Source: Micromonospora sp. NBC_01796 (GTDB lineage Bacteria > Actinomycetota > Actinomycetes > Mycobacteriales > Micromonosporaceae). Taken from it: a stretch of DNA of 64,000 nt. This document shows, one piece after another, positions 1 through 64,000 of the stretch; position 1 is the first letter of the stretch, and every line of letters starts with the position of its first letter. The DNA lies in the NCBI RefSeq assembly GCF_035917455.1, contig NZ_CP109078.1, positions 6,308,001 to 6,372,000 on the forward strand, given 5' to 3'. The notes under the pieces were generated by a model, which saw nothing but the letters and a program-made list of their open reading frames with translations, was not told the DNA's origin and searched no databases. The position numbers and the translations under genes are program-made.

Positions 1-70
1 CGAACAGCCCGATGGTCAGGAAGCCCAGCTTTCGCAGGGGCTGCGAGGGCAGCGGCACAGGGTCCTCCAT
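1..70 (-). CDS. LLM-class flavin-dependent oxidoreductase, N-terminal fragment
   Basis: Reading leftward from an ATG at 70, 23 codons are open to the window edge. The peptide contains PLRKLGFLTIGLF, which matches the first beta strand of luciferase-like (LLM) flavin/F420-dependent monooxygenases, where 'LGFLTIG' is a common N-terminal signature. The rest of the gene lies outside the window. The start is inferred: a GGAC-type purine stretch precedes the ATG but no strong ribosome binding site is present. The identification rests on a short peptide and is tentative. Confidence 0.5.
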   Translation of the reverse strand, partial: MEDPVPLPSQPLRKLGFLTIGLF

Positions 71-753
71 CGTCCGCGGCAGGTCCTGCCGAACGGCAGC
101 ACCGCCTGAGATTCTTGCAGGAGGCCGGCGTACGGATCTCCGTGATCCGGATCATGCGGCAGGCGAGGTTACGGCGATGTGTCCACCGCGTATCGAAGTC
201 GTTCGTTGGATCCGGCTGTGACCCAACTCATAGCTCGTTCCGGATGCCGTTCCGTCGGCCCGTTTCGCCGCACGACGGAATCTCCCTCCTCACAGGAGGT
301 GATGACCCGTCGAACCGCGCGAAAAACGCACGACTACAAACGGTTGCGGTGGGTCTTTGCGTCGCGGCCGGATGCTGCGCCGGGCTTGCGTCCTTGACCT
401 GGCGCGTCGTGCACGGTTGCCGGGTAGGGCGGCGGATCTTGGGGACAGAAAGTAGCGAATCAGAAGATTGGTGATGAGAGGCAACATCTCGCTGTGACCG
501 GCCCGCGCGGACGCGTGGTTGCCCACGGTCACCGCCGGGGTCCCGTGGTCGAGGTCGCGCCCCGTCCGCGTCGGCCGTCGATCAACGAAGGAGTCGCTCC
601 GATCGATGGACCGGGCGGGGAGAGAGATCTACAGTGGCCCGGGTCAACTCGATCAACTGCCTCCCTGCGGCCCCGGCCGGTCACGAGCCGGTCCCCCCAC
701 AGCCGCCGCACCGCGGACGAGGCCGAACGGGAGCGACGTCTTGGAGGTATCCG
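71..753. other. Non-coding region upstream of the terpene operon
   Basis: This stretch lies between the leftward oxidoreductase fragment and the P450 gene. Several overlapping open frames cross it, but none has plausible protein composition or a good start. It holds AGGAGGTGAT at 294-303, a perfect match to the 16S anti-Shine-Dalgarno sequence, yet no start codon lies at the right distance. The only ATG (302) is 2 bp from the AGGAGG core. The promoters of both flanking genes must lie here, but I cannot place them convincingly. Confidence 0.5.
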
Positions 754-2115
754 GTGACTGAGACGGCGTCCGGGGTACGAGCCCGAAGTCTCTCCCTGCG
801 CAAGCTGCCGAGCCTGGTCCGGCATCCGCTGGACGCGCTGGTCGAGGCCGGTAACACGGCGAACGGGGAGATCGTCCGGCTGGGCGTCGGCTCGACCGGC
901 CCCTACCTGGTGACGTCCCCGGACCACCTGGAGACGGTGCTGCACAACCCCGAAAGGTACGTCCGGGAGGGGCTGCTCTGGAACGGGGTGCGGCGGGCCG
1001 TCGGCGAGGCGATCCTGGTCACCGAGGGCCCGATCTGGAAGTCGAGCCGGGACGTGCTGCGTCCACTGTTCACACCGGCGCGGGTGAACACGATGACCGA
1101 CCGGATGGCCGAGGCGATCGGTGACGCGGTCGACGGCCTGGACGAGCCGGCCCGGCGGGGCCTGGTCGTCGACGGGCCGACCGAGCTGGCCCGGATCGTG
1201 TGCCAGGCGACGATGCGGGTCCTCTTCGGCGACCGGATCAGCGTTCCCGACGCGGTACGGATGGTCGACGCGTTCGGCGTGATCGCGACGGAGATGATCC
1301 CCCGGATCGTCGTACCGTGGGCGCCGAACTGGTTGCCACTGCCCGGTGACCGGGCCTTCGCCGCCGCCGTCGCGACGCTCGACGAGATCGTGCTGCCGAT
1401 CATCAGGAGCGTCCGGCAGGCTCCCGACGGCGGCGACGACATCATCTCCGCGCTCTGCGCGCCCCGGGACATCGAGGGCGACGAGGTCACCGAGAAGCAG
1501 ATCCGCGACGACGTGGTGGCGATGGTGTCGACCTCCACCGAGACCACGATCGCGGTGCTGTCCTGGCTCTGGCCGGTGCTGGCCGCGCACCCGGAGGTCG
1601 CCGACCGGCTCTATGCCGAGATCGACCGGGTGGTCGACGGTACGCAGGTACGTCGCGCCCGCGTGCCGGAGCTGCGGTACACCCGGATGGTGCTGGACGA
1701 GTTGCTGAGGCTCTGGCCGGCGGGCTGGTTCATCCCCCGGATGGCGGTGGGCGACGAGGTGCTCGGCGGTACCCGGATCGAGGCCGGGTCGACCATCCTC
1801 GTCAGCCCGTACGTGACGCACCGGATGCGCGCGTTCTGGTCGCGCCCGGACGACTTCGACCCGGAGCGATTCGACCCGGACGGGCCGAAGCCCGACCCGT
1901 ACTACAGCTACTTCCCGTTCGGCGGCGGCCAGCACCGGTGCCTGGGCCAGTACCTGTTCGCGGTCGAGGCCCCGCTGATCATCGCCACCCTGCTGGGTCG
2001 TTTCCGGCCCGAGCTGGTCGGCCCGGCGGACTTCACCCCTCGGATGGGCGCCTCGCTCCGGCCCGCCACCGAGGCGAAGCTGGTGTTCCGGCCGGTTCGG
2101 GCAGTGGCGGCGTGA
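754..2115 (+). CDS. Cytochrome P450, terpene operon
   Basis: Haem-thiolate monooxygenase of about 453 residues, cytoplasmic, expected to oxidise the product of the two cyclases downstream. The haem-binding loop FPFGGGQHRCLG carries the Cys ligand. A K-helix ExxR is present as DELLRLWP, and the PERF motif reads DPERFDP. The I-helix acid-alcohol pair is ETT within STSTETT, so the usual AG before it is replaced. The GTG at 754 is chosen because GGAGG sits 7 bp upstream. A longer open frame to 634 encodes a non-conserved, Arg/Pro-rich extension. The stop overlaps the next GTG (GTGA), implying translational coupling with the terpene synthase. Confidence 0.93.
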   Translation: MTETASGVRARSLSLRKLPSLVRHPLDALVEAGNTANGEIVRLGVGSTGPYLVTSPDHLETVLHNPERYVREGLLWNGVRRAVGEAILVTEGPIWKSSRDVLRPLFTPARVNTMTDRMAEAIGDAVDGLDEPARRGLVVDGPTELARIVCQATMRVLFGDRISVPDAVRMVDAFGVIATEMIPRIVVPWAPNWLPLPGDRAFAAAVATLDEIVLPIIRSVRQAPDGGDDIISALCAPRDIEGDEVTEKQIRDDVVAMVSTSTETTIAVLSWLWPVLAAHPEVADRLYAEIDRVVDGTQVRRARVPELRYTRMVLDELLRLWPAGWFIPRMAVGDEVLGGTRIEAGSTILVSPYVTHRMRAFWSRPDDFDPERFDPDGPKPDPYYSYFPFGGGQHRCLGQYLFAVEAPLIIATLLGRFRPELVGPADFTPRMGASLRPATEAKLVFRPVRAVAA

Positions 2116-3035
2116 CCGCCGTAGCGACGCGGGCGGACGCCACCCGGGACCTCTCGTCCGGCGCGGAACTCGCCGCGATCGGCGTCCTCACGATGGCGGG
2201 GCAGCGCGACCTGACGGAGCGGGTCCGGGCCTATCCGGACCTGTTCGCCGGGAAGCCGTTCGACGCCGCCCTGATCGGTGGGGTCGCGTACGCGACCGCC
2301 TGCAACATGACCTGGGCCACCTCCGCCGAGCTGAGGGTGGCGAACCGGGCGGCGCTGTGGGTCTTCGCCCTCGACTGGCAGGTCGACACCCTCGCGGTCG
2401 CCGCCGAGCAGGTCGACGAGATCGCCGCGAACTGCCTCGCGGTGGCCGACGGTGCCGTACCCGGTCCGGGTTCGCCACTGGCCGGCTTCCTCGCCGACAT
2501 CCGCGACGAGCTGGTCACCGCACCGGCCTTCGCGGCGTACGCGCCGCTGTGGCGGGCCGACCTGCGCCGGACCCTGGCCGCGATGAGCCGGGAGTGGGGC
2601 TGGAAGTCCGCCCGCGCGGCCGGCGAGGAGTCGGGCCTGCCCGACGTCGACACCTACCTGGACGCGGCCGACAACACCGGCCTGTCCTGGGTGAACCTGT
2701 CGCACTGGCTGCGTACGGGCGAGCCGGACTGTCTCGACGTGCTCGACGAGCTGCGGTCGGCCGGCGAGCGGGTGCAGCGGGTGCTGCGGCTGGTGAACGA
2801 CCTCGCCACCTACGACCGGGACGTGTCCTGGGGCGGGGGCGACCTGAACGTACTGATGCTCGGGGTCGACCGGGCCTGGGTGGCCGGGAGGGTCGCCGAG
2901 CTGGTCGACGGATGCCTGGAACTGATCGCCCCGCTGCGGACGAGCTGCCCGCGCGAGGCGTCGTACCTGGCCCGGCAACTGGGGTTCGTCACCCGCTTCT
3001 ACGGCGGCGGCGCCGACTTCTGGGGCCGGCTGTGA
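2112..3035 (+). CDS. Class I terpene (diterpene) synthase
   Basis: A protein of about 307 residues with the hallmarks of an ionisation-type terpene synthase, which binds a diphosphate through Mg2+ and releases it to form the olefin or alcohol. The aspartate-rich region is the divergent DWQVD (D88 and D92), and the second metal site is NDLATYDRD (N229, T233, D237), a conservative NSE/DTE variant. Because a class II cyclase follows directly, its substrate is probably a cyclised C20 diphosphate. The GTG start overlaps the P450 stop and its own stop overlaps the next GTG, so the three genes form a coupled operon. The family call is firm; the product cannot be predicted. Confidence 0.82.
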   Translation: MTAVATRADATRDLSSGAELAAIGVLTMAGQRDLTERVRAYPDLFAGKPFDAALIGGVAYATACNMTWATSAELRVANRAALWVFALDWQVDTLAVAAEQVDEIAANCLAVADGAVPGPGSPLAGFLADIRDELVTAPAFAAYAPLWRADLRRTLAAMSREWGWKSARAAGEESGLPDVDTYLDAADNTGLSWVNLSHWLRTGEPDCLDVLDELRSAGERVQRVLRLVNDLATYDRDVSWGGGDLNVLMLGVDRAWVAGRVAELVDGCLELIAPLRTSCPREASYLARQLGFVTRFYGGGADFWGRL

Positions 3036-4648
3036 CCACCTCCGTCCGCCCCGGCCCGGCTTCCGACTCGAGCGATGTCGCCGGGGACGTCGAGACTCTG
3101 CTCGCCGGTCTGGTCGAGGAGCCGTGGGGCCGGGTCGCGCCGTCGGTGTACGAGACCGCCCGACTGGTCACGCTCGCCCCCTGGTTGGCCGGACACGCCG
3201 AGCGGGTGCGTTTCGTGCTGGCGGCGCAGCGTCCGGACGGTGGCTGGGGTGCGCCGGGCGGCTACGCCCTCGTACCGACCCTGAGTGCGGTCGAAGCGCT
3301 GCTGGCCGTGCTGTGCCGGGATGCGGCGGCCGGTCGGCGGACGATCGGCGAGTCCGACCTGGCGGGTGCGGTGCACCGGGGGATCGCCGCGCTGGTCGGC
3401 TGGCTCGCGGACGGGACGCTGCGGCTGCCCGACACCCCGGCGGTCGACCTGATCGTGCCGGCACTGGTCGAGGGGATCAACCGACACCTCGACGACCCGC
3501 CGGCGAGCCTGTCCGGGTGGCCGACCGGGACCCGTCTCGGGCTGCCGTCGGGGATGAGCCACACGCGGCTGATCGGAGTCCGCCGGCTGATCGCCTCCGG
3601 GGCGGAGGTGCCGGCCAAGCTGGCGCACTCGTTCGAGGTGGTCGGCCCGGCCGCCGGGCTGCCGTCCGGCGTCGGTCCCCTGCGGTACGGCGCGGTCGGC
3701 GCGTCACCGGCGGCCACCGCGGCGTGGCTCGCGGTCGCCGGCCCGGCCGACGGTACGGATGCCGCCCGGCGGTACCTCGAAACGCTGGCACTGCGTCAGG
3801 GCGGACCGGTGCCCTGTCCCACCCCGATCACCGTCTTCGAGCGCGCCTGGGTCCTGAGTGGACTCGCCCGAGCCGGCGTTTCTTTCGCGGCTCGGCCCGA
3901 GCTGGTGGAGAGTCTGGTCTCCGCGCTCGGTCCGACGGGCACGGCCACCGGACCCGGCCTGCCCTCCGACGCCGACACCACCTCGGTCACCCTCTACGCC
4001 CTCGGACGGCTCGGACGGCCGACCGAGCCCGCCAGCCTGTGGGAGTACGACACCGGCAGCCACTTCTCCACCTGGCCCGGTGAGGACGGGGCGTCCATCA
4101 CGACCAACGCCCACGTGCTCGACGCGTTCGGTCAGCACCTGGCGAACCGGCCGGACGCCCAACCGCGGTACCTGGCCGCCGCGTACCGGTTGTCGGGGTG
4201 GCTCGGGGAACAGCAGCACCACGACGGGGCGTGGTACGACCGGTGGCACGCCTCGCCCTACTACGCCACGGCGTGTGCCGTAATGGCGCTGCGCGAGCAC
4301 GGGCGCGGGCCCGGTGTCGCCGGGGCGATCGGCCGGGCCGTCGACTGGATCGCCGCCGGTCAGCGACCGGACGGTTCGTGGGGACGATGGTCGGGGACCG
4401 CTGAGGAGACCGCGTACGCGCTGCACGTTCTGCTGGGGATCGGTACACCACTGCCCGGCGCGCTGCGGCGGTCCGTCCTTAGTGGATACTCGTATCTGCG
4501 GCACACGGCGGGGCGGGATCCGTACCCGGCGTTGTGGCACGGCAAGGACCTGTATACGCCGACGACGATTGTGCGATCGGTCACACTGGCGGCGCTCCAC
4601 TGTGTCACGAGCAGGTCGGATCTGACGTCGTCGCCGGCACCGCGCTAG
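3032..4648 (+). CDS. Class II diterpene cyclase (DxDTT type)
   Basis: A protein of about 538 residues that would protonate and cyclise geranylgeranyl diphosphate without losing the diphosphate. The catalytic acid motif is DADTT (D313, D315), a variant of the DxDD motif of plant and squalene-hopene-type enzymes. The DxDTT form is known from bacterial class II cyclases. QW-like repeats are visible (QRPDGGWG near residue 65 and QRPDGSWG near 445), typical of the beta/gamma alpha-barrel fold. No class I metal motif is present, so it relies on the upstream synthase for ionisation. No GGPP synthase lies in this window. The GTG at 3032 overlaps the preceding stop. Confidence 0.85.
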   Translation: MTTSVRPGPASDSSDVAGDVETLLAGLVEEPWGRVAPSVYETARLVTLAPWLAGHAERVRFVLAAQRPDGGWGAPGGYALVPTLSAVEALLAVLCRDAAAGRRTIGESDLAGAVHRGIAALVGWLADGTLRLPDTPAVDLIVPALVEGINRHLDDPPASLSGWPTGTRLGLPSGMSHTRLIGVRRLIASGAEVPAKLAHSFEVVGPAAGLPSGVGPLRYGAVGASPAATAAWLAVAGPADGTDAARRYLETLALRQGGPVPCPTPITVFERAWVLSGLARAGVSFAARPELVESLVSALGPTGTATGPGLPSDADTTSVTLYALGRLGRPTEPASLWEYDTGSHFSTWPGEDGASITTNAHVLDAFGQHLANRPDAQPRYLAAAYRLSGWLGEQQHHDGAWYDRWHASPYYATACAVMALREHGRGPGVAGAIGRAVDWIAAGQRPDGSWGRWSGTAEETAYALHVLLGIGTPLPGALRRSVLSGYSYLRHTAGRDPYPALWHGKDLYTPTTIVRSVTLAALHCVTSRSDLTSSPAPR

Positions 4649-4673
4649 ATTTCCGCAATCTCATTGTGTGGAC

Positions 4674-4703
4674 TTGAGATGACTTGTCCGATACTGCTAG
4701 CGT
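4674..4703 (+). promoter_or_regulatory. Candidate promoter of the conservon
   Basis: TTGAGA (4674-4679) and TAGCGT (4698-4703) are separated by 18 bp in the 148-bp gap between the cyclase stop and the kinase start. A transcript would start near 4710. This suggests the conservon can be expressed independently of the terpene operon. It is an in-silico call from hexamer match only. Confidence 0.4.
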
Positions 4704-4796
4704 GTCCGCGCACTCCCAAATGACCCGGTCAACGTATTCGGTACGCCGTATCGCCGACATATGAAGACGACCCCAAACCCGGCCTGGGACGGTGTA

Positions 4797-7301
4797 ATGG
4801 CTCCCCGCATTCCTCGCGGCAGCAGCGCGAATCTGCGTACCAAAGTGGTCGCTCTCCTGGTTTCGCTCACGGCCCTGTGGGTGTTCGCCGCGTGGGTGAC
4901 GCTGCGCGAGGGAACGAACCTGCTCTTCGCCCAGGCGCTCAACGTCTACGTTTACGAGCCGAGCGAGCCACTGCTGCAGGGACTCCAGGACGAGCGACGC
5001 CTGTCGCTGGCGTACCTGGGCGCGCCCAAGGCCGCCGGCACGGAGCTGGACGCCGCGCGGACGAACACCCGGAACCTCGCGGCCGAGTTCCGGCAGTCCG
5101 CGCAGGGCCGCCAGGCCGACGTCGCCGGCTCCTCGGAACTCAAGCGTCGGGTCGGCGCGACCGTCGTCCAGCTCGACGAACTGGACACCATCCGGACCCA
5201 GGTCGACGCCCGCACCATCGACCGGGGCGCGGCGGCCGCCGCCTACACCGATGTGGTCGACGGGATCTTCCGCGTCTACGACGCGCTGGGCAGCCTGGAC
5301 GACGAGACGATCGCGACCCAGGCCGCCGCCCTGATCGACCTGAACCGCCAGTACGAGCTGATCTCCCAAGAGGACGCCCTGGTCACCGGCATCCTGTCCG
5401 CCGGGAGGATCACCCCCGCGGAGTCCGCCGAGGTCGCGAAGCTGGTCGGGGCACAACGGTTCATGGGCATCAAGACCGTCAGCGACCTGGAGCGGCGCGA
5501 CCGGGCCCGGTACGACGAGATGCTCGCCGGGGACGCGTTCGTCCGGCTGCACGGCTCCGAGGACCGGTTGATCCTCGGCACCCGGACCGGCACGGCACCA
5601 CCGATCAAGCTCGCCGACTGGCAGGGCGTGGTCGAGCCGGCGTTGCAGCAGCTTCACGACGTCGTGGTCACCGGTGGTGACGGCATCGTCGAGCGCAGCA
5701 CGCCGGGCGCCATCTGGGTGATCGTCCGCATCCTGCTCGCCGCCGTCCTCGGCGCGTTCGCCGTCATCGCCTCGGTCATCGTGTCGGTGACCACGGCCCG
5801 TGCCCTGGTGGCCCAGCTCGAACGACTGCGCGAGGCGGCCCGCACGCTGGCCAATGAGCGGCTGCCCGGCGTGGTCGAGCGGCTCGGCCGGGGGGAGGAC
5901 GTGGACGTCTCCGCCGAGGCACCGCCGCTGGACTTCGGCAACGACGAGATCGGCCAGGTGGGGCAGGCGTTCAACGCGGTCCAGGAGACCGCGATCCGTA
6001 CCGCGGTCGAGCAGGCCGAGCTGCGGCGCAGCGTACGGGACATCTTCCTCAGCCTCGCCCGGCGTACCCAGGCACTGGTCCACCGCCAGCTCATCCTGCT
6101 CGACGCGATGGAGCGCCGGGAGAACGACGCCGAGGAGTTGGAGGACCTGTTCCGGGTCGACCACCTGGCCACCCGGATGCGGCGTAACGCCGAGAACCTG
6201 ATCGTGCTCTCCGGCTCGAAGCCGGGTCGCGCCTGGCGCCGCAACGTGCCGATGGTCGACGTGGTACGCGGCGCGGTGGCCGAGGTCGAGGACTACACCC
6301 GGGTCACCGTGCTCCCCATGGGTTCGGTGGCCCTGGCCGGGCGGGCGGTCGGTGACGTGATCCACCTGCTGGCCGAGCTGATCGAGAACGGGCTCTCCTT
6401 CTCGCCCCCGCACACCGGGGTCGAGGTCAAGGGACAGATGGTGGCGAACGGGTTCGTCGTCGAGATCGAGGACCGTGGGCTCGGCATGACCGAGGAGGAT
6501 CTCGCCGCGGCCAACGACCAGATCGTCAGCCAGCAGGAGTTCAACCTCGCCAACGCCACCCGCCTGGGCCTGTACGTGGTCAGCCGGCTCACCGAGCGGC
6601 ACGGCGTACGGGCACACCTCAAGGAGTCGCCCTACGGCGGTACGACCGCGGTGGTGCTCATCCCGCTCAGCCTGGTCACCGACACCGGCGCGGAGCAGGA
6701 CCAGCCGGAATCGGAGCCGGCCCGCCCGGCGCCCACCGGGGTCGCGCCGAACGTGCGGGTCGGCGCGACGACCGTGGGCGGGGGAGCGGACCACCCGAGC
6801 GCCCCGGCACCGATGTCGTGGGGACCGGGCCCGGCGGTGGCGGACGAGACCGACCCGCCGCCCCCGCTGCCGGCGCGGTCCGCCCGCCCACCGCTGACCA
6901 CCCAGCGGATGGAGGCCCTCATCCCGCACCAACGTTCCGGGTCGAGCCTGTCGCAGGCGTCGCCGGCCGTCGAGCGGCCCGGTGTCCCGGCGGTCGAGGA
7001 CCAGCCGGCGGCGACCACACCGGAGAAGGCGGCCCAGACCCCGTCCGGGCTCCCGGTGCGGGTCCGGCAGGCCAACCTCGCCAAGCCGTTGCAGGACGAG
7101 GACCGGGGTACGCCGGTCGAGGCCGACGACGTCGAGGCGCCGCGCCCGCCGGAGCAGGTCCGCTCGATGATGAGCTCCTACCAGAGCGGCACCAGGCGTG
7201 GCCGCTCCGACGCGGCCCGGCTGACGCACGAGGAGGCGCAGGCGCAGCCCGCTGCGGCTGACGGGGCGGACGACGAACCCCGGGACCAGCCGCGTACGTG
7301 A
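4797..7301 (+). CDS. cvnA: Conservon sensor histidine kinase (CvnA-like, nitrate/nitrite-sensor type)
   Basis: Membrane histidine kinase of about 834 residues. It has an N-terminal membrane segment (KVVALLVSLTALWVFAAWV), an extracytoplasmic helical NIT-type sensor, a second membrane helix (IWVIVRILLAAVLGAFAVI), and a HAMP-like region. The phosphoacceptor area is RRTQALVHRQL and the ATPase N-box reads ELIENGLSFSPP, with a G-box DRGLGM. A long Pro-rich tail of about 200 residues follows. This architecture, followed by roadblock, DUF742 and GTPase genes, defines a conservon, a G-protein-coupled-receptor-like signalling module of actinomycetes. The ATG at 4797 is chosen for a GGGA upstream and usual family length; an in-frame ATG at 4761 is the alternative. 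Confidence 0.9.
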   Translation: MAPRIPRGSSANLRTKVVALLVSLTALWVFAAWVTLREGTNLLFAQALNVYVYEPSEPLLQGLQDERRLSLAYLGAPKAAGTELDAARTNTRNLAAEFRQSAQGRQADVAGSSELKRRVGATVVQLDELDTIRTQVDARTIDRGAAAAAYTDVVDGIFRVYDALGSLDDETIATQAAALIDLNRQYELISQEDALVTGILSAGRITPAESAEVAKLVGAQRFMGIKTVSDLERRDRARYDEMLAGDAFVRLHGSEDRLILGTRTGTAPPIKLADWQGVVEPALQQLHDVVVTGGDGIVERSTPGAIWVIVRILLAAVLGAFAVIASVIVSVTTARALVAQLERLREAARTLANERLPGVVERLGRGEDVDVSAEAPPLDFGNDEIGQVGQAFNAVQETAIRTAVEQAELRRSVRDIFLSLARRTQALVHRQLILLDAMERRENDAEELEDLFRVDHLATRMRRNAENLIVLSGSKPGRAWRRNVPMVDVVRGAVAEVEDYTRVTVLPMGSVALAGRAVGDVIHLLAELIENGLSFSPPHTGVEVKGQMVANGFVVEIEDRGLGMTEEDLAAANDQIVSQQEFNLANATRLGLYVVSRLTERHGVRAHLKESPYGGTTAVVLIPLSLVTDTGAEQDQPESEPARPAPTGVAPNVRVGATTVGGGADHPSAPAPMSWGPGPAVADETDPPPPLPARSARPPLTTQRMEALIPHQRSGSSLSQASPAVERPGVPAVEDQPAATTPEKAAQTPSGLPVRVRQANLAKPLQDEDRGTPVEADDVEAPRPPEQVRSMMSSYQSGTRRGRSDAARLTHEEAQAQPAAADGADDEPRDQPRT

Positions 7302-7357
7302 CCGAACCAGGAGATCGACTCGGCGACCCCTCGCCGACAGGAGACAGAGGACAACGA

Positions 7358-7789
7358 GTGGTGCACAAGACAGCGTCGAGCGCCGACCTGGCCTGGTTGC
7401 TGGATGATCTGGTCGGCCGGGTCAAGCAGGCTGAGCATGCCATCGTCCTGTCCGTGGATGGCCTGCTGGTCGCCCGCTCGAAGGGGCTGGGCCGCGACGA
7501 CGGAGAGCACCTGGCGGCGGTCGCGGCCGGAATCCAGAGCCTCGCCCGGGGGGCCGGGAAGCGGTTCGGTGGCGGCCCGGTGCAACAGACCATCATCGAG
7601 ATGCAGTCCCAGTTCATGTTCGTCACCGCGGCGGGCCGGGGCGCGTGCCTGGCCGTACTCGCCGACGAGGACGCCGACGTCGGGCTGATCGCGTACGAGA
7701 TGGCGATGCTGGTGACCCGGGCCGGCAAGTTCCTCGCCTCACCCGCGCGGGAGCCCGGTGCGGGGTCGTCTCCGGGTGGAGAGAAGTAG
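7358..7789 (+). CDS. cvnB: Roadblock/LC7 family protein (CvnB-like)
   Basis: About 143 residues with a roadblock/LC7 fold, as in MglB. Recognisable segments are DLAWLLDDLVGRV, AIVLSVDGLLVARS and a C-terminal helix around GLIAYEMAMLV. In conservons this protein associates with the kinase and the GTPase, and family members act as GTPase regulators at the membrane. AGAGGA 6 bp before the GTG at 7358 fixes the start; a second GTG follows directly. It is the second gene of the four-gene conservon. Confidence 0.93.
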   Translation: MVHKTASSADLAWLLDDLVGRVKQAEHAIVLSVDGLLVARSKGLGRDDGEHLAAVAAGIQSLARGAGKRFGGGPVQQTIIEMQSQFMFVTAAGRGACLAVLADEDADVGLIAYEMAMLVTRAGKFLASPAREPGAGSSPGGEK

Positions 7790-7795
7790 TCCGCC

Positions 7796-8185
7796 ATGAC
7801 AGGCGCTGGGGGAGGATCCTTGGAGGACCAGTGGGTTGATGACCACGCGGGGCCGGTGGTCCGTCCGTACGCGATGACCCGTGGCCGGACCAGGCCCATC
7901 CGAGGCAGGTTCGACCTGATCTCGCTGGTGCTGGCCATCCGGGCCGACGCTCCGCTGGAGGTCGGCTTCGGACCCGAACACCTCGCCATCGTCGGCCTCT
8001 GCCAGCGGACCCAGTCGGTCGCCGAGGTCGCGGCGCACCTGAATTTGCCCCTGGGCACCATCCGCGTACTGCTCGGCGACCTGCTCGAGCGGCACTTCGT
8101 GGAGGTGCGGGAACCCCGGCCGGCGACCGCCCTACCGGACGACAGCGTATTCGAGGCAGTGATCAATGGACTACGAGCACTCTGA
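7796..8185 (+). CDS. cvnC: DUF742 protein (CvnC-like)
   Basis: A 129-residue DUF742 protein, recognised by VRPYAMTRGRTRP near residue 22, the segment FDLISLVLA and a winged-helix-like part (TQSVAEVAAHLNLPLGTIRV). Its exact function in conservons is unknown; it is reported to interact with the other Cvn proteins. The winged-helix look suggests nucleic-acid or protein contact, which is inference. It lies 6 bp after the roadblock gene and overlaps the GTPase gene by 20 bp. Confidence 0.93.
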   Translation: MTGAGGGSLEDQWVDDHAGPVVRPYAMTRGRTRPIRGRFDLISLVLAIRADAPLEVGFGPEHLAIVGLCQRTQSVAEVAAHLNLPLGTIRVLLGDLLERHFVEVREPRPATALPDDSVFEAVINGLRAL

Positions 8186-8774
8186 CGCATCCGCCGGTGG
8201 CCGTGGGCTGCCGACCGCCTTCAAGATCCTGATCGCCGGCGGGTTCGGGGTGGGCAAGACCACCATGGTCGGCGCCGTCAGCGAAACCGGACCGCTCCGT
8301 ACCGAAGAGGTCCTCTCCGAGCAGGGCATCGGGATCGACGACATCTCCGGTGTCGAGGCGAAGACCACCACCACCGTGGCGATGGACTTCGGCCGGATCA
8401 CGATCAACGACGATCTGGTCCTCTATCTGTTCGGCACGCCGGGGCAGGACCGGTTCTGGTTCGTCTGGGACGAACTGGCCCTCGGTGCGCTGGGCGCGGT
8501 TGTCCTCGCCGACACCCGCAGGCTGGCCGACTGCTTCCCCTCGATCGACTACTTCGAGCGGCAGGGCACCCCGTTCATCGTCGCGGTGAACTGCTTCGAG
8601 GGTGCCCGCCGGTACGAACTCGAAGAGGTCCAGCTCGCGCTCGACCTCGACCCGGACGTACCGGTGATGCTCTGCGACGCCCGGCAGCGGCAGTCCGGCA
8701 AGGAGGTCCTGATCGCGCTGCTGCGCAAGGCCATGGAACGCCGGGACCGGGACCGCGCGGCGGCGGGCCGCTGA
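8166..8774 (+). CDS. cvnD: Ras-like GTPase of the conservon (CvnD-like)
   Basis: Small GTP-binding protein of 202 residues. The Walker A motif is GGFGVGKTT, the G3 motif is GTPGQDRF, and a guanine-recognition region reads VAVNCFEGA, with the NKxD motif degenerate as in other conservon GTPases. It is expected to cycle between GDP and GTP at the membrane with the roadblock protein and histidine kinase. It ends the operon; a GC-rich hairpin follows before the convergent amidohydrolase. Confidence 0.93.
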   Translation: MDYEHSDASAGGRGLPTAFKILIAGGFGVGKTTMVGAVSETGPLRTEEVLSEQGIGIDDISGVEAKTTTTVAMDFGRITINDDLVLYLFGTPGQDRFWFVWDELALGALGAVVLADTRRLADCFPSIDYFERQGTPFIVAVNCFEGARRYELEEVQLALDLDPDVPVMLCDARQRQSGKEVLIALLRKAMERRDRDRAAAGR

Positions 8775-8833
8775 CCGTCAGCCGGACACGGGGGTGGGCA
8801 CCGAGCCGCCCGCACCTCGACCGAGCCGTGCCG

Positions 8834-8872
8834 GCGGGCCGGGCCACGACTTCCCGTCGCGACCCGGCCCGC
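8834..8872. terminator. Hairpin between convergent genes
   Basis: Arms GCGGGCCGGG (8834-8843) and CCCGGCCCGC (8863-8872) form a 10-bp perfect stem with a 19-nt loop between the conservon and the leftward amidohydrolase. There is no U-tract. It could serve both strands. Confidence 0.5.
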
Positions 8873-8895
8873 ACGGTCCCGGGTGGGGCCGGTGC

Positions 8896-10368
8896 TCAGC
8901 GCTTCCACTGCGCCGAGCCGGCGTCCCACTTGGTGTACGTGTAGGGGTTGTCCATCACCTTGGTCTGTGGGATGTCCGGGTTCATGCCCTTGCTCCAGGC
9001 GTCCTCGCCCATCTCGCCGATCAGGTGGTCGATGGTCCGCTCGACGTCGCGCCGGGCGGCGGCCAGGTCGACCCCGACGAGCTGGTGCTCGTACTTGACC
9101 ACCCGGCCGTTGACCAGGACCGTGTGCACGTCGCCGCGCTGGGCCTGGAACGCAGCGTGCCCGTACGGGTTGAGCACCGGGAACATCACCGGCGAGCGAT
9201 CGTTCTTGATCAGTACGACGTCCGCCTTCTTGCCCGGCTCCAGGCTGCCCACCGAGCCGTCCAGTCCGAGCGCCCGGCTGCCGCCCCGGGTGGCCCAGTC
9301 CACCACCTGCTCGGCCCGCAGGTGGCAGTGGGTGATCGTCTCCTGGTGGGCGTGCGCCTCCAGGTGTTCGCGGGAGCGGTCCGCGCCGAGGGTGGAGCGC
9401 ATGGCGGAGAAGAGGTCTCCGCTCCACCAGACACTGGTGTCCATCGACAGCGACACCGGGATGTCGTGGTGGCGGAGCTGCCAGGTGGGCGGGTAGCCCT
9501 GGCCGGCGCTCTGCTCGCTCTCGGTGGAGACCGAGACCGAGCCCCCGGTGGCGGCGATCCGGTTGTACGAGTCGTGGGTCAGCGTCGCCGCGTGCACGTA
9601 GATGGTGCCGGGGGTCATGAAGCCGTTCTCGTGCATCAGCCGGATGCCGTCGTCGTTGGTGGCACCCCAGACACCGGCGTGGGTGGTGACGGTGGCGCCG
9701 AGGTCCCGGGCCACCTCGAAGGCCGCCCTCTCCGGGAAGGTCGGGTCGCCGGTGACGTCGAAGGCCATCTGGAAGCCGAGCATGTCGCCGCGGCCGTGCA
9801 GCCTGCGGTTGACGAAGTCGCGGAACTCGGGGGTGGCCGACCACTCCCAGGGCCCCTGCTGGATGTTGCCGTACGCGAGGACAAAACGACCGGGGACCGC
9901 CTCCAGGGCGTCGACGGCCGCGTCGGCGTGCTGCGGGGTCTGCAGCCCGTGCGACCAGTCGACGGTGGTGGTGACCCCGGCGTCGAGGGCTTCGAGCGCG
10001 CCGAGGACGTTGCCGGCGTACACGTCCTCGGGGCGGAAGAGTCGGCCGGATTCCAGGTAGTACCAGACGAAGTACTGGCTCAGGGTCCAGTCGGCGCCGT
10101 ACCCCCGCATCGCGGTCTGCCACATGTGCCGGTGGGTGTCGATCATGCCCGGCATCAGGATCCCGCCGGTGGCGTCGATCTCCAGGGCACCCTCCGGCGC
10201 GGTCAGGCCGACCCCGACCGCGGCGACGCGTTCGTCGATCACGAGGACGTCGGCCCCCGGTAGTACCTGGTGTGTGTCGTCCATGGTGAGGACGAGGCCG
10301 TTGCGGAACAGCACCGGACGGCCGGGCTGCGGCGGCCGTTGCACGGCGCCGGAGTCGCTGGTACCCAT
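8896..10368 (-). CDS. Amidohydrolase, deaminase-like subgroup
   Basis: About 490 residues of the metal-dependent amidohydrolase superfamily, TIM-barrel fold, cytoplasmic (no signal peptide). The N-terminal metal site is GMIDTHRHMWQT, followed later by TTHAG and SMDTSVWW, the pattern of the 8-oxoguanine/cytosine-deaminase and chlorohydrolase branch. The substrate cannot be read from the sequence. GGAGC 9 bp before the ATG supports the start. The gene diverges from the CoA-transferase operon and has its own TTGACA promoter, with an operator-like palindrome at 10403-10422 between promoter and gene. It therefore probably belongs to the same regulon as the ring-cleavage genes. Confidence 0.88.
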   Translation of the reverse strand: MGTSDSGAVQRPPQPGRPVLFRNGLVLTMDDTHQVLPGADVLVIDERVAAVGVGLTAPEGALEIDATGGILMPGMIDTHRHMWQTAMRGYGADWTLSQYFVWYYLESGRLFRPEDVYAGNVLGALEALDAGVTTTVDWSHGLQTPQHADAAVDALEAVPGRFVLAYGNIQQGPWEWSATPEFRDFVNRRLHGRGDMLGFQMAFDVTGDPTFPERAAFEVARDLGATVTTHAGVWGATNDDGIRLMHENGFMTPGTIYVHAATLTHDSYNRIAATGGSVSVSTESEQSAGQGYPPTWQLRHHDIPVSLSMDTSVWWSGDLFSAMRSTLGADRSREHLEAHAHQETITHCHLRAEQVVDWATRGGSRALGLDGSVGSLEPGKKADVVLIKNDRSPVMFPVLNPYGHAAFQAQRGDVHTVLVNGRVVKYEHQLVGVDLAAARRDVERTIDHLIGEMGEDAWSKGMNPDIPQTKVMDNPYTYTKWDAGSAQWKR

Positions 10369-10402
10369 CGGTCAGCTCCAATCGTCGCGGGAATGTAAAT
10401 CG

Positions 10403-10422
10403 ATGCGGACGACCGTCCGTAT
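10403..10422. promoter_or_regulatory. Operator-like palindrome 1 (putative IclR site)
   Basis: ATGCGGACGACCGTCCGTAT is a 20-bp palindrome with 8 of 10 matched pairs. It lies 35 bp upstream of the amidohydrolase start and just downstream of its predicted transcription start, so binding would block transcription. Closely related palindromes occur at 10618 and 15122. Confidence 0.6.
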
Positions 10423-10444
10423 GGTGGAGGGAGGTGAGGGGCGA

Positions 10445-10474
10445 ATTATTGCTCCGCTTTTGTGGGAGTGTCAA
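10445..10474 (-). promoter_or_regulatory. Promoter of the deaminase-like amidohydrolase
   Basis: On the minus strand TTGACA (10474-10469) is followed after 18 bp by AATAAT (10450-10445). This is a near-consensus housekeeping promoter in an unusually AT-rich spot for this window. Transcription would start near 10438, just before operator-like palindrome 1. Confidence 0.6.
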
Positions 10475-10582
10475 CGGATGATTACGGCACCGGGATAATT
10501 GCCGCGAACGGCATCGCCGTCGAGGTGCCGCTGGCCTGCTCTCGTTGGCCCTCGCGGTGGCCTCGGAGGGTGGCATGATCGG

Positions 10583-10611
10583 TTGACACCCGGTCGGTGC
10601 CGGCACAGACT
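10583..10611 (+). promoter_or_regulatory. Promoter of the CoA-transferase/dioxygenase operon
   Basis: TTGACA (10583-10588) and CAGACT (10606-10611) are 17 bp apart. The predicted start near 10618 coincides with the left edge of operator-like palindrome 2. Confidence 0.55.
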
Positions 10612-10617
10612 GTCTTC

Positions 10618-10635
10618 CACGGACAATCGTCCGTG
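10618..10635. promoter_or_regulatory. Operator-like palindrome 2 (putative IclR site)
   Basis: CACGGACAATCGTCCGTG is an 18-bp palindrome with 8 of 9 matched pairs, directly followed by a further half-site-like ATACGGACGG (10636-10645). It covers the predicted transcription start of the CoA-transferase operon, consistent with repression. Confidence 0.6.
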
Positions 10636-10655
10636 ATACGGACGGAGGCACGAGC

Positions 10656-11822
10656 ATGGCGGATCGGAGCGGTGCCGGCGGCTCGCCGGGACCCCTGGCC
10701 GGACTGCTGGTGGCGGACTTCTCCCGGATTCTCGCCGGGCCGTACGCCACGATGCTGCTGGCGGACCTCGGCGCGGAGGTCATCAAGGTCGAGGGCCCCG
10801 CCGGAGACGACACCCGGACCTGGATGCCACCGGTCCGCGACGACGTCTCCACCTACTACCTGGGCATCAACCGCAACAAGCGGTCCATCGCCCTCGACCT
10901 GCGCTCGGCGGAGGATCTCGCCGCCGCCCGGGAACTCGCCCGGCGCGCCGACGTGATGATCGAGAACTTCAAGCCCGGCGGCCTGCGCCGGTTCGGGCTC
11001 GACTACGACTCGGTGGCGGCCGGCAACCCCGGGGTCATCTACGCCTCGATCAGCGGGTTCGGCACCGGCGGTGGCGCCGCACTGCCCGGATACGACCTGA
11101 TGGTCCAGGCGATCTCGGGGCTGATGAGCCTCACCGGTGATGCGGACGGTTCGCCGTACCGGGCCGGCATCTCGGTGTTCGACGTGATGGCCGGGCTGCA
11201 CGCCTCGATCGGCATCCTGGCCGCGCTGCACCACCGCGACCGTGGCGGAGAAGGACAGCACGTCGAGGTCAACCTGCTGTCCTCGGCACTGTCCGGGCTG
11301 GTCAACCACAGCAGCGGGTACGTCGCCGGTGGTGTGGTGCCGTACCGGATGGGCAACGCCCACCCGAGCCTGTTCCCGTACGAGCCGCTGCCGACCTCCG
11401 ACGGCGAGCTGATCGTCATCGCCGGCAACGACGGGCAGTTCCGCAAGCTCTGCGAAGTGCTCGGCCTGCCGGAACTCGTCGACGACCCACGGTTCGGCCG
11501 CAACCAGGACCGCACCGCCCATCGGGAGGAGCTGCGACCGCTGCTGGTCGAGAGGCTGCGTACCCGCACCCGCGACGAGTGGTTCGCCGACCTGATCGCG
11601 GCCGGCGTGCCCTGCGCGCCGATCAACACCATCGACCGTGGCGTCGCCTTCGCCACCGAACTCGGCCTGGACCCGGTGGTCACCGTGGGCGAGGGGGAGG
11701 CGGCGGTGCCCATGGTCCGCAACCCGATCACGTTCTCGGCCACCCGAGCACGCTACGAACTGCCCCCGCCGGGGCTCGACGAACATGGCGAGGAGATCCG
11801 CAAGTGGCTGACCCAGAGCTGA
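10656..11822 (+). CDS. Class III (CaiB/BaiF) CoA-transferase
   Basis: A 388-residue family III CoA-transferase, which moves CoA between carboxylic acids through an aspartyl intermediate. Family signatures are SRILAGPYATMLLADLGAEV, the GTGG-containing loop and FDVMAGLHA, whose Asp corresponds to the catalytic Asp of formyl-CoA transferase. GGAGG lies 7 bp before the ATG. It is the first gene of the operon with the lyase-like protein and LigB/LigA, so it probably activates a di- or tricarboxylic acid from ring cleavage for C-C cleavage. The acid itself is unknown. Confidence 0.93.
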   Translation: MADRSGAGGSPGPLAGLLVADFSRILAGPYATMLLADLGAEVIKVEGPAGDDTRTWMPPVRDDVSTYYLGINRNKRSIALDLRSAEDLAAARELARRADVMIENFKPGGLRRFGLDYDSVAAGNPGVIYASISGFGTGGGAALPGYDLMVQAISGLMSLTGDADGSPYRAGISVFDVMAGLHASIGILAALHHRDRGGEGQHVEVNLLSSALSGLVNHSSGYVAGGVVPYRMGNAHPSLFPYEPLPTSDGELIVIAGNDGQFRKLCEVLGLPELVDDPRFGRNQDRTAHREELRPLLVERLRTRTRDEWFADLIAAGVPCAPINTIDRGVAFATELGLDPVVTVGEGEAAVPMVRNPITFSATRARYELPPPGLDEHGEEIRKWLTQS

Positions 11823-12601
11823 GCTTCCCCACCTCGATCGGCACCTCCGACGCCAGCACCATCCGGCTGCTCGGGCAGGACCTGGCCGCCGACCTGATGG
11901 GCAAGGTCGGCTTCGGCGAGCTGGCCTTCTGGCTGGTCGCCCAGCGCCGCCCGTCCCCGTCGCAGGTCCGACTGTTCGAGGCGGTGCTGGTGGCGCTCGC
12001 CGACCACGGCTTCACCCCGACCGCGATCGCCGCCCGGATGACGTACCTGAGCGCGCCCGAGGCACTGCAGGGTGCGCTCGCGGCCGGTCTGCTCGGCGGT
12101 GGCTCCCGCTTCCTCGGTGTCACCGAGGACAGCGGCCGGTTCCTCGCCGACGCACTCGCCGACCTCACCGAACCGCCCGCCGACGATGCCGGGTTCGACG
12201 CCGTCGCGCTGGCCGCGGTGACCCGGGCCCGCGCCGAGCGCCGGCTCGTCCCGGGCCTGGGCCACCCCGTGCACAAGGAACAGGACCCGCGTACGCCGGT
12301 GCTGATCCGGATCGCCGACGAGGAGGGGCTGCACGGCCCCCACCTGCGGTTGTTCGAGGCGATCGGCCGGGTCCACCCGCAGGTGCTGGGACGTACCCTG
12401 CCGCTCAACGGCGCCGGTGTCTGCGGCGCCGCGCTGGCCGACCTGGGGCTGCCGGTGGACCTGCTGCGCGGCTTCGCCCTGCTCGCTCGCGCCGCCGGAC
12501 TGCTGGGGCACCTGGCCGAGGAACGCCGCAACGGCCTCGGCATGGAGATCTACCGGACCGTCGACCGCAACGCCCGTTACGTACCACCCACCCCCGCCTG
12601 A
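11804..12601 (+). CDS. Citrate-synthase-like protein, probable citryl-CoA-type lyase
   Basis: About 265 residues related to the large domain of citrate synthase and to stand-alone citryl-CoA lyases. The catalytic-His region is LVPGLGHPVHKEQDPRTP. At 265 residues it is far shorter than full citrate synthase (about 370-430), as expected for the lyase group. The reaction would be retro-aldol cleavage of a tertiary-alcohol CoA thioester into acetyl-CoA (or a homologue) and an oxo acid. The GTG at 11804 has GGAG upstream and overlaps the end of the CoA-transferase gene by 19 bp. Together the two genes suggest an activate-then-cleave step; that pairing is inference. Confidence 0.8.
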   Translation: MADPELSFPTSIGTSDASTIRLLGQDLAADLMGKVGFGELAFWLVAQRRPSPSQVRLFEAVLVALADHGFTPTAIAARMTYLSAPEALQGALAAGLLGGGSRFLGVTEDSGRFLADALADLTEPPADDAGFDAVALAAVTRARAERRLVPGLGHPVHKEQDPRTPVLIRIADEEGLHGPHLRLFEAIGRVHPQVLGRTLPLNGAGVCGAALADLGLPVDLLRGFALLARAAGLLGHLAEERRNGLGMEIYRTVDRNARYVPPTPA

Positions 12602-12612
12602 AAGGAGCCGCG

Positions 12613-13476
12613 ATGGCCACCATCGCCGCGGTGATCGCCTCCACCCACCATCCGTTCTACTACCGGGCCAGTACGGCGCAGGGCGAGGACCGGCCGCCCT
12701 TCGCCGACGAGTGGGTCCGGAAGATCACGGCCTTCCGGGAGACGCTCACCCGGGCCCGGCCGGACGTGCTGGTCATGGTCGGCTCCGACCACTTCCACCA
12801 GCTCTGGCTGGACAACATGCCGCAGTTCCTGATCGGCAAGGCGCCGTTCTACGACGCCAACTGGTACAACGAGGAACGCGAGTTCGGCCTGCCCCGGATG
12901 CTGTTGCGCGGCCAGGAGGACCTCTCCGGCCACCTGCTGCGGGAAGGGCTGGACGCGGGCTTCGACCTGGCGTTCAGCAACGAGCTGCGGATCGACCACA
13001 GCATCACCTGCCCGATCATCACCCTGCGGCCCGAGGCCGACCTGCCGATCGTGCCGATCTACACGAACATCTTCGCCCCGCCGCTGCCCCAGCCGAAGCG
13101 TTTCGTCCAGCTCGGACAGACCATCCGCGAACTGGTCGAATCCTGGCCCAGCGACCTTCGGGTGGCGATCATCGGTACGGGCCACCTCTCGCTGGAACTC
13201 GGCGGACCGCGCCAGTTCGGTCCGCACGGCCCGGACCCGGAGTTCGATCGCCGGGCGGTGGAGTGGATCGCCAACGGTGACCTGGACGGCTGCCTCTCCG
13301 AGATCACCCTGGACAGCCTGCACGCCCCCGGCAACGCCACCCATGGCTTCATGGACTTCATGCTGATGATGGGGGTGGCCGGCGCGGGCGTGAAGGCGGA
13401 CCACGTCGACACCCTCGACCTGTTCCACACCATGGAGGCGTACTTCACCTGGTACCCGAACGGGGTCCCGGCATGA
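12613..13476 (+). CDS. Extradiol ring-cleavage dioxygenase, catalytic subunit (LigB family)
   Basis: A 287-residue class III extradiol dioxygenase large subunit, which cleaves catecholic rings next to the hydroxyls using Fe(II) and O2. Compared from memory with protocatechuate 4,5-dioxygenase LigB, His12 (STHHPF), His60 (GSDHFH) and the catalytic His191 (TGHLS) are present. The expected third iron ligand, a Glu near residue 242 of LigB, falls on a Gly in NATHGFMDF by my alignment, so activity is not assured. AAAGGAG precedes the ATG. The stop overlaps a 24-codon mini-ORF that leads into the small subunit. Confidence 0.87.
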   Translation: MATIAAVIASTHHPFYYRASTAQGEDRPPFADEWVRKITAFRETLTRARPDVLVMVGSDHFHQLWLDNMPQFLIGKAPFYDANWYNEEREFGLPRMLLRGQEDLSGHLLREGLDAGFDLAFSNELRIDHSITCPIITLRPEADLPIVPIYTNIFAPPLPQPKRFVQLGQTIRELVESWPSDLRVAIIGTGHLSLELGGPRQFGPHGPDPEFDRRAVEWIANGDLDGCLSEITLDSLHAPGNATHGFMDFMLMMGVAGAGVKADHVDTLDLFHTMEAYFTWYPNGVPA

Positions 13477-13547
13477 GCGAGCGCAGCGAGCGAATCGGTC
13501 AGCTCAGGTCCAATGGCGGTACGGAGCGCAGCGGAGGACCGGCATGA
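13473..13547 (+). CDS. Mini-ORF (24 aa) linking LigB and LigA, containing a MSERSER repeat element
   Basis: The ATG overlaps the LigB stop (ATGA) and the TGA overlaps the LigA ATG (ATGA at 13544), so ribosomes could pass through three frames without leaving. The peptide begins MSERSERIG and later contains TERSGG. Its DNA is built from GAGCGCAGCGAGCG and a second, imperfect copy GGAGCGCAGCGGAGG. This looks like an interspersed GAGCGCAGCGAGCG-type element inserted in frame between genes, which also supplies the GGAGG used by LigA. Whether the peptide has a function is unknown. Confidence 0.45.
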   Translation: MSERSERIGQLRSNGGTERSGGPA

Positions 13548-13906
13548 GCAAGTATTTGATCGACAAGTTCCTGTACCTGGTGGACCGCGATCCCGAGCTG
13601 GTGGAACGCTACCGGGACGACCCGCGCGGCACGGTCGACTGGTGGGAGGCGGAGCGGGCCAACGAGCTGCTCAACAGCCACACGGGTGAGGCCAGCACCT
13701 GGCTGCGCTTCACCGACGCCGAGCGGGACGCGCTGGCCGCCCACGACTACGTCCGGCTCTTCGAGCTGGGCGCCCACCCGTTCCTGACGCTGACGCTGTT
13801 CATCGCCATGTTCGAGCGCGACCACACGGAGCCGCTGGCCTTCCAGAAGGAGTACGCCGTCCGGCTGGCCCACTTCTCGTTGCCGTACCCGGACATCGCC
13901 ACCTGA
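13544..13906 (+). CDS. Extradiol dioxygenase small subunit (LigA family)
   Basis: A 120-residue, largely helical LigA-type protein, the alpha subunit of protocatechuate 4,5-dioxygenase-like enzymes. In LigAB it caps the active site of the LigB subunit and shapes the substrate pocket. Segments FLYLVDRDPELVERYRDDP and LFELGAHPFLTLTLF are typical. The order LigB then LigA and the coupling through the mini-ORF support a heteromeric enzyme. GGAGG at 13533-13537 provides the ribosome binding site. A strong hairpin follows before the convergent regulator gene. Confidence 0.87.
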   Translation: MSKYLIDKFLYLVDRDPELVERYRDDPRGTVDWWEAERANELLNSHTGEASTWLRFTDAERDALAAHDYVRLFELGAHPFLTLTLFIAMFERDHTEPLAFQKEYAVRLAHFSLPYPDIAT

Positions 13907-13922
13907 CAACCGGCGTACGTCA

Positions 13923-13964
13923 GCCGCCCGGCCGCCCCGACACCACCGTCACCGGCCGGGCGGC
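13923..13964. terminator. Bidirectional hairpin after LigA
   Basis: Arms GCCGCCCGGCCG (13923-13934) and CGGCCGGGCGGC (13953-13964) form a perfect 12-bp stem with an 18-nt loop between the convergent LigA and IclR genes. Confidence 0.65.
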
Positions 13965-13987
13965 CCTGCGTCGTGCGGCGCGGCTCG

Positions 13988-14815
13988 TCACGCCTGGCCG
14001 GCGGCTTCCCCGGCGGCCGGCGACTCGACCTGGGGCCGGGACTGCCAGCGTGCCCAGTCGGCGCTGATCGCGCTCGCTGCCTTGATCAGGTACGGCAGGT
14101 GCTGCTCGATCAGGGTCTTGACGCTCGTCTCGACCGAGTTGACGGTCACGTTCATCGCCGCCCGCACCACACCGTGACCGTCCCGGATGGGCACCGCCAC
14201 CGAGCGGATGCCCGGGGCCAGCTCGTCGTCGGCGAGCGCCCAGCCGCGGGCGCGTACCTCGCGCAGGGTGGTGTCGATCGCGGTCCGGGTGTGCCGGACC
14301 CGTGGCTGCACCCCGGACCGGCTCGGCAGCGCGAGTACGGTGTTGAGGTTGTCCGGGTCGAGCGCGGCGAGCAGCACCTTGCCCTGCGAGGTCACCTGCG
14401 CGGGGAACCGGGTGCCGATCTGCACCCGCAGTGCGATGATCTTGGGGACCGCCACCCGGGCCATGTAGACGATGTCGGACCCGTCGAGCTGCGCCATCGA
14501 CGTCGACTCCCCGGTCGCCGTGACCAGGTCCTGCATGTGCGGACGGGCGATGTCCCACAGCGACAGCGCGCCGATGTACGCCATGCCCAGCTCCAGCACC
14601 CGGGGGGTGAGCTCGTAGCTGCCCGCCTCGGCCCGTACGTAGCCCAGTTCCTCGAGGGTGAGCAGGAAACGCCGTGCGGTGGGTCGGGCCAGCCCGGCGG
14701 CGGCGGCCACCTCGGTCAGGCTCAGCCGGGGATTGTCGGCGTGGAACGCGGTGATCACGTCCAGTCCTCGGGCCAGGGCCTCGATGAAGTCCGGTCCTTC
14801 TCCGCGCTGCGCCAT
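13988..14815 (-). CDS. IclR-family transcriptional regulator (PcaR/PobR-like)
   Basis: A 275-residue IclR protein. The N-terminal winged helix spans about residues 10-65 (ALARGLDVITAF, LTEVAAAAGLARPTARRFLL), followed by the effector domain with VTSQGKVLLA and SVAVPIRDGHG. IclR members of the PcaR/PobR group control aromatic catabolism and bind palindromes. Its position inside the catabolic island, and three near-identical palindromes in front of the flanking transcription units, make it the likely regulator. GAGG precedes the ATG. Effector identity is unknown. Confidence 0.92.
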   Translation of the reverse strand: MAQRGEGPDFIEALARGLDVITAFHADNPRLSLTEVAAAAGLARPTARRFLLTLEELGYVRAEAGSYELTPRVLELGMAYIGALSLWDIARPHMQDLVTATGESTSMAQLDGSDIVYMARVAVPKIIALRVQIGTRFPAQVTSQGKVLLAALDPDNLNTVLALPSRSGVQPRVRHTRTAIDTTLREVRARGWALADDELAPGIRSVAVPIRDGHGVVRAAMNVTVNSVETSVKTLIEQHLPYLIKAASAISADWARWQSRPQVESPAAGEAAGQA

Positions 14816-15069
14816 CGTCGCCTCAATCCGTCGTACCGTGTCGGTTCTGCTGCTGCCCGGGGGTGACCCGCGGTGGTTGCCGCCGTCCGGGGACGCCGCG
14901 CGGATACCAGTCCATCACGGGGCGCAAGGCGGCTCCTGATCGCCCGGCGACTCGACCCGCGCCACGCGCGGGGGCCGGGCGTGGCCACCCGACCGGTCGA
15001 GTCGGAGGCCCTCTGACCGTTCAGCGAACACCAGTCCGCGCCCTGGCGCAATTGTTTCCGGCTTGAGTC

Positions 15070-15098
15070 TTGACATTACCCAGGTCCGGGCGGAGATT
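15070..15098 (+). promoter_or_regulatory. Candidate promoter of the small-ORF/DoxX unit
   Basis: TTGACA (15070-15075) is followed after 17 bp by GAGATT (15093-15098). The -35 is perfect and the -10 weak. Transcription would begin near 15105, with operator-like palindrome 3 at about +18 to +33. Confidence 0.45.
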
Positions 15099-15121
15099 GT
15101 GATTCGCGTGACGTCCGTGTA

Positions 15122-15137
15122 GCGGACGATCGTCCGC
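15122..15137. promoter_or_regulatory. Operator-like palindrome 3 (putative IclR site)
   Basis: GCGGACGATCGTCCGC is a perfect 16-bp palindrome. It shares the core GGACNATCGTCC, or a one-base variant, with the sites at 10403 and 10618, and lies 41 bp upstream of the small ORF preceding DoxX. Confidence 0.65.
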
Positions 15138-15178
15138 ATCACTGGTTTTCCGAACGGCTCAGCTTCCGGAGGAGAGTC

Positions 15179-15310
15179 ATGGCACTGTCGCCAGCGGTTG
15201 TCCCCATCCGCAGTACCGCGGACGCCGGCACCCCCGAACAAATCGCCCGCCGCTGCGTCTCCCCGGCCACACGCCAGCCTGTCGAGCCGATCCCCGGCGG
15301 TGTGGCATGA
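15179..15310 (+). CDS. Small ORF (43 aa) translationally coupled to DoxX
   Basis: The ATG at 15179 has an excellent site, GGAGGAGAG, a few bases upstream. The ORF ends GCATGA, overlapping the DoxX ATG. The peptide starts MALSPAVVPIRSTADAG and has no transmembrane segment; I recognise no family. The strong ribosome binding site, the coupled stop-start and the position directly behind promoter and operator argue that it is translated, either as a protein or as a leader. No other site precedes the DoxX start. Confidence 0.5.
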   Translation: MALSPAVVPIRSTADAGTPEQIARRCVSPATRQPVEPIPGGVA

Positions 15311-15807
15311 GCCTCGGACTCCTGCTCCTGCGCCTGCTCCTGGCGGCGCTCCTGTTCGGGCACGCCACCCAGAAGCTGTTCGGCTGGTTCCGCGGCCAGG
15401 GCCCGACCGGCACCGGCGCGATCTTCCACGGCTGGGGAATCCGGCCGGGCAGGCAGATGGCGGTGCTGGCCGGCACCGCGGAACTGGCCGGCGCGGCGTT
15501 GATCGCACTCGGACTGCTGACCCCGCTCGGCGCCGCCATCGTGATCGGCACGATGACCGTCGCAGCCGCCGTCAACGTCGGCAACGGCCTTTGGGCCCAC
15601 CTGGGCGGCTACGAGGTCGCCTTCGTCTACGCCGCACTGGCGGCCGTGCTGGCGTACACCGGTCCCGGTGCCTGGTCGCTCGACAACCCGCTCGGCCTGG
15701 ACGACCTCGCCGGCTACGGCTGGGGCACCGCCGCCGTAGTGGTCGGCCTGCTCGGCAGCGTCCCACCGCTGCTGCGCCGCCGGCAGGTTCTCGCCTCGCA
15801 ACGATGA
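15307..15807 (+). CDS. DoxX-family membrane protein
   Basis: A 166-residue integral membrane protein of the DoxX/YphA family with four predicted helices. LLLLRLLLAALLFGHATQK and GWGIRPGRQMAVLAGTAELAG fit the family pattern (a first helix ending in H-A-x-Q-K, then a G-x-x-E-L second helix). DoxX proteins often accompany redox or catabolic operons; a specific role here is not evident. It is coupled to the 43-aa ORF and lies under operator-like palindrome 3. Confidence 0.88.
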   Translation: MSLGLLLLRLLLAALLFGHATQKLFGWFRGQGPTGTGAIFHGWGIRPGRQMAVLAGTAELAGAALIALGLLTPLGAAIVIGTMTVAAAVNVGNGLWAHLGGYEVAFVYAALAAVLAYTGPGAWSLDNPLGLDDLAGYGWGTAAVVVGLLGSVPPLLRRRQVLASQR

Positions 15808-16183
15808 CCAACCCGGGGCGTCCAGGTCGGGTCCGCCCTGCACCCCACGCCCCTACCGTCCCGCCCGTCCCCTGACCGTCCACGCCGGACCCCGTACCGC
15901 CGGCCCGCGCCCGAGTCCGTGAGCGCCCACCACGGGCCGGGCCGATCCAACAGACATCGCACTCGGGCGCCGCTGTCGCGACGCCGGCCAGAACGAACAT
16001 CGCACTCGGGCGCCGCTGTCGCGACGCCGGCCAACCGGACTCCGCGCGGCCCAGCCCCACCCGTTCCACCCCCCTCCGACCACCGATTCCTCCCGGTGGT
16101 CCCGCGCAACCGACCCACCACCCGCGCCGACCCGGCCCTGTCCCGGCGGCTGCCGGCGCGCATCCCCCAGAGGTGACCGCAAA
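15808..16183. other. Gap holding a tandem 37-bp repeat
   Basis: This 376-bp stretch lies between DoxX and the exported amidohydrolase. Open frames cross it, but their composition is Arg/Pro-rich noise. Its main content is the two-copy direct repeat listed separately. I see no IclR-type palindrome here, so the downstream gene may depend on read-through or on an unrecognised promoter. Confidence 0.5.
15954..16033. repeat. Two perfect 37-bp direct repeats
   Basis: Copies at 15954-15990 and 15997-16033 are identical over 37 bp, beginning ACATCGCACTCGGG and ending GACGCCGGCCA, with a 6-bp spacer (period 43). The unit contains short internal inverted segments (GGCGCC, TCGCGA). No further copies were noticed in the window. 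It is not a CRISPR, because the spacer is far too short. Confidence 0.85.
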
Positions 16184-17875
16184 ATGAGCAATGAGGAACA
16201 ACGAGGACTTTCCCGGCGCAGCATCCTGCGCAACGGGGCGGTGGCCGGTGCGGCCGCCGCGGTGGGCGCCGCCACCGGCGCCGGCCCGGCCAGCGCCAGC
16301 GAGCACTACCGCGAGGGCGCGCTCCGGGCCGACCTGGTCCTCTACAACGGCCGGATCCACACCATGGACCGGCGCGACCGGGTGGCCAGCGTACTGGCGA
16401 TCCAGGACGGCAAGATCGTGTACGTCGGCACCGACGAGCGGGCGGCCACCCGCGGCTTCGAGGGCAAGCCGCGCACCATCAACCTGCACGGCCGCACCGC
16501 CGTCCCCGGCCTGATCGACTGCCACAACCACATCGTGCTGATGGGCAACCGACCCGGTCACCACACCCCGCTGGAGAACGCCTACTCCATCGCGGACGTG
16601 CAGAACACCCTGCGGGACCGGGCCCGGCACGTACCGGCGGGTGAGTTCATCACCACCATCGGCGGCTTCCACTTCAACCAGTTCACCGAGGTACGGATGC
16701 CCACCCTCGCCGAACTGGACAAGGCCCTGCCGCACCACCCGGTCTACCTCTCCATCGGGTTCACCGGCCCGTCGGTCACCAACAGCCTCGGCAGGAGATT
16801 CCTCGAGCAGGCCGCCATCCCGGTCACGGTCGGCCCCGACGGCTCGATCGCCGGCGGCACCGAGACCGGGAAGGCCACCCTCGCCCTGCGCCAGACCCTC
16901 ACCTTCGAGTCCCGCAAGCGGGGTGTGCTCGACGCGATGGGGTACGCCGCCGGCCTCGGCGTCACCACCCACCTCGACCAGGGGGCGTTCCAGGCCACCA
17001 ACACCCCGGCCGACGGCGCCGCCCACGAGGACAACTACGCCATGCACCTGCCGTTCCTGTCCGTCTACGACGAGGCGAAGGGCATCATCCGGCTGCGGAT
17101 CAACTACCTGCACCAGGACACCGACACCAACGTCGCCACGCTCAACCAGCGGCTGCTCAACGCGTTCCAGTTCTTCGGCAACGACATGGTCCGTACCGGT
17201 GCCATCGGTGAGTTCATCGCGGCCAGCTACTCCGGCGGCCCGGTCTTCCTGGAGGCCGCCCGGCGGACCGCGAAGGCCGGCTGGCGGATCGAGGTGCACT
17301 CGCTCAGCGGCTCCGACTTCCAGACCCAGATCCAGGCGTTCGAGGCGGTGCACGCCGAGACCAGCATCGCCGACCTGCGCTGGGTGGTGGCCCACGTACC
17401 GAAGATCACCGAGGAGTACGTCAACCGGCTCAAGGCGATCGGCGGCGGGGTGAACCTGACCGGTTGGCAGTACCTCGCCGGCACCGGCGCGGCGGCCGGC
17501 CCACCGTTCCGCATGATCGTCGACAACGGGATCCCGGCCGGGATGAGCTCGGACGGCATGCAGATCGCCCCGATGAACCCGTGGATCCACGCCTACTACG
17601 CGGTGACCGGGAAGAACGCCCGGGGCGAGGTGATCAACGCCGGCCAGCAGATCACCCGCAAGGAACTGCTCAGCCTCTACACCCGCGACAACCAGTGGTT
17701 CCTCGGCGGGGCGGACGAGGACCTGCTCGGCAGCCTCGAGGTCGGCCGGCTCGGCGACGTCGTCGTCCTCAACGACGACTACTTCACCGTTCCGGTCGAG
17801 CGGCTCAAGAAGATCTCGTCGGTCCTGACCGTGGTCGGCGGCGCGGTCGTCCACGACACCGGGGCCGTGCGCTGA
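16184..17875 (+). CDS. Tat-exported amidohydrolase, YtcJ-like
   Basis: A 563-residue amidohydrolase superfamily member of the YtcJ/NfdA-like group. The N-terminus has a twin-arginine signal (LSRRSILRNG followed by an Ala-rich stretch ending ASASE), so the folded metalloenzyme is probably exported. The metal site is GLIDCHNHI, and further conserved parts are LDQGAF, IEVHS and SSDGMQIAPMNPW. YtcJ relatives hydrolyse N-acyl or formamide-type substrates. The enzyme is followed 38 bp later by an ABC importer, which suggests extracellular hydrolysis and uptake of the product. The substrate is unknown. The ATG at 16184 has a weak GAGGTGACC upstream. Confidence 0.86.
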   Translation: MSNEEQRGLSRRSILRNGAVAGAAAAVGAATGAGPASASEHYREGALRADLVLYNGRIHTMDRRDRVASVLAIQDGKIVYVGTDERAATRGFEGKPRTINLHGRTAVPGLIDCHNHIVLMGNRPGHHTPLENAYSIADVQNTLRDRARHVPAGEFITTIGGFHFNQFTEVRMPTLAELDKALPHHPVYLSIGFTGPSVTNSLGRRFLEQAAIPVTVGPDGSIAGGTETGKATLALRQTLTFESRKRGVLDAMGYAAGLGVTTHLDQGAFQATNTPADGAAHEDNYAMHLPFLSVYDEAKGIIRLRINYLHQDTDTNVATLNQRLLNAFQFFGNDMVRTGAIGEFIAASYSGGPVFLEAARRTAKAGWRIEVHSLSGSDFQTQIQAFEAVHAETSIADLRWVVAHVPKITEEYVNRLKAIGGGVNLTGWQYLAGTGAAAGPPFRMIVDNGIPAGMSSDGMQIAPMNPWIHAYYAVTGKNARGEVINAGQQITRKELLSLYTRDNQWFLGGADEDLLGSLEVGRLGDVVVLNDDYFTVPVERLKKISSVLTVVGGAVVHDTGAVR

Positions 17876-17913
17876 CCCGTCCGCGCTCATCCATCCAACG
17901 AAAGGTCACTCTG

Positions 17914-19167
17914 ATGCGCAGGCGTTCCATGGCCGTCATCGGCACCGTCCTGATGCTCGGCGTCGCGGCCGCCGGATGCGGCAACGGCTCCGGCTCCGGC
18001 GGCAAGGACAGCGACAAGCCCATCGTCGTCGGCTCGACGCTCTCCCTGACCGGCGCGTTCGCCGCCACCGGTCAGATCCACAAGATCGCCGGTGAGGAGT
18101 TCGTCGACCGGCTCAACGCCGCCGGCGGGCTGCTCGGCCGGAAGGTCGAGTGGAAGGTCGTCGACGACCAGTCGGACCAGGCCAAGGTCAGCCAGCTCTA
18201 CGAGCGTCTGATCAGCCAGGACAAGGTCGACCTGATCCTCGGCCCGTACGCCACGCCGAACATCCTGTCGGCGATGGCCGTCGCCCAGCGGCACGGGTAC
18301 GTCATGCCCCAGCACAGCGCCGTGCTGGCCCCCCAGCTCACCTACGACTGCCAGTTCCCGGCCTGGTCGATCAGCCCCACGCCGAACAGCTTCATCCCCA
18401 ACCAGCTCTTCGACGCACTGGCCTCGCTGCCCACCCCACCGAAGACGGTCGCGGTGCTGACCAGCCAGAGCGGCTCGGCCGCCTTCGTCTCCGACGGCTT
18501 CGGCAACGACAAGTCCGGCGCGCTGAGCATCGCCAAGGAACGCGGCCTCGACGTGGTGGCCGACGTCCACTACCCGCCGACCACCACCGACTGGGCACCG
18601 ATCGCCGCCCAGGTCCGCGACGCCAACCCCGACCTGATCATCAACAACGGGCTCGGCGTGGACGCGGCGAACCTCCTGCAGGCGATGGCGCAGCTCAACT
18701 ACCGGCCGAAGCAGATGTTCGGGCTCTTCCCGGCGCCCGGACCGCTGCTCGAACTCGGCGACGAGGCCGAGGGAATGCTGTCGGTCTCGATGTTCGAGCC
18801 GAACAAGCCCACCCTGGACAAGCTCGGCCCGGAGGCCACCGAGATCACCACCGAGTTCACCAAGCGGGCGACCGAGGCCAAGCTGCCGTACACGGTCTTC
18901 GAGACCCAGGCCGCGGCGTCCTGGAACGCGTGGCAGATCCTCACCGACGCGGTCACCGACACCGGCGGCACCGACCAGCGCGAGATGTGCGACTCGCTGC
19001 ACTCCAAGGGCGCCGACACCACGTTCAGCGGGCACCTGACCTTCGACCCGAAGGTGCAGAACTTCTGGCCCACCACCCAGAGCATCAAGCAGATCCAGAA
19101 GGGCGACTGGGTCACCGTCTGGCCGGCGGACAAGGCCGCCGCCCAGTTGCAGGGCCCCCGCTCCTGA
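17914..19167 (+). CDS. Branched-chain-amino-acid-type ABC transporter, solute-binding lipoprotein
   Basis: A 417-residue periplasmic-binding-protein type I of the LivJ/LivK group. The lipoprotein signal ends in the lipobox VAAAGC, followed by a Gly/Ser linker. IVVGSTLSLTGAFAATG and VDLILGPYATP are typical of the family. Members bind branched-chain amino acids but also amides, urea and aromatic acids. Linkage to the exported amidohydrolase and ring-cleavage genes favours an aromatic or amide-derived ligand. AAAGG lies 10 bp before the ATG. A tight hairpin separates it from the permease genes. Confidence 0.92.
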   Translation: MRRRSMAVIGTVLMLGVAAAGCGNGSGSGGKDSDKPIVVGSTLSLTGAFAATGQIHKIAGEEFVDRLNAAGGLLGRKVEWKVVDDQSDQAKVSQLYERLISQDKVDLILGPYATPNILSAMAVAQRHGYVMPQHSAVLAPQLTYDCQFPAWSISPTPNSFIPNQLFDALASLPTPPKTVAVLTSQSGSAAFVSDGFGNDKSGALSIAKERGLDVVADVHYPPTTTDWAPIAAQVRDANPDLIINNGLGVDAANLLQAMAQLNYRPKQMFGLFPAPGPLLELGDEAEGMLSVSMFEPNKPTLDKLGPEATEITTEFTKRATEAKLPYTVFETQAAASWNAWQILTDAVTDTGGTDQREMCDSLHSKGADTTFSGHLTFDPKVQNFWPTTQSIKQIQKGDWVTVWPADKAAAQLQGPRS

Positions 19168-19172
19168 CCGCC

Positions 19173-19204
19173 ACCGGGTGCCCGGCCCTCGCCGGGCACC
19201 CGGT
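19173..19204 (+). terminator. Hairpin between binding-protein and permease genes
   Basis: Arms ACCGGGTGCCCGGC (19173-19186) and GCCGGGCACCCGGT (19191-19204) form a perfect 14-bp stem with a 4-nt loop, 6 bp after the stop. Placed inside an operon, it probably causes partial termination or stabilises the upstream mRNA, so that binding protein is made in excess over permease. Confidence 0.75.
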
Positions 19205-19230
19205 CCCGACCCGACCCGAGGCGACCCCGC

Positions 19231-20100
19231 ATGAACGTTATCCAGGCCACGCTCACCGGAGCGCTGATCGGTGGCCTCTATGCCCTCATGGCCACCGGCC
19301 TATCGGTGACCTGGGGCGTACTGCGCATCATCAACCTGGCCCACTTCGGCCTGATCCTGATCGGCGCCTACCTGACCTTCCAACTGGCCACCTCCTGGCA
19401 CCTCGATCCGATCCTGACGCTGGTGATCACCGTCCCGGCGCTGTTCGTCGCCGGTGCCGCCATCCAGTGGCTGTTCGACCGGCTGCGGCTCACCGAGTTC
19501 AACTCACTGCTGGTGAGCTTCGGGCTGCTGATCATCACCATCCAGGTGACCAGCAACATCTGGAGCGCCGACTTCCGGCGGATGTCGGCCGGGACCAACC
19601 CGTACGCGACCCGGTCGATCGAGCTCGGGCGGCTGGTCCTCCCGATCACCACGCTGGTCGCCTTCGGGCTGGCCGCACTGGTGGTGATCGCCGCCCACGT
19701 GGTGCTGCGACGTACCTTCGCCGGCCGGGCGCTGCGGGCCATCGCCCAGGACCGGGCGGTCGCCGGTGCGTTCGGCGTCGACCACCGGCGGCTCAGTGTG
19801 CTGCTCGGCGGGGTCGTCGGCGCCACCGCCGCCCTGGCCGGAATGGTCTTCGCACTGTCCAACGCGCTCACCCCGGAGACCGCGTACGAGTGGTTCGGCA
19901 CCGTCTTCGCGGTGGTCATCCTCGGCGGGATCGGGGAGGTGGTCGGCACCTTCGCGGCCGGGATCCTGGTCGGCGTGCTTTCCGGGGTCGTCTCCGCGGT
20001 GTGGTCACCCGCGACCGCCCCGTTCGTGCTCTTCTCGGCAATCATCCTCGCCCTGCTGCTGCGCCCGCAGGGACTGTTCGCGGCGGGAGGTGTCCGATGA
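19231..20100 (+). CDS. ABC transporter permease, LivH type
   Basis: A 289-residue inner-membrane permease of the LivH group with about eight predicted helices. The N-terminus GALIGGLYALMATGLSVTWG and the segment FAVVILGGIGEVVGTFAAG are family hallmarks. It forms the channel with the LivM-type half of the next protein. GAGG lies upstream of the ATG. Its last four bases overlap the start of the fused permease-ATPase gene. Confidence 0.93.
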   Translation: MNVIQATLTGALIGGLYALMATGLSVTWGVLRIINLAHFGLILIGAYLTFQLATSWHLDPILTLVITVPALFVAGAAIQWLFDRLRLTEFNSLLVSFGLLIITIQVTSNIWSADFRRMSAGTNPYATRSIELGRLVLPITTLVAFGLAALVVIAAHVVLRRTFAGRALRAIAQDRAVAGAFGVDHRRLSVLLGGVVGATAALAGMVFALSNALTPETAYEWFGTVFAVVILGGIGEVVGTFAAGILVGVLSGVVSAVWSPATAPFVLFSAIILALLLRPQGLFAAGGVR

Positions 20101-22103
20101 TCCGCAGAGGTGGAATCGGACTGTTGGTGGCGTTCCTGGTGCTGATGGCCGTGGGCGCGTTCAGCGACCAGCTCGGCCTGCCGTCGTTCTATCTGATCCT
20201 GCTCGGCTCGATCTGCTTCTGGATCGCCCAGGCGACGAGCTGGAACGTGCTCTCCGGCTACAGCGGCTACTTCAGTTTCGGCCAGGCCGCGTACGTCGGG
20301 GTCGGCGCCTACACCACCGCGGTGCTGGCCGGCCGGCACGGCGTCAACTTCTTCCTCACCGTCCCGCTCGCCGGCGTCCTGTGCGGACTGCTCGCGCTCG
20401 GCGTCGGCGCCGTCGCGTTCCGGCTCGGCTCGCTGCGCGGCGAGATCTTCGCCCTGCTGACCCTCGCCGTGCCGTTCATCCTCGCCGCGTTCGCCCGGAT
20501 CAACCGGTCGATCGACGGCGGACAGGGGACCACCGTCCCGATCCCCGAGCTGCCCGCCGCGCTCGGCTCGTTCCAGCAGTTCCAGTACCTGCTGGCGCTG
20601 CTGGTCGCGGGCATCGCGGTCGCGGCCGCGTACGTCATCCAGCACAGCCGGACCGGCTCGGCGCTGGCGGCGATCCGCGACGCCGAGGACGTCGCCGAGG
20701 TGATGGGCGTGGCCACCTTCCGGTACAAGATGCTGGCGATGCTGGTCAGCGGTGTGCTCGGCGGAGTCGCCGGCAGCGTGTACGCGCTCCAGATCGGCTT
20801 CGTCACCGTGGAGAGCGTCTTCGGCCTGACCATCCCGCTGTTCGTCATCGTGATGGGGGTGCTCGGCGGCCGTACCCACTGGCTCGGTCCGGTCATCGGC
20901 GCGGTCCTGATCGTCACCCTCCAGGACCGGCTCTCCTCGTACGGGCTGGACGCCTGGAACTCGATCATCCTCGGGGGCATCCTCGCGCTGCTGGTCGCGG
21001 TCTCGCCGGAGGGCCTCTACGCGCGGCTGCGGGCCCGTCCGCTCGTCGCGCTCGGCGCCCTGGTCGTCGTCGGCGGGGGACTGGCGATCCTCAACGTCTG
21101 GGGCGAACTGCTGGACTGGCTGGTGGTCGCGATGCTGGTGGCGAGCCTGCTGGCCATCGTCCTGGGGTCGCGGTGGGCAACCGCGAGGCTTCGCTTCGCC
21201 CGTCCGGGCCGCCCGGCGGCACCCTCCGCACCCGCCGGTTCGGTCACGGAGCAGCCCACGACCGGCCCGCCGACACCGTCCGCGCCCGCCGGTGTTGCGG
21301 TCCTCGCGTCGACCGGGGTCGTCGACGGCGGACCGCCGACCGCGACCACGACCGTCGGTGACGCGCGGCCCGGCGCGGTGCTCATCGAGTGTCGCAACGT
21401 GGCCCGCTACTTCGGCGGCGTACACGCCCTGGAGGACGTCACGCTGGACATCCGGGCCGGCGAGCTGGTGGGACTGGTCGGGCCGAACGGATCGGGCAAG
21501 ACGACCCTGGTCAACCTGCTCTCCGGCGCGTTCCGGCCGACCCGTGGCGAGATCCGCATCGACGGGCAGGACATCACCCGGCTGGCCCCGCACCGGATCG
21601 CCCACGTCGGGATGGCCCGTACCTACCAGATCCCCCGACCGTTCGACTCGATGACGGTCCGGGACAACGTGGCCACGGCGATCATGTTCGGCCGGGAGTC
21701 GCTGCCGCTGCACCGGGCCCGCCCGATCGCCGAACAACACCTGGCCACGGTCGCGCTCGACCACCTCGCGGACGCGTACCCGGCCAGCCTCAACCTGCAC
21801 CAGCGCCAACTGCTGGAGATGGCCCGCGCGGTCGCCTCCAACCCGAAGGTGCTGCTGCTCGACGAGGCGCTCGCCGGACTCAACCCGGCCGAGGTCGACA
21901 ACGCCGTACGCGTGGTGCGCCGGATCCACGAGAGCGGCATCACCATCGTCATCGTCGAACACCTGCTCCGGGTGCTCAACCAACTGGCGACCCGGCTGGT
22001 CGTACTCGACCGGGGCACCTGCCTGGCCGACGGCGAGCCGCAGACCGTACTCAACGATCCCGCCGTCATCCGCGCCTACCTGGGAAGGCAAGCCCATGTC
22101 TGA
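20097..22103 (+). CDS. Fused LivM-type permease / LivG-type ATPase
   Basis: One 668-residue protein joins two subunits that are usually separate. Residues about 1-340 are a LivM-type permease (WNVLSGYSGYFSFGQAAYVG). A Pro/Ala/Thr linker of about 60 residues follows, and about 425-668 is a LivG-type ATPase. The ATPase has Walker A GPNGSGKTT, a signature region NLHQRQLLEMARAV (LSGGQ degenerate to NLHQR), Walker B KVLLLDEAL and the switch His in IVEHLL. I see no internal stop, and the linker gives no internal ribosome binding site of note. The fusion fixes a 1:1 stoichiometry of these parts. The ATG overlaps the LivH stop. Confidence 0.92.
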   Translation: MIRRGGIGLLVAFLVLMAVGAFSDQLGLPSFYLILLGSICFWIAQATSWNVLSGYSGYFSFGQAAYVGVGAYTTAVLAGRHGVNFFLTVPLAGVLCGLLALGVGAVAFRLGSLRGEIFALLTLAVPFILAAFARINRSIDGGQGTTVPIPELPAALGSFQQFQYLLALLVAGIAVAAAYVIQHSRTGSALAAIRDAEDVAEVMGVATFRYKMLAMLVSGVLGGVAGSVYALQIGFVTVESVFGLTIPLFVIVMGVLGGRTHWLGPVIGAVLIVTLQDRLSSYGLDAWNSIILGGILALLVAVSPEGLYARLRARPLVALGALVVVGGGLAILNVWGELLDWLVVAMLVASLLAIVLGSRWATARLRFARPGRPAAPSAPAGSVTEQPTTGPPTPSAPAGVAVLASTGVVDGGPPTATTTVGDARPGAVLIECRNVARYFGGVHALEDVTLDIRAGELVGLVGPNGSGKTTLVNLLSGAFRPTRGEIRIDGQDITRLAPHRIAHVGMARTYQIPRPFDSMTVRDNVATAIMFGRESLPLHRARPIAEQHLATVALDHLADAYPASLNLHQRQLLEMARAVASNPKVLLLDEALAGLNPAEVDNAVRVVRRIHESGITIVIVEHLLRVLNQLATRLVVLDRGTCLADGEPQTVLNDPAVIRAYLGRQAHV

Positions 22104-22812
22104 GCCGTTGCTGCAGGTCCGAGAGCTCGAGGTGCGCTACGGCGACGCGCAGGCGCTGTGGGACGTCAGCATCGAGGTCCACGAGGGAGAGACGGTTTGC
22201 GTCGTCGGACCCAACGGTGCCGGAAAGTCGACCCTGGTCAACGCCGTCGCCGGGATCCACCCGGCGCACCGGGGCAGGATCAGCGTCGGTAGTGTCGACA
22301 TCACCCGGCTGCGCGGCCACCGGGTCTGCGGGCACGGCGTGGCGATCGTGCCCGAGGGACGGCGGATCTTCCCCCGGATGACGGTGCTGGACAACCTGGT
22401 CCTCGGCGCCTACCGCAGGGGCGCCCGGCGGGAGCACCGGGCCACCCTGGCCGGCGTCTACGAGATCTTCCCCCGACTGGCCGAACGCGCCGGGCAGCTC
22501 GCCGGCAGCCTCAGCGGTGGCGAACAGCAGATGGTCGCGATCGGTCGGGCCCTGATGGCCCAGCCACGGCTGCTCCTGCTCGACGAGCCGTCGCTCGGTC
22601 TGGCGCCGGTCCGGGTGGACGAGGTCTACGACGCGATCGAGCGGATCAACGCGCAGGGGGTCAGCGTCGTCGTGGTCGAGCAGGACGTGCAGCGGGCGCT
22701 GGCCATCGCGAGCCGGGCGTACCTGCTGGGGGAGGGGCGGGTGGTCCTGGCCGGTCCGGCCGACGAACTGCGCGACAGCGCCGAGGTGCGGCGCAGCGTA
22801 CTCGGGTTGTGA
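22096..22812 (+). CDS. ABC transporter ATPase, LivF type
   Basis: A 238-residue ATPase of the LivF group with Walker A GPNGAGKST, signature LSGGEQQMVAIGRAL, Walker B LLLLDEPSLGL and switch His region VVEQDV. It should pair with the LivG-type domain of the preceding fusion to energise uptake. GGAAGG lies upstream of the ATG, which overlaps the fusion gene by 8 bp. Its own stop overlaps a possible GTG start of the next gene. Confidence 0.94.
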   Translation: MSEPLLQVRELEVRYGDAQALWDVSIEVHEGETVCVVGPNGAGKSTLVNAVAGIHPAHRGRISVGSVDITRLRGHRVCGHGVAIVPEGRRIFPRMTVLDNLVLGAYRRGARREHRATLAGVYEIFPRLAERAGQLAGSLSGGEQQMVAIGRALMAQPRLLLLDEPSLGLAPVRVDEVYDAIERINAQGVSVVVVEQDVQRALAIASRAYLLGEGRVVLAGPADELRDSAEVRRSVLGL

Positions 22813-24116
22813 CTCGGGCCCGGGTGGTGGATTCGATGAGCCCGGTCGGTGTCGCGCCGGACGGGCACCGGGAGGTGGTCCGGCCGCTGCTGCTCGGCGG
22901 CCGGCGGGCACTCGTGGACGGTCACCCGATCTGCGGGGCCTGCGGGGCGGCGGTGGTGCCCAGTGGGCCGGACCGGTGGCGGCACCTGCCCGCCGGGCAG
23001 CCGTACCCCCGCCGGTCCCGGTGGCTGGCCCCGGTCACCCTGGCCGAGCTTCGCAAACTGCCGACGTACGAGGACTTCGCCGCCCGCTACCCCGATGCGG
23101 TACGCCCGGCAGGTGGCCCGGCCACCGCGACCACCCGGCAGGACTGGCTCACCGGCCGGCACCGGTTGGAGGCGTACGAGTCGGCGCTCGGTGAGCTGAC
23201 CCGGCGCCGCCTCGGCCCGGCCGACAACCCGTACCTGGATCTGGTCGCCATCCTCGCCGGCGGGCCACCCGGGATCGGTCCGCTGCGGGTGGCGCCCGGT
23301 CTGGCCCGGGTGCTCGACCTGCCCGGTCGGCGGCGGGAACTGGCCGGCCGGCTCGCCTGGGCGATGCCCAGCGAGGCCGCACTGGCCCTCGTCGCCGACC
23401 ACTCACCGGTGCTCGACGGTGGTGCCGGCACCGGCTACTGGGCCGCCCTGCTGCACCACCGTGGCGCCGACGTACGCGCGGTCGACGCCTCGCCCCCGGC
23501 GGGCGGCGGCAACCGGTACCACCCGGCGAACGCCCGCCGGTGGGCGCCGGTCGAACGACTCGACACCGTGGCGGCGGTCCGGGGCGACCCGCACCGGACC
23601 CTGCTGTTGTGCTGGCCGCCGCCGGACGACGACACCGGCGGGTATCTCGCGGTACGCGCCTACCGGGGCGACACGCTGCTGTACGTCGGCGGCGACCGGG
23701 ACGGGCCGACCGGCACCACCCGCCTGCACCGCGAACTCGCGTTGAACTGGACCCCGACCGAGGATCTCGGCCTGCCGTCGTGGCCGGGTGTGCCGGACCG
23801 GCTCACGGTCTGGCGGCGAAACGCCGTCCGTCACCCGTACGGCGCCCCGGACCGTTGCCCCGACTGTGGCCGGTTCCAACCCGTCGGTACGGTCGGACGC
23901 TGCGACCGGTGTTTCGCCGCGACGCCGCCGGCCCTGGCCGTCCTGGTCAACGGCCAGCGGGTCGAGTACCCCCGGCACGTGGTCGACCGGATGCCGCCCG
24001 CCCTGCGTGCCGCGCTGCACGCCAGCCCCAACCGGGTCCACCCGAGCCGCGACCCCGAGCCGGGCGGTACGGGTGCCCCGTTGCGATCCGGGTCTACCGT
24101 CGACGACGCACGGTAG
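22809..24116 (+). CDS. Unrecognised protein with two Cys-rich (zinc-ribbon-like) motifs and a methyltransferase-like core
   Basis: About 435 residues; I do not recognise a named family. A first Cys pair occurs in ICGACG near residue 40. A middle part contains VLDGGAGTGYWAALL and VRAVDASPPAG, which resemble motifs I and II of Rossmann-fold SAM methyltransferases. Near the C-terminus RCPDCGRF...GRCDRC looks like a four-Cys zinc ribbon. No membrane segment or signal is seen. The GTG at 22809 overlaps the transporter stop; an ATG at 22836 with GGTGG upstream is an equally good start. Its link to the transporter may be only positional. Confidence 0.6.
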   Translation: MTRARVVDSMSPVGVAPDGHREVVRPLLLGGRRALVDGHPICGACGAAVVPSGPDRWRHLPAGQPYPRRSRWLAPVTLAELRKLPTYEDFAARYPDAVRPAGGPATATTRQDWLTGRHRLEAYESALGELTRRRLGPADNPYLDLVAILAGGPPGIGPLRVAPGLARVLDLPGRRRELAGRLAWAMPSEAALALVADHSPVLDGGAGTGYWAALLHHRGADVRAVDASPPAGGGNRYHPANARRWAPVERLDTVAAVRGDPHRTLLLCWPPPDDDTGGYLAVRAYRGDTLLYVGGDRDGPTGTTRLHRELALNWTPTEDLGLPSWPGVPDRLTVWRRNAVRHPYGAPDRCPDCGRFQPVGTVGRCDRCFAATPPALAVLVNGQRVEYPRHVVDRMPPALRAALHASPNRVHPSRDPEPGGTGAPLRSGSTVDDAR

Positions 24117-24145
24117 GGCTCCACGTCGATCGTTGGGAGACGCCC

Positions 24146-24400
24146 GTGGCCGACCCGCAGGAGTCCGAGCTGGCCGGTCTCGTCGACCACTTCGCGGCCG
24201 AGGGCAACTGGGCCATGGCGATCAGCATGGCCAGATGGTGCTCCGCGGGTACGAGGCGGGTCTCGCCACCGACCCGCCGGGCTACGCGCCGCTGGTGGAG
24301 CGGGCCAGGGCCCGGATCGACCGGTTGACCGCGCAGGTGGAGGCGGCCGGCGCCCCGACGACGATCCAGCCGAGCGCCTACGCCCGGGCCCTGGTTCCGC
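24146..24400 (+). pseudogene. Frameshifted remnant of a small protein gene
   Basis: A GTG at 24146 with GGGAGA upstream opens VADPQESELAGLVDHFAAEG and runs in good codon usage to about 24232. There the reading quality passes to the next frame (EMVLRGYEAGLATDPPGY, then PLVERARARIDRL). Inserting one G between 24232 and 24233 would join the halves as MAEMVLRGYEAG. The unrepaired first frame stops at 24328. The product would be a small helical protein I cannot name. A sequencing error is an alternative. The 3' end is uncertain because the second frame stays open into the next gene. Confidence 0.45.
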
Positions 24401-24577
24401 GACGGGCGGTTCCCCGACAACCTGGGGGCGGTACGCCGCCGCCCTCCCGCAGTGCCCGGACCGGCGGATGTGTGCTCGTGCGTGCGTACCGGGGTCGATC
24501 GGTCGGTCGGGCGGGACGCGACGGTGGCGGCAGCGCGGTGCGCTGTAATTGTCGGGGAGCGGGGGCAGGATGGGGGG

Positions 24578-25291
24578 ATGACTGTGACAGGACGCCTGGA
24601 GCTCGTCGCACTCGACGCGCCGGACATCGAGAAACTCGCCTCGTTCTACGCGGAACTCACCGGTTGGGAGATCGTCCGGAAGGACTCCGACTGGATCACG
24701 GTGCGGACGGCGGACGGCCAGGAGATCGCCTTCCAACTCGCCCCGAACCACGTCGCTCCCCAGTGGCCCGGACAGGAGCACCCGCAGCAGTTCCACCTCG
24801 ACCTGCTGGTCGACGGGCACGAGGCGGCGGCGCAGCGGGCCGTCGAGCTCGGTGCCACCAAGCTGGCCGAGGGCGCGACCTGGATCACGCTGGCCGACCC
24901 CGCCGGGCACCCGTTCGACCTCTCCCAACGTGACGGCGTCGGCCCGACGATGGGGCTGTTCGCCCCGACGATCGACGCGCCCGACAGCTCGGCGCTGGCT
25001 CGCTTCTACGCCGAACTGCTCGGCATGGAGGTCACGTACGAGGGCCCCGAGGGTGCGCTCATCGCCGGTGACGGCAAGAGCGTGATGTTCCAGCAGGTGA
25101 GCGACTACAACCCGCCTCGGTGGCCGGACCCGACCAAACCCCAGCAGGCGCACCTCGACATCCTCGTCGACGACCTCGACGCAGGGGAGGCGCGGGCGCT
25201 GGAACTGGGAGCGTCGCGGCTGGACGGTGGCGGTGAGCGGTTCCGGGTCTTCGCCGACCCGGCGGGACACCCGTTCTGCCTGACCTCCTAG
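24578..25291 (+). CDS. Two-domain VOC (glyoxalase/bleomycin-resistance fold) protein
   Basis: A 237-residue protein made of two tandem VOC modules of about 115 residues, each starting with a beta strand and a DAPD segment followed by FYAEL (residues about 10-20 and 130-150), and each ending in DPAGHPF. VOC proteins include glyoxalases, dioxygenases and drug-binding resistance proteins; this tandem type is common in actinomycetes and rarely characterised. Cytoplasmic. The ATG at 24578 is preceded by GGGGG. A 16-bp hairpin follows the stop. Confidence 0.9.
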   Translation: MTVTGRLELVALDAPDIEKLASFYAELTGWEIVRKDSDWITVRTADGQEIAFQLAPNHVAPQWPGQEHPQQFHLDLLVDGHEAAAQRAVELGATKLAEGATWITLADPAGHPFDLSQRDGVGPTMGLFAPTIDAPDSSALARFYAELLGMEVTYEGPEGALIAGDGKSVMFQQVSDYNPPRWPDPTKPQQAHLDILVDDLDAGEARALELGASRLDGGGERFRVFADPAGHPFCLTS

Positions 25292-25401
25292 GAACCGTCG
25301 GCCGGCGGACGAACCGCGCCCATCAGGGCCGCCCCGGTCCGTCCGTCGGTGGGCGTCCCGCCCGGATGGACCTCGGCCACGCCGAGTCCGGTTCGCCCCG
25401 G

Positions 25402-25435
25402 CGGTGCCCGTGCCGTGACCACGGCACGGGCACCG
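25402..25435. terminator. Long hairpin after the VOC gene
   Basis: Arms CGGTGCCCGTGCCGTG (25402-25417) and CACGGCACGGGCACCG (25420-25435) are perfectly complementary over 16 bp with only 2 bp between them, so the real loop includes the innermost pairs. It lies between the VOC and RibD-like genes. Confidence 0.65.
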
Positions 25436-25497
25436 TCCCGGGGCAGCTGCCGTGACGAGTGGGCGGACGGCGGGACCCGATCGGGAGGAAACGAGGG

Positions 25498-26109
25498 ATG
25501 AGAAAGCTGATCGTGAGCACCTTCCTGACCCTCGACGGGGTCATGCAGGCCCCGGGCGGGCCGGGGGAGGACGACGACCACGGTTTCCCGTACGGCGGCT
25601 GGATGGTCAACTACTGGGACGAACAGGTCGCCGGGGCCATGGCCGAGGTGATGCGCCCGCCGTTCGACCTGGTTCTCGGGCGCAGGACCTACGACATCTT
25701 CACCTCGTACTGGCCGCACGCCTCGGCGGAGGACGGCGCCGGCCCGATGAACGACGCCACCAAGTACGTCGCGTCGCGCGGTCGTCCGACCCTGGAGTGG
25801 CGCAACTCGGTCCTGATCGAGGGGGACGCGGCCGAGGGTGTCCTGGCGCTCAAGCAGGAGGACGGTCCGGAGTTGCAGGTGCACGGCAGCGGAAACCTGG
25901 TCCAGACGTTGCTGCGCCACCACCTGGTCGACCGTTACCACCTGTTGGTCTTCCCCGTGGTCCTCGGCGCGGGCAAGCGGCTGTTCGCGGAGGGCGTCGT
26001 TCCCGGCGGGCTGAGGCTGGTCCACAGCGCGGTCTCCGGCACCGGCGTCATGATCGGTACGTACGAGCCAGCCGGCGAGATCATCCCCGGTTCGTTCACG
26101 TCCGCCTGA
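25498..26109 (+). CDS. RibD C-terminal/dihydrofolate-reductase-like protein
   Basis: A 203-residue protein of the RibD_C family (YwjB/YyaP-like), an NADPH-binding fold related to dihydrofolate reductase. LIVSTFLTLDGVMQAPGG at the N-terminus, VLGRRTYD and the GSGNLVQTLL region are typical. Most members are uncharacterised oxidoreductases. The ATG at 25498 has GGGAGGAAACGAGGG upstream and is preferred over an ATG at 25459, which only adds an Arg-rich extension. Confidence 0.9.
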   Translation: MRKLIVSTFLTLDGVMQAPGGPGEDDDHGFPYGGWMVNYWDEQVAGAMAEVMRPPFDLVLGRRTYDIFTSYWPHASAEDGAGPMNDATKYVASRGRPTLEWRNSVLIEGDAAEGVLALKQEDGPELQVHGSGNLVQTLLRHHLVDRYHLLVFPVVLGAGKRLFAEGVVPGGLRLVHSAVSGTGVMIGTYEPAGEIIPGSFTSA

Positions 26110-26214
26110 CGCCTCCTCGTCGTACATCGGGTTCGTCCTCCCCGCACCTTTTGTCCCGAAGCATTCCTGGGCGTACTCATCGTCCAACGGCTCCCGACCT
26201 GTGGTCGACCCATC

Positions 26215-26228
26215 ATTGACGCGTCAAT
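26215..26228. promoter_or_regulatory. Operator-like palindrome, MarR site 1
   Basis: ATTGACGCGTCAAT is a perfect 14-bp palindrome that contains the likely -35 hexamer TTGACG of the MarR operon. Confidence 0.7.
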
Positions 26229-26243
26229 CATGCGAGCTATGGT
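26216..26243 (+). promoter_or_regulatory. Promoter of the MarR operon
   Basis: TTGACG (26216-26221) and TATGGT (26238-26243) are 16 bp apart. The -35 lies in operator 1 and the -10 abuts operator 2, so repressor binding would occlude both elements. Confidence 0.6.
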
Positions 26244-26254
26244 TGACGCGTCAA
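26243..26254. promoter_or_regulatory. Operator-like palindrome, MarR site 2
   Basis: TTGACGCGTCAA repeats the core of site 1, with centres 27 bp apart (about 2.5 helical turns). It ends just before the ribosome binding site of the MarR gene, which suggests autoregulation. Confidence 0.7.
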
Positions 26255-26263
26255 GGAGATGAG

Positions 26264-26791
26264 GTGCGGACCATGCGGGTTGGCGAGGAAGCCGTGGGCG
26301 CGGCGGCCCGGCGGCGGATGACGGCCGGGGAACTGGCGATCTGGCGGTCGTTGCTCGACACCACCGACGAACTCCGCAAGCTCCTGGGGGCGCAGCTGCT
26401 CCAGGAGTCGAACCTCTCGTCGGCCGACTACCAGGTGCTGTTGGCGTTGAACGAGGCGGACGGCCACCGGATGCGATCGTCGGAACTCGCCGAGAGCATC
26501 GACTGGGAGCGCAGCCGCCTGTCCCACCACCTCGGCCGGATGGAGCGGCGCGGACTGATCCGCCGCGACGACTGCGCCACCGACAACCGAGGATCCGAGG
26601 TCTCGCTCACCGACGACGGCGCGCGGATGTTCCGGGCCTCGACCGCGCCCCACCTCAGGGCCATCAAGAGACACTTCGGCGATGCCCTGACGCCCGAGCA
26701 GTTCGAGGCGCTCGCCGACATCCTGCGCACGCTGCGGGGCCACCTGCATCCGGCACCGGTCGCCGTTCCCGCCGAGGAGGGACGGTCATGA
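26264..26791 (+). CDS. MarR-family transcriptional regulator
   Basis: About 175 residues with the MarR winged helix: SSADYQVLLALNEADG, the recognition-helix region DWERSRLSHHLGRME and the wing LIRRDDCATDNRGSEVSLT. It probably represses its own operon through the two TTGACGCGTCAA palindromes. The GTG at 26264 follows AAGGAG at 6 bp; an ATG at 26273 is a possible alternative. The ATG of the next gene overlaps its stop. Confidence 0.9.
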   Translation: MRTMRVGEEAVGAAARRRMTAGELAIWRSLLDTTDELRKLLGAQLLQESNLSSADYQVLLALNEADGHRMRSSELAESIDWERSRLSHHLGRMERRGLIRRDDCATDNRGSEVSLTDDGARMFRASTAPHLRAIKRHFGDALTPEQFEALADILRTLRGHLHPAPVAVPAEEGRS

Positions 26792-27453
26792 CCGTTGGTC
26801 CGCCCGTACCGCCGCCGATGCCGCGGATCGCGGTGCTCGGAGCGGGGCACACCGGACCGGTGATCGCGAGGGTCGCGCTCGCCGCCGGCTATCCCGTGAC
26901 CATCGCGGCCTCCGGCGACCCCGCGCGGATCGCCCTCATCACGCAGGTGCTGGTACCCGGCGCCGAGCCACGGTGGGCCGCCGACGCCGTCACGGACGCC
27001 GACATCGTGGTGCTGGCCATCCCGCTGCACCGGTTCGCGACCTTCGACCCCACCGTCGTCGCCGGCAGGGTCGTCGTCGACACGATGAACTACTGGCCAC
27101 CGATCGACGGTGTCCAGGAGATGTTCGACGACCGCCGGTACGGCAGCAGCGAGATCGTCCAACGGCGGCTCGCCCGGTCCACCGTCGTCAAGTCGTTCAA
27201 CCAGTTCGGCTACCACGAGCTGGAGGAGGAACGCCGCCCGCCGGGCTCACCCGAACGCCGTGCGCTCGGCGTCGCCGGGGACGACCCCGCCGCGGTGAAG
27301 GTCGTGGCGGAACTCGTCGAGCGTGTCGGCTACGACAGCGTACGACTCGACAGTCTCCGTGCCGGCCGCCTGCTGGAACCGGGTGGCCCCGTCTTCGGCG
27401 CCTCGCTGCGCCGGGCCGAGTTCGAGCTGGCCCTGGAGACCGGGTCCGGGTAG
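26788..27453 (+). CDS. NADP(F420)-binding reductase-like protein
   Basis: A 221-residue Rossmann protein of the NADPH-dependent F420 reductase / YqeC-like group. The dinucleotide loop is VLGAGHTGPV, where the second glycine position is occupied by H-T-G, followed by DIVVLAIPL and VVDTMNYWPP. It is coupled to the MarR gene by an ATGA overlap and followed by an LLM-type oxidoreductase. The pair could therefore regenerate and use a reduced deazaflavin or flavin cofactor. The cofactor assignment is inference. Confidence 0.85.
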   Translation: MTVGPPVPPPMPRIAVLGAGHTGPVIARVALAAGYPVTIAASGDPARIALITQVLVPGAEPRWAADAVTDADIVVLAIPLHRFATFDPTVVAGRVVVDTMNYWPPIDGVQEMFDDRRYGSSEIVQRRLARSTVVKSFNQFGYHELEEERRPPGSPERRALGVAGDDPAAVKVVAELVERVGYDSVRLDSLRAGRLLEPGGPVFGASLRRAEFELALETGSG

Positions 27454-27528
27454 GCCGGGCCCCGTCCCGCCGGTCCCACCCCACCCGGGCTCGCCACCCC
27501 ACCACCGCCCAGAACAGAGAGACTCGAC

Positions 27529-28611
27529 GTGAGCACCGCACCCCAGGACGCCGTACCGACCGCAGCGACCGAGAGCGGGCGGTTCCCCCTCGTGCTCGGC
27601 CTCGACACCTTCGGCGACGTCAGCCACGACGAGGGCGACCGCCCCCTCACCCACGCCCAGACCATCCGCAACGTCGTCGAACAGGGCGTCCTCGCCGACC
27701 GGGTCGGGGTGGACTTCTTCGGCATCGGCGAGCACCACACCGACGACTTCCCGCTGTCGGCGGCCGACGTGGCGCTCGCCGCGATCGCCGCGCGTACGAG
27801 CCGGATCCGGGTCGGGTCGGCGGTCACCGTACTGAGCTCGGACGATCCGGTACGGGTGTTCCAGCGCTACTCCACCCTCGATGCCATCTCCGGCGGCCGG
27901 GCGGAGGTGATCCTCGGACGCGGTTCCAGCATCGACTCGTTCCCGCTGTTCGGTTACGACCTCGCCGACTACGAGAAGCTCTTCGAGGAGAAGGCGCACC
28001 TCTTCTCCGAGCTGCTCAAGGGCGGGCCGGTGACCTGGCAGGGCAGGACACGTGCCCCGCTGCGCGACCAGGACGTGGTGCCGTACACCGAGTCCGGGCC
28101 CTTCCCTGCCTGGATCGGCGTCGGCGGCAGCCCGCAGTCGGTCATCCGCGCCGCGCGTTACGGCTACTCCCTGATGCTGGCGATCATCGGTGGCTCCCCG
28201 GCCCGCTTCGCGCCCTTCTCCGAACTCTTCCACCAGGCGCTGGAGAAGCTCGGACAGCCCGCACGACCGGTCGGCGTCCACTCACCCGGACACGTCGCCG
28301 CCACCGACGAGCAGGCCCTCGACGAGTTCTGGCCGCGCTACCTGGAGGTCATCCGGCGGGTCGGCAAGACCCGGGGTTTCGCCGTACCGACGAAGGATTC
28401 CTTCCGGTTCGAGACCGGGCCGAACGGGGCGCTCTTCGTCGGCTCGCCGGAGACCGTCGCGCGGAAGATCGCGGCCAACCTCACCGCGCTCGGCGCGACC
28501 CGCTTCGACCTGAAGTACGGCATGGGCGGCCTGTCCCACGGCGCGCTGATGACCAACATCGAGCTGTACGGCACAAAGGTCATTCCCCGCGTACGCGAAC
28601 TCCTGGCCTGA
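27529..28611 (+). CDS. LLM-class flavin-dependent oxidoreductase
   Basis: A 360-residue luciferase-like TIM-barrel monooxygenase. LVLGLDTFGDV at the N-terminus, FFGIGEHHTDDFPLSAADV and RIRVGSAVTVLSSDDPVRVF are strong family markers. It would oxidise a small organic substrate with reduced flavin from a partner reductase, for which the preceding Rossmann protein is a candidate. No signal peptide. The GTG at 27529 is preceded by AGAGAGA. A 14-bp hairpin follows. Confidence 0.93.
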   Translation: MSTAPQDAVPTAATESGRFPLVLGLDTFGDVSHDEGDRPLTHAQTIRNVVEQGVLADRVGVDFFGIGEHHTDDFPLSAADVALAAIAARTSRIRVGSAVTVLSSDDPVRVFQRYSTLDAISGGRAEVILGRGSSIDSFPLFGYDLADYEKLFEEKAHLFSELLKGGPVTWQGRTRAPLRDQDVVPYTESGPFPAWIGVGGSPQSVIRAARYGYSLMLAIIGGSPARFAPFSELFHQALEKLGQPARPVGVHSPGHVAATDEQALDEFWPRYLEVIRRVGKTRGFAVPTKDSFRFETGPNGALFVGSPETVARKIAANLTALGATRFDLKYGMGGLSHGALMTNIELYGTKVIPRVRELLA

Positions 28612-28629
28612 GCGCGGCCGGCGGTGCCC

Positions 28630-28666
28630 CGTCGTGGGGTCGGCGTACCTCTCCGACCCCACGACG
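28630..28666. terminator. Bidirectional hairpin
   Basis: Arms CGTCGTGGGGTCGG (28630-28643) and CCGACCCCACGACG (28653-28666) form a perfect 14-bp stem with a 9-nt loop between the convergent oxidoreductase and secreted hydrolase genes. Confidence 0.75.
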
Positions 28667-28676
28667 AGGTCCACCG

Positions 28677-31136
28677 TCAGACGGTGTCGTCGTCGAGCAC
28701 GGTGAGCCAGGCGAACCCGTCACCGATCATGGCACCGGTGGGTGCCGAGATGGTGATCTTGTAACGCAGGGATGCCGTGTTGACGGCCGTGTTGCCGACC
28801 AGCGGCACCTCGATCCGTGCCCCGGTGGCTCCCTTGGGGATGGTCACCGGGAACGACAGCAGCGGCACCTGTCCCGCCGACGCGGACCCGCTCGCCGCCG
28901 CCTGGACCTGGACCGTCGCGGCGCTCCCGAGCCGGTCGCTCAGGGTCAGCCGCATCGTCGCGGTGCCCGGTCCGGCTCCCTCGCTCACGGTGGCGTCGGC
29001 GATGCTGACCTGCGCCGCACCGGTGGCACCACCACCGCCCACGGACGGGGTGTCGAAGGTGATGTCGGACAGGTACGCCCCACCCGTTGGCGTGGCCGGG
29101 CGTACGGTGACGAAGCGGATGTCCCGCAGATCCACCCCGCGCATCGAGTCGATCGGCAGGCGGACGGTACGCAGCCACGTCTTGCCCAGCCGGCTGATCC
29201 CGTTCGGTGTGTTCGTCGAGGCCGGGAAGGGATCGAGGGCGGGGCTCACGGCTCCCACCCGTACGGTCGAGGTTCGGCCGGACCGGTCGACCACCGCGAC
29301 GTCGAGATCGACGTCTCCCACCGCGGCCTCGTCCCGGGCCACCCGCAGGGTGAGCGCGTCGTACCTGCGCACGTCCCGGTCACCCGGCGGGAGGGCCACC
29401 CGCACCTGCGGGGACGTGGACGCAGGGCTCCACTGGACCCGCAGGACCGGGCTGGTCGGTACCGACGTGGCGAAGGTGGCCGGCGTCCAGTGCGGGATCT
29501 TCGACGTCGCCGTGGTCGCCGAACACGGTGTGTCTCCGGCGGGGACCCGCGAGGCGACGCTGTGGCAGTACGCGCCGAGGTCGAAGCCGGAGATCGAGAC
29601 GTTCCCGGTCGGCCGTTCCAACGGGGCGAGGTCCAGGCGGCGCGAGCCGGGCTGCTGGGCCTGGGTGTACACCTCCGCCCGGCCGGTCGACGGCACCGTG
29701 CCGTCGGTGCCGTCGAACAGCGGCAGGAACGCGGTCTCCCCACCCTGTACGAGCCGGAAGAACCCGGCCATGTACGCCGTACCGACGGCGCGCTGCTCGG
29801 CACTGGTCAACCGGGTCGGGCTGGCGCTGCCGCACACCTCGTCGTTGGCCGGCGACCAGTCGTCGTTCGACGGTGAGACGGAGACGCCGGGGGTCCACTC
29901 GGTGTTGAAGAAGTTGTGGTTGGCTCCCATGACCATCAGGGAGGTACGCAGCACGTTGTCGTCCACCGAGTAGCGGGTGTCGTCGAAGAAGTGCTGCCCC
30001 TGCTGGTTGGAGACGTCACCGTCGCAGTAGGGGAGCAGCACCGCCATCGGGACGTCCGGCAGGGTGGGGCGACCGAAGTCGACGGGTGCGAGCGGCAGTA
30101 CGGCGCGGATGCCGTACGGGTGCCGGCCCTCGGCGTTGAGCAGGGCGGCCTCCACCACGCCCTCACCGCCGCGCGAGTGCCCCATCAGCCCGACGTTGCG
30201 CAGGTCCAGCCGCCCGGACAGCGGGTGGCGCGACCACGGGAAGCCCTTGCTGTCGTTCCACTTCGCCAGCAGGTCCAGGTGTTTCATCACCAGTTGCCCA
30301 CGTGCCAGTGCGCCGTTGTCGTCGGTGTTGGTGGCGTCCTTGGCGTTGATGCCGTTGGCGCTGATCGACACGACGACGTAACCGTGGCTGGCCAGGGACT
30401 CGGCGGTCTCGGAGTAGCCGAGGTAGCTGTCGATCGGGATGAACCCGGTCAGGCATGGCCAGTTGCTGTTGTTGGTCTGTCGGGTGGTGGGGTTGTAACA
30501 CGCCGAGTGCCGGCCGTGCAGGAAGACCACCACGGGGCGCTCGCCCTTGGCGCGGGCCGGGGCGTACACCGCGGCACGCAGCTCCACCGGGAGGTTGTCG
30601 AGGCCGGTCAGGGTCGTGGCACTGTCGCCGAGGTTGTAGTCGAGCCGCTCGACGCCGTACCGGCCCGGGGTGGCCGGGTCGGTGTAGACCGGCTTCCGCT
30701 TGTGTGGGCCCTTGCGGGTGGGCGGCACCGCGGCGGACCGCTGCGGCGACGGCTGGAGGTCCGGCACCGTACCGTTCCAGCCGACGTCGACGCGCTCGGC
30801 GCCGGTGACGGCGGCGTCGGTGGTCTCGGTGCTGAGGGTCAGCCCGTCCGCGGACTCCCTGGCGGTGCCGATGATGCGGCCGTCGACGGCCAGTTCCGGT
30901 ACGGCGTCACGGACCGGCAGCGGCTCGTCGAGTCGCAGCTCGACCCGCCATCCGCCGTCCGGCAGGCTCTCCACGCTGAAGTCGTTCGAAGCGCCGACGC
31001 CGACCGGATCCCCGGCGGGGCTGGCGGCGGCCGGAGCGGTGATCAGGACGGGTACGGCGATACAGCCGGCGAGTACGGCGGCCGACAGTGCGGCCACCGC
31101 TCGGGCTCGGCCGCGTGGTGGGGCGAAACGGGCCAT
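28677..31136 (-). CDS. Secreted multidomain alpha/beta hydrolase
   Basis: An 819-residue exported protein. A Sec signal (residues about 12-40, ending PAAASP) is followed by an N-terminal beta domain and an alpha/beta-hydrolase domain (about 190-450) with VVVFLHGRHS and the nucleophile elbow GHSRGG. A candidate acid lies in PYCDGD and a His in MGANHNFF. The C-terminal third is beta-rich and ends with a Calx-beta-like module (VSEGAGPGTATMRLTLS). The family resembles secreted lipases and polyester hydrolases in layout, but the substrate is unknown. A strong hairpin lies just past its stop. Confidence 0.82.
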   Translation of the reverse strand: MARFAPPRGRARAVAALSAAVLAGCIAVPVLITAPAAASPAGDPVGVGASNDFSVESLPDGGWRVELRLDEPLPVRDAVPELAVDGRIIGTARESADGLTLSTETTDAAVTGAERVDVGWNGTVPDLQPSPQRSAAVPPTRKGPHKRKPVYTDPATPGRYGVERLDYNLGDSATTLTGLDNLPVELRAAVYAPARAKGERPVVVFLHGRHSACYNPTTRQTNNSNWPCLTGFIPIDSYLGYSETAESLASHGYVVVSISANGINAKDATNTDDNGALARGQLVMKHLDLLAKWNDSKGFPWSRHPLSGRLDLRNVGLMGHSRGGEGVVEAALLNAEGRHPYGIRAVLPLAPVDFGRPTLPDVPMAVLLPYCDGDVSNQQGQHFFDDTRYSVDDNVLRTSLMVMGANHNFFNTEWTPGVSVSPSNDDWSPANDEVCGSASPTRLTSAEQRAVGTAYMAGFFRLVQGGETAFLPLFDGTDGTVPSTGRAEVYTQAQQPGSRRLDLAPLERPTGNVSISGFDLGAYCHSVASRVPAGDTPCSATTATSKIPHWTPATFATSVPTSPVLRVQWSPASTSPQVRVALPPGDRDVRRYDALTLRVARDEAAVGDVDLDVAVVDRSGRTSTVRVGAVSPALDPFPASTNTPNGISRLGKTWLRTVRLPIDSMRGVDLRDIRFVTVRPATPTGGAYLSDITFDTPSVGGGGATGAAQVSIADATVSEGAGPGTATMRLTLSDRLGSAATVQVQAAASGSASAGQVPLLSFPVTIPKGATGARIEVPLVGNTAVNTASLRYKITISAPTGAMIGDGFAWLTVLDDDTV

Positions 31137-31263
31137 CTCTGGTGTCTCCTCTCGCGCTGTGTGGGTCAGCGCGAGCGGACACTATGGAGCCCAGGTTCCA
31201 AATGATCTCTATCGAGGAAACGGCCGCGTTACCGAACTTCGCAAGATCGTCCAACCTCGACGC

Positions 31264-31304
31264 GCCGGGGAGCCACCGCACCCGTGGCGTGGTGGCTCCC
31301 CGGC
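31264..31304 (-). terminator. Terminator of the aldehyde dehydrogenase gene
   Basis: Arms GCCGGGGAGCCACC (31264-31277) and GGTGGCTCCCCGGC (31291-31304) form a perfect 14-bp stem with a 13-nt loop, 6 bp beyond the stop of the leftward aldehyde dehydrogenase gene. Confidence 0.75.
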
Positions 31305-31310
31305 GGAAGA

Positions 31311-32735
31311 TCAGCGCTGGATCGACTTGGTCTCCAGGAACTCCTCGAGACCCTGCCGGCCGAACTCCCGGCCGTTGCCGGACTGCTTGTAACCCCCGAA
31401 CGGCGCGAGCGGGTTCCACTGGGCGCCGTTGATGTCGACCTGGCCCGTACGCAGCCGCTTGGCGATCGCCAGGGCGTGTTCGCTCTCGCCGAACACGCCG
31501 GAGGTGAGGCCGTACACCGTGCTGTTGGCGATCTCGACGGCCCGGTCCTCGTCCGGGTACGGGATGATCGTGAGCACCGGGCCGAAGATCTCCTCCTGGG
31601 CGATGGCCGAGTCCGGGTCGACGTTCGCGAAGATCGTCGGTCGGACGTACGCGCCCTCGGTCAGGCCCTCGGGCCGGCCCGGACCGCCGAACACCAGGGT
31701 CGCGCCGTCGGCGATCCCACGCTCGATGTAGCCGTCGACCTTCCGCCGGTGCGCCTCGGAGGACATCGGGCCGATCCGGGTCGCCTCGTCCAGCGGGTCC
31801 CCGACCGTGTACTGCGCGGCGGCGGCGACCGCCAGTTCGACGATCTCGTCGTGCCGGGACGCCGGTACGAGCATCCGTGGCCACGCGCCGCAGACCTGGC
31901 CACCGTTGGAGAAGGCCATCATCAGGCCCTTGCCGACCGCCTGCTCCAGGTCGGCGTCGTCGAGGATGATGTTGGCGCCCTTTCCACCGAGTTCGAGCGC
32001 GACCCGCTTGACCGTCTCCGACGCGACCGCGGTGATCCGCCGGCCGGCCCGGGTGGAGCCGGTGAACGACACCATGTCGATGTCCGGGTGGGCCGAGATC
32101 GCCTCGCCGACCACGGGGCCGGTGCCGTAGACGACGTTGAAGACTCCCGCCGGCAGGCCCGCCTCGACGGTGACCTCGGCGAGGATCCGTGCCGTCAGCG
32201 GTGCGACCTCGGACGGCTTGAAGACCATGGTGTTGCCCGCCACCAGTGCGGGCGCCAGCTTCGAGGCGATCTGCTGGAGCGGGAAGTTCCAGGGCGTGAT
32301 CGCCCCGACGACGCCGATCGGCTCGCGGACGATCAGGGAGTTCCCGACCTGTTCGGTCCAGTCGAAGTCCCCGGCGAGCGCGGTGACGGACTCCACGACC
32401 GCGACCGGGAAGCCGACCTGGGCGGTGCGGGACATGGTGATCGGTGAGCCCATCTCGGCGGTGATCGCGGCGGCGATCTCCTCGACGCGGGCCTTCAGAC
32501 CGTCGGCAACTCGTCGCACCACGGCGGCCCGCTGGGCGGGGGCGGTCGCGGACCAGCTCGGGAAGGCGGCCCGCGCGGCGGCGACGGCCCGGTCGACGTC
32601 GGCGGCGGTGCCGGCCGGTACCTCGGCGACGATCCTGCCGGTGGCCGGGTTCACCACCGGGATGGTCCCGGCGGATCCGGTGACGGCCGCGCCGCCGATC
32701 CAGTGGGTGATTTCGGGGAAGGTGGCTGTGTCCAT
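31311..32735 (-). CDS. NAD(P)-dependent aldehyde dehydrogenase
   Basis: A 474-residue member of the aldehyde dehydrogenase superfamily. TPWNFPL, the cofactor-binding FTGSTRAGRRI, the catalytic-Glu region LELGGKGANII and the catalytic Cys in SNGGQVCGAW are all present. The length is normal. It oxidises an unspecified aldehyde in the cytoplasm. The ATG at 32735 is chosen because the protein then starts just before HWIGGAAV; the longer open frame is shadow. It diverges from an XRE-type regulator, its likely controller. Confidence 0.94.
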   Translation of the reverse strand: MDTATFPEITHWIGGAAVTGSAGTIPVVNPATGRIVAEVPAGTAADVDRAVAAARAAFPSWSATAPAQRAAVVRRVADGLKARVEEIAAAITAEMGSPITMSRTAQVGFPVAVVESVTALAGDFDWTEQVGNSLIVREPIGVVGAITPWNFPLQQIASKLAPALVAGNTMVFKPSEVAPLTARILAEVTVEAGLPAGVFNVVYGTGPVVGEAISAHPDIDMVSFTGSTRAGRRITAVASETVKRVALELGGKGANIILDDADLEQAVGKGLMMAFSNGGQVCGAWPRMLVPASRHDEIVELAVAAAAQYTVGDPLDEATRIGPMSSEAHRRKVDGYIERGIADGATLVFGGPGRPEGLTEGAYVRPTIFANVDPDSAIAQEEIFGPVLTIIPYPDEDRAVEIANSTVYGLTSGVFGESEHALAIAKRLRTGQVDINGAQWNPLAPFGGYKQSGNGREFGRQGLEEFLETKSIQR

Positions 32736-32900
32736 GAACCGACCGTGGCACCGCAGCCCGGTCGCGACCATGTGCTCCCTATCCGTGTATCGGCAGTACC
32801 TGGATCCGATCGGCGGGTGGTGTGAACCTGGGAACGGAACACCGGTTTGCTGTGAATTGTTGTGCAACACGACGCCCGGACGCGACGAGAGGACAGGACC

Positions 32901-33734
32901 GTGGATCGAGCCAGACTCGCCGACTTCCTCCGTACGCGCAGGGAGGCGCTCCAGCCCGAGGACGTGGGAATGCCGCGCGGGCAGCGCCGACGTACCGGCG
33001 GGCTGCGGCGCGAGGAGGTGGCCGTGCTCTCCGACATGTCGATCGACTACTACAGCCGGTTGGAGCAGCAGCGCGGTCCGCATCCGTCCGAGCAGATGCT
33101 CGCCTCCCTGGCCCGCGGACTGCGCCTCTCGCTGGAGGAACGCGACCACCTCTTCCAGCTTGCCGGCTACGCCACCCCGCAACGGACCGTACGCGCGGAG
33201 CACATCAACCCCGGCATGATGCGCATCTTCGACGGTCTCGAGGACGCCGCCGCCCAGGTGGTCAGTCACCTGGGGGAGACGCTGCGACAGACCCGTCTGT
33301 CCGTCGCCCTGCTCGGCGACGAGAGCACCTATACGGGTCTGGCACGCAGCAAGCACTACCGCTGGTTCACCGACCTCTCATCGCGGTCGATCCACCCCGA
33401 AGAGGATCATTCGGTACATAGCCGGCTCATGGTGGCGAACCTGCATGGTGCGTACACCCGTGACGGCAGGGGCTCACGGGCGGCCGAGATCGTCGACGCG
33501 CTCCTCCCGGTCAGCCCGGAGTTCGCCGAGCTGTGGCGGGAGCATCCGGTGGCGGGACCGTACTGCGCGCCCAAGCGCATCCAGCACCCGCAGCTCGGCT
33601 TCATCGAGCTGCACTGCCAGACGCTGGTCGACCCCGACCAGTCCCAGCTCCTGGTGGTCTACACCGCCGCTCCCGGCACCGAGAGCTACCGGAAACTGCA
33701 GTTGCTGTCGGTCATCGGCGACCAGCGCGCCTGA
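32901..33734 (+). CDS. XRE-family regulator with MmyB-like ligand domain
   Basis: A 277-residue protein. An N-terminal helix-turn-helix (about residues 5-75; LADFLRTRREAL, RTGGLRREEVAVLSDMSIDYYSRLEQ) is followed by an MmyB-like sensor domain (RWFTDLSSRSIHPEED, then a C-terminal VVYTAAPGTES). This is a very common actinomycete regulator type that usually controls a divergent oxidoreductase, here the aldehyde dehydrogenase. GTG start with AGAGGACAGGA upstream. Confidence 0.93.
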   Translation: MDRARLADFLRTRREALQPEDVGMPRGQRRRTGGLRREEVAVLSDMSIDYYSRLEQQRGPHPSEQMLASLARGLRLSLEERDHLFQLAGYATPQRTVRAEHINPGMMRIFDGLEDAAAQVVSHLGETLRQTRLSVALLGDESTYTGLARSKHYRWFTDLSSRSIHPEEDHSVHSRLMVANLHGAYTRDGRGSRAAEIVDALLPVSPEFAELWREHPVAGPYCAPKRIQHPQLGFIELHCQTLVDPDQSQLLVVYTAAPGTESYRKLQLLSVIGDQRA

Positions 33735-33759
33735 CCTTCGGCGGCGGGAGGGCCCTCCG

Positions 33760-34191
33760 CTACTTCGCGAACACCTGGCTCTCGTCGCGGAACGCCTTGA
33801 ACTCCAGCGCGTTGCCGGCCGGGTCGCGGACGAACATCGTCCACTGCTCGCCCGGCTCGCCCGCGAACCGCAGGTAGGGCTCGATCACAAAACCCACGCC
33901 GGCGTCCCGGATCCGGCCGGCCAGTTCGTGGAAGTCCTCGATGGACAGGATCAGACCGAAGTGCGGGACCGGGACCTCGTGCCCGTCGACCGGGTTGCGT
34001 CCGGCGTCGACCCGGTCGACCACCGGCACGACGTGGGTGACCAACTGGTGGCCGTAGAAGTTCCAGTCGACCCAGTGGTCCGTCGAGCGGCCCTCGTCCA
34101 GCGCGAGCACACCGCCGTAGAAGCCGCGTACGCGCTCCAGGTCGTCAACCGGAATCGCCAGGTGGAAACCGGGACGGGTGGTCGCGGTCAT
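33760..34191 (-). CDS. VOC-family (glyoxalase fold) protein
   Basis: A 143-residue single VOC module: GFHLAIPVDDLERVRGFY at the start and FVRDPAGNALEFKAF at the end, with putative metal ligands H (residue about 10), H (HFGLIL) and E (LEFK). Related to small glyoxalase-like proteins annotated as bleomycin-resistance-type. GAGGAGTCTTCG precedes the ATG at 34191, which rules out the longer frame. It is convergent with the XRE-type regulator gene. Confidence 0.88.
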   Translation of the reverse strand: MTATTRPGFHLAIPVDDLERVRGFYGGVLALDEGRSTDHWVDWNFYGHQLVTHVVPVVDRVDAGRNPVDGHEVPVPHFGLILSIEDFHELAGRIRDAGVGFVIEPYLRFAGEPGEQWTMFVRDPAGNALEFKAFRDESQVFAK

Positions 34192-34341
34192 CGAAGACTC
34201 CTCTGTCGTCCGGGGCGCGCCGGGGGACCCGGCCGACCACACGATCCTCACGTACCCCGACGGCCCGTACAACACCGGGCGCTGCCGGACCGGGAATATC
34301 GGCATGCCATCCGGCGGGCGCGGACGTAGGGTCCTCACCTT

Positions 34342-35592
34342 GTGAACACAATGATCGAGACGGTCGCACCGGCGCGGTTGGGTACGGGCTACCGCTGGTT
34401 GCTCGCCTCGTCGTGGGCGACGAATCTCGGTGACGGCGTGGCGGTCGCCGCCGGACCGCTGCTGGTGGCGTCGCTGACCGACAACCCGTTCCTGGTGTCA
34501 CTGGCGGCCCTGCTCCGGTGGGCGCCCCCGTTGGTGTTCGGCCTGTACGCCGGTGTGCTGTCCGATCGCCTCGACCGGCGGCGGATCGTGATCGCCGCGA
34601 ACGCGGTCCGGGTCCTGGCGCTGGCTGTCCTGATTGTCGCGCTGGTCACGGACCGGGTGTCGGTGGTCGGGGTGCTGGTGGCCCTGGGGCTGCTCGCCAC
34701 CGCCGAGGTCTTCGCCGACAACACGACGGCGACGCTGACGCCGATGCTGGTACACCGCGACGACCTCGCGATCGCCAACGCCCGGATGCAGACCGGGTTC
34801 ATCACGCTCGACCAACTCGCCGGTCCGCCGATCGGCGCGGCCCTGTTCGCGGCCGGGGCTGCGTGGCCGTTCGTGACCGAGGCGGTCCTGGCGGCCGCCG
34901 GTGTGCTGCTGGTGTCGAGGGTCGTGCTGCCCGTTCGGGAGCGGGAAGCGGCGCAGGCGCGAACGGGTGTCTGGCGGGACATGGCCGAGGGTTTCCGGTG
35001 GACCGTACGTCACCCGGCGGTCCGTACGCTGTGTCTGACGATTTTGATCTTCAACGTCACCTTCGGTGCGGCCTGGTCGGTGCTGGTGCTCTACGCCGCG
35101 CAGCGCCTCGACCTGGGCGCCGTCGGGTTCGGCCTGCTCACCACGGTCTCGGCGGTCGGCGGCCTGCTCGGTACGGCCCTGTACGGGTGGATCACCCGGC
35201 GGGTGAGCCTGGGCAACGTGATGCGGGCCGGACTGATCATCGAGACCTTCACCCACCTCGCCCTGGCCCTCACCACCTCGGCGTGGCTGGCCTCGCTGAT
35301 CTTCTTCATCTTCGGCGCCCACGCGTTCGTCTGGAGCACCACGTCGATGACCGTCCGGCAGCGAGCCGTCCCCACCCACCTGCAGGGACGCGTGAACAGC
35401 ATCAACACCATCAGCGTCTTCGGTGGCCTGGTCGTCGGCTCGGCCGTCGGCGGCACCCTGGCCACCCACTACGGAGTGACCGCGCCGTTCTGGTTCGCCT
35501 TCGTCGGCTCGGCGGTCTTCGTGGTCCTGCTCTGGCGCGAACTCACCCGGATCGCCCACGCCGACGAGCGGTCGCACGCCGTCGCCGCCTGA
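34342..35592 (+). CDS. MFS transporter
   Basis: A 416-residue major facilitator with about 11-12 predicted membrane helices. The loop 2-3 signature reads GVLSDRLDRRRIV, and the N-terminus WLLASSWATNLGDGVAVAAGP fits the MFS_3/enterobactin-exporter-like group, so export of a small molecule is likely. The ligand is unknown. The GTG at 34342 and an ATG at 34351 are both possible starts; neither has a strong ribosome binding site. Confidence 0.92.
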   Translation: MNTMIETVAPARLGTGYRWLLASSWATNLGDGVAVAAGPLLVASLTDNPFLVSLAALLRWAPPLVFGLYAGVLSDRLDRRRIVIAANAVRVLALAVLIVALVTDRVSVVGVLVALGLLATAEVFADNTTATLTPMLVHRDDLAIANARMQTGFITLDQLAGPPIGAALFAAGAAWPFVTEAVLAAAGVLLVSRVVLPVREREAAQARTGVWRDMAEGFRWTVRHPAVRTLCLTILIFNVTFGAAWSVLVLYAAQRLDLGAVGFGLLTTVSAVGGLLGTALYGWITRRVSLGNVMRAGLIIETFTHLALALTTSAWLASLIFFIFGAHAFVWSTTSMTVRQRAVPTHLQGRVNSINTISVFGGLVVGSAVGGTLATHYGVTAPFWFAFVGSAVFVVLLWRELTRIAHADERSHAVAA

Positions 35593-35615
35593 GCCACAGC
35601 CGCCGCACGGCGATT

Positions 35616-35625
35616 GTCCTAGGAC
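35616..35625. promoter_or_regulatory. Palindrome GTCCTAGGAC with adjacent half-site
   Basis: A perfect 10-bp palindrome followed by CTCTAGGAG (35627-35635), giving three CTAGGA-like half-sites in 20 bp. It lies between the transporter stop and the promoter of the secreted hydrolase, so it may be an operator. No cognate regulator is apparent. Confidence 0.35.
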
Positions 35626-35692
35626 GCTCTAGGAGTGGTGACGCGAGCGATACCGCGACGGTAGGAAAGGGCTTCCCCCAGGGGGTTTGAGG

Positions 35693-35722
35693 TTGACCGG
35701 GTCGACTCTGCGGGCCTAGCAT
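35693..35722 (+). promoter_or_regulatory. Promoter of the secreted hydrolase
   Basis: TTGACC (35693-35698) and TAGCAT (35717-35722) are 18 bp apart. The predicted transcript starts about 20 bp before the ribosome binding site. Confidence 0.55.
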
Positions 35723-35749
35723 GGCGGCACTCTGCAGAGAGGGACATCG

Positions 35750-36952
35750 ATGAAGAGGCGTGCCCTGGCGTCCCTGCCCGTACTGGCTCTGATGCAGTCG
35801 CAGTTGCCCGCGCCGGCATCGGCGGGTCCGGCCGCGCCGACGCTGGCACCGGCCGCCGTACCGATACCACCGGTCGAATCGGCCGGCATCGTCGAGGGCA
35901 ACCTGCCGGTCTTCTTCGAGCAGCTCAAGGCCGAACTGTCGTACCCCCTTGCCTGGGGCACCTCGCGGATCCGCGACTTCCGAACGTGGCAACGGGTCGC
36001 GGCGGCAAAGGTCGAGGAACTGCTGCGGCAGCGGCCGGACGACACCCCGTTCCGGCCGGAGATCGTCGACGAGCAGCCCGCCGACGGGTACCGCCAGCGG
36101 ACCCTGCTGTTCAACGTGACCCGCCACAGTCGGGTCCGCGCGACGATGCTGGTGCCGAACGGGCGGGGTCCGTTTCCCGGAGTCCTGCTTTTGCACGACC
36201 ACGGGTCGAAGTTCGACATCGGCAAGGAGAAGCTGGTCCGCCCCTGGTACGACGACACCCGGCTCGCCTCGGCGCAGGCCTGGTCGGACAGGTACTTCGG
36301 TGGCCGGTTCCTCGGCAACGAGCTGGTCGAACGGGGCTACGCGGTCCTGGCCGTCGACGCCCTCGGCTGGGGCGACCGGTCCGGTCTCACGTACGAGGCA
36401 CAGCAGGCGCTGGCCAGCAACTTCTTCAACCTCGGCTCGTCACTCGCCGGGCTGGTGGCCCGGGAGGACGTACGCGCGGTGGCACTGCTGCGCAGCCTGC
36501 CCGAGATCGACCGTACCCGGATCGCCACGGTGGGCTTCTCGATGGGCGGTTGGCGCGCCTGGCAGACGGCTGCGCTCTCGCCGTACGTGTCGGCGACGGT
36601 CTCGGTCTGCTGGATGACCACCCTCAAGGAGATGATGGTGGTCGGGAACAACACCCTCCGGGGCCAGTCCGCGTACTTCATGTCGCACCCCGGCCTGTAC
36701 GAGCACCTCGACATCCCCGACGTGGCGAGCATCGCCGCCCCCCGACCGGCGTTCTTCCTCAACGGCGAACTCGATCCGCTGTTCACCCCGGCGGGCACCC
36801 TCGGCGCGTACACGAAGATGCGCGCGGTCTGGCGGTCGCAGCGGGCCGAGGACCGGCTGCGGACCACGATCTGGCCGGGGGTGGGCCACATCTGCACGCC
36901 GGAGATGCAGGACGCGGCGTTCGCCTGGCTGGACACCCGGATGCGACCCTGA
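35750..36952 (+). CDS. Exported alpha/beta hydrolase (dienelactone-hydrolase/acetylxylan-esterase-like)
   Basis: A 400-residue hydrolase with a short N-terminal signal-like stretch (LASLPVLALMQSQLPAPASAG). The fold begins around residue 140 (FPGVLLLHDHG), the nucleophile elbow is GFSMGGWRAW, the acid is probably in NGELDPLFTP, and the His is in GVGHICTPE. It resembles the putative exported esterases of the DLH/AXE1-like group. GAGAGGGAC precedes the ATG. The substrate is unknown. Confidence 0.85.
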   Translation: MKRRALASLPVLALMQSQLPAPASAGPAAPTLAPAAVPIPPVESAGIVEGNLPVFFEQLKAELSYPLAWGTSRIRDFRTWQRVAAAKVEELLRQRPDDTPFRPEIVDEQPADGYRQRTLLFNVTRHSRVRATMLVPNGRGPFPGVLLLHDHGSKFDIGKEKLVRPWYDDTRLASAQAWSDRYFGGRFLGNELVERGYAVLAVDALGWGDRSGLTYEAQQALASNFFNLGSSLAGLVAREDVRAVALLRSLPEIDRTRIATVGFSMGGWRAWQTAALSPYVSATVSVCWMTTLKEMMVVGNNTLRGQSAYFMSHPGLYEHLDIPDVASIAAPRPAFFLNGELDPLFTPAGTLGAYTKMRAVWRSQRAEDRLRTTIWPGVGHICTPEMQDAAFAWLDTRMRP

Positions 36953-37003
36953 CCCCGACCGGGCAAGCGGGACACCGACGGGGCCCCCGGAGCAGGGACG
37001 GGA

Positions 37004-37954
37004 TCAGAGCACCCGGACCGGCTGTCCGGCCAGGAACGCCTCGATGTCCTCCACCGCGTCGCCGAAGAAGACCCGGTAGGTCTCGCGCGTGACGTAACCG
37101 AGGTGCGGCGTCAGTACGGTGTTCGGCGCCGTCCGCAGCGGGTGGTCGACCGGCAGCGGTTCGACGTCGAACACGTCCAGGCCGGCGCCGGCGATCCAGC
37201 CCTCGTGCAACGCGGTGAGCAGGGCGGCCTCGTCGATGATCGGTCCCCGCGAGGTGTTCACCAGGTACGCGTCCCGGCGCATCGAACGCAGCTCGGCCTC
37301 GCCGAGCAGGCCACGGGTCCGGTCGCCGAGCTGGAGGTGCACGGTCACGATGTCCGACCCGGTCAGCAACTCCTCCTTGGACACCGCCTGTACGCCCAGC
37401 TCCGCCGCGTGCTCGGCGCGCAGGTTCTCGCTCCAGGCCACGACCCGCATCCCGAACGCCCGGCCGACGGCGGCCACCTGGGCACCCATCCGACCCAGCC
37501 CGACCACCCCGAGGGTGTGACCCGCCAGGTCTCCGCCGACCGTGCTCTGCCAGCCGCCGTCGCGTACCCGTTGGGACTCGGTGGGGATCCGGCGTACCAG
37601 GGCCAGGATGAGTCCCCAGGTGAGTTCGGCGGTGCCGGTGGCGACCCCGCGGGTGCCGGTGACGACGACCCCGCGCCGCGTCGCCGCCGACAGGTCGATG
37701 GCGACGTTGGACATCCCGGTCGTGACCAGCAGCCGCAGTCGGGGCAGCCGGTCGAGTACGGCTGCGGGGAACGCGGTCCGCTCCCGCATCGCCACCACGA
37801 CCTCGGCGTCCGCGAGCCGCCGGACGAGAACCTCGACGTCGTCGACGTGGTCGGTGAAGACGGTCACCTCGACCCGGTGCCCGAGCCGGTCCCAGCCACC
37901 GAACTCCCGCGCCACATTCTGGTAGTCGTCGAGCACCGCGACCCGAACAGCCAT
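37004..37954 (-). CDS. D-isomer-specific 2-hydroxyacid dehydrogenase
   Basis: A 316-residue NAD-dependent dehydrogenase. The cofactor loop is LGVVGLGRMGAQVAAVG, followed by VNTSRGPIIDEAALL. The catalytic Arg lies in VTTGMSN and beyond, Glu in DVFDVEPLP, and His in TPHLGYVT. The layout is that of the phosphoglycerate-dehydrogenase-like group without an ACT domain. GGGAGG precedes the ATG at 37954. It faces the secreted-protein gene at 38230 across a 275-bp control region. Confidence 0.93.
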   Translation of the reverse strand: MAVRVAVLDDYQNVAREFGGWDRLGHRVEVTVFTDHVDDVEVLVRRLADAEVVVAMRERTAFPAAVLDRLPRLRLLVTTGMSNVAIDLSAATRRGVVVTGTRGVATGTAELTWGLILALVRRIPTESQRVRDGGWQSTVGGDLAGHTLGVVGLGRMGAQVAAVGRAFGMRVVAWSENLRAEHAAELGVQAVSKEELLTGSDIVTVHLQLGDRTRGLLGEAELRSMRRDAYLVNTSRGPIIDEAALLTALHEGWIAGAGLDVFDVEPLPVDHPLRTAPNTVLTPHLGYVTRETYRVFFGDAVEDIEAFLAGQPVRVL

Positions 37955-38138
37955 CTTCGCCTCCCGTACCGTCGCGGCCCCTCTGCCGGGCCATGATCCT
38001 CCGTCGGGCCGGCGGGCGCTGGCGCGAAGGTTCCCCGCCGGGTAGCCGAGCGTGGCACCCCGTACCCGATCATGGCACGGACCGGACGCGAACACCCCGG
38101 CTACCGGCCCGGCGCCGTCGGTCCGGGTGCCGCCGGCC

Positions 38139-38180
38139 GTGACCGGACCATGACGCCACCGTGACCGGCCGGACCACGCT
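38139..38180 (+). promoter_or_regulatory. Three 11-bp direct repeats (SARP-box-like) upstream of a secreted-protein gene
   Basis: GTGACCGGACC (38139-38149), ATGACGCCACC (38150-38160) and GTGACCGGCCG (38161-38171) are head-to-tail with an exact 11-bp period. A -10-like CACGCT (38175-38180) lies 7 bp after the last heptamer GTGACCG. Direct heptamer repeats at 11 or 22 bp next to a -10 are the known binding mode of SARP regulators. A SARP-domain protein is encoded at 39167-42238. Confidence 0.55.
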
Positions 38181-38229
38181 GGGGACAACCCCGTCCCACC
38201 GAGGACGGGGACCTCGGAGGGAGCAGCAC

Positions 38230-39153
38230 ATGCGCGCAGGTACAGGCCGGACGGTCGGCCACGGGAGCGTCGCCGTCGCGCTGGTCGCGGCGAGCCTCGT
38301 CGCCGGTACGGGGCCCGCACGCGCCGACGGACCACACGCACCGGTCCTCGTCGCGGCGGCCAGCCTGCACGACGAGTCCCCGGAGAAGGAGGTGACGGTG
38401 CGGTGTCCGGGCGCGACGCTCGTGTTCTCCGCCGGTGGCGGTGTCGGCGGGTCCGCCGGCGGTACCGGGCAGGTCGTGGTCACCGCCGTGGTACCGGACG
38501 TGGGACTGACGACGGTGACCGTCCGGGCGGTCGCGCGTACGGGGCAGCGGGGTCCGTGGTCGGTGGTCGGGCAGGCGATCTGCGAGGCGTCCGGATCTGC
38601 GCTGCGCCGGGCGGTGGGCACCGCGGTCGGGGAGTACACCGCGACGGCAACCTGCGGGCCGGGAACGAAGGTGTGGGGGACCGGGTTCCGGGTCACCGGC
38701 GACCCGGACCACGTTGCCGTCGCCGAGGTGGTGCCCGATCCCGGCCTGACCAAGGTGGCGGTCGGTGTCACCAGCGACGGGCCACCGACCGAGGTCACCG
38801 CGTACGCCATTTGCCGTGCCCAGACCGGGACCATGCGGCGCGTGGCGGCGGTGTCGCCGGACGGCGCGGGGTGGCCGAGGAGCGTCACCGTGGCGGACAC
38901 CGCGGACGCCCGGATCTACGGCGTCGGTGGTCGCGCCGGCGGTGGGCCGCACGCCTACCTCGACGCGCTGGTCCTGCGGCCGTCGGGCGCCGGGGGAGGG
39001 GTCCGCGCCGCCCTCGCCGCACCGATCCGGGCCGCGGCGGCGACCGGCGTACGACCCGGTCCGCGTCCGGCCGACGGTACGGGCGTCGCGACAACCGACG
39101 GTACGGATGACGAAACCGTCGTGTACGGCATCCTCGCCGGCAGTTTCCACTGA
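38230..39153 (+). CDS. Secreted protein with three related beta-type repeats
   Basis: 307 residues. A Sec signal (VAVALVAASLVAGTGPARAD) is followed by three tandem modules of about 75 residues. The first two share a Cys-containing strand, a G-rich turn and the sequence VVPDVGLT or VVPDPGLT; the third is more diverged (VAAVSPDGAGWPRS). I recognise no named family or catalytic motif. GGAGG precedes the ATG at 38230. It has SARP-type direct repeats upstream and is convergent with a SARP-domain gene ending 14 bp away, so it may be a target of that regulator. Confidence 0.75.
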   Translation: MRAGTGRTVGHGSVAVALVAASLVAGTGPARADGPHAPVLVAAASLHDESPEKEVTVRCPGATLVFSAGGGVGGSAGGTGQVVVTAVVPDVGLTTVTVRAVARTGQRGPWSVVGQAICEASGSALRRAVGTAVGEYTATATCGPGTKVWGTGFRVTGDPDHVAVAEVVPDPGLTKVAVGVTSDGPPTEVTAYAICRAQTGTMRRVAAVSPDGAGWPRSVTVADTADARIYGVGGRAGGGPHAYLDALVLRPSGAGGGVRAALAAPIRAAAATGVRPGPRPADGTGVATTDGTDDETVVYGILAGSFH

Positions 39154-39166
39154 ACCGTCGGGCGGT

Positions 39167-42100
39167 TCAACGGGTCCGGGCACCAACCCCGGCCGGGGCG
39201 AGGATCGACTCGTCCGGTGGCCGTACGCCGATCGCGCGCATCGCCTCGGCGTACCGGTGCAGGGCCCGTCGGGCCTCCCCGTGCTGGCCGCCGGCGACCA
39301 GGGTCCGTACCAGTGCCCGGTGCGCCGGCTCGTCGTAGGGATCCTTCTCCAGCAGCCGGAGCAGGCAGGCGACCGCCGTCTCCGGATCGCCCGCCGCCCG
39401 GCTGGCCCGCGCCAGCATCCGCAGCATGTTCAGGTACGCCGCCCGTACCTCCTCGCGCAGCGGTGCCGACCAGTCGGCGTACGGCTCGTCCTCGAAGACG
39501 TCGGCCCGGTACTCCCGTTCCGCGCTGGCGAGTACGGTCCGGGCCTCGGCGGCGGCGCCACGGTCGAGCAGCCGGCGCCCGTGTACGACGTGGGCGAAGA
39601 ACTCCTCCACGTCGACCCGCAGCCGGGTGACGTCCAACGCGACGCTGGCCTGGTCGGCGACGAGGAAGTGATCGGCCGGGTGGGCCCGGTCCGGGTCCAG
39701 CACACCGCGCACGATCGACAGCAGGACGGAGAGCCGGTGCCCGGTACGGTCGGCGTTGTCGTCGGGCCAGAGCAGTTCGCAGAGCACCCCGCGCGACACC
39801 GGTCGGCCGCGTCGGGTCGCGACGATCCGGAGCAGGTCACGGGCCTTGCGTGACTGCCACTGGGAGGCGGGGACGACCCGGTCGCCGAGTTGGACCTCGA
39901 ACCGGCCGAGCAACCGGATCGACACCTCCGTGCCGGTGCCGGATCCGTTGTCGGCGGCACCCGGTACGGGTGCCCGGTGGTCCGGCACGGCGTCCGCGGC
40001 GGTGAGTTCCTCGACGGCGATCAGGGCGTCCAGCCGGTCGTCGGTGGTGGCGTCGGGCAGGCCGCCGAGGATCACCCGGATCCTGGCCGCCTCCAGCACC
40101 GCTCCGGTGTCGGTCCAGATCGCGTACGCCTCGCGCAGGGCAGAGCGGGCGCGGACCGGCACCGGCTCGCTCGCGGCGCGCAGTTCGAGGGCGTCGGCGA
40201 GACCGCCCCGGTCCCGTTGCGCGCGGGCGATCGTCGCCGCCTCCGTCGCCAGTGTTCCCGCACCGGTCCGGTCCGCCCGGCGTACGGCGATCCAGCCCCG
40301 GGCCAGCAGCGCCGGCACCGAGATCTCGGCGGCGGCTTCCCGGGCGGCCCGCTCGGCGTACCGGGCGGCCGTGTCGAGGTCCTCGTGCAGGATCACGAGG
40401 GCCAGGCCGGCGAGGGCGGGCACCAGGATGTTGGCATTCCCGGCGGCCTCACCGACCCGGACCGCCTCCTCGTACGCCGCGCGGGCCTGCTCCCGCCAGC
40501 CGCGTCGGCGGTACACCTCGCCGAGGCCGAGCAGGGCCGCCCCGGAGCGGCGCGAACCCATCCGCTCGTACCGGGCGAGGACCTGGCCGTACCGGCGGAC
40601 CGCCTCGTCGTAGCGGCCGAGGATGGACAGCGCGTCGGCTTCGTTGCACGAGGCGATGTTGCGCAGGTTCGGGTACCCGGCCGCGGCGGCGAACCGGTCC
40701 GCCCGCCGGGCGAGGACCAGGGCCTCGGCGTACCGGGACGCGCAGATCAGGTGGTACGACTGGTTGATCAGGATGCGGGTGACCAGCACGACGTCGCCGG
40801 TACGTTCGGCGATCGGCAGCGCCCGCGCGTACTGCTCCTCGCTGCGGGCCCGGTCCCCGGCCGCGCCGAGGCAGAGGGCCACGCTCACGTGGGCGGTGGC
40901 CAGTGCCCCGTCGTGTCCGGCGTCGGCGGCGTGCCGTACGGCGCGTTGGGCGTACCCGGTCGCGGTGGCGCAGTCTCCGGCGAGCAGGTGCGCGTGGGCG
41001 GTCCAGGCGAGCAGGATCGCGGTGTCGGCGTCGGCGGGCACCTCGTTGCCCTGGGCGAAGACCTTCAGCGCGTCGAGGGGGTTGCCCCGTTGGTAGTGGA
41101 CCCGGCCCATCCGCCAGGCGAGTCCGGCGTCGCCGGCGGGTTCTCCGGCCGCGACCGTGTCGTACGTTCTCGCCGCGGCGGGCAGGTCACCGGCGGTACG
41201 GAACGCGTCGCCGAGCAGGAGCCGCAACCGCCTGGTACGCCGCTCCTCCGGCAGTGCCTCGACGATCGCGGCGACCTCGGTCGGCCGCCCGGCGGCGAGT
41301 ACGGAGTCGCCGTGTTCCTCCAGTACCCGTACGCACCGTTCGTGATCGGTGGCCCGCAGGTACGCGCGGGCGGCGGCCAACGGTGGACCGTGCTCGCCGT
41401 ACCACGCGGCGGCGACGGTGGTGATCCGCCGGGTGGCGCCGCGCCGGCCGGTGCGTCGTGCGATCTCCGCGATCACCGGGACGAGCCGGTCGCCGGGTGT
41501 GGGCCCGTCCGGGTCGGGGACCAGCAGACCGGTGCCGGTGAGCAGGTGCAGGGCCGTGGCCGCCCGCCGGTGGCCGAGTGCCGCGCACAGCCCGGCGCTC
41601 ACCGGGGCGAGCGTGGCGACGTCACGGACGAGCCGGTTGACCTCCGCCGGCAACGGCCCCAGGACCTCGGTCGTCACGTACGTCGCCAGGGGGCCGTCCG
41701 GTGCGGTGATCACCGGTAGCAGCGGGCCGGCCGGCGAACCGGTCGGGCCGAGCGTCTCGGCGGCGAGGTGGACCAGCGCCGGCCAGCCGCCGGTCAGTTC
41801 GTGGATCCGGTCGGCCAGGTCGGGGTCCGGCAGCCCGTACTCGGCGGTGAGCAGGTCGACGACCTGGTCGGTGGTGAGCGCGAGATCGGACGGGCCGACC
41901 TCGGCGAGCCGTCCCCGGCCACGCCACCGGGACGTGGCGGTGCCGAGCGGCCACCGGGACGTCAGGGCGACGGTGATCCCGTCCGGTAGCCCGCCGACGA
42001 TCGCGAGCAACCGGTCGGCGGTTGCCGGTTCGAGGCGTGGCAGGTCGTCGACGACCACCCGCAGGTTGTCGCCCGCGTCGGTCACCTTCTCCAGGTCACC

Positions 42101-42238
42101 GGCGATCAGGGTGTCGATGTCGGTGCCGTGCAGCCAGACCGTCGACGCGGGCCGGAACCATCGGCGCAGCATGGTCGTCTTGCCGTATCCGGCGGCGGCG
42201 ACGACGAGTTGGCAGGCACGGGGTCGTGGGTCTGCCAT
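39167..42238 (-). CDS. Large regulator: N-terminal ATPase, TPR array, C-terminal SARP (BTAD) domain
   Basis: About 1023 residues. Walker A is AAAGYGKTT near residue 18 and a Walker-B-like VVVDDL near 65, giving a STAND/MalT-type NTPase. A long helical TPR region covers about 330-740. The C-terminus is a SARP module: SIRLLGRFEVQLGDRVV opens an OmpR-type winged helix, then a BTAD domain ends in RALHRYAEAMRAIGV. AfsR-type proteins carry the SARP part first, so this order is inverted. The ATG at 42238 has no clear ribosome binding site; a GTG at 42250 in the same frame is possible. Confidence 0.85.
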   Translation of the reverse strand: MADPRPRACQLVVAAAGYGKTTMLRRWFRPASTVWLHGTDIDTLIAGDLEKVTDAGDNLRVVVDDLPRLEPATADRLLAIVGGLPDGITVALTSRWPLGTATSRWRGRGRLAEVGPSDLALTTDQVVDLLTAEYGLPDPDLADRIHELTGGWPALVHLAAETLGPTGSPAGPLLPVITAPDGPLATYVTTEVLGPLPAEVNRLVRDVATLAPVSAGLCAALGHRRAATALHLLTGTGLLVPDPDGPTPGDRLVPVIAEIARRTGRRGATRRITTVAAAWYGEHGPPLAAARAYLRATDHERCVRVLEEHGDSVLAAGRPTEVAAIVEALPEERRTRRLRLLLGDAFRTAGDLPAAARTYDTVAAGEPAGDAGLAWRMGRVHYQRGNPLDALKVFAQGNEVPADADTAILLAWTAHAHLLAGDCATATGYAQRAVRHAADAGHDGALATAHVSVALCLGAAGDRARSEEQYARALPIAERTGDVVLVTRILINQSYHLICASRYAEALVLARRADRFAAAAGYPNLRNIASCNEADALSILGRYDEAVRRYGQVLARYERMGSRRSGAALLGLGEVYRRRGWREQARAAYEEAVRVGEAAGNANILVPALAGLALVILHEDLDTAARYAERAAREAAAEISVPALLARGWIAVRRADRTGAGTLATEAATIARAQRDRGGLADALELRAASEPVPVRARSALREAYAIWTDTGAVLEAARIRVILGGLPDATTDDRLDALIAVEELTAADAVPDHRAPVPGAADNGSGTGTEVSIRLLGRFEVQLGDRVVPASQWQSRKARDLLRIVATRRGRPVSRGVLCELLWPDDNADRTGHRLSVLLSIVRGVLDPDRAHPADHFLVADQASVALDVTRLRVDVEEFFAHVVHGRRLLDRGAAAEARTVLASAEREYRADVFEDEPYADWSAPLREEVRAAYLNMLRMLARASRAAGDPETAVACLLRLLEKDPYDEPAHRALVRTLVAGGQHGEARRALHRYAEAMRAIGVRPPDESILAPAGVGARTR

Positions 42239-42390
42239 CGTCGGGCACACAGCTTCCAGCCGGTTGCGCGGTGGCCCGGAACGTCGTGGTGGCGGCCGTG
42301 CCGTGGACGGCTCCAGACTCCTGCCGTCCGGTCCGGCGGGCAAGGCAATTCCGGAAAGCCGACATGACGGCGACCGGGCCGTCGGCGGGG

Positions 42391-43338
42391 TCAGGGTCCG
42401 CCGTGCCGGAAGGTGCTGCGGTACGCCCGGGGGGCGACGCCGCTGACGCGTTTGAACTGGGCGCGGAAGTTCGTCGGTGAGGTGAACCCGACCTGGTGGG
42501 CGATGCGGTCGATACCGTGGTCGGTTGTTTCGAGGAGTTCCTGAGCCCGGCGGATCCGTACGTTGGTGAGCCACTGCATCGGGGTGCGGCCGGTTTCCTC
42601 GTGGAACCGGCGGTTGAGCGTGCGGATGCTCATGGTCGCGCGGTTGGCCAGGTCGTCGAGGTTGAGGTCGCGGTGGGCGTTCTCCTCGATCCATTCGAGG
42701 AGGTGCGCGAGTCCCGGTGCGGTCTGGCCGGGGGTGTTCCGCACGATGAACTGCGCCTGCCCACCGTCGCGGTGCAGCGGTGCGACGGTCAGCCGGGAGG
42801 CGTCGGCGGCGACCGCGGCCCCGTAGTCCCGGCCGATCAGGTGCAGGCACATGTCGATCCCGGCGGTCGCCCCGGCGGAGGTGACGATCTGGCCGGCGTC
42901 GACGTAGAGCACGTCGGGGTCGAGGTCGACGGCGGGGAAGGCGGCCCGGAACCGGTCGGTTGCCGCCCAGTGGGTGGTGGCGCGCCGGCCGTCGAGCAGT
43001 CCCGCCGCGGCGAGGGTGAAGGCGCCGACGCAGATGGACGCGATCCGGGTGCCGGCGGCAGCCGCGTCGCGCAGCGCGTCGGTGACGGCGGCGGGGGTCG
43101 GTGCGGTCGGGTCGTTGCGGCCGGGAATGACGATCGTGTCGGCGCGGGCCAGTGCGTCGAGGCCGTGGTCGGTGGCGAGTCGCAGCGGTCCGGCGGTGAC
43201 GACGGGTTCGCTGCCGCAGACCAGCACCCGGTAGCCGGCTCGACTATCCGGCAGTCGTACCCGACCGAAGACCTCGATCGGGGTGGTCAGGTCGAACGCG
43301 ATGGTGTCCGGCAGGGCGAGGACCACCACGGTGTGCAC
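42391..43338 (-). CDS. GlxA-type AraC-family regulator with DJ-1/PfpI domain
   Basis: A 315-residue regulator. Residues about 1-180 form a DJ-1/PfpI-like domain with ASICVGAFTLAAAGLLDGR (a Cys at the nucleophile-elbow position). Residues about 215-310 are a double helix-turn-helix AraC domain (SIRTLNRRFHEETGRTP, VGFTSPTNFRAQFKRVSGV). Members sense small metabolites and activate nearby genes. It diverges from a stand-alone DJ-1/PfpI protein gene, a frequent pairing. The stretch 42239-42390 between it and the SARP gene shows no feature. Confidence 0.93.
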   Translation of the reverse strand: MHTVVVLALPDTIAFDLTTPIEVFGRVRLPDSRAGYRVLVCGSEPVVTAGPLRLATDHGLDALARADTIVIPGRNDPTAPTPAAVTDALRDAAAAGTRIASICVGAFTLAAAGLLDGRRATTHWAATDRFRAAFPAVDLDPDVLYVDAGQIVTSAGATAGIDMCLHLIGRDYGAAVAADASRLTVAPLHRDGGQAQFIVRNTPGQTAPGLAHLLEWIEENAHRDLNLDDLANRATMSIRTLNRRFHEETGRTPMQWLTNVRIRRAQELLETTDHGIDRIAHQVGFTSPTNFRAQFKRVSGVAPRAYRSTFRHGGP

Positions 43339-43429
43339 GGCAAAATCCTAGCGCCCACCGGTACGCGCGACACCGCCTCGGTCACGTCTTTCCCATGGTC
43401 CAACCGCTTGGCAAGATTCAGTCGAACGT

Positions 43430-43443
43430 TGGCATTCGTGCCA
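43430..43443. promoter_or_regulatory. Inverted repeat TGGCA-N4-TGCCA
   Basis: Perfect 5-bp arms around TTCG in the divergent region between the GlxA-type regulator and the DJ-1 protein; a candidate operator. It is short enough that chance is possible. Confidence 0.3.
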
Positions 43444-43476
43444 GTGGAGTTGTCGATCCTGGTTGCCGAACATGGA

Positions 43477-43492
43477 ACGGGTACGAACCCGT
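43477..43492. promoter_or_regulatory. Inverted repeat ACGGGT-N4-ACCCGT
   Basis: Perfect 6-bp arms around ACGA, 29 bp upstream of the DJ-1/PfpI start; a candidate operator or part of the leader. Confidence 0.35.
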
Positions 43493-43521
43493 ACCGGACG
43501 AACCAGCCGAGGAGAACCCCC

Positions 43522-44178
43522 ATGCACGTCCAGATTGTTCTGTTCGACGGCTTCGACCCGCTGGACGTGATCGCGCCGTTCGAGGTGCTCTGCGCCGGCA
43601 GCGACGCGGTGGAGGGTGAACTGCTCGTGGAACTCGTCTCGGCGCAGGGGCCGCGCCCGGTCCGCAGCGGTACGCGGGGCCTGGTGCTGCAGGCGACCTC
43701 CCGCCTCGACCCGGCCAGGCCCGGTTACGTCCTGGTGCCGGGTGCCAGCGGACCGACCGTCGGCGACCCCGACGAGGGGATCGAGACGATCCCGGTGCTG
43801 CTCGCCCGGTTCGGCGAGACCGAGGCCGTGACCCTGATGCGCGACGCGTTGCGCAACCCGGAGGTGACGGTGGCGACCGTCTGCGGTGGTTCCCTCGCCC
43901 TGGCCATGGCCGGCCTGATCACGGCACGTCACGCCGTGACCCACGTGCAGGGCATGGAGGTGCTGGCGGCGACCGGGGTACACGCCGTACCGGCCCGCGT
44001 CGTCGACGACGGCGATCTGGTCAGCGCCGGGGGAGTGACCTCGGGCTTGGACCTCGGACTGCACATCCTCGAACGCGAGTACGGGCCGAGGATCGCCCAC
44101 GCCGTCGAGACCTACTTCGAGTACGACCGGCGCGGCACCGTCTGGCGGAACACCGGCCGGCAACCGGTCGCCGTCTGA
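43522..44178 (+). CDS. DJ-1/PfpI-family protein
   Basis: A 218-residue stand-alone DJ-1/PfpI protein, cytoplasmic. IVLFDGFDPLDVIAPFEVL at the N-terminus and TVATVCGGSLALAMAGL with the conserved Cys identify it, and the Glu of the first motif is present. Members include isocyanide-hydratase-like enzymes, glyoxalase III and sensors. GAGGAGAA precedes the ATG. It probably forms a unit with the small protein gene starting 47 bp later and is controlled by the divergent GlxA-type regulator. Confidence 0.92.
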   Translation: MHVQIVLFDGFDPLDVIAPFEVLCAGSDAVEGELLVELVSAQGPRPVRSGTRGLVLQATSRLDPARPGYVLVPGASGPTVGDPDEGIETIPVLLARFGETEAVTLMRDALRNPEVTVATVCGGSLALAMAGLITARHAVTHVQGMEVLAATGVHAVPARVVDDGDLVSAGGVTSGLDLGLHILEREYGPRIAHAVETYFEYDRRGTVWRNTGRQPVAV

Positions 44179-44224
44179 GCCCCCGTCGATGATCATGCAC
44201 CCGAACCAACCGGAAGGAAGCCCC

Positions 44225-44542
44225 GTGGACTCGATCGTCGGGATCTGGGACCTGAAACTGAGAACCCCGATCGGCTCGCTCGCCGTCGTCTACACCTTCA
44301 CCGACACGGCGGGGGGACTGCGCGGCGTGGCCGAGGGCAGGGGCGAGACCGTGCCGCTGACCGACATCAACCAGGAGACGACGGCCGAGGGGCGGCGCGT
44401 CACCTGGCACCAGTCCATCACCAGACCCATCCACCTCAACCTCGACTTCGACGTCACCGTCTCCGGGGACACCCTCACGGGACACTCCCGCGCCGGCCGA
44501 CTGCCGCGCAGCAACGTCACCGGCAACCGCCGCAACGCCTGA
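44225..44542 (+). CDS. Small conserved-looking hypothetical protein
   Basis: About 105 residues, probably a small beta-barrel: IVGIWDLKLRTPIGSLAVVYTF is followed by alternating strands and a final basic tail. It has a lipocalin-like rhythm, but I cannot assign a family. The GTG at 44225 follows AAGGAAG; an upstream ATG at 44189 would add residues with poor coding character. It probably lies in the same transcript as the DJ-1 gene. Confidence 0.65.
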   Translation: MDSIVGIWDLKLRTPIGSLAVVYTFTDTAGGLRGVAEGRGETVPLTDINQETTAEGRRVTWHQSITRPIHLNLDFDVTVSGDTLTGHSRAGRLPRSNVTGNRRNA

Positions 44543-44615
44543 CGAAGTCCTTCGTCCGACCCGCTGACTAGTCTGGCCTGCGAGAACCCACCGCAGACCG
44601 ACCGAGGAGGGGCCG

Positions 44616-45098
44616 ATGGGCATCGGCGCAGACGAGGACCCGCCGCTCCGGCCGGTCGTCCGGGAACTGGTCCTGCCGGGCGATCCGGCGTACGCGTTCG
44701 AGGTCTTCACGGCCGGCATCGGCGGGTGGTGGCCGGCCGACTTCACCGCCAGTGGCGCGGACCTCGCGGCCGTGGTGGTCGAACCGGGCGCCGGTGGGCG
44801 GGTCTACGAGCGCAACCGCACCGGCGGCGAGTACGACTGGGGCACGGTCGCGGTGTGGGAGCCGGGGTCGCGGATCGCGGTCCACTGGAACCTCGGGCAG
44901 CGTACGGGCGATGCCACGCTGCTCGAGGTTCGCTTCACCCCGGACCGGTCGGGCAGCGTGGTGCGGCTGGAGCACGGCGGTTGGCAGCCGGGGCAGGCGG
45001 CGGACCGGGCGCGGTTCGACGACGAGGCCGGTTGGACCGCCGTCCTGGAGTCGTTCCGGCGGCAGGTGATCGGGCCGGGGCCGGCAACCGGCCGGTGA
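44616..45098 (+). CDS. SRPBCC/AHSA1-domain protein
   Basis: A 160-residue START-like (AHSA1) fold. FEVFTAGIGGWWPADF near the N-terminus, EPGSRIAVHWNL in the middle and the final helix WTAVLESFRRQV are typical. Such proteins bind hydrophobic ligands; no specific ligand can be given. GAGGAGGGG precedes the ATG. It is convergent with the HesB-like gene, 3 bp from stop to stop. Confidence 0.88.
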   Translation: MGIGADEDPPLRPVVRELVLPGDPAYAFEVFTAGIGGWWPADFTASGADLAAVVVEPGAGGRVYERNRTGGEYDWGTVAVWEPGSRIAVHWNLGQRTGDATLLEVRFTPDRSGSVVRLEHGGWQPGQAADRARFDDEAGWTAVLESFRRQVIGPGPATGR

Positions 45099-45101
45099 CG
45101 A

Positions 45102-45425
45102 TCAGGAGGCGAGGTCCGGGTCCGACGGCCAGACCGCGCCGTCCGTCTGCCGGTTCGTGAACGCGAACTGCACCGTGTCCTGATCGTCGACGTGGACGTC
45201 GAGGGCCTTGTCGGCGAGCAGTTGCGCCGCCTGCGGATCCAGGAAGAGTCGCGCCCCCAGGTTGTCGACAACCTGATCGCCCTGGTCCGGCTGCTCGGTG
45301 ATGGCGACCAGCAGGGAGTCGTCCGACGGATCGTGGCTGATCCGGAGCCCACCGGTCTGCGGTACGCCCTCCTGCGCGGTCAGGTCTCGGATCGCCATCA
45401 CCGCGTTATCGGTCAGGACCAGCAT
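45102..45425 (-). CDS. HesB/IscA-like protein
   Basis: A 107-residue protein with the HesB/IscA-type fold: MLVLTDNAVMAIRDLTAQEG, GLRISHD and VVDNLGARLFLDPQAAQLL. The three Cys that bind Fe-S in true IscA are absent, so it is one of the Cys-less HesB-like proteins of actinomycetes with unknown role rather than an Fe-S carrier. GGAGGAG lies 7 bp before the ATG at 45425. Confidence 0.85.
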   Translation of the reverse strand: MLVLTDNAVMAIRDLTAQEGVPQTGGLRISHDPSDDSLLVAITEQPDQGDQVVDNLGARLFLDPQAAQLLADKALDVHVDDQDTVQFAFTNRQTDGAVWPSDPDLAS

Positions 45426-45678
45426 CGACAACTCCTCCGGTTCGTCCGCTATCCCACCCAGGTACCGGTTGTTCCCACAAGCTGCTCCCTGCTCGTCTAC
45501 CCGTTGCCGGGCCGAAGAAGCCAGCGGCCGGCAAGTCGTCCCCCCGGCCCGCGTCTCGACCCGCGCCGGGGTGAAGAGGATGCGCGTTTCGATCCCGTGC
45601 CGGGGGTAAAGAGGAAACAGGCGCCGGGCTTCGGTGATCTCCATCAACGATGGATGTCCGGCGGGATGGAGGCAGGGC

Positions 45679-46197
45679 ATGGCGGATTCGGTGATCCCAC
45701 CCGACGACCCCGCTCGTGCCCTGGTGCACGCCCGGCCCGACGATCCCGCCCTGCCGCACGTCGCGGTCGCGGGCGGCACCTACACGATCCTCGTCGCGGG
45801 CGAGCAGACCGCCGGACGGTACTGCCTGATCGACATGCGGGTGCCTCCCGGTGGCGGCCCACCTCCGCACCGGCACGACTTCGAGGAGATGTTCACCGTC
45901 CTCGACGGCGCGGTGGAGTTCACCTTCCGGGGTGAGCGGATCGTCGCGCGGGCCGGAGAGACCGTCAACATCCCGGCGAACGCCCCGCACTTCTTCCGCA
46001 ACTCCTCGGACGAGCCCGTGCGCATGCTCTGCATGTGCACCCCGGCGGGGCAGGACGAGTTCTTCCTGCGGGTCGGCGACCGGGTGGACGGCCCGACGAC
46101 ACCGGCGCCGAAGCTCGACGAGGCGCAGCGGAACGAGCGCGGGGAACGCGCCGGCAGGCTGGCGGCCGAGTACCGGACGGAGATGTTGATCCCCTGA
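45679..46197 (+). CDS. Cupin-domain protein
   Basis: A 172-residue single cupin. Motif 1 is PPHRHDFEEMFTVLDGAVEF, with both His and the Glu ligands present. Motif 2 is NIPANAPHFFRN with its His. A divalent metal site is therefore likely. Members range from dioxygenases and isomerases to storage proteins, so the function is open. GGAGGCAGGG precedes the ATG at 45679. Confidence 0.9.
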   Translation: MADSVIPPDDPARALVHARPDDPALPHVAVAGGTYTILVAGEQTAGRYCLIDMRVPPGGGPPPHRHDFEEMFTVLDGAVEFTFRGERIVARAGETVNIPANAPHFFRNSSDEPVRMLCMCTPAGQDEFFLRVGDRVDGPTTPAPKLDEAQRNERGERAGRLAAEYRTEMLIP

Positions 46198-46213
46198 CCG
46201 GACCGATCCCCGA

Positions 46214-46243
46214 CCGGGGGCGAATCGACCCGCCCGCCCCCGG
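46214..46243. terminator. Hairpin between cupin and carboxypeptidase
   Basis: Arms CCGGGGGCG (46214-46222) and CGCCCCCGG (46235-46243), 9 bp with a 12-nt loop, between convergent genes. Confidence 0.55.
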
Positions 46244-46255
46244 CCGAGGCGTGGG

Positions 46256-47638
46256 TCAGTGCGACTTCTTGCGGAAGTTACGCTCGCACTGCCTGAGGTC
46301 GACCTTCACCTTCTGCCCCAGGTTGACGTTCACCGCCGTACGTTGCAGCACGGTGCCGTCCGGACGCTCGCAGGTCAGGATCCACGGCTCGCGGTAGAAC
46401 CCGGTCTGGTTGGGTTGCACCCCGTTCGCCTGGTACGGCGGCACCGGCCGGTAGGACGGATTGACCGCCCAACTGAATTTGCCGTTCGACCTGCTGACGT
46501 TCAGGTCGGAGGTCAGCGTCGTACCGAACGCGGTCGGTCGGGTCGTTCCGTCCGACTGGGGGTACGGCTGGGTGTACATGTTGAACGACTTCGCGATCCG
46601 CAGTACCGCTCCCTTGGGCGCCCTGCCCTCGATCACCGCGTGCTGGTCCGGGTCGGCCGTTGCCTCCAACGCCTCGAACATGGCGAGCCGGTGCTCGGCG
46701 TACGCGTCCACGACCTGGGTCTGGAAGGTACGTTCCACGCCGCTGTCCGGGCAGGTCTCGGCGGTGAACGCCAGCCCCCGGGTGGCGAAGTAGGCCCAGT
46801 CGATCGCCTCGCCGGTGGTCTCGTAGTCGTGCGCGGAGTCCCGGGGGATGTAGTTCGGGCCGTAGCGCCGGGCCATCCTGGTCGCCAGGTCCTCGAAGCG
46901 GGCCACGTCCTGGGTCGGGCCCACCTCGAGTTGCAGCGGCGGGTAGAGCACCACCTGGATGCAGGTGTGCTGGGTGACGAACGTGGTCGCCTGCCGGGTG
47001 GACAGCAGCCACTCGATGTTCCTGGTCTCCGGTTCGGACCACGGTGCCGCGCCCCCGGTGGAGATCGGCAGCCACCCGAAGCCGTAGTTGCGGTTCATGT
47101 CGACGTTCGTGTCGGTCTGCCGGCGGTTGCGGGTGAAGCCGTCCACGTTGACGATCGGGACCACCACGAGCCGGGCGCGGTTGAGCAGCGAGGAGACGTA
47201 CCGGTCGCCGCGGGCGGCGCGCTGCACCAGGTCGGTCGCGTACTCCATGACGAGTTCGCCGCTGGGCCACTCGTTGCCGTGGTGCATCCCGACGGTGACG
47301 AAGACCGGCTTTCCGTCGTTGGCCCGGACGTCGCGGGAGATCTCGATGCCGCGGACGAGCCGGCCGGTGGAGGTCGGGTACGGCAGGGTCAGCGGCTTGA
47401 CCAGCTTCGGGTGCTCGCGGACCAGCGTCTGCATGTCCCGCTCGTAGTCGTCCAGTGTGCGGTAGGTGGTGTTACCGCTCGGCAGTTGGGTGACCTGACC
47501 GGACGGCGGCGATCCGGCGGGTGCCGTACCGGACGATGCTGATGCCGGGGCGGCGAACCCGGTCACGGCGAGACAGGCGGCGGCCGAGGCCGACACCGCC
47601 CCCCGCCAGACACCACGACCGCTCTTGGTGAACCACAT
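46256..47638 (-). CDS. Secreted M14 zinc carboxypeptidase
   Basis: A 460-residue exported metallopeptidase. The Sec signal ends near ASASSG. The M14 zinc ligands are HHGNE (His and Glu) plus a His in VTQHTCIQ. The substrate-binding NRN occurs in VDMNRNYGF, and the catalytic Glu is probably in FTAETCPDS. A C-terminal beta domain of about 110 residues follows. It removes C-terminal residues from peptides outside the cell. GGAAGGG precedes the ATG at 47638. Confidence 0.92.
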   Translation of the reverse strand: MWFTKSGRGVWRGAVSASAAACLAVTGFAAPASASSGTAPAGSPPSGQVTQLPSGNTTYRTLDDYERDMQTLVREHPKLVKPLTLPYPTSTGRLVRGIEISRDVRANDGKPVFVTVGMHHGNEWPSGELVMEYATDLVQRAARGDRYVSSLLNRARLVVVPIVNVDGFTRNRRQTDTNVDMNRNYGFGWLPISTGGAAPWSEPETRNIEWLLSTRQATTFVTQHTCIQVVLYPPLQLEVGPTQDVARFEDLATRMARRYGPNYIPRDSAHDYETTGEAIDWAYFATRGLAFTAETCPDSGVERTFQTQVVDAYAEHRLAMFEALEATADPDQHAVIEGRAPKGAVLRIAKSFNMYTQPYPQSDGTTRPTAFGTTLTSDLNVSRSNGKFSWAVNPSYRPVPPYQANGVQPNQTGFYREPWILTCERPDGTVLQRTAVNVNLGQKVKVDLRQCERNFRKKSH

Positions 47639-47892
47639 AACGTTGTCCCTTCCGGAGCACGGTACGGACTCGGGGCGCGGGACCGACCGTGGTCAACCTC
47701 CGTCCGGGGGCGGTCGGGGTGGTGCGGCATCCCGCGTTCCGCTGCGCCAGCGGCAAGATCCATTGACGGTATCGATCAACGTATGTGCCGGTCAAGGGTC
47801 GGACCCGGGTGGCCGTCGATCGGTGAGCCCCACGCGTATCCGGGCCGATTCGACACCGGGTGCGTGGTGAGTGCCCGTACGGGCGAGGGGCG

Positions 47893-48531
47893 TCAGCGGG
47901 TGACGGCGTGCGCCAGCGGCAGTGGGGTCGACTGACCGTCCCAGACACCGGTGAGGGTGGCGCCGATCGGCCGGTCTCCGCCGTCGAGGCGACGCACGAC
48001 GGTCAACTGCACCCGGTCGGTTGTGATGACCGTGGCGTAGTCCTCGTCCGTCACCACCAGGGACGGCCCGTCCGCGACGGGGACCTCGGCGCCGGGTGTG
48101 CCGCTGCCGACGACGACCGCGCTGGGGTCGCGCCGTTCGAGCCGGCCGTCGACCTCGAAGAACTCGTCCGCCTGACCGCCGCCGGTGAAGATGGCGTGCG
48201 CCAGCGCCGCGACGTAGACCGGATCACCGCACGCGTCGTACACCCAGCGCCGGCCGAGGACCGAGTGCTCGGTGGTACCGACCAGCCACCGCTCGCCGCC
48301 GTCCAGTGGCGCGTCGCGGTACGTGAGCGGAACCTGGTGTACCGCCGAGTCGCCGGTGCTCACCAGCATCGTCTCGATCCCGACCGCACCCGCCGGATCG
48401 TCGAACCGGTACGCCGCCACCCGTACGACGTCGTCATCCGTCGACCCCTCGTACCACCGGCGGTCCGGCAGCCATGCGGCCAGGAGTTCGAGCTTCGTGG
48501 GGTGCAGTTCCGCCCGGTGCAGCAACGCCAT
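47893..48531 (-). CDS. Maltokinase N-terminal-cap-like protein
   Basis: A 212-residue cytoplasmic protein beginning with LLAAWLPDRRWYEGS, which matches the N-terminal cap domain of actinobacterial maltokinase-type enzymes; the kinase domain itself is absent. Stand-alone caps of this type are common in actinomycetes and have no assigned function. The ATG at 48531 is favoured because the cap begins there; a GTG at 48570 only adds non-conserved residues. Confidence 0.78.
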   Translation of the reverse strand: MALLHRAELHPTKLELLAAWLPDRRWYEGSTDDDVVRVAAYRFDDPAGAVGIETMLVSTGDSAVHQVPLTYRDAPLDGGERWLVGTTEHSVLGRRWVYDACGDPVYVAALAHAIFTGGGQADEFFEVDGRLERRDPSAVVVGSGTPGAEVPVADGPSLVVTDEDYATVITTDRVQLTVVRRLDGGDRPIGATLTGVWDGQSTPLPLAHAVTR

Positions 48532-48735
48532 GATCCGAATCGTAGGGCAGGTCCGGGCCGCGTGCACCAACCCACCGGAGGGTGGGCCGGGTGACCACCC
48601 TCACCGCGTTGCCGGCCGGTGCGGGGCGTCGCCCGGTGTGGATCGGGTCGGATACTGCAGGAGACACCGTGGCGGCGCTGTCGTGTGCGGCTGGCGGTGA
48701 TCGACGCGTACGGACGGGTCGGAAGCGGGGGCACG

Positions 48736-49698
48736 ATGAAGATCGTCATTCCGGGCGGCACCGGGCATCTGGGACTCCTGCTCGCCGGCGCCCTCGGCGC
48801 CGCGGGGCACCAGGTGGTCGTCCTCAGTCGGCGCGGGGACACGCGAGTGCCCGGAGCGCGCACGGTGTCCTGGGACGGACGGACCGCGGGGGCGTGGACC
48901 GCCGAGGTCGACGGGGCCGACGCGGTGATCAACCTCGCCGGGCGGAGCGTGAGCTGCCGGTACACCGAACCGAACCTGCGGGAGATGATGGCGTCGAGGG
49001 TCGACTCCGCCGCCATCGTCGGTACGGCGATCGCCCGGTCGGCCGAGCCGCCGAGAGTGTGGCTGCAGATGAGCACCGCCACCATCTACGCACACACCTA
49101 CGACCGGGCCAACGACGAGGAAACGGGTGTCATCGGCGGTACGGAGAACGACGTACCGGCGTACTGGGCCTTCAGCGTCGACATCGCACGGCGGTGGGAA
49201 GGTGCACAGCTCGACGCGCCGACCCCGGACACCCGCAGGGTCGCGCTGCGTACGAGCATCGTGATGGCGCCCGGCCGGGGCGGAGCGTTCGACATGCTGT
49301 GGCGGATGACCCGCCTGGGCCTCGGCGGCCCGGTCGCCGGCGGCCGGCAGTACATGTCCTGGATCCACGACCGGGACTTCGTGCGGGCGGTCGAGTTCCT
49401 CCTGACCCACGACGAGGTCGCGGGGCCGGTCAACCTGGCCTCACCCAACCCGCTGCCGTACCGCGCGTTCATGGCCGGCCTCCGACACGCCACGGGCGTA
49501 CGGGTGGGGCTGCCCGCCACCCGGTGGATGGCCGAACTCGGCGCGTACGTGCTGCGTACCGACACCGAGCTGCTGCTGAAGAGCCGACGTGCCGTCCCGA
49601 CGCGGCTGCTCGACGCGGGCTTCACGTTCGAGCACCCCGAGTGGCCCGACGCCGCCCGCGACCTGGTCGGCCGCAGCCGAGCGGGCGGGGGCGGCTGA
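48736..49698 (+). CDS. TIGR01777-like NAD(P)-binding epimerase
   Basis: A 320-residue extended short-chain dehydrogenase-like protein of the YfcH/TIGR01777 group. The cofactor loop is IPGGTGHLG, followed by DAVINLAGRSVSCRYTEPN and LQMSTATIYAH, where the Tyr is embedded as in this group. WIHDRDFVRAVEFLL and NLASPNPLPYRAFM are characteristic. The enzymatic role is unknown in the family. The ATG at 48736 follows GAAGCGGGGG. Confidence 0.9.
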   Translation: MKIVIPGGTGHLGLLLAGALGAAGHQVVVLSRRGDTRVPGARTVSWDGRTAGAWTAEVDGADAVINLAGRSVSCRYTEPNLREMMASRVDSAAIVGTAIARSAEPPRVWLQMSTATIYAHTYDRANDEETGVIGGTENDVPAYWAFSVDIARRWEGAQLDAPTPDTRRVALRTSIVMAPGRGGAFDMLWRMTRLGLGGPVAGGRQYMSWIHDRDFVRAVEFLLTHDEVAGPVNLASPNPLPYRAFMAGLRHATGVRVGLPATRWMAELGAYVLRTDTELLLKSRRAVPTRLLDAGFTFEHPEWPDAARDLVGRSRAGGGG

Positions 49699-49738
49699 GG
49701 GGCCGCCCCGGCCGCCACCATCGGGGCGCCGGCGGCGG

Positions 49739-52576
49739 TCACCGGCCGACGTGGTGCAGTTTGGTACGGATCGTCTCGGCGTCGTGGTGGCCGAGCTGGT
49801 CGAGGATCGTCAGCGCCCGCTGCCAGGCGAGACGGGTTCCGGCGAGGTCACCGGCGGCGTGCCGGGCGTCGCCGAGATGGGTCAGCACGATCGTCTCGTC
49901 GTAGCGGATGCTGAGCTGCCGGACCAGGTCCAGGGCCCGGTGGTAGCAGTCGGTTGCCCGGTCGAAGTCGCCGAGTCTGGTGTAGACGTGGCCGAGACTG
50001 TCCCACGCCTGGGTGACGCCGCGCCGGTCACCGGTCTCCTCGTGCAGGGCGAGCGACCGTCGGCAGCAGTCGAGCGCCTGCCGGTGGTCGCCGAGATGGG
50101 TCAGGTACCACCCGATGGCGTTGAGCCCGTCGGCCTGCCCCGCCCGGTTGCCGGTGGCCCGATAGAGCGCACTCGCCTGCCGCGCGTGCGGAAGCGCCTC
50201 CGCGTAGCGGCCCTGCCGGTCCATCGCCCAGGCGAGGTTGAGGTGGGTGTGGGCCTGGCCGGTCAGGTCGCCGGTCCGCTCGAACAGCTCCAGGGCGTGC
50301 CGGAAGTGGGTGAGGGCCGGGCCGGACCGGCCCAGTTTCGCGTGGGCGCGGGCAAGGCCCCAGTGGGCGTGGGCCTGACCGGACTCGTCGGCGAGCCGCC
50401 GGGCGGCAGCCATCGCGATCCGCTGGACCCCGATCAGCTCGTGCCAGTAACCGTGGATGTCGAAGTAGTCGAACAGGATCCACGCCAGCCGCCAACTGTG
50501 CCCGTCGAAGCCGGTACGGGCCGCCTGCTCGACCATGGCGAGCAGGACCGGCTTCTCGGCGGCGTACCAGGCGAGCGCCGGTGCGTACTCGGTGAACGGT
50601 TCCGGGGTGGTGCCGGGGTGCGGTACGGAACGGATGATCGGATCCCGGTGCGGATCCAGCAGCCGGGCGGTGGTGTCGCCGGTGTGCAGGTAGTGGTCGA
50701 ACATCCGGCGCTGGGTGTCGACGCGCTCGGGCGCACCGTCGCGGGTCCCCGCCAGTTCCCCCGCGTACGCGCGGAGCAGGTCGTGGCAGGCGTACCGGCC
50801 GGGTGCGTGTTCGGCCAGCAGGTGCGTACGGGTCAGCTCGGCCAGCAGCGGCCGGACGCGCGCCGGCGGGAGCCCGGTGAGGCTGGCCACGGCAGGCTCG
50901 GCGATGTCCGGTCCGGGATGCAGACCGAGCAGCCGGAACAGCCGGGCCGCCCCGACGCTGAGGGTCCGGTAGGACCAGGAGAAGACGGTTCTGATGTCGG
51001 TCGCCGGGTCGCCACCGTCGAACGGGTCCAGGTCGGGGTCCGGGCCGTCCGCGGCCCGGTGCAGCTCGGCGGCGAGCGCGGCGAGTGGGAAGGCGGGCCG
51101 GATGGCGGCCCGCGCGGCGACGATGGCCAGCGCGAGCGGGAGCCGGGCCGACCGGGTGATGATGTCGTCGACCGTGCCCGGCTCGGCGGCGACCCGGTCC
51201 GCGCCGACCCGCCGGACCAGCAGGTCCCGCGCTTCCTCGGCGGTCAGCAGGTCGAGGATCAGCGCCTCGGCGCCCTCGCTCGCGATCAGTGGGGTGAGCT
51301 CGTCACGGCTGGTCACCAGCACCAGACAGCCGGGTGCGGCGGGCAGCAGCGGACGGACCTGCTCGACGTCGCGTGCGTTGTCGAGCAGCACCAGGACCCG
51401 CCTGCCGGCCAGCACGCTGCGGTAGAGCGCGGCCTGGGCGGCCAGGTCGGCGGGGATCCGCCGCGCCGGCACCCCCAACGCGTCCAGGAAGCCGCGGATC
51501 GCGGTCGCCGGGGGCAGCGAGGCACCGTCGGCCTCGAATCCGCGCAGGTTGACGTACAACTGTCCGTCGGGAAACCGGTCGGCCACCCGGTGCGCCCAGT
51601 GCACGGCGAAGGCGGTCTTACCGACCCCCGGGGTACCGGAGACCACGGCGATGACCGTCGTGGCCGATCCGGTCGCTCCGGGGGAAGCCGGTGGTGACGC
51701 CGCCGTTGTGAGCAGCCCGTCGAGCCGTGCCAGCTCGTGGTGGCGCCCGGCGAAGCCCCGTACGGGCACCGGAAGCTGTGCCGGCACCGGAACGGCGACC
51801 GGGGCGGGACCCGGCACCACTGTCGTCACCGGCGGGTCGAGGTCGGCGTCCTGCCGCAGGATCGCGGCTTCCAGGTCCCGCAGCGCCCGGCTCGGGTCGA
51901 CCCCCAGGTCCTCGGCGAGCGTGGCGCGCAACCGCTGGTAGGCCGCCAGTGCCTCGGCCTGGCGCCCGCTGCGGTAGAGGGCCAGCATCAACCGGTGGTG
52001 GAGCTGCTCGTGGTACGGATGCTGCCGCGTCAGCCGCTCCAACTCCGGTACGAGCAGCGCGTGCTCACCCAGCGCCAGGCGTACGTCGACCATGTCCCGG
52101 ATCGCCACCAGTTCGATCCGCGCCAGGCGGTCGGCCTGCTCGTCCAACCAGGTCAGACCGGTGACGTCGGCCAGCGGGCGGCCCCGCCACAGGGCGAGTG
52201 CCGCGCGCAGCCGGGAGGCGTTACCGGCCGGGTCCCGGTTGTCACCGCTCTCGCGGATGAGGCGCTCGGCGGTCTGCACGTCGGTGACCTCTCCCGGCAG
52301 GTCCAGCAGGTAACCGTGGGGGCGCACCGCGATCGCCTGCCGTACGCCGAGTTCGTCGCGCAGGTAGGACACGTGCCGTTGCAGGGAGTTCGACGCGGTC
52401 GAGGGGGGTTTGCCGTCCCAGACGATGTCGATGAGCCGGTCGCTGCTCACCGGCTGACCGGCGTGCAGGGCGAGGGCGGCGAGCAGGGCCTTGCGCCGTA
52501 GGCCGGGCACGGGCCGGACAACGCCGCCCACGGTCACGTCGACCGGTCCGAGAAGCCGTACCTGAATCGTGGCCAC
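49739..52576 (-). CDS. AfsR-like SARP regulator (SARP-NB-ARC-TPR)
   Basis: About 945 residues. The N-terminal SARP part consists of an OmpR-type winged helix (VRLLGPVDVTVGG, ASNSLQRHVSYLRDELG) and a BTAD domain to about residue 250. The NB-ARC ATPase has Walker A SGTPGVGKT and Walker B RVLVLLDNA, and the C-terminal half is TPR. AfsR-type proteins activate transcription from direct heptamer repeats. Such repeats stand in front of the two secreted-protein genes directly to its right. The GTG at 52576 gives the usual short N-terminus; a GTG at 52600 is possible, and neither has a good ribosome binding site. Confidence 0.9.
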   Translation of the reverse strand: MATIQVRLLGPVDVTVGGVVRPVPGLRRKALLAALALHAGQPVSSDRLIDIVWDGKPPSTASNSLQRHVSYLRDELGVRQAIAVRPHGYLLDLPGEVTDVQTAERLIRESGDNRDPAGNASRLRAALALWRGRPLADVTGLTWLDEQADRLARIELVAIRDMVDVRLALGEHALLVPELERLTRQHPYHEQLHHRLMLALYRSGRQAEALAAYQRLRATLAEDLGVDPSRALRDLEAAILRQDADLDPPVTTVVPGPAPVAVPVPAQLPVPVRGFAGRHHELARLDGLLTTAASPPASPGATGSATTVIAVVSGTPGVGKTAFAVHWAHRVADRFPDGQLYVNLRGFEADGASLPPATAIRGFLDALGVPARRIPADLAAQAALYRSVLAGRRVLVLLDNARDVEQVRPLLPAAPGCLVLVTSRDELTPLIASEGAEALILDLLTAEEARDLLVRRVGADRVAAEPGTVDDIITRSARLPLALAIVAARAAIRPAFPLAALAAELHRAADGPDPDLDPFDGGDPATDIRTVFSWSYRTLSVGAARLFRLLGLHPGPDIAEPAVASLTGLPPARVRPLLAELTRTHLLAEHAPGRYACHDLLRAYAGELAGTRDGAPERVDTQRRMFDHYLHTGDTTARLLDPHRDPIIRSVPHPGTTPEPFTEYAPALAWYAAEKPVLLAMVEQAARTGFDGHSWRLAWILFDYFDIHGYWHELIGVQRIAMAAARRLADESGQAHAHWGLARAHAKLGRSGPALTHFRHALELFERTGDLTGQAHTHLNLAWAMDRQGRYAEALPHARQASALYRATGNRAGQADGLNAIGWYLTHLGDHRQALDCCRRSLALHEETGDRRGVTQAWDSLGHVYTRLGDFDRATDCYHRALDLVRQLSIRYDETIVLTHLGDARHAAGDLAGTRLAWQRALTILDQLGHHDAETIRTKLHHVGR

Positions 52577-52667
52577 CCCCAAGAACCGGGCCGGACCCAC
52601 ACGCTACCGACCCGCCGCCGGCCGCCGGGGAGTCCGTCGTGGACCGGACACCCCCTTCCGGTACGAC

Positions 52668-52719
52668 GTCAGCCCGCCTCAGCGCGTGTCAGCCCCGCCT
52701 CAGAACGGCCTGCCAGGGT
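52668..52719 (+). promoter_or_regulatory. SARP-type promoter: four direct repeats plus -10
   Basis: Heptamers GTCAGCC (52668), CTCAGCG (52678), GTCAGCC (52688) and CTCAGAA (52699) repeat in one orientation with periods of 10, 10 and 11 bp. Exactly 8 bp after the last one comes CAGGGT (52714-52719) as a -10. An 8-bp gap between SARP repeat and -10 is the arrangement described for ActII-ORF4- and DnrI-type promoters. The regulator gene lies immediately to the left, the controlled gene at 52831. Confidence 0.7.
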
Positions 52720-52830
52720 GCCATCACCGCAGGCGGTCATGGTGCTGCCGCGATGGGCCGAGCCCCGGCCCGCCCGACGTCCGGCGTGCCACGCCGGACG
52801 GTTTCTCGATCGAGGGGACAACCAAGGGTC

Positions 52831-53274
52831 ATGATCAAGTCCAGGGTTCTTCGTACGATGTCGACTGTCGTGGTGACGGCTGCGGTGCTCGCCGTCGCCA
52901 CCGTCACCGGTGGTGCGGCTCCCGCGTTCGCGGCCACCGCCACCTTGTCGATCTTCACCGGGTGTCAGACCGACGACGGCCGTTACTACGACTACGTGCT
53001 CAGGGTGCAGGGCACCACCCGTTACTACCCGGACGGGATGCGGGTCGATGTCCGCCTCTGGGGCGACGACGAGTGGTCCGACGACCTCCTCGGCGGGCCG
53101 TACTCCAGCTATTCCGAGTCGAGCGGGTCCTTCTCCACCGCGGTCTGCATGAACAGCAGCACCCTCAACGAGGACATCGGCCAGGACGAGATCTACGCCG
53201 GGGTCCGGGTGTACGACCATGCCGGTGTGCAGCGGGAGACCGCCGAGACGAACCGGATCCACAACTACTTCTGA
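52831..53274 (+). CDS. Small secreted protein next to the SARP gene
   Basis: 147 residues with a Sec signal (VVVTAAVLAVATVTGG, cleavage probably after AFA) and a mature part of about 110 residues rich in Tyr, Asp and Ser (DDGRYYDYVLRVQG, PYSSYSESSGSFS). It has two Cys and looks like an all-beta domain. No family is recognised. AAGGG precedes the ATG at 52831. Its promoter has four SARP-type repeats, so it is a likely direct target of the adjacent AfsR-like protein. Confidence 0.75.
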   Translation: MIKSRVLRTMSTVVVTAAVLAVATVTGGAAPAFAATATLSIFTGCQTDDGRYYDYVLRVQGTTRYYPDGMRVDVRLWGDDEWSDDLLGGPYSSYSESSGSFSTAVCMNSSTLNEDIGQDEIYAGVRVYDHAGVQRETAETNRIHNYF

Positions 53275-53318
53275 TCACCCGCGGGCGGTGCACCACGACG
53301 TCCGCGTTTCGGGCCGAC

Positions 53319-53350
53319 GTCAGCGCCGCCTCAGGCCCGGCGGCCATTGT
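53319..53350 (+). promoter_or_regulatory. SARP-type promoter: two direct repeats plus -10
   Basis: GTCAGCG (53319-53325) and CTCAGGC (53330-53336) are 11 bp apart, followed after exactly 8 bp by CATTGT (53345-53350). Sequence and geometry match the set at 52668-52719. Transcription would begin near 53357, about 40 bp before the next gene. Confidence 0.65.
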
Positions 53351-53398
53351 CGTCGCAGCGACCGGGCGCCGCCCGGTCCCGAGCAGAGGGAGGAAACA

Positions 53399-54004
53399 AT
53401 GGTACGGAACCGAAGAGCGCGACTGCTCGCGTTGGGCGTAGCCGTGGCGGTGCTGCTGTCGGCGCCGGGATCGGCATTCGCCGAGGACAACCAGCCCGGG
53501 CCACCGAAGGCGACCGACTGTGCGGTCGAGAACACCGACGACAAGGGCAACGTCACCGTCACCTACGTCCCCGAGGGCACCACGTTCGGGCTGTTCCACT
53601 GCCGGGGCGGAGACTGGCACTTCGGGTGGTACCCGTTCGACTCCGAGGTGCAGGCCGTCGCCGAGGTGATCACCGTGGACCCCAAGGGCGTGGCCAGCGT
53701 CGACGAGGCGGTGATCGACGGACGCGCGGGGGACATCAGGGCAGGGGAGATCAAGTACATCCTCGACGCGGCCGGGGTTCCCGACCCGGTGTCGCCGGAC
53801 CAGGCAGTGGTCTTCTCCGAAGACGGCAAGGAGCTCTACACCGCACGGGACCTGACCGAGAAGACGACCATCGGTGACCTCGCGGTGAAGGCCGGCACCG
53901 AGGCACCCACGGTGGAGTTCTCGAATCGGAAGAGGCCGAGGATCACGATCACCATCAAGTGCAAGCTGTTCCCGCCGTGGTGCTCGATCACCATCCGGTG
54001 GTGA
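53399..54004 (+). CDS. Second secreted protein behind a SARP-type promoter
   Basis: 201 residues; Sec signal LALGVAVAVLLSAPGSAFAE, then an acidic mature part (VENTDDKGNVTVTYVPEG) and a short basic, hydrophobic tail ITITIKCKLFPPWCSITIRW. Four Cys are in the mature chain. I recognise no family. GGGAGGAAACA is a strong ribosome binding site for the ATG at 53399. It shares promoter layout with the preceding secreted-protein gene although the two proteins are not obviously related. Confidence 0.75.
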   Translation: MVRNRRARLLALGVAVAVLLSAPGSAFAEDNQPGPPKATDCAVENTDDKGNVTVTYVPEGTTFGLFHCRGGDWHFGWYPFDSEVQAVAEVITVDPKGVASVDEAVIDGRAGDIRAGEIKYILDAAGVPDPVSPDQAVVFSEDGKELYTARDLTEKTTIGDLAVKAGTEAPTVEFSNRKRPRITITIKCKLFPPWCSITIRW

Positions 54005-54276
54005 CGCTCGCCGAAGGGGTGGCGCGAGGCCGACCGGAATAGCGGGACGCGCACGGTCGGGGGGCTCGGTACGCGCGGGCGACCGGCCAGGGAAACGTCC
54101 CACCCGGTGACGATCCACCGGGGTCGGACGGCCTGGCCGGTCGCACCACGCCGCGACGACGAGGGGCCGGTCGGGATCCGCGGGTCACCCTGTAGGGTGC
54201 AGAAATCTGTTCCGACCCCGTGAGCTGGGATTTCGCGGGCCGCCGGCAGCGGTCGACCACAGGGAGAGTGCTGCGG

Positions 54277-54993
54277 GTGGGTGCGCGTTTCGAGGAACTC
54301 GACTGGCGCGAGACGGAGATCGGCGCGATCAGCCTGCGGCGCCGGTTCGACCCGTCACTCCAGGTCGAGGTGTACGAGGTCAAGCTCGACGACGAGTTCC
54401 TCATGTCCAGCCTGTTCACCGTGGCCGAGGTCGAACTCGCCCGGCTCGGCCTGGCCGAACTCTCCGGTGGCGACCTCGACGTGGTCGTCGGCGGACTCGG
54501 GCTCGGCTACACCGCGCGGGCGGTCCTCGAAGACCCACGGGTGCGTTCGCTGACGGTGGTGGAGGCGCTCGGCGAGGTCATCGGGTGGCACCGGGACCAC
54601 CTCCTGCCGTACGCGGCCGAGCTGACCTCGGATCCGCGTACCCGGCTGGTGCACGGGGACTTCTTCGCCATGGCCGCGAGCGGGTCCGGCTTCGACACCG
54701 GGGCGCCCGGCCGGCGGTTCGACGCCGTACTGCTCGACGTCGACCATTCCCCGCGTCAGGTCCTGCACCCGCGCAACGCCGCCTTCTACACCGCCGCCGG
54801 CCTGCGCCGACTTGCCGACCGGCTGCGCCCGGGCGGGGTGTTCGGACTCTGGTCCAACGATCCACCCGACGACGACTTCACCGCCGTACTCGGCGAGGTG
54901 TTCGCCGCGACGCAGGCGCACGTGGTGAGCTTCCCCAACCCGTTGCAGGGACGCCCGGCGACCAACACCGTGTACGTGTCCCGGTTGGCCTGA
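54277..54993 (+). CDS. Spermidine-synthase-like methyltransferase-fold protein
   Basis: About 238 residues with a Rossmann fold of the spermidine synthase/SAM type: VVVGGLGLGYTARAVLEDP (motif I), LTVVEALGEVIGWH (motif II), VHGDFFAMA and AVLLDVDHSPRQVLHP. True spermidine synthases carry further active-site acids that I cannot place, so substrate and reaction are open. The GTG at 54277 has AGGGAGAG 8 bp upstream; GTGs at 54268 and 54220 are less well placed. Confidence 0.83.
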   Translation: MGARFEELDWRETEIGAISLRRRFDPSLQVEVYEVKLDDEFLMSSLFTVAEVELARLGLAELSGGDLDVVVGGLGLGYTARAVLEDPRVRSLTVVEALGEVIGWHRDHLLPYAAELTSDPRTRLVHGDFFAMAASGSGFDTGAPGRRFDAVLLDVDHSPRQVLHPRNAAFYTAAGLRRLADRLRPGGVFGLWSNDPPDDDFTAVLGEVFAATQAHVVSFPNPLQGRPATNTVYVSRLA

Positions 54994-55017
54994 ATCCTCC
55001 GCGACACCACCGTCGAC

Positions 55018-56625
55018 TCAGGAGCAGTGCTCGAAGGGGCTGTTGTAGCTCGCCCCGCCGGCCGACCCGCCCCACTTGACGCAGGTGCCGGCGGCCTGCG
55101 CGCGTACCGGCCCCGCGTAGTACGCGAAGGAGCCGCTGTCGGTGCTGCGGGGTCGGCCCTGCACCTCCAGGTACGCCGACACCGCCGACCCGGTGCCGAC
55201 CGAGGTGGTCTTCATGGTCACCGTGCAGTTGTAACCGTTGCCGTTGTGGTAGAGCAGGTACACCTTGCCGTACTGGGTCCCGTCCGTGCCGGTCAGCGTC
55301 GCCGAGTCGACAACCTGGTATCCGCTGCCGCAGACCTCGACCGGGGTGTGCGGGTTGCCGGCGGCCGGGGCCTGGGTGGTCTTCGTGGACGGTTTCGGGC
55401 TCGCGGGCATGGTCGGCCCGGTGGTCGGGGGCGCTGTCGCCGGTGCGGTCGCTCTGCCGGGTGTCACCGCCGGCCGGCTCGCCCCGCCGGTCGCCGGTGC
55501 GGTGGCCTCGACCGGCGGGGCCGGGTCGGCACCGGCGGCCGATGCCTCGACCGGCACATTCGCCACCGGCTGGGTCGGTGCCGGATTCTCCTCGGGCGAA
55601 GAGGGGAGCAGGGCGACCAGGCTGACCAGCCCGATCACGACCGCCGCCGCGACACCGCCGAGCAGGAGGTTGCGTCGCCGGTTGCCACCGGCGGCGGGCA
55701 TTGCGACCGGGGCCGAGGGCGGGGGCGGGTCCGCCGGAGGGGCCGACGGGACGGTGGTCGAGTTGTCGGCAGCGCCGATCGGCAGGGACAGCGGCGCGGT
55801 GCCCTGGGTGGCGCGGGCGGCGTCGGCGAAGGCGGCGGCGGTCGGGAACCGGTCGGCGGGCGCCTTCGCCAGTGCCCGGCTCACCAGCGCGGCCACCGCC
55901 GCCGGGATCTCCTCCGGCAGCGCGGGCGGCTCCTCCTGCAGGTGCCGGGTCACCACCTCGATCGGGTTGTCGCCGGTGAACGGCGGCCGGCCGGTGAGGC
56001 AGCAGTACGCGACCGCCCCGAGGGCGTAGATGTCGGTCGCCGCCGAGACCGGTCGACCCGCCGCCTGCTCGGGGGCCATGTAGTGCGCCGACCCGAGGAC
56101 CATGTTGGTGGCGGTGATGCTGGTCAGGTTCGCCGACCGGGCCACGCCGAAGTCGACGAGGACAACACTTCCGTCCGGCTGGACCAGCAGGTTGCTCGGC
56201 TTGACGTCCCGGTGCACGATGCCGGCGGTGTGCGCGACGTGCAACGCCTGCGCGGCCTGCGTCACGATCGACATGGCCTGTGCGATGTCGAGTTCGGCGG
56301 TCTCCCGGATCCACGTCGACAGCGGTACGCCCTCGATGTACTCCATCACGAGGTAGTCCACCCGGCGGCCGTCGACGACCGCGTCCTCGCCGTAGTCGTA
56401 GATCTGCACGATGCCGGGGTGACGCAGCGCGGCCATCATCCGTGCCTCGGTACGGAACCGGGTGATGAACTCCGCGTCCGAGACGAGTGCGGGTAGCAGC
56501 ACCTTGACCGCGACCTTGCGTCTGAGCAGGACATCCGTGCCCCACCAGACATCGCCCATGCCACCGGTGGCGACACGTTCGTTCAACTGGTAACGACCAC
56601 TGAGCACGATCCCCCGAGACAGCAC
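55018..56625 (-). CDS. Membrane Ser/Thr protein kinase with SapA-like extracellular domain
   Basis: 535 residues. The kinase domain covers about 10-275: glycine loop ERVATGGMGDVW, VAVKVL with the Lys, HRDVKPSN catalytic loop, VDFGVA and the GSAHYMAPEQ activation-segment end. A Pro-rich juxtamembrane region, one helix (LLLGGVAAAVVIGLVSLVAL) and a Pro/Ala/Thr stalk follow. The last 100 residues (CGSGYQVVDS to SYNSPFEHCS) resemble, from memory, spore-associated protein A rather than PASTA repeats. The kinase would sense an outside cue and phosphorylate cytoplasmic targets. GTG start. Confidence 0.9.
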   Translation of the reverse strand: MLSRGIVLSGRYQLNERVATGGMGDVWWGTDVLLRRKVAVKVLLPALVSDAEFITRFRTEARMMAALRHPGIVQIYDYGEDAVVDGRRVDYLVMEYIEGVPLSTWIRETAELDIAQAMSIVTQAAQALHVAHTAGIVHRDVKPSNLLVQPDGSVVLVDFGVARSANLTSITATNMVLGSAHYMAPEQAAGRPVSAATDIYALGAVAYCCLTGRPPFTGDNPIEVVTRHLQEEPPALPEEIPAAVAALVSRALAKAPADRFPTAAAFADAARATQGTAPLSLPIGAADNSTTVPSAPPADPPPPSAPVAMPAAGGNRRRNLLLGGVAAAVVIGLVSLVALLPSSPEENPAPTQPVANVPVEASAAGADPAPPVEATAPATGGASRPAVTPGRATAPATAPPTTGPTMPASPKPSTKTTQAPAAGNPHTPVEVCGSGYQVVDSATLTGTDGTQYGKVYLLYHNGNGYNCTVTMKTTSVGTGSAVSAYLEVQGRPRSTDSGSFAYYAGPVRAQAAGTCVKWGGSAGGASYNSPFEHCS

Positions 56626-56684
56626 CGGGACACGGTACCCGTCGCCGAACTGTCGTTACCCACGCCCGTGTCGCGGTCCGGCGG

Positions 56685-57773
56685 TCAGCCGGCCACGACG
56701 GACGGCGTCCGGATCGCGGCCGGGGCGCGCAACTGCGCGGTCGCGAACCCGGCGACGCCGTCGGTGAACCCGATCCGGGCGCGGAACCCGATCAGTTCCG
56801 CCGCTCGGGCCGGGTCGGCGACCACGTGCCGTACGTCCGCCGGTCGACCGCCGCCGACCACCACCGGCGTCGGGCCGTCCATCGCGGCCGCCAACTCGTA
56901 CGCCAACTCCCCGACCGTGTGCGGCTCACCGGAGCAGATGTTCAGCGGCACCGACCCGTCCGGCGGCGGGGCGGTGAGGGCCAGCAGGTTCGCCCGTGCC
57001 ACGTCGCCGACGTGGACGAAGTCGCGCCGCTGCCGTCCGTCCTCGAGCACCCGGGGCGCCTGCCCGCCGGCCAGCGCCGACCGGAAGATCGACGCCACTC
57101 CGGCGTACGGGGTGTCCCGGGGCATTCTCGGCCCGTAGACGTTGTGGTAGCGCAGCGCCCAGACTCCGCCCCCGGTCTGCCGTGCCCACGCCGCCGCCAG
57201 GTGCTCCTGGGCGAGCTTGGTCGCGGCGTACGTGCTGCGCGGTTCCAGCGGCGCGTCTTCCGGCACCAGCCCGGGGGCCAGCGCCCGGCCGCAGGTTGGG
57301 CAGGTCGGGTCGTACCTGCTCGCGGCGAGGTCGGCCGGGCGCCGGTCCGTTGGTCGGACCACCGCGTGGACCGGGCAGTGGTAGCGGCCCTCGCCGTAGA
57401 CCACCATCGAGCTGGCCAGGACCAGCCGGCGTACGCCCGCCGCGTGCATCGCGGCGAGCAGGTGGGCGGTGCCGAGGTTGTTGTGCCCGGCGTACTCGGG
57501 GGCGTCCGAGGGGTCGAGTCCGTGGCCGACCATCGCCGCCTGGTGACACACCGCCTCGACCCCTGACAGCAGCCGGACCAGCAGCCCGCCGTCGCGTACG
57601 TCGCCGACCACCAGGTTGTGCCGCCGCGACCAGGGCGGAATCTCCCCGCCGTGGGCCTGTGGCAGCAGCGCGTCCAGGACCACGACCTCATGCCCGTCCT
57701 CGACGAGCAGGTCGGCGACGTGGGATCCGATGAACCCGGCCGCACCGGTGACGAGTATCCGCATTCCGGTCAC
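56685..57773 (-). CDS. NAD-dependent nucleotide-sugar epimerase/dehydratase
   Basis: A 362-residue extended SDR. The cofactor loop is LVTGAAGFIGSHVADLL, then CHQAAMVGHG, the active-site YAATK (Y and K), and RYHNVYGPRMP. A Cys-containing insert (DPTCPTCGRAL) interrupts the usual fold around residue 155. Members act on UDP- or dTDP-sugars; the substrate is unknown. The GTG at 57773 and an ATG at 57764 (MRILVTG) are both plausible, without a strong site. Confidence 0.88.
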   Translation of the reverse strand: MTGMRILVTGAAGFIGSHVADLLVEDGHEVVVLDALLPQAHGGEIPPWSRRHNLVVGDVRDGGLLVRLLSGVEAVCHQAAMVGHGLDPSDAPEYAGHNNLGTAHLLAAMHAAGVRRLVLASSMVVYGEGRYHCPVHAVVRPTDRRPADLAASRYDPTCPTCGRALAPGLVPEDAPLEPRSTYAATKLAQEHLAAAWARQTGGGVWALRYHNVYGPRMPRDTPYAGVASIFRSALAGGQAPRVLEDGRQRRDFVHVGDVARANLLALTAPPPDGSVPLNICSGEPHTVGELAYELAAAMDGPTPVVVGGGRPADVRHVVADPARAAELIGFRARIGFTDGVAGFATAQLRAPAAIRTPSVVAG

Positions 57774-57835
57774 CGTATGGCTCGCTCGGCGCCCCTGTCC
57801 CGCGATCGGCCCAAGCCGCCTCCTCGGTCCGGGTC

Positions 57836-57878
57836 GGAACGGGTGCCCGGACCCCGGCTCGGTCCGGGCACCCGTTCC
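57836..57878 (-). terminator. Strong terminator after the propeller-like gene
   Basis: Arms GGAACGGGTGCCCGGACC (57836-57853) and GGTCCGGGCACCCGTTCC (57861-57878), a perfect 18-bp stem with a 7-nt loop, 18 bp beyond the leftward stop. Confidence 0.8.
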
Positions 57879-57896
57879 GCCTGGAAAGCTAACCGC

Positions 57897-59069
57897 TTAC
57901 CTGATCATGGTGATCGAGGTGTCGAAGCCGACCCGGACCGGGTTGCTCGTCGGGAACGAGAAGACCTCGCCGGACCACGGCGGTGGCCCCGGCGGCGGGG
58001 GGATCGGGCGCCGCCACCACCAGAAGAACCACCACCAGATGTTGTTGCCGCACCAGGCCACGTACACGTAGTCGTCGACGACGGTGAGCGAGATCGGACC
58101 CCCGGGACGGGCGATTCCCGGCTGGCTGGCCACCGCCGGCTCGATCCATCCGCCGGCGAGGTTGGTCGCCACCCGGATCGCACCGTCGGCGCCCGCGAAG
58201 AAGACGCTGAGCTGGCCGGTGGTGAACTGCGCCGCGGCGAGGCGCGCCCCGACCGGTGCCGCGCCGACTCCCGAGATGGCCACCGGGTCCCACGGATCCG
58301 GTAGGCCGCCGGCCGCGAAGTTCACCCGCCAGAGCCGTCCGTCGAGGCCGGTGAGGAACGCGTACACCACGGCACCGGAGGTCGCGGCGACGCCGCCACC
58401 GGGCGGCGCCAGGCCGGGCGGGCTGGCCGGGACCGTGGCCCAGGTGTTGGTGCCGGTCCGCCAGACCGACTGGAGCCCGCCGTCCGCGCCGACGAACAGG
58501 GCGCCCGGCACGTTGCCCTGCCGGGTCGCGGCGACGACCGCGCCCGGCGGCGCGATCCCGGTCGCGGAGATCCGTTGTGGTCCGGCTCCCGGCTGTACGC
58601 GCTGGACGTACGACGCGCCGTACAGCGCCCCGTCGTTGCCGACAAAAAAGGCGTGTACGCCGTCCGCGGTGCTGACCGCGCTCACCTGTCCACCGGGCGG
58701 CGCCAGTCCACCCGCCCCGTCGGTGAAGATCCTGAATCCACTGCTGGCGGAGTTGGTGGTGCCCGCGACGAGCGCACCCTGGGTTCCGATGACGAAGGTG
58801 GCGAGGTTCCCGTCGGGTTGGCGTACCGCGCTGACGCCCGCCCCGGGTGGCGCGATCACCGCGTTGCTGACCGGGCCGGACGGCCCCGACGACGGCCCGG
58901 TCGTGGCCGGGTAGAGGCGGCCGTCCGCCCCGATGGTGAAACCGACGAGTTGGGACGGGGCGAGCTGCGCGGCTTGCCCCGGTGGTGCGCCGAGCGGTGC
59001 GACGGCGGTGGCCACCGCCACGCCGACCGCCACCGCGATGCGCCACCGTCTGGTGTGGGTCTGGCTCAC
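57897..59069 (-). CDS. Secreted seven-repeat, propeller-like protein with Trp-rich tail
   Basis: 390 residues. A Sec signal (VAVGVAVATAVAPLGA) is followed by seven repeats of about 45-52 residues. The unit runs IAPPGAxV, a variable strand, then FFVGxDGxL; for example GLAPPGGQVSAV with AFFVGNDGALYG. Seven units suggest a seven-bladed beta-propeller, as in PLL/tectonin-like lectins, but a lectin function is inference. The last repeat runs into NIWWWFFWWWRRPIPPPPGP and a beta strand that may close the ring. The GTG at 59069 has GAAGGGA upstream. Confidence 0.78.
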   Translation of the reverse strand: MSQTHTRRWRIAVAVGVAVATAVAPLGAPPGQAAQLAPSQLVGFTIGADGRLYPATTGPSSGPSGPVSNAVIAPPGAGVSAVRQPDGNLATFVIGTQGALVAGTTNSASSGFRIFTDGAGGLAPPGGQVSAVSTADGVHAFFVGNDGALYGASYVQRVQPGAGPQRISATGIAPPGAVVAATRQGNVPGALFVGADGGLQSVWRTGTNTWATVPASPPGLAPPGGGVAATSGAVVYAFLTGLDGRLWRVNFAAGGLPDPWDPVAISGVGAAPVGARLAAAQFTTGQLSVFFAGADGAIRVATNLAGGWIEPAVASQPGIARPGGPISLTVVDDYVYVAWCGNNIWWWFFWWWRRPIPPPPGPPPWSGEVFSFPTSNPVRVGFDTSITMIR

Positions 59070-59428
59070 GGAATTCCCTTCGTTCTGGGTGCGAACCTTC
59101 CGACCACAGGTTCTCCACCCGGTCGCCTCGGTGGCGGGAATTCGACGAAAGTGCCAGCCATTCGTGAATTGCTATGCGTACCCATTGACGAAAGGTACGC
59201 AAGGTGTCACGCGGGAGTGGGATCTGCCGAACAAAACCCCTGTTCGGAGCCTTTGTGGCCGTCCCGGATTCCCTATTCCGGGTTGCGCCCGGACACCTCG
59301 ATCCCAATAGTCGGCGCGACCTGCGATGATTGTCCCGGCGTCGGTTCCGCTGTCCGGGAATCGGCCGGACAGCGGTCGCGTACGCCATGCTGATGGTGGA
59401 TTTCCTGCCGGTTCCGGGAATTGTCGGG
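59070..59428. other. Control region between two leftward genes
   Basis: No gene is seen in these 359 bp. The clearest structure is the perfect inverted repeat TGCGTACC (59175-59182) / GGTACGCA (59194-59201) with 11 bp between the arms. It lies about 105 bp upstream of the propeller-like gene and may be an operator or a weak hairpin. AT content is higher here than in the flanking genes, as expected of a promoter region. Confidence 0.5.
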
Positions 59429-61879
59429 TCAGGACGGTGAATTGGCGTCGGGGCGCAGTTTCGTCCACACCTGCTCGGCGTCCGGGTGGCCGAGCCGGTC
59501 GAGGATGTCGGCGGCCTGCCGCCAGGCGGAGCCGGCCCGATCGACGTCGCCCACGCCGTGGTGGGTGTCGCCGAGGTGCGTCAACGTGGTGGCTTCGAAG
59601 TAGCGCTCCCCGGCCTCCTGCCACAGCGCGAGCGCGTGCTCGTAGCATTCGACGGCCTCCCGGTGGTGCCCGAGATGGTGGTGCGCGTAGCCGAGGCTGT
59701 CCCAGGTGTGCGCCTGCCAGTACCGGTTGCCGGTCCGCTGCTGCTCGGCGAGGGCCCGCTCGCAGTAACCGAGCGCCCGCCGGTGGTCGCCGAGCTGGAT
59801 GTGGTACCAGCCGATGTTGTTCAACGCGTTGGCCGCGCCGTGCCCGTGACCGGCACCCTCGAACAGGTCGAAGGCCCGTTGCGCGTGGTCGAGCGCCTGC
59901 CGGTAGTCGCCCTGGCGCTCGGCCAGGATGCCGAGGTTGAGCTGCGTACGGGCACTTCCGACGTCGTCGCCGAGCTGGCCGTACAGGTCCAGGGACTGGC
60001 GCAGATGGGCACCGGCCTCGTCGTAGCTCCCCAGGCGCAGGCAGGCCACCGCGCGGTTGCGGTGGACGCGCGCCTGGCCGAGCCGGTCACCGGACCGGGT
60101 GGCGGCCTCCAGGGCGAGCCGCTGTACGCCGGACTGGTCCTGCCATGCCCCCAGCCGGTCCAGGTAGGTGTTCAGCGTGCAGGCGAGCTGCCAGGCGTGG
60201 GTCTCGAAACCGGTGCCGGCGGCCAGTGCGGTGGCGGCCAGCAGCGCCCGGTGTTCGGCACCGAGACAGGCCCACGCATGATCACGGTCGCGCAGCTCGA
60301 TCGTCGCCACCCCGTCGTGCACGGCGGGTACGTCGATCGAGTCACGATGGTGGTAGAGCAGCAGGTCCGCGCCGTGCGCGGTGTGCAGGTAGTGATCGAA
60401 CAGCCGGGTCAGGGCGTCGCGCCGATCCTGGTCGGGATCGTTCGCGTCGACCTGCTCGAGCGCGTACGCCCGCAGGAGGTCGTGCAGGGCGTACCGGCCG
60501 GGCAGGGGCTCGGCCAGCAGGTTCGCCCGGGTCAGGTTGGCCAGCGGTGCCCGTACGTCCGCGACCGGAAGGCCGGCGAGACTGGCGGCGGCCGGCACGG
60601 ACAGGTCCGGGCCGGGGTGCAGCCCGAGCAGACGGAACAGCCTCGCGGTCGCCGGGTCCAGACCCCGGTAGGACCAGGAGAGGACCGCCCGTACGTCGGC
60701 ACCGGCCTCACCACCGGTGAACCCGTCGAGGCTGCCCCGCGTGCCCTCCAACTCGTCGGCCAGCCTGGCCAGCCCGAAGTCCGGATGGGTGGCGGCCCGT
60801 GCGGCCACGATGGACAGCGCCAGCGGCAGCCCCGCCGACGACGCGACGATCCGGTCCACCGCCGCAGGCTCCCGGGCCACCCGCCGGTCGCCGAGACGGC
60901 GGGACAGCAGCTCCAGCGACTCCGCCGCCGGCAGCAGGTCCAGGAGCAGCGGATGCGCACCCTCCGCCGCGACCAGCCCCGGTAACTGGTTGCGACTCGT
61001 CACCACCACCAGGCAGCCGGACGAACCGGGCAGCAACGGACGTACCTGGTCGGCGTCACGGGCGTTGTCCAGCAGGACGAGCATCCTGCGCCCCACCAGC
61101 AGGCTCCGGTAGAGCGCCGCCTGCGCGGTCAGCCCCGCCGGGACGCGCTCGGCGGGCACACCGAGGGCCTCCAGGAAACCCCGCATCGCCTCGGCCGGGC
61201 TCATCATCGACCCGGTGGCGTCAAAACCGCGCAGGTTGACGTAGAGCTGCCCGTCCGGGAAACGGTCCGCCACCCCGTGCGCCCAGTGCAGCGCGAGGGC
61301 GGTCTTGCCGACCCCGGCCGTCCCGCCGATCGCCGAGATCAGCACCGTACCCGGTGCGCCGGCCGACTCCGCGAGCAGTTCGGTCAGGGCGGCGACCTGC
61401 GGCGCCCGTCCCGCGAAGTGCCGTACCGCCGCCGGCAACTGCCGGGGGACGATCGACCCGTCGCCGATCCGTGGGTGCTCAGGGGCCGACGGCTTCGGCT
61501 GCTCGGCTCGCGAGGCACGGCGACCCACCTCGGTGTGCGCCGCACCGCTGAGCCGCTCGCCTGCCCGGACACCGTCCGCGGCCCGCAGCAACCGCCAGTG
61601 CTCGGCGTCCCACCGGGCCAGGTCGGTCAGCTCGGCCGGCAGCGGTACGCCGACCTGCTCGGCGTGGGCGGAGCAGGCACTGACGTACGCCGCCACGAAG
61701 TGCCACTCGGGCAGTGACTTGGCATTGAGCTTGTCGCTCAGGGTGGAGCGGGCGAGCGGCTGCTGCAACCGGGCGGCGACCGCGACCAGTTCGTTCAGCG
61801 ACGGCGCACCGGCGAGTTGCCGCAGCCGCCTGAGTTCGTCGACGAACTCCAGCAGTGCCTCCCGGCCGGCTTCCCCCAT
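59429..61879 (-). CDS. HTH-NB-ARC-TPR regulator (STAND ATPase)
   Basis: 816 residues. The N-terminal 90 residues look like a helix-turn-helix found in front of actinomycete NB-ARC proteins (LNELVAVAARLQQPLARSTL). The NB-ARC ATPase has Walker A GGTAGVGKT, Walker B RMLVLLDNA and an ARC region ARLFRLLGLHPGPD. The C-terminal half is TPR. The ATPase and TPR halves closely parallel those of the AfsR-like protein at 49739. The ATG at 61879 follows GGAGGTAGG, which rules out the longer frame. Confidence 0.88.
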   Translation of the reverse strand: MGEAGREALLEFVDELRRLRQLAGAPSLNELVAVAARLQQPLARSTLSDKLNAKSLPEWHFVAAYVSACSAHAEQVGVPLPAELTDLARWDAEHWRLLRAADGVRAGERLSGAAHTEVGRRASRAEQPKPSAPEHPRIGDGSIVPRQLPAAVRHFAGRAPQVAALTELLAESAGAPGTVLISAIGGTAGVGKTALALHWAHGVADRFPDGQLYVNLRGFDATGSMMSPAEAMRGFLEALGVPAERVPAGLTAQAALYRSLLVGRRMLVLLDNARDADQVRPLLPGSSGCLVVVTSRNQLPGLVAAEGAHPLLLDLLPAAESLELLSRRLGDRRVAREPAAVDRIVASSAGLPLALSIVAARAATHPDFGLARLADELEGTRGSLDGFTGGEAGADVRAVLSWSYRGLDPATARLFRLLGLHPGPDLSVPAAASLAGLPVADVRAPLANLTRANLLAEPLPGRYALHDLLRAYALEQVDANDPDQDRRDALTRLFDHYLHTAHGADLLLYHHRDSIDVPAVHDGVATIELRDRDHAWACLGAEHRALLAATALAAGTGFETHAWQLACTLNTYLDRLGAWQDQSGVQRLALEAATRSGDRLGQARVHRNRAVACLRLGSYDEAGAHLRQSLDLYGQLGDDVGSARTQLNLGILAERQGDYRQALDHAQRAFDLFEGAGHGHGAANALNNIGWYHIQLGDHRRALGYCERALAEQQRTGNRYWQAHTWDSLGYAHHHLGHHREAVECYEHALALWQEAGERYFEATTLTHLGDTHHGVGDVDRAGSAWRQAADILDRLGHPDAEQVWTKLRPDANSPS

Positions 61880-62149
61880 ACCGCACCTACCTCCGGCACC
61901 GGTTCCGATCTTCGAACGCCCCACCCAGGGTAGCCGGATGAACTCATGCTGATCGATGTCGTCCGGGTCGCGGCCGACTTTGACAACAACCTGCTCCGGG
62001 AAACCTACCGAGGCTGGCGATCCTGACCTGCGCATTCAAGCTTCCCTGCAGGAGCGCCCAGGTTCGCTGCGTCACGCTGTCGGCACCGGAGCCTGCGGCA
62101 AGTAGTGGAGTCCGGTCAGGATCGCTCGTTTCACCTGAAGGGACTGCGC

Positions 62150-63409
62150 ATGACGCGACACCGCTCTCGTAGTCGCTGGTTCCGGCGCTCCGCGCTGGCT
62201 CTGGCGGCACTTCTGCTTCCGACCGTGGGTGCGGTCGGGTTCATCCAGGCACCTGCCAACGCCGACCCGGTCGCTGGCGTCATCACCATCATGACGAATC
62301 CGTCCGCGTACAGGCTTTCCAGCTATACCGCCCCCGAGGACAGCGGCGGGCTGATGAACATCGGCCGGAGCATGACCGCCCGAACCATCGACTGGGTGAT
62401 GAGCCAGGCAAATCGGAATCGCGAGCCGCTGTGCCATGCGAGCACGTACTCCGCATTGACGAGCCGGGCCGGCGCGAACCCGGTCGGCTTCTGCTGGGAC
62501 AGCGACACCACCGATGACAGCAGTACCGCGTGGGTCCCGCAGGGCATAACCACCACCCGTGACGCGTTGTCGGCCAACACCTACGACGGCCACCAGCTCG
62601 TCGCGACGAGCTGGCACAACGCCGACTCGACGAGCAACCGGATCAGCCTGGTCGACTGGGACGCCACCTACGAGGACTTCTACCGCCACGTCCTGCTCGT
62701 CGAGCCGACGAACGGCTCGGAATACTACAAGACCGTCGCCGGTCATGCCGGCGGTCTCATGTGGTACGGGAACCTGCTCTACGTGGCCGACAGCGCCCGC
62801 AACCAGTTCCGGATCTTCGACTTCAACCAGCTCTTCTCCGCGAACGTCACGGACTACTGCGACTCGAGGGTCGGGCATTCCTATGATGCGGTCGCTCGCC
62901 TGGACAAGAACTGTGCCAGCGGATACGCCTACATCATGCCGCAGGTCGGCACGGAGCGGTCGATCGGCTCACCGCTGACCCTGTCGTCGATGTCGCTGGA
63001 CCGGTCGACAAGTCCGGACAGCATGGTCATCGCCGAGTACGCCACCCAGGCTCAGATAGACGCCGGGGCCACTCCGAGGGTGGTGCGCTTCGCACTCGAC
63101 TCGGGGAGTCGCCGACCGCTGACCGGCGTCGCGATCGAGGGCTACACCACGAAGCTGCCGCGAACGCAGGGGGTGGCGAGCAGGTACGGCACCTACTACT
63201 TCGCCAGCAGCGGTGGCAGCGCGACCGCGCGGGGCGCACTGAGGGTCTGGGCCACCGGACATTCCACCTTTGCCAACTACCCCTGGGTCATCGGTGCGGA
63301 AAGCCTCTCCTACTGGGGTGGTAGCTCGGACCTCATCTGGACGGTGACCGAACACGTGAACCAGCGGCTCGCTGTCGCGGTGAACGCCAGCGCCTACCCG
63401 CCGAGCTGA
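62150..63409 (+). CDS. Secreted protein of unknown function
   Basis: 419 residues with a basic N-region and Sec signal (RRSALALAALLLPTVGAVGF, cleavage near ANA). The mature chain alternates short strands and Asp/Ser/Tyr-rich loops (LVDWDATYEDFYRHVLLVEP, GGLMWYGNLLYVADS) and ends with a WTVTEH segment. This pattern suggests a beta-propeller-like fold; no catalytic motif is evident. GAAGGGA precedes the ATG at 62150. A 13-bp hairpin follows the gene. Confidence 0.75.
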   Translation: MTRHRSRSRWFRRSALALAALLLPTVGAVGFIQAPANADPVAGVITIMTNPSAYRLSSYTAPEDSGGLMNIGRSMTARTIDWVMSQANRNREPLCHASTYSALTSRAGANPVGFCWDSDTTDDSSTAWVPQGITTTRDALSANTYDGHQLVATSWHNADSTSNRISLVDWDATYEDFYRHVLLVEPTNGSEYYKTVAGHAGGLMWYGNLLYVADSARNQFRIFDFNQLFSANVTDYCDSRVGHSYDAVARLDKNCASGYAYIMPQVGTERSIGSPLTLSSMSLDRSTSPDSMVIAEYATQAQIDAGATPRVVRFALDSGSRRPLTGVAIEGYTTKLPRTQGVASRYGTYYFASSGGSATARGALRVWATGHSTFANYPWVIGAESLSYWGGSSDLIWTVTEHVNQRLAVAVNASAYPPS

Positions 63410-63435
63410 CGGCGGTGCCGAGCAGCCGGTGAACC

Positions 63436-63488
63436 AGCCGGCCGGGCCGTCGGAAACCCACTCGGGACTTCCTGCGGCCCGGCCGGCT
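63436..63488. terminator. Bidirectional hairpin
   Basis: Arms AGCCGGCCGGGCC (63436-63448) and GGCCCGGCCGGCT (63476-63488), a perfect 13-bp stem with a 27-nt loop, between the convergent secreted-protein gene and hydrolase fragment. Confidence 0.65.
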
Positions 63489-63532
63489 CCTCCGGCGCCG
63501 GCATCCGGTGGACTCCCGTGCCGGTAGCGGAG

Positions 63533-64000
63533 TCACAGGTGGCGGACGTGGGTGAGCAGCGCGTCGAGGAACCGGTCCGGTTGGGTGAAGGCGGCGAAGT
63601 GGCTGGCGTCCCCGATCAGCACCAGCGCCTTGGTCGGCGCCTGCACCTCGGCGTAGTACTCCTGGGCCAGGGTGGTCAGGGTCAGCACGTCGGTCTCGCC
63701 CTGGAAGATGAAGAACGGTACGTCGAACCGGGTCCCGTAACGCCGCGCGTCGTACGCCATGAACTGCTCGAACAGCACCCGCTGCGAGTACGCGAAGCCG
63801 GAGGCGAGGTGGACGACATCGCGCAGGGAGTGGGTCGGTGAGGTCAACGCGAGCGGGAACAGCAGCTTGGTGACCGCGTTCGGTTCGACCGGATCGGTCT
63901 TCATGGTCCAGTTCATCTTCCTGCCCCAGGTGCTCAGGTCCCACCGGGAGGGGTCGGGGTCGATCCGCTCCAGGATCGCGACCGCCCTGGTGTTGCCGGC
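63533..64000 (-). CDS. Alpha/beta-fold hydrolase, C-terminal part
   Basis: The frame is open through the right edge, so the N-terminus lies outside; 155 residues are visible. The acid of the triad is in FIFQGETDVLT and the His in IGDASHFAAF, the pattern of proline-iminopeptidase/epoxide-hydrolase-like alpha/beta hydrolases. The nucleophile is not in the window. The segment upstream of the first visible ATG (63916), which reads IDPDPSRWDLSTWGRK, is coding in the same frame, so that ATG is internal. Confidence 0.82.
   Translation of the reverse strand, partial: AGNTRAVAILERIDPDPSRWDLSTWGRKMNWTMKTDPVEPNAVTKLLFPLALTSPTHSLRDVVHLASGFAYSQRVLFEQFMAYDARRYGTRFDVPFFIFQGETDVLTLTTLAQEYYAEVQAPTKALVLIGDASHFAAFTQPDRFLDALLTHVRHL

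Follow-up and report, generated by a model that had tools for sequence, protein, structure and literature searches.

Does a repeat array between a gene for an AfsR-like regulator and a gene for a small secreted protein act as an operator, and if so, for which activator and which target? The question is raised by a locus in the 64,000-nucleotide stretch of Micromonospora sp. NBC_01796 DNA analysed here (hereafter the window, Table 1). Large SARPs are numerous and have been discussed mainly as antibiotic activators. A preliminary description of the locus read one array as a SARP-type promoter through which the AfsR-like protein would control the secreted protein. We identified a second array, which that description did not contain, before a second gene for a putatively exported protein, and we consider it probable that both arrays are SARP-activated promoters driven by the adjacent AfsR-like protein, with gene 2 as the conserved target and array A and gene 1 as a lineage-restricted addition.

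Table 1 Features of the locus in window coordinates
Feature	Position	Strand	Description
AfsR-like large SARP, 945 aa	49739..52576	−	OmpR-type DNA-binding domain, BTAD, NB-ARC, TPR
Operator array A (predicted)	52668..52705	+	four nTCAGnn heptamers, spacings 10, 10, 11; TCAG cores start at 52669, 52679, 52689, 52700
−10-like CAGGGT of array A	52714..52719	+	8 bp past last heptamer
Gene 1, 147-aa protein with signal peptide	52831..53274	+	signal peptide by eye from translation
Operator array B (predicted)	53309..53334	+	TCGG, TCAG, TCAG at 53309, 53320, 53331
−10-like CATTGT of array B	53345..53350	+	10 nt after last TCAG
Gene 2, 201-aa protein with signal peptide	53399..54004	+	conserved partner of AfsR-like regulator
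Membrane Ser/Thr kinase	55018..56625	−	Pkinase 1.1e-44
Second NB-ARC–TPR protein	59429..62035	−	without SARP domain

The AfsR-like regulator and arrays A and B

The regulator has the complete domain set of the large, AfsR-type SARPs, namely an OmpR-type DNA-binding domain (Trans_reg_C, 1.1e-9), BTAD (2.3e-38), NB-ARC (8.6e-7) and TPR (TPR_12, 1.6e-23), and its alignment with AfsR in PDB entry 8K60 spans most of its length (E=6.6e-117). Judged by its sequence, the protein is AfsR-like and not AfsR itself, because its 525.8 bits against the NCBIfam AfsR equivalog model NF053617 lie far under the cut-off of 1430. AfsR contacts DNA through Q48, W74, P79, T88, S91, R92, R94 and K95 (PMC10936776). 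By a hand count on the 8K60 alignment, W74, P79, S91 and R94 are retained in the regulator, whereas R takes the place of Q48 and T88, Y that of R92 and D that of K95. The base-contacting residues T88 and R92 correspond to R67 and Y71, and in this the window regulator is unlike AfsR, since both differ.

The window contains two further genes of note. One, close to the regulator, encodes the membrane Ser/Thr kinase, with a C-terminal part that by eye is likely extracellular; AfsR is phosphorylated by Ser/Thr kinases of this kind (PMC10972967). With tblastn, no homolog of the kinase was found in ten ortholog stretches, most of which have short flanks. The other encodes the second NB-ARC–TPR protein, 54% identical to regulator residues 264–941.

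In published SARP promoters, direct repeats are spaced 11 or 22 bp apart, and 8 bp separate the 3′ repeat from the −10 element (PMC10936776, PMC4393881). Array A consists of the heptamers GTCAGCC, CTCAGCG, GTCAGCC and CTCAGAA. The preliminary description had reported four TCAG-cored heptamers with a 10–11-bp period that end 8 bp before CAGGGT, and both observations are borne out, the latter in the nTCAGnn register, in which the last heptamer occupies 52699–52705 and the gap 52706–52713, whereas other registers give a different gap. CAGGGT is a weak −10, but its A and T positions, and its distance from the repeats, are common to the homologous sites. The 10-10-11 spacing is slightly irregular against the published 11 or 22 bp, with only the last pair following the rule; units of 10 bp have a precedent in the secondary operator of PimR (PMC5930380).

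The pattern TCAGN6-7TCAGN6-7TCAG has three matches in the 8.56-Mb genome, two of which are array A, as compared with one match for a backwards-pattern control. On the + strand of the window there are two overlapping three-unit chains, whereas 300 Markov-1 resamplings give a mean of 0.003 for each strand and never more than 1. Array A is therefore unlikely to be a chance occurrence, given this mean and a single other three-unit place in the genome.

Gene 1 begins 111 nt downstream of the weak −10, a distance that, like this −10 and the 10-bp spacings, speaks against array A as a SARP promoter. The earlier placement of the array before a secreted-protein gene is right, the signal peptide being recognized by eye. 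Folded as a single sequence, the gene 1 protein is predicted to be all-beta (pLDDT 72.7), with a best PDB match at E=0.012. Matches to it occur in 2 of 61 genomes, its own counted, and no relative was found among the genome contigs searched, for which reasons gene 1 was rejected as a conserved target. In a locus of another genome (G150, L162:3670-3756), the tail of a gene-1 homolog abuts a regulator truncated at residue 154. What is missing there comprises the DNA-binding domain, the promoter region and the greater part of gene 1. In genome G167, a regulator ortholog with 74% identity is accompanied by three TCAG units at exactly 11 bp, directly before a gene-2 ortholog, and gene 1 was not found at that locus. 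From this arrangement, gene 1 looks like a lineage-restricted insertion.

Array B lies before gene 2. Its spacing is exactly 11-11, and in the nTCAGnn register it too ends 8 bp from its −10-like element. It is the sole genome-wide match to the three-unit pattern at one mismatch or fewer. With up to two mismatches, the genome has 18 matches as opposed to one for the backwards pattern, all 18 located within or extending across an ORF of 60 aa or more; the majority resemble chance or PHO-like sites.

This resemblance bears on a reading of the repeats as PHO boxes or another OmpR/PhoB-type operator. The published PHO box of Streptomyces coelicolor follows the same 11-bp logic, with direct repeats of GTTCACC units, and three of the two-mismatch matches (L140, L143 and L150) are PHO-box-like and precede exported proteins, two of which (L140 and L150) are phosphatase-like by eye. 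GTTCACC units are not found in the window arrays, the cores of which are TCAG, and most units have G after TCA or CCA where the published PHO consensus has C. The spacing of 8 bp before the −10 agrees with the published SARP rule, and arrays before gene-2 homologs accompany SARP-domain regulators, as described below. We regard a PHO-type operator as highly improbable.

Gene-2 homologs and their putative operators

The family of gene 2 is an unnamed one. No NCBIfam model matches it over its cut-off, the best Pfam match among 16 members has E=0.0097, and a comparison with the PDB gave no match better than E=0.26. The fold predicted from the gene 2 sequence alone (pLDDT 33.8) is not usable. A family profile run against 394 genomes of the class returned the own genome and two weak, short matches.

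Within the taxonomic family, the gene 2 protein searched alone gives 41 matches in 40 of 354 genomes, the own genome included. Operators were examined for 39 of these matches, leaving out those in G184 and G034, which are among the weakest; at these two, no SARP-domain ORF was found in 12–13 kb and gene 2 had no tblastn match at 1e-3. An array score of at least 11 out of 14 is reached within 150 bp upstream in 37 of the 39 homologs, the own one included, compared with 0.56% of shuffles, by a score that has the fixed repeat-to-−10 distance built in. Scores of 12, 12.5 and 13 are reached by 35, 26 and 23 homologs, respectively (null for 13, 0/7800). The extrapolated start of the protein match follows the end of the −10 at a distance of 18–48 nt in all 37 array-positive homologs. 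The two homologs with scores under 11 are L111 and L113; a third, L040, scores exactly 11, although each of its three units reads TCCG.

An intact SARP-domain ORF lies at most 2 kb from 37 of the 39 homologs, in divergent, convergent or co-directional orientation relative to gene 2. The regulator is reduced to a 64-residue match to its C-terminal end in G296 (L318, 19 kb examined) and to its C-terminal half in G377 (L303). The 39 homologs are not independent events, because 25 of them are co-directional copies from a single genus (g4); by eye, they fall into approximately eleven groups, each with an array in at least one member. Because of the array scores and the intact SARP neighbour, each found for 37 of the 39, the arrays are very probably SARP-activated promoters of this unnamed exported protein family. 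The SARP-type promoter proposed in the preliminary description is thus strongly supported, both by the comparison of related genomes and by published SARP operators. Its proposed target, a small secreted protein, holds in part: gene 1 is lineage-restricted, and the evolutionarily stable target appears to be the next gene, gene 2, with an array of its own.

The repeats upstream of gene 2 might instead have arisen by chance, or might belong to a conserved hairpin or terminator and not to an operator. At loci with gene 2 on the downstream side of the regulator (L109–L133), the operator overlaps a G+C-rich inverted repeat with the third unit in its loop. All seven stem pairs are kept in 8 of 17 operators examined, including L111 and L113, in which the TCAG of the third unit is lost. 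Five others (L110, L123, L128, L130 and L133) show the opposite, keeping the third TCAG and the −10 with only four or five of the seven pairs, and the array is retained at divergent and convergent loci. As shuffles rarely reach the array score, chance fares no better, and we find this explanation scarcely credible in either form.

TCAG arrays also occur apart from gene 2. A scan of 926,384 bp of AfsR-like-homolog loci, some of them fetched via gene 2 or the pattern and so not independent, contains 30 distinct arrays compared with 2 in a Markov control, and none of the arrays lies inside the regulator ORF. The proteins encoded after arrays at such loci also include a PLAT-domain protein of the own genome and a ricin-type lectin. 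The strict exact pattern occurs in 137 of the 354 family genomes, and the backwards control, which does not keep dinucleotide content, has one match among those listed. The own genome (G000) has no strict match, as neither array A nor array B fits the strict 11-11 pattern. The genes that follow strict arrays in other genomes are mixed, with 18 of 45 signal-peptide-like by a crude rule, so that exported proteins are not the only ones to stand behind TCAG arrays in general. At six places (L164, L169, L171, L173, L201 and L212), strict arrays precede genes that are ABC-transporter ATPase-like by eye. Four strict arrays lie within approximately 18–27 kb in each of G068:C68, G213:C1 (near 2.50–2.53 Mb) and G222:C1 (near 2.83–2.85 Mb); these groups are possibly SARP-controlled gene clusters.

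Identity of the activator

The activator of arrays A and B could be the adjacent AfsR-like protein, as the preliminary description held, or another SARP of the genome, with the adjacent gene a bystander or one input among others. The genome offers candidates for the second role: of 12 matches to the regulator at E≤1e-100, nine are paralogs that reach its N-terminal part, and the nearest of these has a TCAG pair upstream of its own secreted-protein gene; the divergent partner of this nearest paralog is the PLAT-domain protein mentioned above. In both G296 and G377, the regulator remnant is devoid of a DNA-binding domain, yet gene 2 persists next to it together with the array. Around arrays outside the window, 12 of 20 array regions have a SARP-domain ORF no more than 10 kb away, as opposed to 2 of 20 control regions from the same genomes, the array regions having been picked from listed places, mostly on large contigs; one of the 12 positives (L209, 34 bits) is probably an ordinary OmpR-type regulator. 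The other eight regions have no SARP within that distance.

A prediction set in advance concerned the recognition helix, namely that SARPs with the helix Q.[HN].SYLR would carry arrays within 3 kb. This prediction failed: arrays were found at one of nine such SARPs and at one of 51 others, three of which have no readable helix, and in 1 of 180 Markov control regions. The sole positive of the helix type (L247) consists of units in tandem, possibly a minisatellite. A relaxed helix rule, applied post hoc, gives 2 of 9 versus 1 of 51. The comparison is not a clean one, as five of the nine (L287–L291) had been picked for array-free 1.5-kb flanks and the array at L251 was known beforehand. Given this failure, it is the gene-2 family that the array tracks and not the helix, and linkage is the basis on which the activator is identified.

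That linkage is close: of the 39 gene-2 homologs examined, 37 have a regulator with an intact SARP domain no more than 2 kb away, and nowhere in the own genome is the pattern matched better than at this locus. We judge control by a different SARP to be unlikely. The part of the earlier reading that names the adjacent AfsR-like protein as activator is supported by the intact regulators and weakened by the helix result, and on balance this protein is the likely activator.

Proposed mechanism and comparison with known SARPs

With the adjacent AfsR-like protein as activator, its protomers would occupy the TCAG repeats next to one another, along one face of the helix, and the repeats would take the place of a usable −35. 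By analogy with the structure of AfsR with RNA polymerase (PMC10936776), the SARP protomers would hold sigma region 4 above the missing −35, and RNA polymerase would be recruited to the weak −10 eight bp downstream of the repeats. Transcripts would then begin near 52726 and 53357 and encode the two predicted exported proteins. As in AfsR, gating of the activator by nucleotide and signal is probably the task of its NB-ARC and TPR parts.

As a speculation that we hold to be quite unlikely, the AfsR-type STAND regulator and its dedicated exported protein might form one signalling module, in which the exported protein or its product feeds back to the NB-ARC/TPR part. If so, a regulator class of the antibiotic type would provide an extracellular protein family with a self-sensing switch, and the exported protein would report outside conditions or cell density. 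The operator itself is of a known kind, and what appears to be new is that a large SARP is paired with an exported protein family of its own; we found no description of such a module in the open-licence PMC papers searched. The fixed geometry (TCAG, 11 bp, TCAG, 11 bp, TCAG, 10 nt, nAnnnT) is a signature by which possible targets can be searched for across one family, and an exported family that nearly always adjoins such a regulator makes a role of STAND-type SARPs outside antibiotic clusters testable.

Among the closest published systems is that of PapR2, a SARP of Streptomyces pristinaespiralis with the heptamer consensus 5′-GTCAGSS-3′, which the window arrays share together with the nTCAGnn register (PMC7040171). 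In EMSA, PapR2 is reported to shift redP and redQ of S. lividans and to give no shift on the weaker pliA site (PMC7040171). Unlike PapR2, which activates antibiotic clusters, the SARP neighbouring the arrays is a large one with NB-ARC and TPR, and its presumed targets are exported proteins. PimR, a SARP-LAL, is similar in having three heptamers and a secondary operator with 10-bp repeating units, but its heptamer is CGGCAAG and its operator is described as not overlapping the −35 (PMC5930380). The oxy promoters of OtcR likewise have 11-bp repeats with the 3′ repeat 8 bp before the −10, and differ in the repeat, such as CGGTCGAAG, and in belonging to an antibiotic cluster (PMC4393881).

AfsR and afsS in Streptomyces coelicolor are a further close parallel. 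The AfsR repeat, CGTT(T/C)ATCGNN, is unlike the repeats here, and AfsS is sigma-factor-like (PMC10972967). As with the window locus, a SARP–NOD–TPR protein is encoded beside a small target gene, and the promoter of that gene has 11-bp repeats that overlap the −35, and 8 bp lie between the 3′ repeat and a weak −10, CACTGT (PMC10936776).
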